DNA from: Cyanobacteria bacterium M_surface_10_m2_179
GTDB taxonomy: Bacteria; Cyanobacteriota; Cyanobacteriia; PCC-6307; Cyanobiaceae
Assembly (NCBI GenBank): GCA_016882545.1
Contig: VGPW01000008.1
Coordinates: 1-38,714 of the forward strand
DNA: 38,714 nt
Direction: 5' to 3'
Part shown: in pieces, positions 1 to 38,714 of the stretch
Position numbering within the stretch: position 1 is the stretch's first letter
Layout of the letters: each line of letters starts with the position of its first letter
Notes under the pieces: generated by a model
Database searches by the model: none
The model's input: only the letters and a program-made list of their open reading frames with translations
What the model was told of the DNA's origin: nothing
Translations under genes and position numbers: made by a program

Positions 1-197
1 CATGGGAGAACGGCTTTGCGGAATCGTTCAACGGAAGATTCCGGGATGAGTTCCTCAACACCGAGCTGTTCACTACAGCTCCCGAGGCTCAACTCCTGGC
101 TGATCGCTGGCGCTGGGAGTACAACACATTCAGGCCACATTCGGCCCTCCAGGGGCGTACGCCCCTGGAGGCAGCTCAACAAGGAGCTGCAGCATGA
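1..197 (+). CDS. IS3-family transposase OrfB, C-terminal fragment
   Basis: The reading frame with codons starting at 3 gives about 64 residues to a TGA at 195-197. It contains NGFAESFNGRFRDEF, whose Glu is the expected last residue of the DDE catalytic triad. It also contains YNTFRPHSALQGRTPLEA, the usual tail of IS3-family integrase-core transposases. The enzyme would cut and join the ends of its own element. The gene enters from outside the window, so completeness is unknown. Another open frame over the same bases (16-219) lacks any transposase pattern and is a shadow. Confidence 0.85.
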   Translation, partial: WENGFAESFNGRFRDEFLNTELFTTAPEAQLLADRWRWEYNTFRPHSALQGRTPLEAAQQGAAA

Positions 198-248
198 CTA
201 CGACCACCCGCTCTCATAAGCACTGGACCGATAAAGGGGGTCACGTCA
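1..248 (+). mobile_element. IS3-family insertion sequence, right end (cut by window edge)
   Basis: The segment holds the end of an IS3-family transposase gene followed by a short non-coding tail. The tail ends in a G-run and TCACGTCA at 236-248. Read on the other strand this is TGACGTGACCCCC, the TG...CA terminus style of IS3-family elements. The left part lies outside the window, so I cannot say whether the element is complete. The exact last base (248 or 250) is a judgement, because CA occurs at both places. The AT-rich island begins immediately after it. Confidence 0.7.
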
Positions 249-371
249 CATATACTAGTTCGCAATGGGTAGCTGGTAACCGTGTTTATAACGCACGTAC
301 CTCGGTCTATATATAATGGTTTAAAGTATCCTTCAGGAAAGCCTCCTGACTACTACCTAAATGCCTATGAC
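249..371. other. AT-rich spacer between IS end and porin gene
   Basis: No gene is visible here. The stretch carries one small hairpin, TCAGGA (333-338) with TCCTGA (344-349) and a 5-base loop, just beyond the stop of the minus-strand porin gene. It could be a weak terminator for that gene, but there is no clear T-tract. A TATAAT sequence at 312-317 on the plus strand has no convincing -35 partner or downstream gene. Confidence 0.4.
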
Positions 372-2990
372 TTAGAAGTTTAGATAAACTCTAAATGTAC
401 TGCCCCAGTCGGTGCCCCCAGATGCAAAACCGTCGTGATTGGTAACAAAGAAGAGAGCAGGCTGAATAAATACACGATCAGAAAGAGGATAGTTATACCA
501 GGCTTCGAATGCAAACGGTGCAACGTTTGTACCCCATGCAGATTGATTACTATAGACATAGGGAACTTGGCCTACTGCAAGTGCAGAGGTGCTGTTATCA
601 ACGAGAAAATCTGTGAAGACTAAGGCAGCCATCCAGCTCTGAGCTCTCGCTTGATCGCCAGCTTTAGCCATTGGTACCCCTAGCACATTGACATCATACC
701 TAGATGTATACATAAAGTTATTATATACAAGATTGAGCGAGACATCCTCGTTGAACTGCCACGCAAACGTTAGTCCTAGTTGGCTATATGAATCAACGTC
801 ATAGAAGAAAGGATTAGCTGATAGGTTTGTTCCGACAAACGAATTCAATGTATCACCTCTACTATAGACGTAGTTCAACGATGCTATAACGTTACCATCA
901 TTTGAAACGTATCCAACTTGTAGAGGTGCTCTGAAGCGTGTGTCACGACCAATGATGCCCTTTTGCTGGTAACTATTACTGACAGGATTCAAGGCATCAG
1001 CTTGGTTCGCTATGTAGCCGCCTCCAATATGGAGATTGCCACCTAGGAAGTTCTTCGCAACATTCTTAATTGTTACACCAGCACCAGACCCTACATAATC
1101 TGCTAAGCCTGCACCACTTGCAAAAAAGTAGTTCTGTTGTTCGACGGGATAGAATGTGCCATATTGAACAGGAAGCATATCATAGTCTTTATATCGTGTG
1201 CCTATAATGAAATTAGCATCTTTATTCAGAGGTATCTTCCACCAAAGGCGATCAAAAGTCACATCATTGCTATCAATACTTCCAAAGCCGTAGGCAAGAT
1301 TCAAAGCAGGAAATCTGCCACGTTCGCCGTAGGGAAGAATATTACGATATCTCAAAGAGATATTGAGTAGATCCGTGCCAGTGAAGCTGGTCCGAAAATG
1401 CACCTTTACGTCATTATTAAAGGTATAGCTTCGTTGGAAATTAAAGTCTTCAGTCTCAATATTGTCAGACACATCACTTCCAGCCAGAGAGCGAATGAAG
1501 GCCTGAGCTGCCTGCTTAACACCCTTCGAGTTCTGTTGTTTGGTTGTGAGTGATCCGTATTCTGCAACGGCTATATTAAGCAAGTCATCATACTGTGTTG
1601 TATTAGTGACTAAACCACCGTCTGAAACTGTATTCAAACCTTGGCATAGTTTAACACATCCCACAGTTGGAACGTTAAGGCGTGTACCTTGTTTGAGGAT
1701 TGTATTCTTGTCAACAGACTGCGGAAGCTGCGGATTAAATTCTAGTAAACGACTTGCCGATGTTGAGTTTGAGTTAGCAACAGTGCTAATAGTATCGCCA
1801 GCTTTTGCGATATAGGTGAATGAATCCTTTGCATCTCGTCTAACCTTTTCAGTTCTTGCAGCATTGCCCAAATTAATTAATTTCTGAATGTCACTCTTCG
1901 CTAATGGAACACCTGCAAAGGTGATATCAGAACCAAGGTTCTTTTGATTGAAACTTGCAGAATCGACAGGACTATAATCTGCTTCGGGATTCTTAAGACC
2001 TCCTAACCCAGAATTTGGTAAGATCGGCTGACCCTTCAGATTTACAGCAAGTTCGTAACCCGCTTTATCCAATGTCTTGGGATCAGCCTTGTCATAGTTG
2101 GGGTCAGATGGGTCTGTTATAATAAGATTACCACCTCGACTGAGAGATGTAAACTTTACCTTGCCTCCAGTCCAGCTAGATGCAAGAGAATAGTTTGACG
2201 CAATCTTGTCATTGACTGCATCTAATCCGCTCGGTGGATAGAACTGGTTACTCTGACCAGACTTATAATATGCAAAAGCCGACCCACCGGCACTGTTTGT
2301 CGCACCAGAGACAGACTCAGGCATTAACTCTACAGACTCATTAGCAAAAGACCTGTTAACAGAGGTGATCCTTGAATTCCAGAAATTACTTGACAGGCTA
2401 TCATTTGGTCCATCCACACCTCCTATAACAAGGTTCGCCGAGCCAGATATGGTTAGAGTTGGTTTAAAATTAGGTGCTTCTTTGGGCGGTTGTTCTGCTG
2501 GCAGTGTTACTGGCTGCGCTGCAAGCACAGGTGACTTAGAAGATTTAAGCTCTGCTACTTGGTCGCGGAGTTGGGTAATTGTCTGATTGAGCGCAGATTC
2601 TTTGGCTTTGTAAGATCTATCCGATTCTGCCTGGGCAATTGATAATTCAGAGACGTCTTTCTTGAGTTGATTCACCTGACTCTGAAGACGAGCCAGAACC
2701 ATTTCGACTGCCTCTAATCCAGCACTTTGATTGGTACGACTGAGCTCATAAAGGCTTTCTCTAATCCTCCACAGACGGTCTCTTTGCAAAGATGATAGGG
2801 TTGAACTCTCAATGCAGCGCGTCAGCTGTTTAAGGATGTTGACAGAATCGTATGGCAAGTTGAGAGGACAGTCATTTACCCCAGCCTCTTTAGCTATATG
2901 GTCTAAACTCTGCTCTGCTGCTCCGCTTGCCAATGGCACTGCAGCTGCTGCAAACACCGAGCTTGCAATCAGAGAAGCGAACAGCCTCAT
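372..2990 (-). CDS. Outer-membrane porin (cyanobacterial iron-uptake porin type) with internal LysM domain
   Basis: The product is 872 residues, from an ATG preceded by GGAAAGG; a TTG four codons upstream (3002) is the alternative start. Residues 1-24 form a Sec signal peptide. About 92-152 is a coiled coil. A strand-like stretch near 178-192 resembles the first barrel strand of these porins. About 391-442 is a LysM domain (YIAKAGDTIS, later LLEFNPQLP and GTRLNVP). Residues ~515-872 form the barrel, ending in a terminal Phe (VYLNF), as outer-membrane proteins do. I infer passive uptake of small solutes across the outer membrane, with LysM anchoring to peptidoglycan. The SLH domain usual in this family is not recognisable, and the protein is longer than its usual 500-600 residues. 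It is AT-rich like the rest of the island. Confidence 0.82.
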   Translation of the reverse strand: MRLFASLIASSVFAAAAVPLASGAAEQSLDHIAKEAGVNDCPLNLPYDSVNILKQLTRCIESSTLSSLQRDRLWRIRESLYELSRTNQSAGLEAVEMVLARLQSQVNQLKKDVSELSIAQAESDRSYKAKESALNQTITQLRDQVAELKSSKSPVLAAQPVTLPAEQPPKEAPNFKPTLTISGSANLVIGGVDGPNDSLSSNFWNSRITSVNRSFANESVELMPESVSGATNSAGGSAFAYYKSGQSNQFYPPSGLDAVNDKIASNYSLASSWTGGKVKFTSLSRGGNLIITDPSDPNYDKADPKTLDKAGYELAVNLKGQPILPNSGLGGLKNPEADYSPVDSASFNQKNLGSDITFAGVPLAKSDIQKLINLGNAARTEKVRRDAKDSFTYIAKAGDTISTVANSNSTSASRLLEFNPQLPQSVDKNTILKQGTRLNVPTVGCVKLCQGLNTVSDGGLVTNTTQYDDLLNIAVAEYGSLTTKQQNSKGVKQAAQAFIRSLAGSDVSDNIETEDFNFQRSYTFNNDVKVHFRTSFTGTDLLNISLRYRNILPYGERGRFPALNLAYGFGSIDSNDVTFDRLWWKIPLNKDANFIIGTRYKDYDMLPVQYGTFYPVEQQNYFFASGAGLADYVGSGAGVTIKNVAKNFLGGNLHIGGGYIANQADALNPVSNSYQQKGIIGRDTRFRAPLQVGYVSNDGNVIASLNYVYSRGDTLNSFVGTNLSANPFFYDVDSYSQLGLTFAWQFNEDVSLNLVYNNFMYTSRYDVNVLGVPMAKAGDQARAQSWMAALVFTDFLVDNSTSALAVGQVPYVYSNQSAWGTNVAPFAFEAWYNYPLSDRVFIQPALFFVTNHDGFASGGTDWGSTFRVYLNF

Positions 2991-3149
2991 TAGCCTTTCC
3001 AAAACCCGACTTATTCTCTTCTAGTCCAAAAAGATATTGACAGGCTTTGTGCCAGATACGATCTTGGCACATGTAGTGCGATCAGGTCTCGCCAGTTGAG
3101 TTGACTAAGATCGCTTAGCCAATACGTAATATACTAACCCAACAAAACC
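2991..3149. promoter_or_regulatory. Leader region of the porin gene with two inverted repeats
   Basis: This AT-rich spacer separates the SRPBCC gene from the porin gene on the minus strand. It contains GTGCCA (3049-3054) with TGGCAC (3065-3070), loop of 10, and CTAAG (3105-3109) with CTTAG (3114-3118), loop of 4. Either may be an operator or a weak terminator. I could not identify a confident -10/-35 pair. That it carries the porin promoter is an inference from position. Confidence 0.35.
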
Positions 3150-3680
3150 TTATTCAAGATAGACCTTGAGATCGGATAGTACTTTACTGTAAGCATCATT
3201 AAACCTCTTCACTGTAAGAACTGGGTCCTGTCCTTGATTCAGCTTCATAACATTCCCCCAACTAACAAGGCACTGGTTTGCAGCTATTTGTGTAAGACCA
3301 ACGATTGCAATGCTTTCCTTTACGGGCCCATTGAAGGTATGTGTATATGCCAATTCCATATCTTGCGGATCAATATAGATTAACTCTTCATGGACCAACT
3401 GTCCATTTGTGCTTCTTGTTAGCCCCCTAACTTCACCAACCTGACCGGCTACCCCTTTAATTCTCGTAGAAACCTTGAAACCTGAGTACCATTTAGCAAT
3501 TCCGCTAAAATCAGAGATGACACTCCAAACACCAGGGCAAGGTTTATCTATTATAATACTCTTTTTTGCTCTAAAGACCTCTAATACGCTTCTTTGATCT
3601 TCCGCACGACTAGCACTTGTACAAAAACAAGCTTCAAGTGCCGCAACTAGCAATACAGTGATCAATAGCTTGTGTTTCAC
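3150..3680 (-). CDS. Exported SRPBCC (START/polyketide cyclase-like) family protein
   Basis: The protein has 176 residues from a GTG start; no ATG lies close by. A hydrophobic N-terminal signal peptide ends around SRA/ED (residues 25-27), placing it in the periplasm or outside the cell. The rest has the SRPBCC pattern: a strand-rich start (KKSIIIDKPCPGVWSVISDF), then GIAKWYSGF, then GEVRGLTR and a C-terminal helix (VKRFNDAYSKVLSDLKVYL). This fold encloses a hydrophobic pocket and binds lipids or aromatic small molecules. The ligand is unknown. It is transcribed away from the multicopper oxidase gene and toward the porin, sharing their AT-rich composition. Its Cys 18 sits in LEAC, a poor lipobox, so I do not call it a lipoprotein. 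Confidence 0.7.
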   Translation of the reverse strand: MKHKLLITVLLVAALEACFCTSASRAEDQRSVLEVFRAKKSIIIDKPCPGVWSVISDFSGIAKWYSGFKVSTRIKGVAGQVGEVRGLTRSTNGQLVHEELIYIDPQDMELAYTHTFNGPVKESIAIVGLTQIAANQCLVSWGNVMKLNQGQDPVLTVKRFNDAYSKVLSDLKVYLE

Positions 3681-3841
3681 GCTGAAAGTCCAATATTTAA
3701 CACTTTACCTGGCGAGAATGGATGCAACACGTCCTTTCGCTATTCTTAATACTCTCTCCATTGGTTGTCACTCATTTCTCAGTCTGTTCTCATTCAGCTT
3801 TGGCGAAGGCGCGTTACTATTGATTCAGATGCCCATTAGGT

Positions 3842-6800
3842 ATGTCCGGTAGTTCATTTGTTCCCGAATCCCTGCGTGGTGCTTTTTTCCCGAAGTACTA
3901 CGTTTACGATGGAGGTCCCGATGACGAAGATGGAATTAAGAATGGTATCATTAACTACACCAATTATTTCGGCAATGGTCCGTTTCGGATTGCTGGCCTT
4001 TCATCTTTTGTTGAGAATGTTCTAGGTCTCCGTTTCCCGACAAATGATAATACAAGCAATGAACTGCTCTTTTCATACGAGGATCTCAATAATCAAAATA
4101 AAAGCACCTACTCTCCTGTCTATCTTTATTCATACGGTCATCTCGACTCCACTGGCCTAGTTGATTTCGATAGCCCAGGCTCACACATAGCACTTGACCC
4201 CGGCCAAACACTTAATCTTGTAACTAAGTTCTTTGGTGACGTTAAAAGTATCCACAAGCATCCAGCTACGAGCACTTCGGGCGTTGCCTTTATGGAAAGT
4301 GGTGGAGCAGGTTCAACTAACACTCACTTTCATGGCCTTAATGTATCACCTAAAGGATACGGCGATAATGTTGATATTGAAAATCGTAGTGACTATACAA
4401 ACACAATCAAAGTCCCCAAGTCGCATCATGAAGGTCTGTCTTGGTGGCACCCTCACTTTCATGGATCAGCAAATGGTCAAGTTTATGGAGGTGCATTTGG
4501 CAATCTACAGATTGGTGATGCCCTTTCCTACTTGCCTGACTTCAGCTCGGCCAAGCGCAATTTTATTGGTATAAAGAACTTCAACGTTACATATAACCAG
4601 CAAACAGCGCGCTTCGAGGCGATTACCAGTGGATTTACGCCTGAGGAGACAGCACGCAATATCTACCTCATTAATGGTGAGTATCTGCCATTTAAAACAG
4701 GATTCACTACTGGTGAATGGAATTCCTTCTCCTTTATCAACTACACCAGCAATAGCTTTCTGAATACCAAGATCATCAAGACGCTTGATGGTATACCATT
4801 TGATATCAAGGATAAGTCAACATGGGGAGATTCGGTTGATCTCTATATCTATGGAAAGGATGGCTACCAAACTCCCACTGTGGAGCAAGCGTTTACCGGT
4901 ATCAATAATACCATCCTTAACGGTTTGCAACTAGAAGACCCAGTCGGAGAAACAGTCACTAATCTTCCATCCCCAAGCCTCAGTAACAATCTATACCTTA
5001 GTCCGGCCCGTCGCTATGAAACTCTTGCCTACTTCAAGACTCCTGGCGACTACAAGATTATATCCGAAGCATGGACTGGCGCTGGTCTACGTGCAGGTGG
5101 CTGGATCTGGCCTGATATTGAACTTGGCACACTTTCAGTAGCTGGTCCGACTGTCTCTGCTCCATCAGTCGTTCCTTCTGATATCACTCCTGAGAAGCCC
5201 TATGAGTCTATTAATCTTGATCTTGCCGCATACCAACCTCTTCGGGACCGACGTATTACGTGGTCTGGTGATTCCTTTATCGAGGGTCCGAATCGCTTTC
5301 GGAAAATCAATGGTGGTATTTACAACACGACAAAAATACTTAAGAATGGCGAACCCAATCGATACGCAGGCTACAATCCACCCTTTCTGATTAACGACAA
5401 CGTTCTACCTTATAACCCTGCGCTTATTACCCAGCTTGATTCCTTGGAATATTGGCATCATGAGAATTGGGCGACAGAGCAGCATCCGTTCCATCCACAT
5501 CAAAATCACTTTCAGATTGTTCCCACAACCGACGCACCTCAGCAGCGAACCCCTCTAGCCCCTTTGATCGCTGACAGTTCTGCTAGTCGCGACGTTATTA
5601 AGCTATTTGTTGCTTATCTCGGCAGGATACCTACTCCTGACGAACTCTCACAGTTCTCGCAACAACTTTCGGATTCTTTGACAAGGGAAGATCTCGCCAG
5701 AATCCTCTCCACCTCTGAGCAATATTCCGCAGAGTTTCTTCGCTTCTATGTTACTGAACAAGATCTCACCAAAGACAAATACCAACAGATAGCTGATGGC
5801 GCTTACTATACTATCACTCGAGAAAATATCTATGATGTGGCCAAATCGCAGCGGTATGCGAAGCTTCTGAAAAAGGTTGGTGTAGAGCGATTCCCTCTCA
5901 TTCTACTCGACACATTAACTGCAAGTGAGGCTGGCCAGCGTACTCGCGACCGCCTGAACAATCTGACCACAGCTGCACTCTATGCTGTTAACAAGGTTGC
6001 CCAAACACAGCCCTATACTGTTGTCACAACGGCTTTGCTTCGTGTTCTAAACCAACAGATCACAGATAATCACTTGTCTGTGGATCGTCTTTACTCCCTA
6101 ATTGACCAGCTGGTTCAATACGATCCTGCAAACGTGCTGAATGGTGAATCCTACGCTGGATCACCTGTGCGCATGGATAATGTTGCACTGCCGGCAGGCT
6201 TGATTCAGTATCAATCCTATTCTTCCCCAAGCAGTAATCGTTATCCTACTCCTGCAATCTTTAACCAGTTAGAGCCAGGTCGTATTACGACGGCTACGAC
6301 CTTTGATAACTATACCGGTGGATTTCTTCAGCACTGTCATATCCTTCCACATGAAGACTCTGGCCAAGGCATGATCGTTAAGATCATCGACAATATGCAG
6401 CGCAGTTGGTTTGCAAAGCAGAAAACCTTCGATATCGGCGACTCGATTCAAATCTATCGTTCCTCTAGTCTGGAGCCTAAGCTGATTTCTTCTGATACGT
6501 CTGTTCAGCGTCGCATTGCTTTTGGTGATCTCGATAAAGATGGCTACAGTGACATTACCATTGTCAATGGTGATTCTGGATCTGATGTCGTCACTGTTGT
6601 CGACGGGAGAACGCTTCAGGTTAAGTTTCGGTTTAATGCATTTTCAGACTATGAAGCTGGTCAGTTAATTCCTAGTGCAGACATTAATGCCTCGTGGGAC
6701 CATGGCCTATATGTTGATGTTAATGATGTAACCGGAGACGGTCTAAGTGACATTGTTATTGGTGCTGGTTCGGGTGGTGGCAATCGTCTTCGCGTCTTTA

Positions 6801-8167
6801 CGCGAGTTCCCGGTGGCTTCCAGTTTGCCGGTGAGACCTATGCATTTACTAGTTCCCCCGGCTTGTCCAACCTTTCTGAAACACGTTTCAGAATTGGTGA
6901 TTTTGATGCCGATAACTTTTCTGATATCGCCTTTATTGGTAATCAAGAGGATGGCAGCCCTGTTGAAGTTCGATCCACGCGTTCCGGTAACGTACTTTCT
7001 CTGTTTAAACCGGGTCTTGAAGGACGTATCGGCTTAACAAGCGGTTATTCGAGTTTCCACAATCTAGGCCTTGAAACCCTGTATCTCTATCAGATCGATC
7101 ACCCTGATGGCTTGGTTAAAGCTGCAACTATGCGTGCCGCTAAGTATGTTGCGCATTCACGCCTTGCAGACAATCCATATTACGACGCTGCTAAGTATTA
7201 TGGATACGCCGATGCCGACGAGCAGACTCTTCTCACGCGGCCTGTTGGCAGGATCAGGGCTGATCTTGGATTTGACTGGTTAATTGCAGATCAGTTCACA
7301 CTGGCCGATAACCTACCTGGTCTGGATCCAGTGACAGGTGCTTCTTATTCATTAGACGCTAGCTTCATTGGTTACTTGGCTAATCCTGTCCTGATCGCCT
7401 CGAATGGCATTGACTCTGATATTACTAATTACACATCACAATCAACGCGGGCAAGCCTTCCCTACTTTGCTGCCAGCCCTACCTATCGCTCCGTTGCTGG
7501 TGACATTATTGGTCTCTTCGTGTCTACTCTCGGTCGGTTGCCTTCCCCATCGGAGTTGCATCGTCTTACCAATCGCGTTCTTATTGACAGCCAGCCTTTA
7601 TCCTACGTCCAGCAAGTTGTCGACTACACCGGTCCCTACGACCCCTCTGACCCTGTCAGTATTGATGCCCTTTCCGATCAGTACTACGACCACACAACTG
7701 GTGACTTTCGATACGCCTATCAAGGCGTTTCAGATCTGAATGTTCGATCCAGCTTCAGGCTCGTTTCTGATGATCGCTCATCGTCGATCGTTTCTTATTC
7801 CCCTGAGGTCCTCGCTAACATCAAGTCTTATGGCTTGTATCTTGACGCACAGCTTGTTAATAATATGAACATTGACGGGGATCTCTTCATGTATTTGGGT
7901 GAATCTCCTCGCCTGCGTCGCCTGCTGTTTGACTCCTTTCGTTCGATTGACTCCTCGTCTCAGTCGCTTATCCAAGCCACTGACGCCCTTGGTCTAACTC
8001 TATCTGGAAACTATTCCTATCCTCTTGGTGAGAGTTCGCCTCTTGCGAATGGTCTCAATGTGGATGGTTCTAGTTATATCTCCTCCTCTACGCAACTTCA
8101 TCCATCACTCTTGGGGGCTCCTCCCTTTCCCATTGCTGACGCTTCTGTTGTGCATCATCACCTCTAG
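3842..8167 (+). CDS. Giant multicopper oxidase fused to DUF4214-like and FG-GAP repeat segments
   Basis: The protein has 1441 residues. All four copper-binding motifs are present: THFHG (161-165), WWHPHFHG (201-208), HPFHPHQNH (548-556) and HCHILPH (831-837). A normal multicopper oxidase has roughly 55-60 residues between the last two; here there are about 275. The insert includes a DUF4214-like segment (about 581-655, VIKLFVAYLGRIPTPDEL). FG-GAP-like Asp-rich repeats follow (DLDKDG 896-901, DVTGDG 962-967, DFDADN 1020-1025), then a second DUF4214-like stretch (1220-1247). No Sec signal peptide is visible, so export by another route such as type I secretion is an inference. An extracellular metal or phenol oxidase is likely; Mn(II) oxidation is possible but unproven. 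ATG 3842 is the first possible start after a stop at 3821. Confidence 0.88.
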   Translation: MSGSSFVPESLRGAFFPKYYVYDGGPDDEDGIKNGIINYTNYFGNGPFRIAGLSSFVENVLGLRFPTNDNTSNELLFSYEDLNNQNKSTYSPVYLYSYGHLDSTGLVDFDSPGSHIALDPGQTLNLVTKFFGDVKSIHKHPATSTSGVAFMESGGAGSTNTHFHGLNVSPKGYGDNVDIENRSDYTNTIKVPKSHHEGLSWWHPHFHGSANGQVYGGAFGNLQIGDALSYLPDFSSAKRNFIGIKNFNVTYNQQTARFEAITSGFTPEETARNIYLINGEYLPFKTGFTTGEWNSFSFINYTSNSFLNTKIIKTLDGIPFDIKDKSTWGDSVDLYIYGKDGYQTPTVEQAFTGINNTILNGLQLEDPVGETVTNLPSPSLSNNLYLSPARRYETLAYFKTPGDYKIISEAWTGAGLRAGGWIWPDIELGTLSVAGPTVSAPSVVPSDITPEKPYESINLDLAAYQPLRDRRITWSGDSFIEGPNRFRKINGGIYNTTKILKNGEPNRYAGYNPPFLINDNVLPYNPALITQLDSLEYWHHENWATEQHPFHPHQNHFQIVPTTDAPQQRTPLAPLIADSSASRDVIKLFVAYLGRIPTPDELSQFSQQLSDSLTREDLARILSTSEQYSAEFLRFYVTEQDLTKDKYQQIADGAYYTITRENIYDVAKSQRYAKLLKKVGVERFPLILLDTLTASEAGQRTRDRLNNLTTAALYAVNKVAQTQPYTVVTTALLRVLNQQITDNHLSVDRLYSLIDQLVQYDPANVLNGESYAGSPVRMDNVALPAGLIQYQSYSSPSSNRYPTPAIFNQLEPGRITTATTFDNYTGGFLQHCHILPHEDSGQGMIVKIIDNMQRSWFAKQKTFDIGDSIQIYRSSSLEPKLISSDTSVQRRIAFGDLDKDGYSDITIVNGDSGSDVVTVVDGRTLQVKFRFNAFSDYEAGQLIPSADINASWDHGLYVDVNDVTGDGLSDIVIGAGSGGGNRLRVFTRVPGGFQFAGETYAFTSSPGLSNLSETRFRIGDFDADNFSDIAFIGNQEDGSPVEVRSTRSGNVLSLFKPGLEGRIGLTSGYSSFHNLGLETLYLYQIDHPDGLVKAATMRAAKYVAHSRLADNPYYDAAKYYGYADADEQTLLTRPVGRIRADLGFDWLIADQFTLADNLPGLDPVTGASYSLDASFIGYLANPVLIASNGIDSDITNYTSQSTRASLPYFAASPTYRSVAGDIIGLFVSTLGRLPSPSELHRLTNRVLIDSQPLSYVQQVVDYTGPYDPSDPVSIDALSDQYYDHTTGDFRYAYQGVSDLNVRSSFRLVSDDRSSSIVSYSPEVLANIKSYGLYLDAQLVNNMNIDGDLFMYLGESPRLRRLLFDSFRSIDSSSQSLIQATDALGLTLSGNYSYPLGESSPLANGLNVDGSSYISSSTQLHPSLLGAPPFPIADASVVHHHL

Positions 8168-8606
8168 TTTGTCCTTCATCGGTGTGCTTCCCCAGTTTTT
8201 GTGTTGTTAGCCTTGGTTCATTCCTTGAGCTTTTATTGATTGCATCGGTTTTCTTGTTGGCTTCTGCTTGGCTTGCAGAGTCTTCTCTCTTGCTAAGAAG
8301 GCTGTGATTCTGGATCGTCGGTGATCCTGTGACTATTGACGCTTCTGGTTGAGCTTGGTCTCGATCGTGCATCGTCTGGGCCGTACCCGGGGCTTTAGCC
8401 CCACGGGCACGGACGATGTCGACCACCGCGTCGGCATTCACCGTTCGAATCGCGCCGGTGTCGATGCAGGCGATCTGAAACAGTGAGTTGGCGTTGCAGC
8501 GTGCGCCGCCTTCGGCGTGAATCACCTGACCGATCCACCAGGTGGCGCTGGCCTGAACGGCCACCAGATCACCCACCCGCACCGCCAGGAAGCGAGGTTC
8601 CTCCAT
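8088..8606 (-). CDS. DUF3104 small protein with an anomalous C-terminal extension
   Basis: The first 67 residues or so match the picocyanobacterial DUF3104 pattern: FLAVRVGDLVAVQAS, ATWWIGQVIH, NSLFQIACIDTG, TVNADAVVDIVRA. Its function is unknown. Such proteins are normally about 70-90 residues long. Here the frame stays open for a further ~100 residues of hydrophilic, low-complexity sequence. The extension lies in the AT-rich island, and its last 80 bases run antisense to the end of the multicopper oxidase gene. The ATG at 8606 starts directly at MEEPRFLAV. I infer that the native 3' end was replaced when the island arrived, so the extension is probably not a true domain. Confidence 0.65.
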   Translation of the reverse strand: MEEPRFLAVRVGDLVAVQASATWWIGQVIHAEGGARCNANSLFQIACIDTGAIRTVNADAVVDIVRARGAKAPGTAQTMHDRDQAQPEASIVTGSPTIQNHSLLSKREDSASQAEANKKTDAINKSSRNEPRLTTQKLGKHTDEGQTRGDDAQQKRQQWEREEPPRVMDEVA

Positions 8607-8689
8607 GACTCGTCGCCGCTGGTGTAAATGTACTATTTGCGTTTGGGCGTGCTGTTGGTCATGGTGAGATCTCTGTCTGCCCCGTCTCT
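8607..8689. promoter_or_regulatory. Divergent spacer with probable promoters
   Basis: This 83-base gap separates two divergent genes, so both should start from here. TACTAT at 8631-8636 on the plus strand is a plausible -10 element. It sits in an imperfect inverted repeat AAAT-GTACT-ATTT (8626-8638). No good -35 is visible. The assignment is by position and weak match. Confidence 0.25.
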
Positions 8690-9256
8690 GTGACCCGTCG
8701 TCGTCTGGTGTGGGGGCTGCCTGTGCTGTTGGTGGGGCTGGCCTGGCCGCTCCAGGCGGCACCAACCGTGCAGGTGTTCGACAGCAACATCACGCAGGCT
8801 CAGGTGGTGGCGGCCCAGCGGGGCTGGTGCCAGGGGCTGCTCAACATCGGTGCCGCCTACCGCTCTGGCGGGTATGCCAAGGCCAAGGTCGCGGCGGAAG
8901 CGGTGATCGATCAGGCCTATGCCTATCAATACGGGCCTGTGGCCTTCAAGCCCACGCTTGCCTCCGGTGCTCAAACGTTCCGGGCCACCCGGGCTGGAGC
9001 CATCGCCTATTTCGTGGGTGGCGATCCGGCCTTCCCCAAGGACAAGGGGTTTGCCATCAAGCCCTGGCGCAGTTGTGAGGTTAGCAACCATGTGATCCAA
9101 CTCCGTGGCAGCCACGCCACCACCATGGGCAATGTGAGCTTCACCGATGCAGCGGGCCAGGTGACCACGGTGGATAAAACCTGGGGGTTCGTGCGTGAGA
9201 GCGATGGCACGGTGCGGATCGTTCTGCATCATTCGTCCCTGCCGTTTGGCAGCTGA
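8690..9256 (+). CDS. Exported conserved cyanobacterial protein, SnoaL/CaMKII-association-like
   Basis: The protein has 188 residues from a GTG start. Residues 1-24 are a signal peptide ending LQAAP. The mature part contains WCQGLLNIGAAYRSGG, AIAYFVGGDPAFPKDKGFA, MGNVSFTD, VDKTWGF and a C-terminal VLHHSSLPF. I recall this pattern from cyanobacterial proteins often labelled phosphoribosyl-AMP cyclohydrolase. Neither the metal-binding cysteines nor the core of that enzyme is present, so the label should not be carried over. The fold most resembles the small cone-shaped SnoaL/CaMKII association domain. The role is unknown. It is divergent from the DUF3104 gene across about 80 bases. Confidence 0.7.
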   Translation: MTRRRLVWGLPVLLVGLAWPLQAAPTVQVFDSNITQAQVVAAQRGWCQGLLNIGAAYRSGGYAKAKVAAEAVIDQAYAYQYGPVAFKPTLASGAQTFRATRAGAIAYFVGGDPAFPKDKGFAIKPWRSCEVSNHVIQLRGSHATTMGNVSFTDAAGQVTTVDKTWGFVRESDGTVRIVLHHSSLPFGS

Positions 9257-9268
9257 GCCGGTGTGTGC

Positions 9269-9415
9269 TCAGTAGGGCAGGGTGAAGCCTGACTGCATGT
9301 TCTTCACATCGAGCATCACCCAGGTGAGCCAGACGAGTAGGCCGATCACACCTGAAACAGCAGCTACCCGTGCAGCGGCGCGCAGCACCAGTTCCAACAG
9401 ACTGATCTCTTTCAC
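9269..9415 (-). CDS. Small single-pass membrane protein (48 residues)
   Basis: From a GTG at 9415 the frame encodes a charged N-terminus (KEISLLELVLRAAARV), one strong hydrophobic segment (about residues 14-32, VAAVSGVIGLLVWLTWVML) and a short tail ending FTLPY. The hydrophobic run and following polar tail look like a real membrane-anchored peptide. The frame is open further upstream to 9550, but that part is rich in Thr/Ser and looks non-coding. The gene is convergent with the preceding secreted protein, with 12 bases between stops. I do not recognise the family. The main doubt is the weak ribosome-binding site. Confidence 0.45.
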   Translation of the reverse strand: MKEISLLELVLRAAARVAAVSGVIGLLVWLTWVMLDVKNMQSGFTLPY

Positions 9416-9500
9416 AGGCAGGACAACGCTGCCCTCACTATGGGTGGTCAGCTCGCTGCTTGTGGTGCACTCGCCTCTAGTCTTTGTCGTGTCAGCCGCC

Positions 9501-10007
9501 ATGTTCATTACCGTGGCGCTTCCGGTCGCCTCCAGCGTTGCCACAAGCACGGCTGCCCGCGCGTCTCTCTGCCCGACTCCCGTGCGCAGCCAGATTCAGG
9601 CTCTTTATCGCTGGCATCTGCAGCAGCAGGGACCTTCGGCTGATCACACCATCGCCAGCCAACGGCAGCGATTCACGCCTGAGCTCTATCAGTTGCTGAT
9701 GCGAGCCCAGGCGCTCACACCGGCCGATGGACGCTTTGTGGATTTCGATCTCTTCAGCGGCACCCAGGTGACCACGTTCTCTGCCTCCCTGCTCGGTTGC
9801 AGCCCACTGCCGTCGGGACGGTTGCAGGCGCTGGTGGCGGTGCGGGCCGGGCTGCGGAATCGATCGGATGAGCCGTTGCAGCAGTTGCGCTACATCCTCC
9901 AAAACAGCCAACCCGAGGGTTGGCGTATCGCTGACATCGTCTATCCCGGGGAACCTGCCTTTCGGTTGATCCCCTACCTCCAGCACCTGCTGCAGGAGCA
10001 GCGTTGA
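9501..10007 (+). CDS. Exported hypothetical protein, DUF3828-like
   Basis: From ATG 9501 the product is 168 residues. It has a hydrophobic leader ending near AARA/SLCPTP, then an alpha/beta domain: VRSQIQALYRWHLQQQG, FTPELYQLLMRAQ, VDFDLFSGTQ, LQALVAVRAGLR, and a C-terminal GWRIADIVYPGEPAFRLIPYLQ. The FYxWYL-like opening and the WxIxDI...L closing are reminiscent of DUF3828 proteins, which have no established function. In-frame GTG codons at 9444, 9462 and 9465 could give a longer signal peptide; none has a convincing ribosome-binding site. The frame is open back to 9282, but the upstream part overlaps the divergent small membrane gene and looks non-coding. Confidence 0.6.
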   Translation: MFITVALPVASSVATSTAARASLCPTPVRSQIQALYRWHLQQQGPSADHTIASQRQRFTPELYQLLMRAQALTPADGRFVDFDLFSGTQVTTFSASLLGCSPLPSGRLQALVAVRAGLRNRSDEPLQQLRYILQNSQPEGWRIADIVYPGEPAFRLIPYLQHLLQEQR

Positions 10008-10526
10008 AACCAGGTGCTGATCGGATGCCTGCGCGGTGGAGCGGCTCGCGTCGTAATCGCCCTTCATGAACGGTGATTGCGCTGGGTGAAGAGCGATGTC
10101 GATCCCGCTGCGGGGCTTGCCCGTGGTGTGAAGCCGGTTCATCGTGAAGGCAACGGGATTCGGAGGCGCCATTGATGGACGACACCCCCCCTGAGCACCA
10201 GCTAGGAGCGCGCTGACGATCCGGCCCCTGCTCCAACACTCTCAACGGATCTCTGACGACCCCGGTGCGTGTTTCACGCCGTCCATCGCGCCGTTTCAGG
10301 TGCCCCGGACTCTGCGGGACGTCCCCCTAGACACCTGGCCCCAGGTGCCAGCGCCGGCAGCTCCGACCCACAACTCAAGATTCAGAACCCTGATCCACGG
10401 ATCACGGTTGTTCATAGGCATCACGATTGCAATGCTGGCCCCACCTCTGCGGGCCGATCGGCTGAGCAGGCAAACGCCCGGGACCCACGTCCCGGGCTTT
10501 GTTGTGTGATCGCTCAGGATTGGCCG
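10008..10526. other. Gene-poor stretch with four hairpins
   Basis: No protein gene is supported here. The right part holds ordered inverted repeats: CACCTGG/CCAGGTG (10332-10347), TGATCC/GGATCA (10391-10404), GGCCC/GGGCC (10437-10455), and a strong terminator hairpin (10476-10497). Such a series ending in a terminator could be a structured small RNA or a long 3' UTR of the upstream gene. Minus-strand reading of 10019-10172 is open, but I could not recognise a product. Confidence 0.4.
10476..10503 (+). terminator. Intrinsic (rho-independent) terminator
   Basis: A perfect 9-bp stem, GCCCGGGAC (10476-10484) with GTCCCGGGC (10489-10497), closes a CCAC loop. It is followed directly by TTTGTT. The GC-rich stem plus T-rich tail is the classical terminator form on the plus strand. 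It insulates the next gene at 10527 from whatever is transcribed upstream, either the 9501-10007 gene or a small RNA. Confidence 0.8.
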
Positions 10527-10838
10527 ATGCAACAACGCTGGATCGCCCCCCTGGCCGCGCTGGTGCTGCTGTGGCCTCACCCGGCTGACGCTCAGGCCTG
10601 GAGCGCCCTCGAGGCCCAGCGCCAGCGGTGCGCCGAAACGGGATCAGCTGCGGTGTGCCGGGCAGCGCTGGAGCAATCCCATGTCCTGAAGCGCTGGGCC
10701 GACAACGCGAAGCTCTGGCGCTGCACCACCGCCTTGCTGGGAGCGGAAGCAGTGATGCTCAGCAGCTCTTTCAACCCTGGGACTGGCACCACCCTTGAGG
10801 GTTCGAACCGTGAGGTACGCCAGGCCTGCGGACGCTGA
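10527..10838 (+). CDS. Exported small cysteine-containing protein
   Basis: The protein has 103 residues from ATG 10527, which lies just after the terminator. The leader MQQRWIAPLAALVLLW...ADAQA is a clear signal peptide. The mature part is helical with four cysteines (in RQRCAET, AVCRAAL, LWRCTTA and QACGR), which could pair into two disulfides in the periplasm. I do not recognise the family. The frame is open further upstream to 10269, but that sequence covers the hairpins and is not plausible coding DNA. Confidence 0.65.
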   Translation: MQQRWIAPLAALVLLWPHPADAQAWSALEAQRQRCAETGSAAVCRAALEQSHVLKRWADNAKLWRCTTALLGAEAVMLSSSFNPGTGTTLEGSNREVRQACGR

Positions 10839-10876
10839 ACCAGTGGCATTGTTGGGGCCTCTGCTGCGAGCCGTTG

Positions 10877-11266
10877 ATGCCCGTTCCCACCATTCCGGCC
10901 GTTGTCACCCTGGCCGCCGTGATCATCTATCAGGGCACGGCGATGGCCGTGGGCCAGGCGCGGGTGAAGCACAAGGTGATGCCGCCGGCCACCACGGGCC
11001 CGGAGCCGTTTGAATGTGCCCTGCGGGTGCAGCAGAACACCCTGGAGCAGCTGGTGTTCTTCCTGCCGGTGTTCTGGCTGGCAGCCCTGATGGCCAGTGA
11101 AACCTGGGCTTCACTGCTCGGCTTCATCTGGGTGGGCGGCCGCGTGGCCTACGGCGTGGGCTATCGCCTCGCCCCTGGTCAGCGGGGCCCCGGTTTCGGG
11201 ATCAGCTTTCTCAGCAGCATTGCGCTGCTGGTGATGGCGGTGGTGGGTGCGTTCAGCCAGGGCTGA
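10877..11266 (+). CDS. MAPEG family membrane protein
   Basis: The protein has 129 residues with four hydrophobic segments, the size and topology of MAPEG proteins (membrane-associated eicosanoid and glutathione metabolism). The signature lies in the first loop to helix 2: ECALRVQQNTLEQLVFFLP at residues 47-65. It matches the Arg...Asn-Thr-x-Glu pattern of the family. Bacterial members are thought to handle glutathione conjugation or peroxide reduction in the membrane; the substrate here is unknown. ATG 10877 is chosen; a TTG one codon earlier is possible. Confidence 0.85.
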   Translation: MPVPTIPAVVTLAAVIIYQGTAMAVGQARVKHKVMPPATTGPEPFECALRVQQNTLEQLVFFLPVFWLAALMASETWASLLGFIWVGGRVAYGVGYRLAPGQRGPGFGISFLSSIALLVMAVVGAFSQG

Positions 11267-11441
11267 GCCGGCCAGCACTGGGCGCCTGGATGAGCACGTT
11301 GATCTGATCGCTGATCAGACTTGCGCCTGCCGCCAGTTGCCGTAGGGGAAGCCCGAACAGCAGGCTGGCGAGATCAATGGCAACGGTGGCGACCACGCAG
11401 CCAGCACGGAACTCTGGCGACTGTAACGAAAGATTGCGCGG
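11267..11441. other. Intergenic spacer between convergent MAPEG and GH57 genes
   Basis: The two flanking genes converge here. I see no clear terminator hairpin with a T-tract, no RNA gene and no convincing short reading frame. CTGATCGCTGATCAG (about 11305-11319) is a small inverted repeat that could form a hairpin. Confidence 0.4.
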
Positions 11442-12890
11442 CTAGCGGGGTGACGGCGGTGTTTGGGCTGTGAGCACCGCCTCGCCCCGGCGATGCAGTT
11501 CGCGGGCGTAGTCGGTCCAGGTGCCCTGACCCCAGTAGCGAAAGCAGCTGGTTTCCAGCAGCAGCAGATGCAGCAACGCCTCCTGGTAAGGAGCCGTTTG
11601 CGTGGTGGCAGGGTCGTGGTGCATCTGTGAATCAAAGGTTTGGTGAAAGGCAGCGCTGAGCTGCTGCATCGGCCCCAGCACGTTCTCGTAGCCCTGCACC
11701 CAGCTGAGGTTGTTGGTCCAGGAGGCCCCTTCCATGCTGAACGTGGGATCCAGCGCCTGGCAGCGGGCGATGGCCGCATCCACAGCTGCGGGGCCCTGCG
11801 CATCACCCAGCTGTTGCCAGAGCTGTTGCTGGCGCACCGCCTGAATGGCGGGGTAGTCGCTTTCAGCGATCTGCAGCAACTGCAGATACTCACTGCCGTT
11901 CAGAGCTGCGGTGCTCGGCTGATCGCGCAGCTTCTGGTGTGCCTGGATGAAGGCTGCCGGGAACTCATTCATCATCACGCCGCCGTTTTCGCCATCGGCG
12001 ATCTGGCTCACCAGCGGCGGCACCTGGCGCTCTCCCAGGGGCAGCGGGCCCAGGCCCAGGGCCTCGTAGCAGGGCTGCATCTGACCCACCAATTTCGTGT
12101 CTGAGCCTTGGGTTTTGATCAGCGCGGTGATGCTCACGCTCTCGCCGTTGCTGTTGCGAGCGATCAAACGGTTGGGCAACACCTTTTGCGCGCTGCTCAG
12201 CCGGGAACCATCGAGGTTTTCCACGCTGTGCTCCTGCACCAGCAGCCATTGGTAGCCGCAATCCCGAAGCGCCTTCACCAGGGCGAACAGGGTGTCGGGA
12301 TGGTTGGGCAGATGCATCTCAGGCGGCGAAAACCCCCGCACGCGGCTGAGGGCTTCGCTGCCGAACAGGGCGGCGAACTGGTGCTGCCAGGCCTGGATGT
12401 GCAGCTTCAGATCAGGGATCGGTGTGGAGGGCGCCACGGCGTGGCCCCAGAAGCTGCCGAGCCACTCCACGTGCTGCTGCATCAGCGGGTCGCAGGCCAG
12501 GTAGCGCAGCGCATCGAGGATGTCGCGGCGGCCCATCTGCTCAAAGCCCCAGAGCAGGGTGCCGGAGTAATCGAGCATGATCCGCGGCGCGCAGCCCTGC
12601 TGGATCAGCTCCGGCAGCAGGTCGGCCAGGCGCCGGTAGCACTGGGCGAAGGGTTCGGCGTTGTGGTTATCGCCCTCACCCGGGTGCTCGAACATGTAGC
12701 GGAGATGGGAGATCAGCTCCCCATCGGCGCCCGCCGGGATCGTTGGCTGATGCATGTGCAGCGCACAGGCAAAGGCCGAGCGCAGGCTTTGGAAGCGCTC
12801 GGGACAGATGCTGCTCTGCAGGGGCTGGTGCTGCTGCATCAACCGCTCCAGTTCAGCTTCGCGGCCGGCGATCGGGGGCGTGACGCTCAT
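11442..12890 (-). CDS. Glycoside hydrolase family 57 protein
   Basis: The protein has 482 residues. The family hallmark HMHQP is at 45-49. A Pro-Glu motif, GFSPPEM (186-192), places E191 where GH57 enzymes keep their nucleophile. DGEN (299-302) matches the conserved late motif. GH57 enzymes act on alpha-glucans as amylases, branching enzymes or pullulanases, retaining the anomeric form. Which of these applies here cannot be read from sequence. No signal peptide is present, so it is cytoplasmic and may act on glycogen. The start is the ATG at 12890. It stands alone, 38 bases downstream of the cytochrome b gene end. Confidence 0.85.
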   Translation of the reverse strand: MSVTPPIAGREAELERLMQQHQPLQSSICPERFQSLRSAFACALHMHQPTIPAGADGELISHLRYMFEHPGEGDNHNAEPFAQCYRRLADLLPELIQQGCAPRIMLDYSGTLLWGFEQMGRRDILDALRYLACDPLMQQHVEWLGSFWGHAVAPSTPIPDLKLHIQAWQHQFAALFGSEALSRVRGFSPPEMHLPNHPDTLFALVKALRDCGYQWLLVQEHSVENLDGSRLSSAQKVLPNRLIARNSNGESVSITALIKTQGSDTKLVGQMQPCYEALGLGPLPLGERQVPPLVSQIADGENGGVMMNEFPAAFIQAHQKLRDQPSTAALNGSEYLQLLQIAESDYPAIQAVRQQQLWQQLGDAQGPAAVDAAIARCQALDPTFSMEGASWTNNLSWVQGYENVLGPMQQLSAAFHQTFDSQMHHDPATTQTAPYQEALLHLLLLETSCFRYWGQGTWTDYARELHRRGEAVLTAQTPPSPR

Positions 12891-12928
12891 CCAGGCAGAT
12901 CAACAGACCGGCCTCCACTCTCACGCCA

Positions 12929-13462
12929 TCAGCGCTTCTGAAACGGGCGGGTCAGCTGATCCAGCCACAGGCGGGGATGGTCGTTGGCTCGCAGGGTTGG
13001 GCTGAACATCGACCCCGCCAGGCTGCGGCCACCACGCCGAAGCACCGCCTCCACATGCCAGAGCAGGGCCGCAGCGATCAGCAGCCAGGCCAGCAGGTGC
13101 AGGTGATACACCACGTGGTCGAGCCGGCCCTCGCGCAGCCAGTCCTCCTGCATCAGCTTGCCGCTGCCCACCGCCAGCCCCAGGCCGATCAGGGCGGTGG
13201 CGTTCGCGGGCTGGCGGAGTTTGTGGCGGCCGAGGCTGAAGGCCACCAGGGCGAACAGCAGCGCCAGCGGCCAGAGCAGCACGCCGATGCTGCCGTGGAT
13301 CTCGATCCAGTCGCCGGGGAGCTGAACGGGCAGGGGCAGCCAGCGGCCGTCGAGATTGGAATACACAACCGCGCCGCTCAGCCAGGCCAGCGGCACCAGC
13401 ACCACCATGGCGCCGTGCAGCAGGCGCAGGAGCGAGGGTTGATAAGGAGAGGTTGGTGCCAT
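12929..13462 (-). CDS. Four-helix b-type cytochrome (b561-like) membrane protein
   Basis: The protein has 177 residues from the ATG at 13462. Four hydrophobic helices lie at about 12-34, 54-76, 88-102 and 117-137. Histidines at the right depths to bind heme are H16 (LLHGAMV), H56 (EIHGSIG), H120 or H122 (VVYHLHLLAW) and H136 (LLWHVEAV). This is the layout of small membrane cytochromes b that pass electrons across the membrane. The gene begins 8 bases after the UPF0016 exporter gene, so the two are probably co-transcribed. The electron donor and acceptor are unknown. Confidence 0.75.
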   Translation of the reverse strand: MAPTSPYQPSLLRLLHGAMVVLVPLAWLSGAVVYSNLDGRWLPLPVQLPGDWIEIHGSIGVLLWPLALLFALVAFSLGRHKLRQPANATALIGLGLAVGSGKLMQEDWLREGRLDHVVYHLHLLAWLLIAAALLWHVEAVLRRGGRSLAGSMFSPTLRANDHPRLWLDQLTRPFQKR

Positions 13463-13470
13463 CGGCTGGA

Positions 13471-14124
13471 TTAGGTGAGGGCCTGGTGCAGGGAGAACAG
13501 CCCGAAGGCGATGAACAGCCCGCCGCTCAGTTGATAGAGCAGCCGTTCGCTGATGCGGCCTCCGATCCACTGCCCCGCACCCACCGCCAGCCAGGTGACG
13601 AGGGCGTGGCCCGCCAGGGTGCCCGCCAACAGCCCGGCAAAGGAGAAGGCCGGTGCTGTGGCCAAAAAGATGGTGGTGAACTGGGTGCGATCGCCCAGCT
13701 CGGCGATGAACACCAGCGCAAAGGCTTCCCAGATCACAGCCCAGGTGGTGGTGATGCGGGAGCGGCTTTCGGCCTCGTCGATCACCTGCTCCGCCTCTTG
13801 TTCCTCCGCTTCGGCCTCGTCGGCCCCCATGCCCTGGGCATCGATCAGCAGCTTCACGCCGAAGCCGGCAAACAGCAGCGCCGCCAGCCAGGGCACCACG
13901 CTGGCCGGCAACAGCTCCCGCAGCCCGTAGCCCAGCCCCAGGGAGATCAGGGTGACGGCGGCGAGGGCCGCAAAGGCACCGATGAACACATCTCTGGCCC
14001 GGTGCCGCGTGGCCAGGATCAGAGCCATGAAGAAGGTTTTGTCCCCCAGCTCCGCCAGGGTGATGGCCGTGAGGCTGGCCCCGAAGGCGGCCACACCGGG
14101 ATCTGAGGAAAGCGCTGCGCTCAT
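13471..14124 (-). CDS. mnx: UPF0016/GDT1 family manganese exporter
   Basis: The protein has 217 residues from ATG 14124. Two family signatures, ELGDKT (25-30) and ELGDRT (142-147), each lie in a membrane helix. They are the cation-binding motifs of UPF0016 proteins. Six helices surround an acidic cytoplasmic loop (about 98-122, many Glu). Characterised cyanobacterial relatives (Mnx of Synechocystis) export Mn2+ from the cytoplasm to lumen or periplasm. In-frame ATGs at 14142 and 14160 give longer forms; the one at 14160 overlaps the kinase stop as ATGA, which would suit translational coupling. It sits in an operon with a two-component system and a CDF transporter. Confidence 0.87.
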   Translation of the reverse strand: MSAALSSDPGVAAFGASLTAITLAELGDKTFFMALILATRHRARDVFIGAFAALAAVTLISLGLGYGLRELLPASVVPWLAALLFAGFGVKLLIDAQGMGADEAEAEEQEAEQVIDEAESRSRITTTWAVIWEAFALVFIAELGDRTQFTTIFLATAPAFSFAGLLAGTLAGHALVTWLAVGAGQWIGGRISERLLYQLSGGLFIAFGLFSLHQALT

Positions 14125-14156
14125 CCACCAAACCTGCCTCATCACCCGTGCAGAAG

Positions 14157-15458
14157 TCATGAGATTGGGGGTGGTTGGGGCCAGAGCACCTGCAGGGTGC
14201 AACGCCCCGGCTCACCGCTGAGCAGGGAGAGCTCGCCGCCATGGCTGCGGGCGATGCTGCGGGCGATCGCCAGCCCCAGGCCGCTGTGGCCGCCCTGATC
14301 GCTGCTGCGCCAGAAGCGCTCGAACACCTGCTCCTGCGCGTCGCTGGGGATGCCGGGTCCCTGATCGATCACCAACACCGTGATCTGCCGAGCGGAGGTG
14401 GACACCTCGATGGCCACCTGGCCGCCGCTGGGGCTGTAGCGGATGGCATTGAGCAACAGGTTGGTGAACAGCCGTAGCAGCTGCTCGCTGCGGGCTTCGA
14501 TCGCAACGCTGTGGCTGGCGGGATCGGGGCTGAGGCTCAGGCGAATCGATCGTTGCCTCGCCTGGGCGCTGTAGCAGCGGATCAGATCGTCGAGCAGTTC
14601 GAGCAGATCGAAGCGCACCAGGGCCCGCTGGGCCGCGGCGGGATCGCTGAGCTCCTGCCGTTGCCGCGCCAGCAGCAGCAGATCATCCACCAGCTCCCCC
14701 AGCTGGATGGTGAGCTGGTTGAGTTCACGCCAGGCCAGTTGGGGTTAACGGCGCAGCGGCTCCGGCACGGCCGCCAGCAGGGCCCGCAGGGCCGAGAGGG
14801 GATGGCGCAGCTCATGGGAGGCATCAGCCGTGAAACGCTCCAGGGCGCGCACCTGTTGCTGCAGCGGCCAGAAGGCGGCATTGAGCATCTGGCGGCCCAC
14901 CAGCAGCGCCGCCAGCACGGTGACGATCCCGCCCAGGAGCAGTCCGCTGCGCAGCCGCTGCAGATCTGCCTGGGCCGCCTGATCGGAGACGGCCACCCGC
15001 ACCGACCCCAGCTGCTGGGGCGGCGCTCCCGCAGGGCTGCGCACCAGCACCGGTTGCCACAGGCTGATGCCTCCGGGCCACTGCTGCCAGGGGGTTCGGG
15101 CCCTGTTGATCGGCGGCAGCTGCAGCGACCCCTGCTGCAACAGCAGCGAGCCATCGCGGCTGAACCACTGGATGCGCTGCTCCGCCAGCGCCGGCGTTGT
15201 GATCAGTTGGGCGTTGGGCTGAAATTTGCGCGCACCTGCGGCCTCGCTGGTTTCGTGGGCGATCAGGGGCAGCTGGCTGGCGGCCGCTGCCATCAACTGG
15301 CGCAGTTCGGTGCGCAGGTCGTTCTGGCGCTGCAGCGCCACCTTCCAATACAGCGACCCGGCAAAAGCGCTCAGCAGCAGCAGGGCGAAGCCACCCCCCT
15401 GCAGGGCCAGTCGCCGTTTCAGCCGCAGCGGATCAGGGGGCAGCGAGCCGGTAGCCAA
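14157..15458 (-). pseudogene. Sensor histidine kinase broken by one in-frame stop
   Basis: The frame starts at a TTG (15458), overlapping the response regulator by 26 bases. It encodes one membrane helix (about 21-40), a periplasmic domain, a second helix (172-188) and a HisKA box ASHELRHP with H215. It then meets TAA at 14745-14747 (codon 238). The same frame resumes at once with PQLAWRELNQL and runs through the ATPase: N box FTNLLLNAIRYSP, G1 DQGPGIP, F box FERFW, G2 GLGLAIA, stop at 14157. No base is gained or lost, so one substitution (for example CAA to TAA) explains it. Reinitiation at the GTG at 14690 could still make an ATPase-only fragment. Loss of function, suppression and sequencing error are all open. 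Confidence 0.85.
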
Positions 15459-16113
15459 GGCCGTAGACCGTTTCGATCAGATTGGCGTGCCCGCCGGCGG
15501 CGCTGAGTTTCTGGCGCAGATTGCGCATGTGGCTGCGTAGGGCGTCGTCGCCCACCACACGGCGACCATCCTCGAAACCATCGAGCAGCTGCTCTTTGCT
15601 GCAGGCGCTGCCCTGGGCGCGGGTCAGCTGCTCCAGGATCAGCGCCTCCTTGCGGGTGAGTTCCAGGCTCCTGCACCCCAGCTGGGCCGTTGTGTCGCCG
15701 GGGTGGAGCTGCAGGTTGCCCCAGGTGAGCTGCGCACGCAGGGGGCGGTGGGCGCGGCGCAGCAGGGCGCGGATGCGCGCCTGGAGCAGTTCAGGATCGA
15801 ATGGCTTCACCACGTAGTCGTCGGCGCCGCCCTCGAGGCCCGCGAGCTTGTCCTCGCGACCATCGCGGCCGGTGAGCATCAACACCAACGGTTGGTGTTG
15901 CCCATGGCTGCGTCGCACCCTGCGGCACACCTCCAGGCCATCGCGATCGGGCAGGCCGAGATCGAGCAACACCAGATCGAAGCCATCACGCTCCAGCCAA
16001 TCCAGCGCTTCGCCGGCGTTGGCTGCCGCCTGCGCCGCATAGCCCCATTGGGCCACCAGGCGGAGCAGCGCGTGGCGCAGGGTGGAGTCGTCTTCCACCA
16101 CCAGCAGCTTCAT
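15433..16113 (-). CDS. OmpR/PhoB-type response regulator
   Basis: The protein has 226 residues. The receiver domain (1-115) has the acidic pair D8/D9, phospho-acceptor D51 (LLDLGLPDRDG), T81 and K103 (KPFD). The C-terminal winged helix (about 125-226) contains LTRKEALILEQL and the DNA-binding stretch LRSHMRNLRQKL, then TVYGLGYRL. It binds DNA and switches genes on or off when phosphorylated. It overlaps the CDF gene by ATGA and runs into the histidine kinase gene, its presumed partner. The neighbours point to a metal response like the cyanobacterial Ni or Mn two-component systems, but the signal is an inference. The gene is intact although its kinase is not. Confidence 0.92.
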   Translation of the reverse strand: MKLLVVEDDSTLRHALLRLVAQWGYAAQAAANAGEALDWLERDGFDLVLLDLGLPDRDGLEVCRRVRRSHGQHQPLVLMLTGRDGREDKLAGLEGGADDYVVKPFDPELLQARIRALLRRAHRPLRAQLTWGNLQLHPGDTTAQLGCRSLELTRKEALILEQLTRAQGSACSKEQLLDGFEDGRRVVGDDALRSHMRNLRQKLSAAGGHANLIETVYGLGYRLAAP

Positions 16114-17030
16114 CGCGACTCGCCGCAGTGGTGGTGGCTGGTTTCGAGCTGCAGGGTGCTCTTGCGGATGCCCACCCCGGCGAGGGCGCTCTGGGCCTGC
16201 TGGATCAGCTGCTGGGGGTGCTGGGCACTCGACTCAAAACAGGAGACATCCACCACCAGGTGGGCTGTGAGGGCCGTGCGTGAGGTGCTCAGCCCCCAGA
16301 TGTGCAGGGCCTCCACGCTCTCCACACCAGGCAGAGCCGTGAGCAGCTGCTTCACCTCCGCCAGGTTGATGTGGCGTGGTGTGGCATCGAGATTGAGGGC
16401 GATTGCCTCGCGCAGCAGATCCACAGCACTCCAGATCACGGCCGCTCCCACGCCGATCGCCGTGATGGCATCGAGCCAGAACCAGCCGGTGAGGCCCACC
16501 ACCAGGGCGCTCACCAGCACCGCCACCGACACCGCCGCATCGGTGAGCAGGTGCAGCACTGCCGCGCGCTGGTTGAGGTCGTGGTGGTGGTTGTGACCGA
16601 ACAGCCGCGCCGACAGCAGGTTGATCACGATGCCTGCGGCGGCGGCCCAGGCCACCGGGCCGGCGATCAGCGGCACGGGGTGCACCAGTCGCTGGATCGC
16701 CTCCACCACCACCACCGTTCCGGCCGAACAGATCAGCAGCGCATTGATCAGCGACACGATCTGGGTGCTGCGGCCATAGCCGTAGGTGAAGCGTCCGCGG
16801 GGAGGTTTCAGGCTCAACCGCTCGGCGCCCCAGCCGAGCACCAGGCCAATCACATCACCGAGGTTGTGCACGGCATCGCCGATCAGGGCGAGCGATCCGA
16901 AGCCGAAGCCGATCACCAGCTGCAGGGCGGTGAGCCCGCTGTTGAGCACGATGCTCCAACGAAACGCCCTGCCGGCCTGGCTGTGGTCGTGGTGGCTGTG
17001 GTCGTGATCGTGATGATGGTGCTGGCTCAT
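16110..17030 (-). CDS. Cation diffusion facilitator (CzcD/ZitB-like) metal efflux transporter
   Basis: The protein has 306 residues and six membrane helices. The N-terminus is a His/Asp-rich tail (residues 4-16), typical of zinc-binding CDF members. The transport site is visible as H55xxxD59 in helix 2 (HNLGD) and H160xxxD164 in helix 5 (HLLTD). This His-Asp quartet favours Zn2+ or Co2+ over Mn2+, whose transporters usually have DxxxD in helix 2. A second His cluster (GHNHHHD, 145-151) lies in the loop before helix 5. The C-terminal domain has LPGVESVEALHIW and ends in a His/Cys tail. It would pump metal out in exchange for protons. It is 4 bases from the small upstream gene. Confidence 0.92.
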   Translation of the reverse strand: MSQHHHHDHDHSHHDHSQAGRAFRWSIVLNSGLTALQLVIGFGFGSLALIGDAVHNLGDVIGLVLGWGAERLSLKPPRGRFTYGYGRSTQIVSLINALLICSAGTVVVVEAIQRLVHPVPLIAGPVAWAAAAGIVINLLSARLFGHNHHHDLNQRAAVLHLLTDAAVSVAVLVSALVVGLTGWFWLDAITAIGVGAAVIWSAVDLLREAIALNLDATPRHINLAEVKQLLTALPGVESVEALHIWGLSTSRTALTAHLVVDVSCFESSAQHPQQLIQQAQSALAGVGIRKSTLQLETSHHHCGESR

Positions 17031-17034
17031 CGGT

Positions 17035-17220
17035 TCAGATCTGCTCCTGAGCCGCCAGGTAGACGGCGATCATGTCTTCCATGCCCTTCTGGGTGCGGCC
17101 GTGGGGTCTGTGGCCTTGGGCCGCCCAGATGCGATCGAGCTCCATGCGCTGCTCGGGTGTGATCCAGCAGGAGAGCAAAACCTTCCCCTCCCGGCTGGAG
17201 GTGCAGCGTTGCGGCGCCAT
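17035..17220 (-). CDS. Small conserved protein, possibly ribbon-helix-helix
   Basis: The protein has 61 residues from ATG 17220. It reads KVLLSCWITPEQRMELDRIWAA followed by a basic stretch (HRPHGRTQKGMEDMIAVYLAAQ). A short strand, then two helices with an Arg/Lys-rich turn, is what a ribbon-helix-helix DNA-binding protein would look like, but I cannot confirm it. It is the first gene of the CDF/two-component operon (4 bases before the CDF gene) and starts 12 bases from a perfect palindrome. Autoregulation is an attractive guess. An upstream TTG start inside the palindrome is unlikely. Confidence 0.6.
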   Translation of the reverse strand: MAPQRCTSSREGKVLLSCWITPEQRMELDRIWAAQGHRPHGRTQKGMEDMIAVYLAAQEQI

Positions 17221-17232
17221 GGCAGCGGACTC

Positions 17233-17246
17233 ACTTGTATACAAGT
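17233..17246. promoter_or_regulatory. Perfect 14-bp palindrome ACTTGTATACAAGT, probable operator
   Basis: Every base pairs with its mirror partner. The palindrome lies in the 72-base gap between the divergent metal-efflux operon and the exported superoxide dismutase gene, so a bound protein could control both. The TTGTATACAA core resembles sites of some GntR-family regulators. No GntR gene is in the window. The adjacent small protein or the response regulator are other candidate binders. Confidence 0.6.
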
Positions 17247-17292
17247 ATGCGCTGCGCCCCTGTCAGGGTGGATGTCACTCACCGGTTGAGCC

Positions 17293-17982
17293 GTGATCAA
17301 GCGCGCCCTGTTCAGCGGCCTCCTGGCGCTGGTGTTGCTGTTGGCCATGGCCCCACCGGCCTGGGCGGAGTTTGTGTTGCCGCCCCTCCCCTATGCGCCC
17401 GATGCGCTCGAGCCCGCCATCGATGCCACCACGATGGGCATTCACCACGACCGGCACCACGGCGCCTACGTAGCCAATCTCAACGGCCAGATCAAGGCCC
17501 ATCCTGAACTGGCCAAGCTGAGTCTTGATGCGCTGCAGGGCCAGATCTCACGCTTCCCGGCCGCGGTGCGCAACAACGGCGGCGGCCACTGGAACCACAG
17601 CCAGTTCTGGGCGGTGATGGCTCCGCCCGGTGAAGGTGGGGAACCGTCGGCGGAGTTGTTGGCGGCCATCAACGCCCAGTTCGGCTCCTTGAAGGCGATG
17701 CAAACCCAGTTCAGTCAGGCGGCTGCAGCGCGGTTTGGCTCGGGTTGGGCCTGGCTGATTCGCACGGCCGATGGAGGTCTGGCGATCACCAGCACCGCCA
17801 ATCAGGACAACCCTTTGATGGATCAACCGGAGATCGAGCGCGGCACACCGCTGCTGGGGCTTGATGTGTGGGAGCACGCCTACTACCTCCACTACCAGAA
17901 CCGCCGTCCCGACTACATCAGCGCCTGGTGGGATCTGGTGAACTGGCAGGAAGTAAACCGCCGCTTCAGCGCAGCTGCATGA
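17293..17982 (+). CDS. sodA: Exported Mn-type superoxide dismutase
   Basis: The protein has 229 residues from a GTG start. Residues 1-25 are a signal peptide or membrane anchor (ending PAWA/EF), so the enzyme works in the periplasm, lumen or at a membrane. Metal ligands are H51 (GIHHDRHH), H102 (HWNHSQFW), D191 and H195 (DVWEHAYY). GGH near 97-99 and Q171 in TANQDNPL match the manganese-type signature rather than the iron type. It converts superoxide to peroxide and oxygen. It is divergent from a Zn/Mn efflux operon, which suggests linked handling of manganese and oxidative stress. Its stop overlaps the next gene as ATGA. Confidence 0.95.
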   Translation: MIKRALFSGLLALVLLLAMAPPAWAEFVLPPLPYAPDALEPAIDATTMGIHHDRHHGAYVANLNGQIKAHPELAKLSLDALQGQISRFPAAVRNNGGGHWNHSQFWAVMAPPGEGGEPSAELLAAINAQFGSLKAMQTQFSQAAAARFGSGWAWLIRTADGGLAITSTANQDNPLMDQPEIERGTPLLGLDVWEHAYYLHYQNRRPDYISAWWDLVNWQEVNRRFSAAA

Positions 17983-18197
17983 CCGGAAATCTGCAGGCCA
18001 TTGGCTTTCTGCTCACCTGGGTGCTGGGCTGGGGCATCGGCGGTTCGCTGATCGATGCCGGTTTGATCAACGCTGGCGTGTATTCCCTGGAGGGCGGCCA
18101 GCTGGGCACCGCCATCACCTTTGTGCTCTGGACCCTGCTTTGGGGTGGTGGTGGCGTGTGGCTTTACCGCTACTGGACGCGTGCTGATCAGGCCTGA
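17979..18197 (+). CDS. Small two-helix membrane protein downstream of sodA
   Basis: The protein has 72 residues from an ATG that overlaps the sodA stop (ATGA), so translation is probably coupled. Two hydrophobic, Gly- and Trp-rich segments (about 5-30 and 43-65) flank a short loop, with a charged tail YRYWTRADQA. I do not recognise the family. It might anchor or assist the exported dismutase, but that rests only on the overlap. Confidence 0.65.
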   Translation: MTGNLQAIGFLLTWVLGWGIGGSLIDAGLINAGVYSLEGGQLGTAITFVLWTLLWGGGGVWLYRYWTRADQA

Positions 18198-18206
18198 GGG
18201 CTGCGA

Positions 18207-18431
18207 TCAGGACGGCAGCGCGCAGAGCAGTGGCATCGGCAGGCGGCAGGTGCGCCAGTCGCCGTTGGCGGCGCACACCTCCACTCCGATCAGCTGCTGA
18301 TGGGGTTCGGTTCCCACCTGCTGCAGCCACGACACCGCGTCGTGAAGCGCTTCCTCCAGGCTGCCGTAACAGTCGTCGAGCTGCTGATGGGGCTCAAAGC
18401 AAGCGTCGATTAATCGGTAGATCCTCTGCAT
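18207..18431 (-). CDS. Hypothetical 74-residue protein
   Basis: From ATG 18431 it encodes MQRIYRLIDACFEPHQQ, a helical segment (SLEEALHDAVSWLQQVG) and a strand-rich end (LIGVEVCAANGDWRTCRLPMPL). No signal peptide or membrane helix is seen, so it is probably cytoplasmic. The composition looks like real coding DNA and the pattern is typical of small picocyanobacterial proteins, but I cannot name a family. The frame continues upstream to 18641 with less convincing sequence. Confidence 0.55.
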   Translation of the reverse strand: MQRIYRLIDACFEPHQQLDDCYGSLEEALHDAVSWLQQVGTEPHQQLIGVEVCAANGDWRTCRLPMPLLCALPS

Positions 18432-18543
18432 CGCCCCGTGCACCGCATCGTGTGGATTGCCATCTTCATCAGCTGGGAACGGAGCTGGGCGTATTCGATC
18501 CGACTGTTTTAAGGATCGCTTGTAAGGATCGCTGTCGTGATCG

Positions 18544-18753
18544 TCAGCCTGCCGGGAAGCTGAAGCCCTCCAAAGCGCTTCCACCAGGGGCGGCGCTGTT
18601 GTCCACGATCGAGAGGCGTCGCACACCACCATCGGCCACAAACCAGCGGTCGTTCTGCAGGGTCTGAAACACCGCCCGCGCCTCCTCCAGGCTGCTGAAC
18701 GTGCCCACGTTGGCGGTGCCCCAGGCGTCGTGGCTGTAGATCGTGTAGCTCAT
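18544..18753 (-). CDS. Conserved small picocyanobacterial protein (69 residues)
   Basis: From ATG 18753 it reads SYTIYSHDAWGTANVGTFSSLEEA, then a helix and DRWFVADGGVRRLSIVD. The pattern of a short YxIYSHDAWGT opening and a WFVADG core is one I associate with a conserved family in marine Synechococcus. It is soluble and small, with no known function. It is divergent from the secreted Cys-rich protein at 18815 across 61 bases. Confidence 0.7.
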   Translation of the reverse strand: MSYTIYSHDAWGTANVGTFSSLEEARAVFQTLQNDRWFVADGGVRRLSIVDNSAAPGGSALEGFSFPAG

Positions 18754-18814
18754 GCGACCAACTCTGGCAGTTCCAGTAGTGGTTCTTAGGGTTGGGGCAG
18801 AACTTGGTTCACCG

Positions 18815-19075
18815 ATGCGATCGCTTCCCTTTGCAGCATTGGCTGCTCTGCTGGCTGCCCCTCTGCTGCGTCCCGATGCAGCGGTGGCCCAGAACCGCAT
18901 CCCCAAGCTCCCCGGTTATGACCAGTGCCCGCTGGGCTATGTGAATGACCTCAAGCAGAGCTGCTACTCGCCGATCTATTACCAGGTGCAGCCCACCAAC
19001 GGCCAGGCCTGCCTTTCCGGCTGGATGAACATCGGCGCCGGCTACTGCAAGAAGAAAACGCTCGGAATCTTCTGA
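18815..19075 (+). CDS. Exported small Cys-rich protein
   Basis: The protein has 86 residues from ATG 18815. The leader MRSLPFAALAALLAAPLLRP...AVAQ is a clear signal peptide. The mature ~60 residues are rich in Tyr, Gly and Pro, with four cysteines (YDQCPLG, QSCYSP, QACLSG, GYCKKK), suggesting two disulfides. The family is not recognised. It ends 13 bases before the cytochrome P450 gene, so the two may be co-transcribed. Confidence 0.65.
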   Translation: MRSLPFAALAALLAAPLLRPDAAVAQNRIPKLPGYDQCPLGYVNDLKQSCYSPIYYQVQPTNGQACLSGWMNIGAGYCKKKTLGIF

Positions 19076-19088
19076 AGCCCGGCGGCTG

Positions 19089-20378
19089 ATGCGTGCTGAT
19101 CCTCAAGCCCCTGAGGGGCGTGCGCTGCCCAGCACCGGTGCGGTGAGCGGTGTGCTGGAGGCGCTGGCCTTCTTCCGCGATCCCCAGTTCGCCGGAGACC
19201 GGTTTCAGCGCTACGGCGATGTGTTCGAAACCAAGCTGGTGGGCCAGTCGTTGGTGTTCATCCGCGGTGAGCGGGCCATCGACGACCTGCTCAGCCAGAG
19301 CGAGGCCACCGAAGGCTGGTGGCCTGAGAGTGTGCGCCAGCTGCTCGGTCGGCGTTCCCTGGCCAACCGCAACGGCGCCGATCACCGTGCCCGCCGGCGG
19401 GTGGTGGGCCAGCTGTTTTCAGCGGCGGCGCTGCGGCGCTACAGCCCGCAGATCAGCCAGCTGGTGGATCAGTTGGCGAGCGACCTACGCCTCAGCACCG
19501 AGCCGGTGGCCCTGGTGGATCGGATGCGGCGGTTTGCCTTCGCCGTGATCGCGTCGGTGGTGCTGGGGCTGGAGGGCCACGACATCGAAGCCCTCTTCGC
19601 TGACTTTGAGATCTGGACCCGGGCCCTGTTTTCTGTGCCGATCGCCCTTCCCGGCACCCCGTTCGCCAAGGCTTTGCAGGCCCGCGCTCGTCTGCTGGAG
19701 CGGCTGCGGGGTGTGTTGGAGTGCGCCCGGGATCGTCCCACCGGTGGGCTGGATCTGTTGAGCGGTGGCCTCGATGAAGCGGGCTTGCCGCTCACCGACG
19801 ACGACCTGGTGGAGCAGTTGCTGCTGCTGCTCTTTGCTGGCTACGAAACCACCGCCTCCTCGCTGAGCTGTCTGATGGCGGCCTTGCTGCAGCATCCGCC
19901 GGTGCTGGCCTGGTTGCAGGAAGAGATCCAGGCTCTCCCCTGGCCGTCTGGGGAGGCGGTGTCCACACCGCGGCTGGATGCGGTGGTGCAGGAGGTGATG
20001 CGGCTGAATCCACCGGTGGGTGGTTTTTTCCGGCGCACCATCCGGCCGCTGCTGCTCGATGGGGTGCTGGTGCCGGCAGGGCGGGTGGTGCAGGTTGCCT
20101 TGGCGTCCTCCAACCGCACGAGTCGCAATGGCGCTGCCGATCTGGAGGCGTTCCGCCCGGCTCGCCATCTCGAACCCAACAACGGCCTCACCCTGTTGCC
20201 GTTTGGCGGTGGTGAGCGGGTGTGCCTGGGCAAAGCCCTGGCGGAGCTGGAGATTCGTTTGATGGCGGTGGGCTTGCTGCAGCAGGTGCAGCTCGAGCTG
20301 GTAGCCGATCAAGACCTCAGCCTGGCGCTGATTCCCAGCCCCAGCCCGCGCGATGGACTGCTGGTGACGGCCCGTTGA
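19089..20378 (+). CDS. Cytochrome P450 (CYP120-like)
   Basis: The protein has 429 residues. All core motifs are present: the I-helix oxygen-activation motif AGYETT (250-255), ExxR as E302-R305 (EVMR), and the heme loop FGGGERVCLG with the cysteine ligand C379. The overall pattern resembles CYP120, whose Synechocystis member hydroxylates retinoids; the substrate here is unknown. It is soluble, with no N-terminal membrane anchor. The enzyme needs ferredoxin or a similar electron donor, none of which is encoded nearby. ATG 19089 fits the expected N-terminus. Confidence 0.93.
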   Translation: MRADPQAPEGRALPSTGAVSGVLEALAFFRDPQFAGDRFQRYGDVFETKLVGQSLVFIRGERAIDDLLSQSEATEGWWPESVRQLLGRRSLANRNGADHRARRRVVGQLFSAAALRRYSPQISQLVDQLASDLRLSTEPVALVDRMRRFAFAVIASVVLGLEGHDIEALFADFEIWTRALFSVPIALPGTPFAKALQARARLLERLRGVLECARDRPTGGLDLLSGGLDEAGLPLTDDDLVEQLLLLLFAGYETTASSLSCLMAALLQHPPVLAWLQEEIQALPWPSGEAVSTPRLDAVVQEVMRLNPPVGGFFRRTIRPLLLDGVLVPAGRVVQVALASSNRTSRNGAADLEAFRPARHLEPNNGLTLLPFGGGERVCLGKALAELEIRLMAVGLLQQVQLELVADQDLSLALIPSPSPRDGLLVTAR

Positions 20379-20445
20379 GGGCTACAGCGCGTCTGGCTAC
20401 CTCGGAACAACTCGGCATCATGGGCGCAGAGCCGTTCTGCCCCGC

Positions 20446-21102
20446 ATGCGCCGCCTCTCTGCATTCGCCCTGGTTGGCGTTGGCTTGTTAATGAGCAGCT
20501 GCGGGGGTAGCCGTTCGTCGAGCACGACAACCTCAGCGGTGACCGGGCCGATCCGCATTGAGCTGGATCTCAAGGATTCGTCGAAGAGTTTTGGGGTGCT
20601 GCCGCGCGGCGACGACCGCACCATCTTCAAGGTGGGGTATGGCAAAAACGGGGTTACCTGCCCAGGTAGTCGTTTTGAGGAGGGCTACACACCGCTGGGC
20701 CGTTTCAAGGTGAATGCGATCCTCAGCAACGGACGCTTTGCGATGGATCCGGCGCTGATCCAGCAGTCGGGCAAAACGGAAACGGAGCTCAAGCGCATGC
20801 TGTTCAAGAGCATGAACGCCATCGACTTCAGCGGCGATGGAGAGGTGGGTGAATACGGCATTGGCTATGTGAGCCTGGCGCCGGTGGAAAGTGTCAAGCA
20901 GCCGTTCAAGTTCAACACCTACGACGGCCACTTTCGCTGGTATAGCTTTGCCATCCACGGCAGCAATGACGACAAGCGCATCGGCCAGCGGGTGACCGGC
21001 GGTTGCGTGAATGTGGCCGAACCCACCCTCAAAACCCTGCTCAGCTCTGTGCAGCTCGGGGATGAGGTGGTGATCCAGGCAAATGGCCCTTGCACTCCCT
21101 GA
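20446..21102 (+). CDS. L,D-transpeptidase (YkuD-like) lipoprotein
   Basis: The protein has 218 residues. The leader ends in LLMSSC, so C19 is probably lipidated and anchors the protein. The YkuD catalytic motif is visible as AIHGS with H171 and TGGCVN with C187, the nucleophile. Such enzymes cross-link peptidoglycan 3-3 or attach proteins to it, from the periplasm. The linker (20-33) is Ser/Thr-rich. The start is the ATG at 20446. It is convergent with the DUF305 gene, with 24 bases between stops. Confidence 0.85.
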   Translation: MRRLSAFALVGVGLLMSSCGGSRSSSTTTSAVTGPIRIELDLKDSSKSFGVLPRGDDRTIFKVGYGKNGVTCPGSRFEEGYTPLGRFKVNAILSNGRFAMDPALIQQSGKTETELKRMLFKSMNAIDFSGDGEVGEYGIGYVSLAPVESVKQPFKFNTYDGHFRWYSFAIHGSNDDKRIGQRVTGGCVNVAEPTLKTLLSSVQLGDEVVIQANGPCTP

Positions 21103-21126
21103 GTGAGCTAGTCATTCTGATTGCTT

Positions 21127-21819
21127 TTAACGGAAGTTGAACAGGCTGTCGTATTGGTGATATGAGGATTTGTTCTGTCCGTCGCGCTGCAGCATGTTGC
21201 GCAGCTGCATGATTTCGCTGCGTTGCGCCACGATGATCCTCTGGGCTAGGCGCCGGATCGTTGGGTTCGTGGATTTGTTGAGGGCGTCGTGGGCCATCAT
21301 CAGCGCGCCGCCGTGGTGCTGGAGCATGCCCTCCAGAAACCAGGTCACCCGGTTGCTGGGGGTTGGCTTGGTGACCACCATCTGCATCGCCTCGATCTGA
21401 GCGCTGCTCATCCGCGTCAGTCCATCCAGCGCGTTGGGATCACCGCCGGGCCTGAGCGCCACGGGATACACCGGCGCTTCGGGATACCAGGCCTTGCGCC
21501 ACTGCCCCATCGCCTTGATCTCCTCGGCCTGATCGCGCCAGATTGTTTTGCCCAGGGCGCCAACCCCTGGTGAGCCGATGTCGAAGACAAACTCGCTCAT
21601 CCGCAGCGCACCGGTGTGGTGCTGCACCATCGCGTCGATCCAGCGCAGGTCGTAGGTGTTGCCTGCAGCACCCACGTCGTGGTTATGGGTCGCTGGCTCG
21701 TGTGCGGCGGGATGGTGGTGATGCTCCAGCTGGGCGTGCGCGGCTGGGGCCAGCAGGCCGGCCAGGGCGAGCAGGGTGAGAGCAGAGCGCATCGCTGCCG
21801 GGTGAATCGAGAGGGCCAT
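21127..21819 (-). CDS. DUF305 exported copper-binding protein (CopM-like)
   Basis: The protein has 230 residues from ATG 21819, which has a good ribosome-binding site (GAGGGG). A later ATG at 21792 would also leave a signal peptide. After the leader comes a His cluster (EHHHHPAAHEPATHNHD). Two DUF305 helical repeats follow, each with the metal motif: MVQHHTGALRM (H67, H68) and MLQHHGGALMM (H168, H169). Related proteins such as Synechocystis CopM bind Cu(I) in the periplasm and protect against copper. It starts 7 bases after SelO and is probably co-transcribed with it. Confidence 0.88.
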   Translation of the reverse strand: MALSIHPAAMRSALTLLALAGLLAPAAHAQLEHHHHPAAHEPATHNHDVGAAGNTYDLRWIDAMVQHHTGALRMSEFVFDIGSPGVGALGKTIWRDQAEEIKAMGQWRKAWYPEAPVYPVALRPGGDPNALDGLTRMSSAQIEAMQMVVTKPTPSNRVTWFLEGMLQHHGGALMMAHDALNKSTNPTIRRLAQRIIVAQRSEIMQLRNMLQRDGQNKSSYHQYDSLFNFR

Positions 21820-21826
21820 AGCCCCC

Positions 21827-23515
21827 TCATGATGAACAGCTGTAGTGCGACACGCCGCCGGCATTGAAGAATTCCCTGGGCTTGAGGCGGTCGTAGGTGG
21901 CGGCCAGCTCTGGTGGCGGGGTGGCGTAGGGATCGCGGAACAGCGTTTGCAGGGTGCGGATCAGGCTCAAGTCGCCCTCGGCGGCCCGTTCGTAGGCCGG
22001 GGCGATCAGCCATTCACGCCAGGTGATGGCGGGATTCACGCGCTGCATTGCCGCTGATGTCTCCGCTGGGTCGCCGATCTGTTGCCGCCAGCGCTGCAGC
22101 CAGCTCTGCCAGCGTTGATCGAGCTCTTCATCGCTCGGCCGATAGAAGCTGGTTTTGAGCGGCTCCACGTTGCCGGGGATGGAGGAAAGGCTGCGGAAGA
22201 AGATCGTGTAGTCCGCGTGGGATGAGGCCAGCAGCTGCAGCAGGCCGTTGGTGAGCTCGGCTTTGTAGGCCTTGATTCCCAGCTTGGCTGCCCACATCGC
22301 TTCGAGCTGCTGGCGCATCGCATCGGCAAAGCCCTGCTCAATGGCATCCAGCTCCTCGAGGGCAGCGTTGTCGCCTTCGAGCAGCGGCCGCAGCGAGCGC
22401 ACGAACATGCCGTAATTCACTTCCGCTGCCGCCGGTTGGTTGAAGAAGCAGAAGTGTTCGCCGCCGCCTGTCCAGGGCTGGAAGCGTGGATCAAACAGTT
22501 CGCAGAACCCGAAGGGGCCGTAGTCGAGCGTGTAGCCACCGGCGGCGCAGTTGTCGCTGTTGAAGTTGCCCTGGCAGTAGCCCACCCGCATCCACTGGGC
22601 GACCAGGGCCGAGAGGCGGCCGCGGAACAGCCGAGCCAGCTCCAGCACCTGGGCGCTGAACGGCAGGCCGGCGTTGATCTCTGAGCGGTAGTTGCGCTCG
22701 ATCAGATGGGCGGTGATCATCTGCAGCTCCCGCAGGGCTCCCGCATGGGCCTGGCTGCGGGCCCGCCGCGCAAACAGCTCCAGCTGACCCACCCGCAGGA
22801 ACGATGGCGCCACCCGGGTTGTGATGGCCGCCGGGTTGTCGACCATCACGTCGGGATCGAACGAGCGCGACTGGGGCGAATACCAGGGCCTGCGCACGCC
22901 TTCAGCGCGCGACATGTAGAGGGTGAGCGAGCGGGAGGTGGGAACTCCCAGGGCCTGCATCAACTCCTGGGCGAGGAACTCGCGCACGCTGGAGCGCAAC
23001 ACGGCGCGGCCATCGGCGCCGCGGCAATAGGGGGTGGGGCCGCCTCCCTTGAGCTGCAGTTCCCAGCGCTGGCCCTCAAACAGTCCCTCAAAAATCGAAA
23101 TGGCCCGGCCGTCGCCGTAGCCATTGCCCGTGCCGAAGGGACACTGCTGGATGTATTCGGTGCCGTAAATCGAGAGGGCGTAGCCGGTGGCCCAGCCGTA
23201 GGGCCGCATCGCCCCGGTGGCCACGCTGCTGTCGCCGGAGAACAGACGGGTGAAGGCGGGGTCGTGCACCAGGGCTTCGCTCAGCCCCAGCTCTTCAAAC
23301 AGGCTGCTGCTGTGGGCCACGTATTCCGGCGCCGGCAGCGGCGTGGGTGTCACCGGCACGTAGTGGCCGGAACGCACTTGCCGGGGGCGATGGTCGCGGC
23401 CATCAACGGTGGCCTGCGGATCGGCCTGCAGCCCCTCGAGCAAGGAGTAGTCGGCGTGGCCGGCGAACTCCGCAAAGCTTGTGGTCAGCACTGGTTTGAC
23501 CGGCAGAGGCCCCAT
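21827..23515 (-). CDS. selO: SelO/YdiU family protein AMP-transferase
   Basis: The protein has 562 residues, longer than the ~480 of many bacterial members. Conserved features are LKGGGPTPYCRGADGRAVLR starting near 155 (nucleotide-binding Lys and Arg residues), NFNSDN with D321, and DYGPFGF with D331, the likely metal ligands. The C-terminus is Cys-Ser-Ser, where eukaryotic SelO carries selenocysteine. SelO is a pseudokinase that transfers AMP to Ser, Thr or Tyr of target proteins, linked to redox control. It lies 7 bases upstream of the DUF305 gene. The ATG at 23515 gives the expected N-terminus. Confidence 0.93.
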   Translation of the reverse strand: MGPLPVKPVLTTSFAEFAGHADYSLLEGLQADPQATVDGRDHRPRQVRSGHYVPVTPTPLPAPEYVAHSSSLFEELGLSEALVHDPAFTRLFSGDSSVATGAMRPYGWATGYALSIYGTEYIQQCPFGTGNGYGDGRAISIFEGLFEGQRWELQLKGGGPTPYCRGADGRAVLRSSVREFLAQELMQALGVPTSRSLTLYMSRAEGVRRPWYSPQSRSFDPDVMVDNPAAITTRVAPSFLRVGQLELFARRARSQAHAGALRELQMITAHLIERNYRSEINAGLPFSAQVLELARLFRGRLSALVAQWMRVGYCQGNFNSDNCAAGGYTLDYGPFGFCELFDPRFQPWTGGGEHFCFFNQPAAAEVNYGMFVRSLRPLLEGDNAALEELDAIEQGFADAMRQQLEAMWAAKLGIKAYKAELTNGLLQLLASSHADYTIFFRSLSSIPGNVEPLKTSFYRPSDEELDQRWQSWLQRWRQQIGDPAETSAAMQRVNPAITWREWLIAPAYERAAEGDLSLIRTLQTLFRDPYATPPPELAATYDRLKPREFFNAGGVSHYSCSS

Positions 23516-23557
23516 GGCAGGGCCGGATACGCCTTATAGCGCTGGAGCGGTGCTCCC

Positions 23558-23659
23558 TCAGCGCTGCGTTTCCCTGAGGTTGGACCACAGCCAGGCCCCA
23601 AGGCTCATCACCGCAGCCCCGAAGGCGAGGAAGGCGATCAGCAGCTCGGGGCGTTCCAT
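23558..23659 (-). CDS. Tiny membrane protein (33 residues)
   Basis: The ATG at 23659 shares its A with the stop of the preceding tiny ORF (TGATG). The product is MERPELL, one membrane segment (IAFLAFGAAVMSLGAWLW) and a polar tail SNLRETQR. It has the shape of small photosystem or cytochrome subunits, but I cannot match it to PsbM, PsbX, PetL, PetN or PsaM. It is third in an Hli-led set. The evidence is the coupled start, the single clean hydrophobic helix and the flanking charges. Confidence 0.5.
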   Translation of the reverse strand: MERPELLIAFLAFGAAVMSLGAWLWSNLRETQR

Positions 23660-23736
23660 CAGGCGTTGGCGGAGCGACGCGCCAGGGCGGTGACCAGCCA
23701 GGCGGTGATCAACAGAGCGGGAATCAGGGGGCTCAT
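23659..23736 (-). CDS. Tiny membrane peptide (25 residues) overlapping hli
   Basis: The ATG at 23736 overlaps the stop of the Hli gene (ATGA), and the ORF's own stop overlaps the next start (TGATG). The product is MSPLIPALLITAWLVTALARRSANA, given here only as a pattern: a single short hydrophobic helix followed by a basic tail. Translation would be coupled to Hli. No family is recognised, and at this length chance cannot be excluded. The double overlap is the main support. Confidence 0.42.
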   Translation of the reverse strand: MSPLIPALLITAWLVTALARRSANA

Positions 23737-23894
23737 CAACCCAGCCCCAGCTGGCCGAGGATGCCCTTGCCGCTCAGCGCTTCAGTGGCGATGGCGATCA
23801 CGAACCCCAGCATGGCCAGGCGGCCGTTGAGGGACTCAGCGAAAGGAACGAAGCCAGTGCGCTGGTAGGGAACCTTGAAATCGGAGCTGGCCAT
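23736..23894 (-). CDS. High-light-inducible protein (Hli/Scp, one-helix LHC-like)
   Basis: The protein has 52 residues from ATG 23894. It contains the chlorophyll-binding motif of LHC-like proteins, ESLNGRLAMLGF at 20-31, inside a single membrane helix that continues IAIATEAL. Hli proteins bind chlorophyll and carotenoid in the thylakoid and protect during photosystem II assembly and stress. It begins 5 bases after the deoxyribosyltransferase-like gene and leads two tiny membrane ORFs by direct overlap. Confidence 0.92.
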   Translation of the reverse strand: MASSDFKVPYQRTGFVPFAESLNGRLAMLGFVIAIATEALSGKGILGQLGLG

Positions 23895-23899
23895 GGTGG

Positions 23900-24391
23900 T
23901 CAAGCGTTCTTAACAGATGTTAATGCTTCATCGTGCAGCCAGCGCACCAGGGCCTTGCTGGGATCGCCCAGCTCCTCGATGGAGGTGTAGAGCCAGTCCT
24001 GCCAGCCCTGCTGCGGCAGCCCGCTGAACACCATGAGGTTGAGCGGATAGTCCTCCGAGTCGCTGCAGCGCCGGAAGTCGTCACGAAACAGAAATATCGG
24101 CTTGCCGAGCGCGATCGCAGCGCCCAGTTCCAGCATCACGCCCTCATCGGGTGGTGTTCCGTTGACGATGGCCAGCAGCGCATCGGCATCGCGCACGTCC
24201 TGCAGGTCGGCCTGGGCCACCCGCCAGGCCCAGCCCGGTTCGGCCAGGTTCACCTGGCCATTGCGCGTGAAGGGCTCCCACACCTCGAGCCCCAGACCTT
24301 CAAGGGCGTGCACAAAGTCCGGCAGGAGGCGCTGGCGCCAGTGGGCCGAAAAGCCGTAGGGGGAGGCCAGGTAGAGCGTGCGGCGCGTCAT
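23900..24391 (-). CDS. Nucleoside 2-deoxyribosyltransferase-like protein
   Basis: The protein has 163 residues. The N-terminus TLYLASPYGF and the core DADALLAIVNGT, PDEGVMLELGAAIALGKPI (81-99) follow the family pattern; E88 in LELG is the likely catalytic Glu. Such enzymes swap bases on deoxyribonucleosides or hydrolyse damaged ones. The start overlaps the phosphoribosyltransferase stop (ATGA). Together the two suggest nucleotide salvage or clean-up, although their exact substrates are unknown. Confidence 0.82.
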   Translation of the reverse strand: MTRRTLYLASPYGFSAHWRQRLLPDFVHALEGLGLEVWEPFTRNGQVNLAEPGWAWRVAQADLQDVRDADALLAIVNGTPPDEGVMLELGAAIALGKPIFLFRDDFRRCSDSEDYPLNLMVFSGLPQQGWQDWLYTSIEELGDPSKALVRWLHDEALTSVKNA

Positions 24392-24774
24392 GCCCGTGAG
24401 GCGCGGTAGGCCTGCTCATCGGCGGCAGCGGCCGCCGCGCTCTCCCACGGAAACACGATCCATTCGCTCGATTCCACCACTTCCACCGCCTGCCACCACT
24501 GCGGCTCCTGCTTGCTCACCCACACCATGGCGGTGCAGTCCTGCAGGTTTCGGTAGGGCTCCAGGGTGAGACCGGTTTCGTAGACGTCGTCCACCAGCAG
24601 GCAACCGGGCTGGGCGCTCTCCAGCAGCGGCAGCTCCAGCCTGTGGCTGAGCGTGACCGCCAGCACCAGGCCGCCGCGGGGAATGCCGAACACGCCGCTG
24701 AAGCTGCCGCCACGGCACTGGGCCGCGATGCCGTCTACCGCCTGCTCAAACTCCCGCCAACCGAGGTTGCGCAT
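24388..24774 (-). CDS. Phosphoribosyltransferase family protein
   Basis: The protein has 128 residues from ATG 24774, which follows a good ribosome-binding site (GAGAGG). A GTG five codons upstream is the alternative. The PRPP-binding loop is CLLVDDVYETGLT near residues 58-70, and GVFGIPRGGLVLA (about 28-40) forms the pyrophosphate loop. It resembles the xanthine/hypoxanthine phosphoribosyltransferase group, but the base specificity cannot be told. Its stop overlaps the next gene by ATGA. Confidence 0.8.
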   Translation of the reverse strand: MRNLGWREFEQAVDGIAAQCRGGSFSGVFGIPRGGLVLAVTLSHRLELPLLESAQPGCLLVDDVYETGLTLEPYRNLQDCTAMVWVSKQEPQWWQAVEVVESSEWIVFPWESAAAAAADEQAYRASRA

Positions 24775-24904
24775 CCCCAGCCCTCTCACCCGTTGCCTGC
24801 CCAGGTTGTCGCAGCATCAGGAGCAGCAGGCTGAGATGGCCCATGGCCCTCGCCACCGATAGGGCCGCCAGGCCGAGGCAAAGGGGGCAGTGCATCACGC
24901 TCAT
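24746..24904 (-). CDS. Possible small CxxC membrane peptide (52 residues)
   Basis: An ATG at 24904 overlaps the stop of the frameshifted HepT frame as ATGA. It opens MSVMHCPLCLGLAALSVARAMGH, then a Leu-rich hydrophobic run (SLLLLML) and a polar tail. A CxxC pair followed by a hydrophobic stretch could be real. It overlaps the start of the phosphoribosyltransferase gene by 29 bases, and the HepT frame that reaches it is itself shifted. Support is therefore weak. Confidence 0.3.
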   Translation of the reverse strand: MSVMHCPLCLGLAALSVARAMGHLSLLLLMLRQPGQATGERAGDAQPRLAGV

Positions 24905-25314
24905 GCCGCCAGCTTCATGCCGGCGCGCCTGGGCGAAGGGATTTCGGGGGAAAGTTCATCAAGGCTGGGTGCCTTGCAATGAATTCCACAAGGTTGAGCA
25001 GTGGGCTGTGAGCGAAGGCAGATCGCTCGCGATGGCCCCCAAACGACCCGATGGCTGATCTTCAGATACTCATGGGTGAGCAAATTACGGAAGTCAATGA
25101 TCTGTCGCGCTTCGGGGATCGCAGCGAACAGGTCAGGATCGCGTTGCGAGATCACCCTGAGGGCCTCGCCGATGATGATGAACTCACGTTCAACCGCTGA
25201 GCGGATCAGTCGCGAAGCGCAGTAATCGGATTCGCTAAGGGTTGCGGTGGCCGCCTTGATCGCTGCTGCAGCTTCCAAGATGTCGAGCAGGTAGGCGCGC
25301 GGGTCACGCTGCAT
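24901..25314 (-). pseudogene. hepT: HepT-type HEPN toxin, apparently frameshifted
   Basis: Residues 1-93 read as HepT: RDPRAYLLDILEAA, SAVEREFIIIGEAL, and the RNase motif RX4HXY as R76...H81-E-Y83 (RNLLTHEY), then ISHRVVWG. After this the annotated frame gives unrelated Pro/Arg-rich sequence to 24901. One extra G in the G-run at 25036-25040 would restore AIASDLPSLTAH... ending at TGA 24959-24961, which is the expected HepT tail. I therefore infer a -1 deletion in the run. The catalytic motif lies before it, so a toxin with an abnormal tail may still be made. Its start overlaps the MntA gene by 11 bases. Confidence 0.75.
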
Positions 25315-25615
25315 AGATCTCCTGCTTGGTGGCGTCGATGGTCTGGCGGATGAAGGGGTTATTCACAGCGTCGGCCATCACCAGATCAACCTTGGAGGCC
25401 AAGCTGTGACGGAGTTCGTTGAGTAGAGCGAAATAGGTCTTGTAGAGACTTGCTGGATCAAGGGGTTGAAACTCCACCAGCAAATCGATGTCACTCGCTC
25501 CGGGTTGGTAATCGGTTCTCAACACCGATCCGAAAACGTGCATCCGCAGCACCTGATGTCGACGGCAGGCGGCGGTGATCGCGTCGAGCTGACGTGGCGC
25601 CAAGGCACTCCTCAT
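25304..25615 (-). CDS. mntA: MntA-type nucleotidyltransferase antitoxin
   Basis: The protein has 103 residues. The nucleotidyltransferase motif is HVFGSVLRTDY...SDIDLLVEF (residues ~26-48), with the GS pair and the DID metal ligands. MntA antitoxins silence HepT by attaching AMP to the Tyr of its RX4HXY motif. The gene order MNT then HEPN, with an 11-base overlap, fits the type VII toxin-antitoxin layout. This gene looks intact while its toxin partner is shifted. Confidence 0.85.
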   Translation of the reverse strand: MRSALAPRQLDAITAACRRHQVLRMHVFGSVLRTDYQPGASDIDLLVEFQPLDPASLYKTYFALLNELRHSLASKVDLVMADAVNNPFIRQTIDATKQEIYAA

Positions 25616-25649
25616 CCCTTCATTGTGACTGGATTTCGTTTGGCCGGCC

Positions 25650-26054
25650 TCAACGCCGCACCGGCACCACGGTCATGCCCACGGGCGCGAGGGCGATCAG
25701 GGCGAGCTTGATGTGTTGGATCCCGAAGGGGATGCCAACGATGGTGATGAAACAGGCCAGGGCAGAGGTGAGGTGGCCAATCGCCAGCCACCAACCGGCC
25801 AGCAGAAACCAGAGCAGATTGCCCAGCAGCCCCAGGGGGCCTGTGCCCAGATCGCCGCGGCCGTGCAGCGCGCGCCTGTTGATCGCCTCCTGGCCGAAGG
25901 GCCAGAGCGAGAACGCGCCGATCACAAAGCACGATCGGGCCCAGGGAAGACCCACGATTGTGAGTGCGCACACCAGGCCCGCCAGCCACCAACCCAGGGC
26001 CATCACCAGCCCACCGAGCACCACCCAGAGGATGTTGAGAAGCGCGGTGATCAT
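25650..26054 (-). CDS. yccF: YccF family inner-membrane protein
   Basis: The protein has 134 residues from ATG 26054. Two related halves each hold a pair of hydrophobic helices and a Gly-Ile/Leu-Pro turn: TIVGLPWAR (about 33-41) and TIVGIPFGIQ (about 103-112). NILWVVLGG and NLLWFLLAG open the two halves. This is the internal duplication of YccF (DUF307). The function is not established; four to five membrane helices are expected. The frame is open 14 codons upstream, but the ATG fits family starts. Confidence 0.88.
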   Translation of the reverse strand: MITALLNILWVVLGGLVMALGWWLAGLVCALTIVGLPWARSCFVIGAFSLWPFGQEAINRRALHGRGDLGTGPLGLLGNLLWFLLAGWWLAIGHLTSALACFITIVGIPFGIQHIKLALIALAPVGMTVVPVRR

Positions 26055-26134
26055 GCGGAACAGGCGAGCACTCCATGATCGGCGCTGCAGGACCAAGCGA
26101 CCGTTGCTAGTGCAGGGTGAGTCGCATAAGACCC

Positions 26135-26335
26135 ATGGGCTTGCAGTCGTTCGAGGTGTTTTTTGCCTGTCCCGATCGCTCCGGCATTGATGCGGTGCAT
26201 GCGTTCAACCGTCAGGAGGCCCTGGAGATCGCCTCGGCCGATCACCCCGGCTGTGAGCTGGCGGCCTTTCACCGCTCGATGATCCCCGCGTCGTATCGCG
26301 ACAGCCTGCTGCAGGACTGGCTCGCCAGCCTCTGA
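26135..26335 (+). CDS. Hypothetical 66-residue protein
   Basis: From ATG 26135 it encodes MGLQSFEVFFACPDRSGIDAVHAFNRQEAL, given here in part only as the recognisable opening, then a helical end. A GTG at 26117 is an alternative start. It is soluble and small with no signal peptide. The VFFACPDRSG opening looks like a strand and loop of a small alpha/beta protein. The stop is 2 bases from the convergent helicase gene end. The family is not recognised. Confidence 0.5.
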   Translation: MGLQSFEVFFACPDRSGIDAVHAFNRQEALEIASADHPGCELAAFHRSMIPASYRDSLLQDWLASL

Positions 26336-26337
26336 GC

Positions 26338-28806
26338 TCACTGCTCCGCCCGTGTGGCCTCGGCGATCAGCCGCTGCACGCGGTCCACGAGCGACTCGTT
26401 GCTGAGACGGTTGTTCAGGCGTTCCACCAACAACGGAAAGGCCAGAGGCCCAGGCCTCGGGATCCGCTCCACCCGCCAGGTGCTTGCGGCCATGCGCTCC
26501 AGGGCCGAGCGCAGACGGTGCTGTTCCAGTTGTTCATCGAGCACCTCACGGCGGGCCTGCTCCAGCAGCAGGCTGCCGGGTTCGTGTTTCTGGAACACGT
26601 CGAACAGCAGAGCTGCACTGATCTGCAGCTGGCCGCCGGTTTTGTTCTGGCCGGGCATCGCCTGACTGATCAGGCCGCTCACCTGGGCGATGGCGCGAAA
26701 ACGGCGTCGGCAGAGCTCGGAGAAGTTGAGGGCCTGTTCCAGATCGCTCTCGAGCTGCTCCAGATCGAGCAGAGCATCGCCATGAAGATCCAATAGCTCC
26801 TCAAAGGGGTAGGTCTTGGGTGCCAACAGCTCGAAGCCGTAGTCGTTCACCGATACGGTGATCGTGCTGGCGCGGTGACGGGCGAGCCGCCAAGCCCAGA
26901 GGAAGCCGATGCCCTCATGCACGAAGCGCCCCTCAAACGGATACACGAACAGGTGGCTGCCCTCGCGGCTGCGGCAGAGCTCCACCAGTAGTTGATCGCT
27001 GCGGGGCAGGCCGGACAGGTTGGCCTGCCGTTCCAGCAGTGGCTCGAGGGCCTGCAGTTCGGGTGTGTCGAGCCTGGCTTCACCAGCCAGGGCCCGCGCG
27101 CAGATGTCCACCTCGTCGCGCAGGTGGCGGCTGAGCAGATCCGAGAGCGCCATCTGGCCGCCGGCCCAGGCCGGCACCGTGGAGCTCTTGCGGGTGGTGG
27201 CCTTCACCTGGGCGGTCATCTCCCGCAACCGCACAAATTCGAGCTGCCGTCCGGCGAAGAAGAACACATCGCCGGGTTTGAGCCGGCCGATGAAGGCCTC
27301 TTCCACATGACCGAGCACCGCGCCGCGCACAAAGCGCACCGTCACCGAGCGATCGGCGGTGATCGTGCCGATGTTGAAGCGATGCAACCGGGCGATCGTT
27401 TTGTCGACCACTCGGTAGACATCGCCCTCGCGCACCAGTTTGTGGTAGCGGGGATAGGCGCCCAGGCAGGTGCCGCCATGCTCGAGAAAGGTGAGGCACC
27501 ACTGCCACTGCGCCTCGCTTAGCGCGCGGAAACTCCAGCAGCTGCGCACCGCGTTGAGTTCCTGTTCCGGCTGCAGACCCGGGCCGCAGGCGAGGCTGGT
27601 GAGGTGTTGCAGCAGCACATCCAGGGGGAGCTGCGGCGGCCGGCGGTGTTCCACCAGGCCGTTCTCCAGCCCCCGCCGCATGGCACTTACCTCCAGCAGC
27701 TCCAGGGCGTTGGTGGGCATGAACAACACCTGCGACGTGCCGCCCGGGGAGTGGGCACTGCGACCAGCCCGTTGCAGCAGCCGCGCCAGGTTTTTGGCAC
27801 TGCCCACCTGCACCACCCGCTCCACGGGTTGGAAGTCGACCCCCAGATCCAAGGAGCTGGTGCACACCACCCAGCGCAGCTCGCCGGCCTTCACGCGCGC
27901 CTCGATCGCTTCCCGTTCGGCCCGGTCGATGGCGCTGTGGTGGAGGGCCAGGGCGTCCTCCATTTCCGGGCAGGCAAAACGCAGGCATTGGTGCCAGCGC
28001 TCGGCCTGGTTGCGGGTGTTGGTGAACAGCAGTGTGCTCACCGCGGGATCGAGGCCCGCCACCAACTCCTCATACATGCGCAGCCCCAGATGGCCGCCCC
28101 AGGGGAACCCGTCGATGCTCTCGGGCAGCAGGCTGCGAATCGCCGTGGCCCGCTGAATGTCGGAGGTGATGATCCGGGGTGGTGCTGTTGTGAGCCCGAG
28201 CGCTGCCTGCGCGGCCTCCTCGAGGTTGCCGATCGTGGCGCTGATCGCCCAGGTGCGCAGCTGGGGGCGTATCCGCCGCAGCCAGCTCAGGCAGAGCTCG
28301 GTTTGCGTGCCCCGCTTGCTGCCCATCAGCTCGTGCCATTCATCGAGCACCACCGCCTGCAGCTGGGCGAACAGCTCCGGTGCCTTGGCGTTGGCCAGCA
28401 GCACGCTCAGTGATTCGGGCGTGGTGATCAGGATCTCGGGCGGGGTGCGCAGCTGTTTGCTGCGCTCGTAGGTGGCGGTGTCGCCATTGCGGATGGCCAC
28501 CCGCAGCGGCCAGCCCATGGAGCTGATCGGCTGCTCGATCGCCAGGGCCAGGTCGCGGCTGAGGGCCCGCAGCGGTGTGATCACCAACAGCCGCAGGCCG
28601 CGGATTTTCGGATCGCTCGGTGGCGTCGCCAGCATCTCCGCGATCGGACCCATCACAGCGGCGTAGGTTTTGCCAGAGCCGGTGGGCACTTGCAGCAGGC
28701 CGCTCTCGCCCGCCAGGTAGGCCTGCCAGCACTGGCGTTGGAAGGCCATTGGGCTCCAGCCCTGCTGGCTGAACCAGGCCTCGATCGGCGCCAGTGCAGG
28801 GCTCAT
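26338..28806 (-). CDS. Ligase-associated Lhr-like DEXH-box helicase
   Basis: The protein has 822 residues. The helicase core shows Walker A PTGSGKT (41-47), DEWH (155-158, a DExH box with Trp), SATIGN (motif III), and motif VI QRAGRSAHSPGG in the second RecA domain. The long C-terminal region matches Lhr-type helicases. It overlaps the ligase gene by 4 bases and completes the ligase-associated repair operon. It would unwind or remodel DNA at damage sites using ATP. Confidence 0.92.
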   Translation of the reverse strand: MSPALAPIEAWFSQQGWSPMAFQRQCWQAYLAGESGLLQVPTGSGKTYAAVMGPIAEMLATPPSDPKIRGLRLLVITPLRALSRDLALAIEQPISSMGWPLRVAIRNGDTATYERSKQLRTPPEILITTPESLSVLLANAKAPELFAQLQAVVLDEWHELMGSKRGTQTELCLSWLRRIRPQLRTWAISATIGNLEEAAQAALGLTTAPPRIITSDIQRATAIRSLLPESIDGFPWGGHLGLRMYEELVAGLDPAVSTLLFTNTRNQAERWHQCLRFACPEMEDALALHHSAIDRAEREAIEARVKAGELRWVVCTSSLDLGVDFQPVERVVQVGSAKNLARLLQRAGRSAHSPGGTSQVLFMPTNALELLEVSAMRRGLENGLVEHRRPPQLPLDVLLQHLTSLACGPGLQPEQELNAVRSCWSFRALSEAQWQWCLTFLEHGGTCLGAYPRYHKLVREGDVYRVVDKTIARLHRFNIGTITADRSVTVRFVRGAVLGHVEEAFIGRLKPGDVFFFAGRQLEFVRLREMTAQVKATTRKSSTVPAWAGGQMALSDLLSRHLRDEVDICARALAGEARLDTPELQALEPLLERQANLSGLPRSDQLLVELCRSREGSHLFVYPFEGRFVHEGIGFLWAWRLARHRASTITVSVNDYGFELLAPKTYPFEELLDLHGDALLDLEQLESDLEQALNFSELCRRRFRAIAQVSGLISQAMPGQNKTGGQLQISAALLFDVFQKHEPGSLLLEQARREVLDEQLEQHRLRSALERMAASTWRVERIPRPGPLAFPLLVERLNNRLSNESLVDRVQRLIAEATRAEQ

Positions 28807-30458
28807 GCCAGCTGCTCCATCAGCGCCCGGGCGCTGGCGAGGCTGTCAGCTTCGCTGGCCGGTTTGTCGGTCCGCCAACGGCTGATGCGCGGGAAGCGCA
28901 CCGCGAAGCCGCATTTGTGGCGTTTCGAGGGTTGGATGCCTTCAAAGGCCAGCTCGAACACCTGCAGCGGCTCCACAGCACGCACCGGCCCGAAGCGCTC
29001 GGTGGTGTGGGCGCGGATCCAGCGATCCAGCTGGCGGATTTCGCCATCGTCGAGGCCCGAGTAGGCCTTGGCGAAGGTCACCAACGCGCCCTCGCCGTTC
29101 CAGAGGCCAAAGCTGTAGTCGGTGTAGAGGTTGGCGCGCTTACCGCTACCGGCCTGGGCGTAGAGCAGCACCGCATCCAGCCGCAGCGGCTCGAGCTTGT
29201 GTTTCCACCAGTGGCCGCGCTTGCGCCCCACCAGATAGGGCGAGTCGAGGGCTTTGAGCATCAAGCCTTCCGCCCGCTGTGGCCGGGCCTGATCGCGGCG
29301 TTCATTCAGCTCGCTCCAGCGTTGGAGGCTCTGGGTGGCGGAGAGGCGCAGTCGCCCCGAGCTTGCGGTGTCGGCTTGCTGCAGCCAGTGCTGATGCAGC
29401 TGCTCCAACAGGGCACGCCGCTGCTGCAGCGGTTGCTGGCGCAGATCTGTTCCCTGATGCTCAAGCAGGTCGTAGGCCACAAAGGCAGCCGGACAGTCGC
29501 GCTGCAGGCTGCGGCTGGGAGCCTTGCGCCCCAGCCGTCGCTGCAGGCTGGCGAAGGATTCCGGTGCTTCGGCATCGCCATGCCAAACGATTACCTCCCC
29601 ATCCAGCGCCGTTCCCTGGGGCAACAGCTCTGCCAGGGCGATCAGCTCGGGAAAGGCCTCATTGATCAGTTCCTCGCCGCGGCTCCAGAGGCTGCAGCCA
29701 CCGGCTCTGTGGATCAGCTGACCGCGGATGCCATCCCACTTCCACTCCAGCTGCCAACTCTCGGGAGACGTGTGCTCCAGCTGGCCCAGCTCCAGGGGAC
29801 TGGCCAGAAAAAAGGGATAGGGCTTGGCGGATAAATCTTCGCCATGGCCCGCTGCTGCCGTGAGGGCGGCAAAGGCTTCGGCGCTCGGCGTGAATCCACC
29901 CATCAATCGGTGTGCCACCAGGGCCTCCTCCAGGCCGGCGCTGCGGGCGACGGCGCGGGTCACCAGCCCGGTGGACACCCCCACCCGAAAGCCACCGCTG
30001 AGCAGCTTGTTCACCAGCAGCAACTGATCGGCGGGGAGGCATCGCCAACAGGCCTGCACCGCCTCGGCTTGCTCGTTGCCCTGCAGGGCCGCCAGGGCCG
30101 GCAGCCGCTGCTCCATCCACTGGGCCAGAGATTGCTCAAGGCCGGTGCCGGCCTGGTTCGGTGTCGCGGAGCGATCGGGGCGTTGCTGCCATACCAGGGC
30201 CACCGTTTCGGCTGAGTCGCCCACCTGGGCGTGGCAGGCCTCGAACAACCACTCCGGTAGCCCGGTGACTGCCAGGCAGATCTCCCGCAGCCGCCGGCCG
30301 GTGATCAGGCGCTTGCGCCGTTTGCCCATCAGCAGGGCCAGGGCCCAGGCGGCATCAGCGGCTGGAACGCTCTGGAAATAAGCATTGAGCGCCTCGAGCT
30401 TGGCGCTGGTGCTGCTGGTGCCGTCCAGCTGTTGAAACAGCGATGCGAAGGCGTGCAT
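28803..30458 (-). CDS. ATP-dependent DNA ligase of the ligase-associated repair operon
   Basis: The protein has 551 residues. The adenylation motif I is KWDGIR with the lysine at 240. Upstream is an all-helical N-terminal DNA-binding domain (about 1-210), with LDGEVIVW (motif III) and later EGLMLKALD (motif IV) and WWKHK (motif V). It seals nicks using ATP, unlike the NAD-dependent LigA that all bacteria keep. Its stop overlaps the helicase start, and it begins 3 bases after the exonuclease stop. Together the three form the known ligase-associated DNA damage set. Confidence 0.93.
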   Translation of the reverse strand: MHAFASLFQQLDGTSSTSAKLEALNAYFQSVPAADAAWALALLMGKRRKRLITGRRLREICLAVTGLPEWLFEACHAQVGDSAETVALVWQQRPDRSATPNQAGTGLEQSLAQWMEQRLPALAALQGNEQAEAVQACWRCLPADQLLLVNKLLSGGFRVGVSTGLVTRAVARSAGLEEALVAHRLMGGFTPSAEAFAALTAAAGHGEDLSAKPYPFFLASPLELGQLEHTSPESWQLEWKWDGIRGQLIHRAGGCSLWSRGEELINEAFPELIALAELLPQGTALDGEVIVWHGDAEAPESFASLQRRLGRKAPSRSLQRDCPAAFVAYDLLEHQGTDLRQQPLQQRRALLEQLHQHWLQQADTASSGRLRLSATQSLQRWSELNERRDQARPQRAEGLMLKALDSPYLVGRKRGHWWKHKLEPLRLDAVLLYAQAGSGKRANLYTDYSFGLWNGEGALVTFAKAYSGLDDGEIRQLDRWIRAHTTERFGPVRAVEPLQVFELAFEGIQPSKRHKCGFAVRFPRISRWRTDKPASEADSLASARALMEQLA

Positions 30459-30461
30459 GGC

Positions 30462-31499
30462 TCAGCTTGCCGGCGCGGTGGCTTGTTCGTCGTCGAAGCG
30501 TTCGGCTTCGAAGTGCCCCTCCAGCGGCTCGGCGTTGATCCCCTCCACCTCCCGCAGATACCGCGCCAGCACGTTGCTCTGGCCGTGGGTCACATACACC
30601 TGCTGAGCCCGGCTCTCGCGCACGCTCTGCAGCAGTCCGCTCCAATCGGCGTGGTCGCTCATCACGAAACCGCGCCCATAGCCACGGCGGTGGCGGGCAC
30701 CGCGCACGGCCATCCAGCCGCTCACGAAGCCGTTCTGGGCCTTGGTGAAGCGCCCCAGGCCGCGGCTGCGATGGGCTGCCGGTGGTGCGATCAGGAGGCG
30801 TCCGCTCAGATCGGCGCCGCGCTCCAGCTCCGCCAGCGGCCGCGTTGGCGGCATCGCTACGCCCGCCTGGCGGTAGGGCGCCATCAGCCGCTCCACGGCG
30901 CCGTGCAGCAGCACTTCGTCGCTCACACCGAGGCGATGCAACTCCGCTAGCACCCGCTGCGCCTTGCCGAAGGCGTAGGCGAACAGCACCGAGGGGCGAT
31001 CCGGCGCGCTGCGCCACCACGCCAGGATCTCCGCGGCGATCTCGGCGCCGCTCTGCCAGCGGTAGATCGGTAGCCCGAAGGTGGCCTCACTGATCAGCAC
31101 ATCTGCCTGCACCGGCTCGAAGGGCTCGCAGCTGGGATCGGCGCAGCGTTTGTAGTCGCCGCTCACCAGCCAGCTTTCGCCGCCGGCCTCCAGCCGGATC
31201 TGGGCGCTGCCGAGCACATGACCCGCCGCATGGAACGACACCCGCGCCGCGCCGATGCGGTGCAGCTGGCCGTAGTCCACCGGCAGCAGCGTGATCTCGG
31301 CGCCGAGCCGTTCCCGCAGGATCCCCTCGCTGGCGCCGATCGCCCAGTATTCGCCGCAGCCTGGCCGGGCGTGATCGGCATGGGCGTGGGTGATCAACGC
31401 CCGCGGCACCGGCCGCCAGGGATCGATCCAGGCCTGCGCCGCCGGGCAGTAGAGCCCTTCGGGGCTGAGCTGCAGCAGTCCGCCTGGGGCGAGGGGCAT
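30462..31499 (-). CDS. Ligase-associated DNA damage response exonuclease (metallo-beta-lactamase fold)
   Basis: The protein has 345 residues. The metal-binding signature HAHADH is at 38-43, followed by FHAAGHVLGSA (third His), SGDYKR (Asp) and MSDHADW (last His). The beta-CASP-like region in the middle (FGKAQRVLAELHRLG) and the Cys-free core resemble the SNM1/Pso2 type of nuclease. It trims DNA ends for the ligase downstream, which starts 3 bases after its stop. It is divergent from the MNT gene, 38 bases away. Confidence 0.92.
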   Translation of the reverse strand: MPLAPGGLLQLSPEGLYCPAAQAWIDPWRPVPRALITHAHADHARPGCGEYWAIGASEGILRERLGAEITLLPVDYGQLHRIGAARVSFHAAGHVLGSAQIRLEAGGESWLVSGDYKRCADPSCEPFEPVQADVLISEATFGLPIYRWQSGAEIAAEILAWWRSAPDRPSVLFAYAFGKAQRVLAELHRLGVSDEVLLHGAVERLMAPYRQAGVAMPPTRPLAELERGADLSGRLLIAPPAAHRSRGLGRFTKAQNGFVSGWMAVRGARHRRGYGRGFVMSDHADWSGLLQSVRESRAQQVYVTHGQSNVLARYLREVEGINAEPLEGHFEAERFDDEQATAPAS

Positions 31500-31537
31500 C
31501 GGCGCTGGGGCTTGTGGAGCGTGGGTAGCGTGTGGTC

Positions 31538-31876
31538 ATGACCAGCCTTGCCGCTATCCGGGAACGGCAGCGCAGCATCCGGCTTGCGCATCTTCGCCAG
31601 GGAGTCGCACCGCTCGTGGGCGCCTTTCCGAACGCGAAGGTGTTGCTGTTCGGTTCCCTGGCACGGGGCGACTGGGATGGTTGCTCCGATGTGGATCTGC
31701 TCGCGGTTGCGCCTTCCGAGGGGCAAGCGTCTGCGCTGGCCGATGCCCTCCTGACAGCGGGTCTTGGCGATGACGTGATCGCGCTGACCCACAGCCGCTG
31801 GCAGCAGTTGCGCTCCGGTGGCGATCCCTACTGGGCGGCTATCGGTCGTGATGCGGTGCCGCTGGAGCCTTTATGA
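31538..31876 (+). CDS. MNT-type nucleotidyltransferase (second MNT/HEPN pair)
   Basis: The protein has 112 residues from ATG 31538 (a GTG two codons earlier is possible). It contains LLFGSLARGDW...SDVDLLAV, with exactly the GSX10DXD spacing of minimal nucleotidyltransferases. Its stop overlaps the HEPN gene as ATGA. Such pairs act as toxin-antitoxin or nucleotidyl-transfer modules. It starts next to the DNA-repair operon on the opposite strand. Confidence 0.82.
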   Translation: MTSLAAIRERQRSIRLAHLRQGVAPLVGAFPNAKVLLFGSLARGDWDGCSDVDLLAVAPSEGQASALADALLTAGLGDDVIALTHSRWQQLRSGGDPYWAAIGRDAVPLEPL

Positions 31877-32289
31877 CACCGCGTGTTGAGGCCTGGTTTC
31901 GCCAAGCCAACAGCGATTTGGCGGTGGCGCGTCTGACGGCAACCGAAGGTTTCCATGCCCAGGCTTGCTATCACGCTGGTCAGGCTGCGGAGAAAGCCTT
32001 GAAGGGGTTGCTGCTGGGCTGTGGTGTGGTTCCCCCCTACAGCCACTCGCTCGATCGGTTGTTGGACGTGTTGGGCGAGCAAGGCCTCGACATCACCACG
32101 CTCCAGGCCCTGTCCCTGAAGGCCCTGACGCGGATGAGCAGCGAAACCCGCTACCCGCAGGATGAGGAAGCGCCTGTGGATCGCTTTGATGCCCAAGACA
32201 GCGATCAGGCCCTGGCGATGGCCACGCGCGTGGTGGCGTTCGCAACGGCCGTGCTGCGGGGCGACGGCGATTCACGCCCACTCCGTTGA
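31873..32289 (+). CDS. HEPN-domain protein (partner of MNT)
   Basis: The protein has 138 residues. The HEPN pattern is clear: VEAWFRQANSDLAVARL, then ACYHAGQAAEKALKGLLLG, SHSLDRLLD and ETRYPQDEE. This is the general HEPN family (helical bundle of about 110-130 residues). The RX4HXY RNase motif of HepT is not seen, so toxicity is less certain than in the other pair. It overlaps the MNT gene by ATGA, so the two are translated together. Confidence 0.85.
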   Translation: MTPRVEAWFRQANSDLAVARLTATEGFHAQACYHAGQAAEKALKGLLLGCGVVPPYSHSLDRLLDVLGEQGLDITTLQALSLKALTRMSSETRYPQDEEAPVDRFDAQDSDQALAMATRVVAFATAVLRGDGDSRPLR

Positions 32290-32340
32290 CGCCCGCCGGC
32301 GCCGTTTCTAGCCAGGGGGTGATTCTTCCGGCTGCAGGCC

Positions 32341-33423
32341 ATGGCGCTGAACGATTTCCGCGATGAGCTCGCTGCCACGGCCGCGGCTCTGGCAGCGCCG
32401 GGCACAGGCTTGCTGGCGGCGGATGAATCCACCGGCACGATCGGCAAACGCTTCGAGGCCATCGGCCTGGAGAACACCGAGGAGCACCGCCGCTCCTATC
32501 GCAGCCTGCTGGCCACCACCGAGGGCCTGAGCGACCACATCTCCGGCGTGATCCTCTACGAGGAAACCCTGTTTCAAGACAGCACAGCTGAGGCCGGCGG
32601 CGCTCCGCTCGTGGAGCTGTTTCAGAAGCAGGGAATCGTGCCCGGCATCAAGGTGGATCAGGGGGTGGAGCCGTTGGCCGGCGGCGTGAGCGGCGAGAGC
32701 TGGTGCACCGGCTTGAAAGGGCTGGCGGAGCGGGCCGCCCGCTACTACGCCCGAGGCGCCCGGTTTGCCAAATGGCGGGCGGTGCTGCAGATCAGCGCCA
32801 ACGGCGCCCCTTCCGAGTTGGCGGTGCGCGAGAACGCCTGGGGCCTGGCCCGCTATGCCCGCACGGTGCAGGAGCAGGGTCTGGTGCCGATCGTGGAGCC
32901 CGAGATCCTGATGGATGGCGACCATGACATCACCACCACGGCCTCGGTGCAGGAATGGGTGTTGCGCACCACCTATGAAGCCCTGGCGATCAACGGTGTG
33001 TTCCTGGAGGGCAGCCTGCTCAAACCCTCCATGACCTGTGCCGGTGCTGCTTGCCCCCAGCAGCCCAGCGCCGAGGAGGTGGGCGACTTCACGGTGCGCA
33101 CCCTCAGCCGCACCGTGCCCGCGGCGGTGCCGGCGATCCTGTTTCTCAGCGGCGGCCTCAGCGAGGAGGACGCCAGCCTCTGCCTCAACGCCATCAATCA
33201 GGTGGCGGCCCAGGGGTTTGCCCCTTGGCACCTGGGCTTCTCCTATGGCCGGGCTCTGCAGCACTCCTGCATCAAGCACTGGGGCGGCACCGATCGGGCG
33301 GCGGGGCAGGCGGCACTGCTGGCCCGGGCCCGCGCCAACGGTGCTGCCAGCCGCGGGGTGTACGAGCCCGGCTCGGAACCCTCCGATGACACCAGCCTGT
33401 TCGTGGCTAACTACAGCTACTAG
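32341..33423 (+). CDS. fda: Fructose-bisphosphate aldolase, class I
   Basis: The protein has 360 residues, the length of animal-type class I aldolases. The Schiff-base lysine is K228 in [10 protein letters not shown], and a nearby active-site lysine is in FAKWRAVL (K144). The C-terminal Tyr (NYSY) matches the mobile tail Tyr of the family. It splits or joins fructose-1,6-bisphosphate and probably sedoheptulose bisphosphate in glycolysis and the Calvin cycle. It needs no metal. The stop overlaps the convergent nadA stop. Confidence 0.95.
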
Positions 33424-34388
33424 CGGCTCATCTCCAGCATCTTCTGGATCGGCGCCAGGGCCCGCTGGCGCATTGCTTCCTCCAGTTCGATCGCCGGGGC
33501 CAGGTCGTTGAGGCACTGCCACAGCTTCTCGAGCGTGTTGAGGCGCATGTAGGGGCAGGCGTTGCAACTGCAGCCGTCGGCGCCGGGCACCTCGAAGAAC
33601 TCCTTGCCAGGCACGGCCTTGCGCATCTGGTGCAGAATCCCGGGCTCGGTGAGCACGATGAAGCCGCTGGCCTCGCTGGCTGCGGCCCGGCGCAGCAGGG
33701 CGCTGGTGGAGCCGATGAAATCGGCGTGGTCGAGCAGGTGCTGCTGGCATTCCGGGTGGGCCAGCACTTCTGCTCCGGGGTGTTGAAGCTTGAGCTGCAG
33801 CAGCGCCTGCTCGCTGAAGGTTTCGTGCACGATGCAGCTGCCGGGCCAGAGGGTGAGCTCGCGGCCGCTCTGGCGCTGCACCCAGCGGCCGAGGTTTTGA
33901 TCCGGCGCAAACAGGATCGGCCGATCCGCCGGTAGCTGCTGCACCAGATCCACGGCGTTGCTGCTGGTGCAGATCAGATCGCTCTGGGCCTTCACCGCCG
34001 CCGAACAATTGATGTAGCTCACCACCAGGTGATCGGGGTGGCTGGCCCGGAAGGCCGCGAAGGCATCGGCGGGGCAGGCATCGGCGAGGGTGCAGCCGGC
34101 CTCGAGATCGGGCAGCAACACCGTTTTGCTGGGGCTGAGGATCTTGGCCACCTCGGCCATGAAGTGCACCCCACAGAACACGATCACCTCGGCGTCGGTG
34201 GCGGCGGCCTTGCGGGAGAGCTCGAGTGAATCCCCGATGAAATCGGCGATGTCCTGGATCTCAGGCTCTTGGTAGTAGTGCGCCAGGATCACGGCCTTGC
34301 GCTGGCGTTTGAGCTCAGCGATCGCAGCCGGGAGCTGCGCGTGGGGCGGACAACCGTTGCTGGTGTTCTGGGCTGCCGCGAAAACCAA
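33420..34388 (-). CDS. nadA: Quinolinate synthase
   Basis: The product is about 322 residues from a TTG at 34388. It contains [22 protein letters not shown] near the N-terminus. The three cysteines that hold the [4Fe-4S] cluster sit in [22 protein letters not shown] and the [18 protein letters not shown] region. It condenses iminoaspartate with dihydroxyacetone phosphate to quinolinate in NAD synthesis, using an oxygen-sensitive cluster. The frame is open to an ATG at 34520, but that would overlap the divergent phosphoesterase gene, and the extra part does not look like NadA. The start is therefore uncertain. Confidence 0.93.
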
Positions 34389-34405
34389 GGGTCTGGCCCT
34401 ACCTG

Positions 34406-35296
34406 GTGCAGGATGGCGGAAGCCTAGGCATCCGGTTGGCAGAGCTCCGCATCGCCATTGCCGGAGATTTGCACGGGCAATGGGATCGCAGTGATGAGCA
34501 GCTGCTGGAGCAGCTGGCACCGGATGCCCTGCTGGTGGTGGGTGACCTCAGCGATGGACAGCCCCAGATCCCGGCCCGCCTGGCCAAGCTCCAGCTCCCG
34601 ATGGCCTGCATCCTGGGCAATCACGACGCTGGCCGCGATGCCAGTGGTCGCACCCTGCAACGCCAGCTCGATGCCCTCGCCGACCGTCACTGCGGCTGGA
34701 ACCTCCGGGAGCTGCACCCACCGGGTGTGGCGGTGGTGGGTGCCCGGCCGGCGAGTGCCGGCGGTGGCTTTCACCTCAACAAGGCCGCGCTGGCGGTGTT
34801 CGGGCCGCTCACGCTGCAGCAGTCCGCCGATCGCATCACCGAGGCGGCCCTGCGCGCTGACCCCGCCTTGCCGCTGATCCTGCTGGCCCATTGCGGGCCG
34901 AGTGGTTTGGGCAGTGCCGCCGCCGATCCCTGCGGCCGCGACTGGAAACAACCCGCCTGCGATTGGGGGGATCAGGATCTGGCCCTGGCCATTGATCAGA
35001 TCCGTCGCCATCGCCCCCTGCCGCTGGTGGTGTTCGGCCACATGCACCACCGGCTCAAGCGCGGCCAGGGGGAGCGCCTCAGCCACTGCGTGGATCGAGC
35101 CGGCACGGCCTACCTCAACACCGCCTTTGTGCCGCGCCACAGCAGCGATGAACAGGGCCGCCCACTGCGCCACTTCAGCTGGGTGGAATGGCGCGATGGG
35201 GCGATCATCGAGCTCAGCCATCGCTGGTATGACCCCGATGGCAGCCTGCGCTATCGCCACACCCTCATGCGCGCTGACGCGCTGCAGCCATGTTGA
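34406..35296 (+). CDS. Metallophosphoesterase (TIGR04168-like, cyanobacteria/plant type)
   Basis: The protein has 296 residues from a GTG at 34406; a TTG at 34436 just before [11 protein letters not shown] is an alternative. The five metal motifs are in order: [28 protein letters not shown] and VFGHMHH. This is the calcineurin-like phosphoesterase fold with two metal ions. The substrate is unknown. It overlaps the following glycosyltransferase gene by 7 bases, suggesting a shared pathway. Confidence 0.87.
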
Positions 35297-36357
35297 TCGT
35301 GGCCTGCATCAGCGGCCACGGCTTCGGCCACGGCTCGCGGGTGGCCGCCGTGCTCACCGCCCTGCATCGGCGCTGCCCCCACTGGCGTTTGGTGCTCTCC
35401 ACGCCGCTGCCGCCGGCCTTCCTGCAGCTGGCCTTCGGGGATGTTCCGTTTGAACAGCGGCCCTGCCGCTGGGATGTGGGCGTGATTCAGGCCGATGCCC
35501 TCGGCGCCGATGCTGCAGCCACCCTGGCGGCGCTGGAGCAGTTGGAGCAGCGCCTGCCCGATCAGATCGAACGGGAGGCCAGCTGGATCCGAGCCCAGCG
35601 GCAGCCGGTGCTGGTGCTGGGTGATGTGGCTCCGGCCGCGGCGACCTTGGCGGCCGCTGTGGGGGCGCCGTTGGTGTGGATGGGCAACTTCGGCTGGGAT
35701 GCCATCTATCGCCCCATGGGCGGCGCTTTTGAGCAGTGGGCTGATCGGGCTCTGGCCGCCTACCGGCAGGGGGATGCGTTGATCCAGTGCCCCTTCGCGA
35801 TGCCGATGCCGTGGGGGGTGCCCGCCACTCCGGTGGGGCTTACCCCGGGTCGCCCCAGACATCGGCCGGAGCAGTTGCGGCAGCGGCTGGCGTTGGATCA
35901 ACCCCGCGAGCGACTGGTGCTGGTTGGCTTTGGGGGGCTGGGGCTGTCGCTGGCGGCTGGGTTGTTCGCGCGCTGGCCGGAGCACCACTTTCTGGTGAGT
36001 GATCCGGCCCTCTGCGCCGGTGCCGCCAATGTGTCGCTGCTGCCGCCGGATCTGCGGCCGCTGGAGCTGATGCCCCTGTGCGGCCGCATCCTCACCAAGC
36101 CGGGCTACAGCACCTTCTGTGAGGCCCTGGCCGCGGATGTTGGCGTGCATCTGGTGCGGCGTGAGGGCTTTGCCGAAGCGCCGGTGCTGGAAGCGGCGCT
36201 GCAGAACCACGGCTGGCATCGCCTGTTGGGCCGGGAGCAGCTCGAGCAGGGCGACTGGCAGCTGGATCAACCGCTCGTGCCACCCCGTTGCGGCCCCCTG
36301 CCGTTGCATGGCGACGTGGCCGCAGCGGAGGTGCTTTTCGCTACAGCCAGCGGCTGA
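35290..36357 (+). CDS. Glycosyltransferase-like protein (GT-B, arabinokinase N-domain type)
   Basis: The protein has 355 residues. The N-terminal GHGFGHGSR (residues 9-17) is the loop of MurG-like and L-arabinokinase N-domain glycosyltransferases. The second half has LVLVGFGGLGLSL and a donor-site stretch ILTKPGYSTFCEALAADV (about 268-285), as in GT-B enzymes that bind nucleotide sugars. Donor and acceptor are unknown. It is coupled to the metallophosphoesterase by a 7-base overlap. Confidence 0.78.
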   Translation: MLIVACISGHGFGHGSRVAAVLTALHRRCPHWRLVLSTPLPPAFLQLAFGDVPFEQRPCRWDVGVIQADALGADAAATLAALEQLEQRLPDQIEREASWIRAQRQPVLVLGDVAPAAATLAAAVGAPLVWMGNFGWDAIYRPMGGAFEQWADRALAAYRQGDALIQCPFAMPMPWGVPATPVGLTPGRPRHRPEQLRQRLALDQPRERLVLVGFGGLGLSLAAGLFARWPEHHFLVSDPALCAGAANVSLLPPDLRPLELMPLCGRILTKPGYSTFCEALAADVGVHLVRREGFAEAPVLEAALQNHGWHRLLGREQLEQGDWQLDQPLVPPRCGPLPLHGDVAAAEVLFATASG

Positions 36358-36669
36358 TCTGCAGCAGCTGCTGATAGCTCAATCGCGTAGCAGATCTGCA
36401 CTTGAATCCCTGTGCTCACTACTGATCTGAATCAGGCAACACAGTTTGTATCAGCGGTAGACGGTTATTGCACTGGCACTAATTCCTTTCCTTCGCGGGT
36501 GTTTGTGAGTCAAACTCACCGCATTCAAATGCTAGTCGCACCAGCTACAGCTTCTTGTTGTCAGTGATCAATCGCTCCAGCGATTCATTGATTGCAAAGA
36601 AGTTGTTCTTCTCCAAGCTCTTGCCCGACTGGTTGTTTGTAGCTCATCTGGCGCCCTTGCGGTTGCTTT
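36358..36669. promoter_or_regulatory. AT-richer regulatory region upstream of the muramidase gene
   Basis: No gene is seen here. The stretch is visibly less GC-rich than its flanks. It contains several inverted repeats: CTGAT/ATCAG (36422-36435), GTGAGT-CAA-ACTCAC (36504-36518) and AATCGCT-CC-AGCGATT (36570-36585). These may be operators or leader hairpins for the next gene. I could not fix a promoter. The exact start of that gene is uncertain, so part of this may be its 5' UTR. Confidence 0.4.
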
Positions 36670-37605
36670 GTGCTGGTCATTGATCAGGAGCTGCAGAACA
36701 TCCATCGCTCTCACTGCTCATCTGTTTCTTTCAGTTCCAGTGAGATCCCTGTTGTTCCCCTCCGATCACGTTTGGCTTTCTTTCGCTCCACGCCTCGCGT
36801 TGTTGCCGCCCTGCACCTGGCTGCGGGTGTTCTGATTGCTGCTCCAGCCCAGGCCGAGAACGCTGCCCATCTGATGGGCCCCCTGCACCTGAGCAGCCCC
36901 GCATCCCTGCAGCTGGCCTCGCGTCCGGAAGTGCCACGGCTCTCGGGCTCCACGCCGCGCTCCCAGCTGGCGGTGCTCGGCAGCGTCGATGCCCCCAGCG
37001 CTGCGGAGCGCATTGTTCGTTATGCCCTCAGCCCAGAGCGTCGCGCCCTGCTCAACACGATCCGTTATGCCGAGGGCACCTGGGCCCGCGGCGAAGATCA
37101 CGGCTATCGGATCCTGTTCGGCGGTGGGCTGATGTCCAGCCTGGATCGTCATCCCGATCGGGTGAACTACTCGGGCGGCTACGCCAGTGCTGCCGCCGGT
37201 GCCTATCAGTTCATGCCCTTCACCTGGGCCCTGGCCAGCCGCGCCCTGCAGCTGGTGGGCTTCGGCCCGGATGTGCAGGATCAGGCTGCCCTGTTTCTGA
37301 TCCAGCGTCGCGGTGCTCTGGGCCTGGCGGATGAGGGTGTGTTCAGCCCGGCCCTGGCGGCCAAGCTGGCGCCTGAGTGGGCCTCGTTCCCCACCCTGGC
37401 CGGCCGCAGCTACTACGGCCAACCCGTGCAGCGCTACGGCCTGCTACGCGCTTTCTATGAGCGCAACCTGGCGGAGCTGCGTGCCTCAGCCGGCGTTGCC
37501 CAGCCGATTGCCCAGCAACCCGCCTGTGAACCGGCGGAGTCGCTGCGCTGCCGCCTAGAGAAGCTGGAGAAGCTCGGCCCCCGCAGCCTCGCCCAGGGCA
37601 GCTGA
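36670..37605 (+). CDS. Exported lambda-endolysin-R-like muramidase (GH104-like)
   Basis: The frame gives 311 residues from a GTG at 36670; a TTG at 36772 would start closer to the signal peptide, which ends near PAQA/EN (residue 63). The catalytic Glu is probably E135 in IRYAEGT, matching the SEGT of phage lambda R. The pattern YRILFGGG, HPDR, GAYQFMPFTWA, ALFLIQRRGAL follows the same fold. Such enzymes cut peptidoglycan glycan strands. The C-terminal tail has two Cys (PACEPAESLRCRLEKL) and a coiled-coil-like end. Confidence 0.8.
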   Translation: MLVIDQELQNIHRSHCSSVSFSSSEIPVVPLRSRLAFFRSTPRVVAALHLAAGVLIAAPAQAENAAHLMGPLHLSSPASLQLASRPEVPRLSGSTPRSQLAVLGSVDAPSAAERIVRYALSPERRALLNTIRYAEGTWARGEDHGYRILFGGGLMSSLDRHPDRVNYSGGYASAAAGAYQFMPFTWALASRALQLVGFGPDVQDQAALFLIQRRGALGLADEGVFSPALAAKLAPEWASFPTLAGRSYYGQPVQRYGLLRAFYERNLAELRASAGVAQPIAQQPACEPAESLRCRLEKLEKLGPRSLAQGS

Positions 37606-37629
37606 ACCAGCCGGCCCTCTGCGGCCCGT

Positions 37630-38436
37630 TCAGCTTTCGCTGTCGTTCAAACGCTGCTTGCCGATCGTGTTCTGGGCGATCAGATAGGCCGCCACGATGG
37701 CGCCCACAAAGCCCAGGGCATTGCGCAGCAGCGGCAGCACATCGGGCGTGCGCGTGATGATCGGCGCCACGCCGAACACGCCGAACAGAATCACCCACAG
37801 CGGCGAGAGCAGCAGCACCCAGGCCCACTCCACGCTGTGCTCCGGCTTGCGCGGATAGGCGGCGAAGCCCACGATCAGCCCCCCCAACACTGAGGTGGCC
37901 AGGGTGAGCAGCCACTGCTCCTGGGGCAGACCCGGCACAACCTGGCAGCCACCGATCTCCAGGCAGCCCTTCACCGTGTGCAGGGAATCGAGGATGGCGG
38001 CGTCCTGGCCGTTGTCGCGCACGTAATACACGTTGCCGAAGCGCGTTTGCAGCTCCACCCAGTAGGTGCGCGGCATCAGTGCAAACAGGGCATCACCCAC
38101 GTTGAAGTTGAGCAGGTTGCCGCCGCGCTCATCGGCGATCAGCAGCAGGCTGCGCTCATCCAGGCCCCAGAAGTCCTTCACCGCCAGGCCGGGGGTGCGG
38201 TCGTATTGGGTGAGTACCCGCAGCTTCCAGCCGCTCACTGCCTCGAAATCGTTGAGTTCGGCCTCCAGCGCGGCCCGTTGGTTGTCGGTAAGGATCTTGG
38301 CTAGATCGATCACCGGGGTGGGGTGATCGGGCAGCAGGTCGGGGTTGTCGTAGGCCAGTGCCGGCCCAGCGCCCAGGCCCAGCAGCAGCACCAGGCTGAG
38401 GATCGCTCCGGTGAACCAGCCCATCACTCGAGCCAT
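37630..38436 (-). CDS. psb32: Psb32/TLP18.3-type photosystem II repair protein (TPM domain)
   Basis: The protein has 268 residues from ATG 38436, which has GGAG nine bases upstream. Signal peptide 1-28 (ending ALAYD) leads into the lumen. The TPM domain (about 33-165) reads VIDLAKILTDNQRAALEAEL, SGWKLRVLTQYD, RSLLLIADERGGNLLNFNVGDAL. Two membrane helices follow in the C-terminal third. Psb32 protects photosystem II from photodamage and speeds its repair. It is divergent from the methyltransferase gene, 48 bases away. In-frame ATGs at 38424, 38460 and 38475 are less likely starts. Confidence 0.87.
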   Translation of the reverse strand: MARVMGWFTGAILSLVLLLGLGAGPALAYDNPDLLPDHPTPVIDLAKILTDNQRAALEAELNDFEAVSGWKLRVLTQYDRTPGLAVKDFWGLDERSLLLIADERGGNLLNFNVGDALFALMPRTYWVELQTRFGNVYYVRDNGQDAAILDSLHTVKGCLEIGGCQVVPGLPQEQWLLTLATSVLGGLIVGFAAYPRKPEHSVEWAWVLLLSPLWVILFGVFGVAPIITRTPDVLPLLRNALGFVGAIVAAYLIAQNTIGKQRLNDSES

Positions 38437-38484
38437 CGCGCCTGCTCCAGTGGCCAGCATTCTCCCTGAGTCCATCGCCCGCCC

Positions 38485-38714
38485 GTGAGCTCTGCCGCCG
38501 CGATCGCCCATCCCGCTCCCGCCTGGCTGGTGGAGCGTCTGCGGGTTGCTGGCGGCGCCGTGGCTTTTCGCACCTACATGCAGTGGGCACTGCACGACCC
38601 GGAGCACGGCGCCTACGGCAGTGGGCGGTTGCAGGTGGGCCCCCGCGGTGATTTCGCCACCTCGCCCTCGCTCGGCCCCGATTTCGCCGGCCTCCTGGCC
38701 CCCCAGATCGCCCA
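38485..38714 (+). CDS. SAM-dependent methyltransferase, MidA/NDUFAF7 type (cut by window edge)
   Basis: A GTG at 38485 opens a frame that runs off the window after 76 codons with no stop. It reads AFRTYMQWALHDPEHGAYGSGRL and then GPRGDFATSPSLGPDFAGLLA, the conserved opening of COG1565 methyltransferases. The mitochondrial relative NDUFAF7 methylates an arginine of a complex I subunit. In cyanobacteria a similar role on NDH-1 is only an inference. The SAM-binding part lies beyond the window. Confidence 0.8.
   Translation, partial: MSSAAAIAHPAPAWLVERLRVAGGAVAFRTYMQWALHDPEHGAYGSGRLQVGPRGDFATSPSLGPDFAGLLAPQIA

Follow-up and report, generated by a model that had tools for sequence, protein, structure and literature searches.

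Three-domain multicopper oxidases (MCOs) such as the Thermus laccase (PDB 2xu9), CueO and CotA offer a natural point of comparison for the locus described here. Copper motifs 1 to 4 and the domain order are common to these enzymes and to the new protein, whose third domain aligns with theirs when a large insert is left out. It departs from them, however, in this insert of approximately 230 residues, in an axial Gln in place of Met, in its big C-terminal modules, and in having neither a Sec nor a Tat signal. Other giant MCOs of picocyanobacteria (1122-1773 aa; our loci L030, L031 and L044-L056) are like it in that FG-GAP repeats follow the MCO region (in both of the two tested), but their motifs 3 and 4 are 88-105 residues apart and their axial residue is Met. 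Related MCO and FG-GAP proteins without the large insert also occur in the same family.

The best fold match for the insert is the N-terminal LPS-binding domain of the Caulobacter S-layer protein RsaA (PDB 6t72), a secreted surface protein (PMC6978808), yet no sequence family common to the two was recovered, and RsaA, unlike the split MCO, has no enzymatic role. The insert shows a motif register or a weak fold likeness to DUF4214 (PF13946) and phycobilisome linkers (PF00427), without reaching Pfam thresholds. Our literature search, mostly of open-access text, returned nothing on the split-MCO architecture or on the gene cluster that accompanies it.

Within the window (the whole stretch of DNA that was analysed, 38,714 nucleotides), the oxidase gene and its parts are arranged as follows.

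3842..8167, + strand: giant three-domain MCO of 1441 aa, recognized as an ORF with Pfam and PDB matches and full-length orthologs
4325..4336, + strand: copper motif 1, HFHG (H162, H164), both His invariant in nine orthologs and aligned to canonical MCOs
4448..4462, + strand: copper motif 2, HPHFH (H203, H205), invariant and aligned to canonical MCOs
5483..5509, + strand: copper motif 3, HPFHPHQNH (H548, H551, H553; residues 548-556), invariant and aligned to canonical MCOs
5528..6238, + strand: insert in cupredoxin domain 3 (residues ~563-799) with a helical module (~575-760) and a weakly DUF4214-like start, placed by excision, AlphaFold, hhalign and fold matches
6332..6367, + strand: copper motif 4, HCHILPHEDSGQ (H831, C832, H833, H837; residues 831-842; axial Q842), ligands invariant
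6521..6931, + strand: FG-GAP repeats, integrin-type beta-propeller-like, residues 894-1030 (PF01839, 27.4 bits; PF13517, 26.5 bits)
7094..8086, + strand: C-terminal region, residues 1085-1415, conserved among orthologs and including a very weak second DUF4214-like stretch (~1216-1247)

An ORF check confirmed that positions 3842-8167 form one uninterrupted frame, as a sequence-only reading of this DNA had it. The product matches Pfam Cu-oxidase_2 at 37.7 bits (cut-off 20.4) and the Thermus laccase at 1.9e-13, and in hhalign comparisons with canonical MCOs domains 1-3 are covered up to motif 3 (probability 99.6, E 8e-25). Its three cupredoxin domains follow the canonical order, with motif 4 being reached after excision of the insert. 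All 11 His and Cys copper ligands (H162, H164, H203, H205, H548, H551, H553, H831, C832, H833 and H837) are invariant in the nine orthologs. AlphaFold runs on residues 1-860 and 440-860 with an alignment of eight sequences did not fold the copper core (mostly pLDDT <50), and it is therefore from ligand conservation that a single trinuclear site, which motifs 1-4 would form, is proposed.

The distance between motifs 3 and 4 had been flagged from the letters as unusually wide, and measurement bears this out: it is 283 residues here and 283-292 in the orthologs, versus 52 in those ordinary MCOs of cyanobacteria in which motif 3 was detected and 74-105 in longer picocyanobacterial MCOs. The presumed axial type-1 residue is Gln (Q842), whereas the other MCOs compared have Met or, rarely, Leu. 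This residue aligns with the axial Met of ordinary MCOs once the insert is excised, and it is kept in every ortholog that is readable at the position, one ortholog carrying an ambiguous residue there. The usual Met, Leu or Phe is not present at the type-1 site, although this is a variable feature and not a disqualifying one. An axial Gln usually lowers the potential of type-1 copper. To our knowledge, and judging from the MCOs compared here, it is unusual for an MCO to have Gln there naturally, and the literature that was searched gave no example of a Gln-ligated MCO.

Excising the insert (~563-799) in silico raised the domain-3 score from 51 to 85 and improved E from 7e-6 to 7e-12, with the alignment now running through motif 4. 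AlphaFold predicts the module as an independent all-helical domain with pLDDT of about 85-97 over most of its length. Thus, the proposal that an extra module lies inside the catalytic domain is upheld, but its description as DUF4214-like is no more than suggestive. The insert aligns in register with a profile of 31 cyanobacterial DUF4214 domains along ~52 residues, the motif YLGRxPxPxEL included (hhalign E 3.5e-4, probability 37%), but PF13946 itself has no match in the source genome at E 0.001 and was unreported for the MCO even at E 10. For the second DUF4214-like stretch that had been proposed (~1216-1247), the match is very weak (hhalign E 0.04, probability 1%).

A second model of the insert gave RsaA (6t72) as its best structural match (Z 6.6 over 148 residues, rmsd 4.6, 16% identity), a value below Z 8, lower than is reliable for helical folds, that may reflect chance or a common helical arrangement. 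Weak fold matches were also obtained to phycobilisome (PBS) linker domains. Comparison of the DUF4214 profile with the PDB gave only insignificant phycobilisome linker matches, and no sequence link between DUF4214 and RsaA was obtained.

Downstream of motif 4, the FG-GAP repeats expected at residues 894-1030 are recognized by PF01839 above the Pfam cut-off of 22.1, and residues 1085-1415 are 39-74% identical among orthologs. Repeats of the type GGxGxDxLx (RTX) are absent from the C-terminus of this protein and likewise from the freshwater forms. Marine orthologs have added them (HemolysinCabind, 37.4 bits in one), which is consistent with type I export. The lack of a Sec signal, also noted earlier, agrees with a polar N-terminus, coinciding ortholog starts, and a spacing of only six codons from the upstream in-frame stop to the ATG. 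No clear HlyD, the type I adaptor, scored over the cut-off in the source genome (86% complete, in 127 contigs), in a search that is unspecific for a dedicated exporter. The sequence-only reading had proposed a large secreted oxidase at the cell surface; the large size and the non-Sec character hold, and a surface location is plausible given the marine RTX repeats, the FG-GAP repeats and the weak RsaA fold match.

Nine orthologs, full-length or partial, share this layout at 47-80% identity in freshwater and marine picocyanobacteria, and every segment of the MCO is under purifying constraint. Given that the layout and ligands are kept at such identities and that all segments are constrained, the pattern is not due to chance. 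Between lineages, the MCO core is 56-58% identical compared with 37-41% for the insert and C-terminus, and few parts are as poorly conserved in sequence as the insert.

Four genes are kept in a cluster with that of the MCO, in an order that is rearranged between freshwater and marine lineages. They encode a porin, an SRPBCC protein that is exported, a lactonase-like protein of the SMP-30 type and a Tat-type flavoenzyme resembling cholesterol oxidase. Both this cluster and the conserved axial Gln had escaped the sequence-only reading. The window holds the following additional features.

3..197, + strand: 3' end of an IS3-type transposase gene, which interrupts the cluster, seen by translating both contig ends
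372..3002, - strand: outer-membrane porin of 876 aa, kept in the cluster and akin to the iron uptake porins of cyanobacteria
3150..3680, - strand: SRPBCC/Polyketide_cyc2 protein with an N-terminal hydrophobic signal-like segment (Pfam, 47.1 bits)

The SRPBCC gene adjoins the MCO or SMP-30 gene in all complete loci, and the porin scores 80.4 bits with NF033921, below the cut-off of 100. The transposase, which we take to be of the IS3 family, has its 5' end at the terminus of contig G000:C41, next to the genes for the flavoenzyme and SMP-30, and the cluster thus lies on two contigs. Across 400 genomes, MCO orthologs occur in 10, and SMP-30 proteins (>500 bits) occur in exactly the same 10. The flavoenzyme is present in nine of these, in some cases on a contig different from that of the oxidase. 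Co-occurrence with the MCO gives Fisher p-values, which ignore shared ancestry, of 4e-20 for SMP-30 and 2e-17 for the flavoenzyme. The flavoenzyme matches class I cholesterol oxidase (1coy/1b4v) over its full length (7e-76). The catalytic residues of cholesterol oxidase, His447 and Asn485, are aligned and kept, whereas Glu361 (the isomerisation base) is not, there being no Glu at or beside the aligned position.

The explanation we favour, with a probability of roughly 0.5, is that the split MCO is a laccase-like oxidase, anchored at the surface and acting within an envelope pathway that oxidises a hydroxylated organic compound. Its export would not involve a Sec signal and would most likely proceed by type I secretion, after which the enzyme would be retained on the outer surface. 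The helical module, of about 190-230 residues, would occupy a domain-3 surface loop that lies between motifs 3 and 4, and it may serve as the cell-surface anchor. Calcium-dependent folding and attachment would be aided by the FG-GAP repeats and other modules at the C-terminus, together with RTX repeats in the marine forms. Its partners would be the Tat-exported cholesterol-oxidase-type flavoenzyme, the SMP-30/gluconolactonase-like hydrolase, the secreted SRPBCC protein as a binder of hydrophobic ligands, and the outer-membrane porin. Working together at the cell surface, these proteins may oxidise a compound that is hydroxylated and probably phenolic or lipid-like; a product would be hydrolysed and then taken up or detoxified.

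The same enzyme system could operate with the insert as a lid, or as the part to which the flavoenzyme or some other partner docks, instead of an anchor. The insert sits in the domain with type-1 copper, which in known MCOs lies near the place where substrates dock, and an RsaA match below Z 8 may be a common helical arrangement; yet such low conservation is less expected of an active-site gate, and we consider this role rather unlikely. Also unlikely is that the MCO is a metallo-oxidase that acts on Mn(II), Fe(II) or Cu(I) at the surface, metal handling being aided by the porin and flavoenzyme. In favour of this, some ordinary bacterial MCOs are metal oxidases and the adjoining porin has iron uptake porins among its relatives. 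Against it, the genes that constantly accompany the MCO are not metal genes but encode a flavoenzyme of the organic-alcohol type, a lactonase-like protein and an SRPBCC protein of the hydrophobic-ligand type. Moreover, a potential lowered by the axial Gln would disfavour Mn(II) oxidation, to which no finding specifically points.

The repeat-rich layout and the weakly RsaA-like insert might suggest that the copper site is a structural remnant in what is chiefly an S-layer or adhesion protein. We judge this very improbable, given that the full set of His and Cys ligands is invariant and that sequence change has been slower in the core than in the insert and C-terminus. Finally, the fragmented state of the genome, with its 127 contigs, invites the concern, raised in the sequence-only reading, that two genes were fused by metagenome assembly. 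The layout recurs, whole or in part, on nine independent contigs that come from several projects, which rules out such an artefact for practical purposes.

What we have found looks like an apparently undescribed system for oxidation outside the cell in some uncultured marine and freshwater picocyanobacteria. It is possible, although we lean against it, that this is a new extracellular oxidation machine for phenolic or sterol-like dissolved matter, in which a tethered, Gln-ligated laccase with a built-in anchor acts with a flavoenzyme, a lactonase-like hydrolase, a ligand binder and a dedicated porin. Few phototrophs are as abundant as picocyanobacteria, and a patchy but conserved five-gene envelope module around an unusual laccase provides a concrete genetic target for asking whether, and by what means, they process dissolved organic matter extracellularly. 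To enzymologists, an axial type-1 Gln that is apparently natural and a domain lodged between motifs 3 and 4 should offer a means of testing what sets redox potential and anchoring.

Beyond the 400 genomes, 241 further genomes of the class, some from the same family, yielded no ortholog of the split MCO. Plasmid sequences gave short MCO-domain matches only. One distant MCO was the sole example encountered on viral contigs.

The multicopper oxidase (MCO) is encoded by an uninterrupted reading frame of 1441 amino acids at window positions 3842-8167 (+); the window is the entire contig C8, from a genome of 1.92 Mb that is 86% complete and whose named relatives in a scan of GTDB genome contigs are Vulcanococcus and Synechococcus. 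Pfam places Cu-oxidase_2 above its cut-off and Cu-oxidase_3 under it, and the FG-GAP repeats proposed by the sequence-only reading also score above cut-off. A Thermus laccase is matched at 1.9e-13 (phmmer), with the motif regions in order. The unusually wide gap noticed between copper motifs 3 and 4 is borne out, given that 283 residues separate their first His residues (283-292 in orthologs), versus 52 in short cyanobacterial MCOs with motif 3 detected and 74-105 in longer picocyanobacterial MCOs.

When compared with 11 canonical MCOs by profile-profile alignment, the match covers domains 1 to 3 as far as motif 3 and ends there (E 8e-25). Removal of residues 563-799 raises the domain 3 score from 51 (E 7e-6) to 85 (E 7e-12), and the alignment then continues through motif 4, with Q842 falling on the axial Met. 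In both AlphaFold runs the region of about 575-760 is a helical domain with pLDDT mostly 85-97; the copper core was left unfolded, probably because the alignment held eight sequences only. Thus, there is good support for an insert domain within a conserved MCO domain 3, to which structural reading we assign a probability of about 0.9, and conservation suggests that the four copper motifs form one site.

The insert had been described as DUF4214-like. An in-register profile-profile match around 'AYLGRxPxPxEL' (E 3.5e-4, probability 37%) makes a weak similarity plausible, with Pfam thresholds for DUF4214 not reached. The insert model also resembles the N-terminal LPS-binding domain of RsaA (Z 6.6 over 148 residues at 4.6 A), and matches to phycobilisome linkers reach Z of about 5-7; all these values may arise by chance for helical proteins. 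The ligand of the RsaA domain is the LPS O-antigen, bound with Ca2+ (PMC6978808), and therefore a role for the insert as surface anchor is a reasonable hypothesis, not a result.

All nine oxidase loci recovered by the GTDB contig scan, which used exact peptide patterns of one protein and could miss more distant relatives elsewhere, are picocyanobacterial. Identity to the window oxidase is 80% in a Vulcanococcus MAG, 60% in a Synechococcaceae MAG and about 47% in six marine-type Synechococcus genomes. Fusion of a separate C-terminal oxidase gene by assembly error is ruled out, since eight of the nine loci are full-length and can be aligned over their entire span (the ninth is a fragment). All 11 copper-ligand His and Cys residues are invariant. 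Most comparisons show saturated or nearly saturated synonymous change, replacement change is low in the core, insert, propeller and C-terminus, and the sole unsaturated pair gives dN/dS of 0.04-0.12. Orthologs occur in 10 of 400 genomes of the family, spanning three genera, and none was found in a further 241 genomes sampled from the class. A second, commoner group of giant picocyanobacterial MCOs (about 1460-1770 amino acids; loci L030 and L044-L056 in genomes G022, G301, G287 and others) has a motif 3-4 spacing of 93-105 and an axial Met, with FG-GAP repeats in the one member tested.

An SRPBCC protein and an 876-amino-acid porin lie beside the oxidase in every locus that is long enough; in such loci an SMP-30 protein is also nearby, as is a GMC flavoenzyme in most. 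The order is SMP30-GMC-porin-SRPBCC-MCO in freshwater genomes versus GMC-DUF2808-porin-SRPBCC-SMP30-MCO in marine ones, so the genes have stayed linked despite rearrangement. In the window's genome, the flavoenzyme and SMP-30 genes lie at the end of another contig (C41). The facing ends carry the following features, each of which reads as IS3-type:

Window 3-197: 3' part of a transposase
End of contig C41 (locus L062, 1-50): 5' part of a transposase

Most likely, therefore, an IS copy landed between the genes for the flavoenzyme and the porin and broke the assembly.

SMP-30 proteins of the cluster type (over 500 bits) occur in exactly the same 10 of 400 genomes as the oxidase. Nine of the 10 also carry the flavoenzyme, in one case as a fragment where a contig ends; in G311 and G336 it lies on another contig than the oxidase, well away from contig ends. 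Fisher tests of this co-occurrence ignore phylogeny, and simple descent is unlikely to be the full explanation because presence is patchy across three genera.

Over its full length the flavoenzyme aligns with class I cholesterol oxidase (7e-76); it begins with a twin-arginine motif and keeps His447 and Asn485 of that enzyme, with Glu361 not kept in the alignment. SMP-30 matches exported gluconolactonases, and the N-termini of the partner proteins, judged by eye, are of export type. These identities point to a predicted envelope or extracellular oxidation pathway. Fungal laccases and GMC oxidoreductases jointly oxidise phenolics and lignocellulose, a likeness we offer as analogy only. The oxidase is a variant of a known enzyme kind within an apparently undescribed gene cluster; we consider the chances of the functional explanation, an envelope or extracellular oxidation system, to be evenly balanced.

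As first noted for Sec, the oxidase itself shows neither a Sec nor a Tat signal, and the in-frame stop upstream is just six codons away from the ATG. At their C-terminal ends the marine orthologs carry RTX repeats and His-rich stretches, as type I secretion substrates typically do; RTX repeats are absent from the window oxidase. No HlyD above cut-off is found in the window's incomplete genome, against one in the genome (99% complete) that encodes the 80%-identical ortholog.

Other genes of the window include:

11442-12890: 482-amino-acid protein, no Pfam match, adjoining the next gene
12929-14242 (-): protein containing a region weakly similar to cytochrome b561
19089-20378 (+): cytochrome P450 (143.6 bits), here in a picocyanobacterial genome
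26338-31499 (-): consecutive Lhr-type helicase, ATP-dependent DNA ligase and weakly metallo-beta-lactamase-like protein, resembling a known ligase-associated DNA repair cassette

In the marine locus L024, a gene 3' of the oxidase (11368-13696, -) seems to have been duplicated, because adjacent ORFs share the stretch 'RxxPLLYGRVPKVANSSIKA'.
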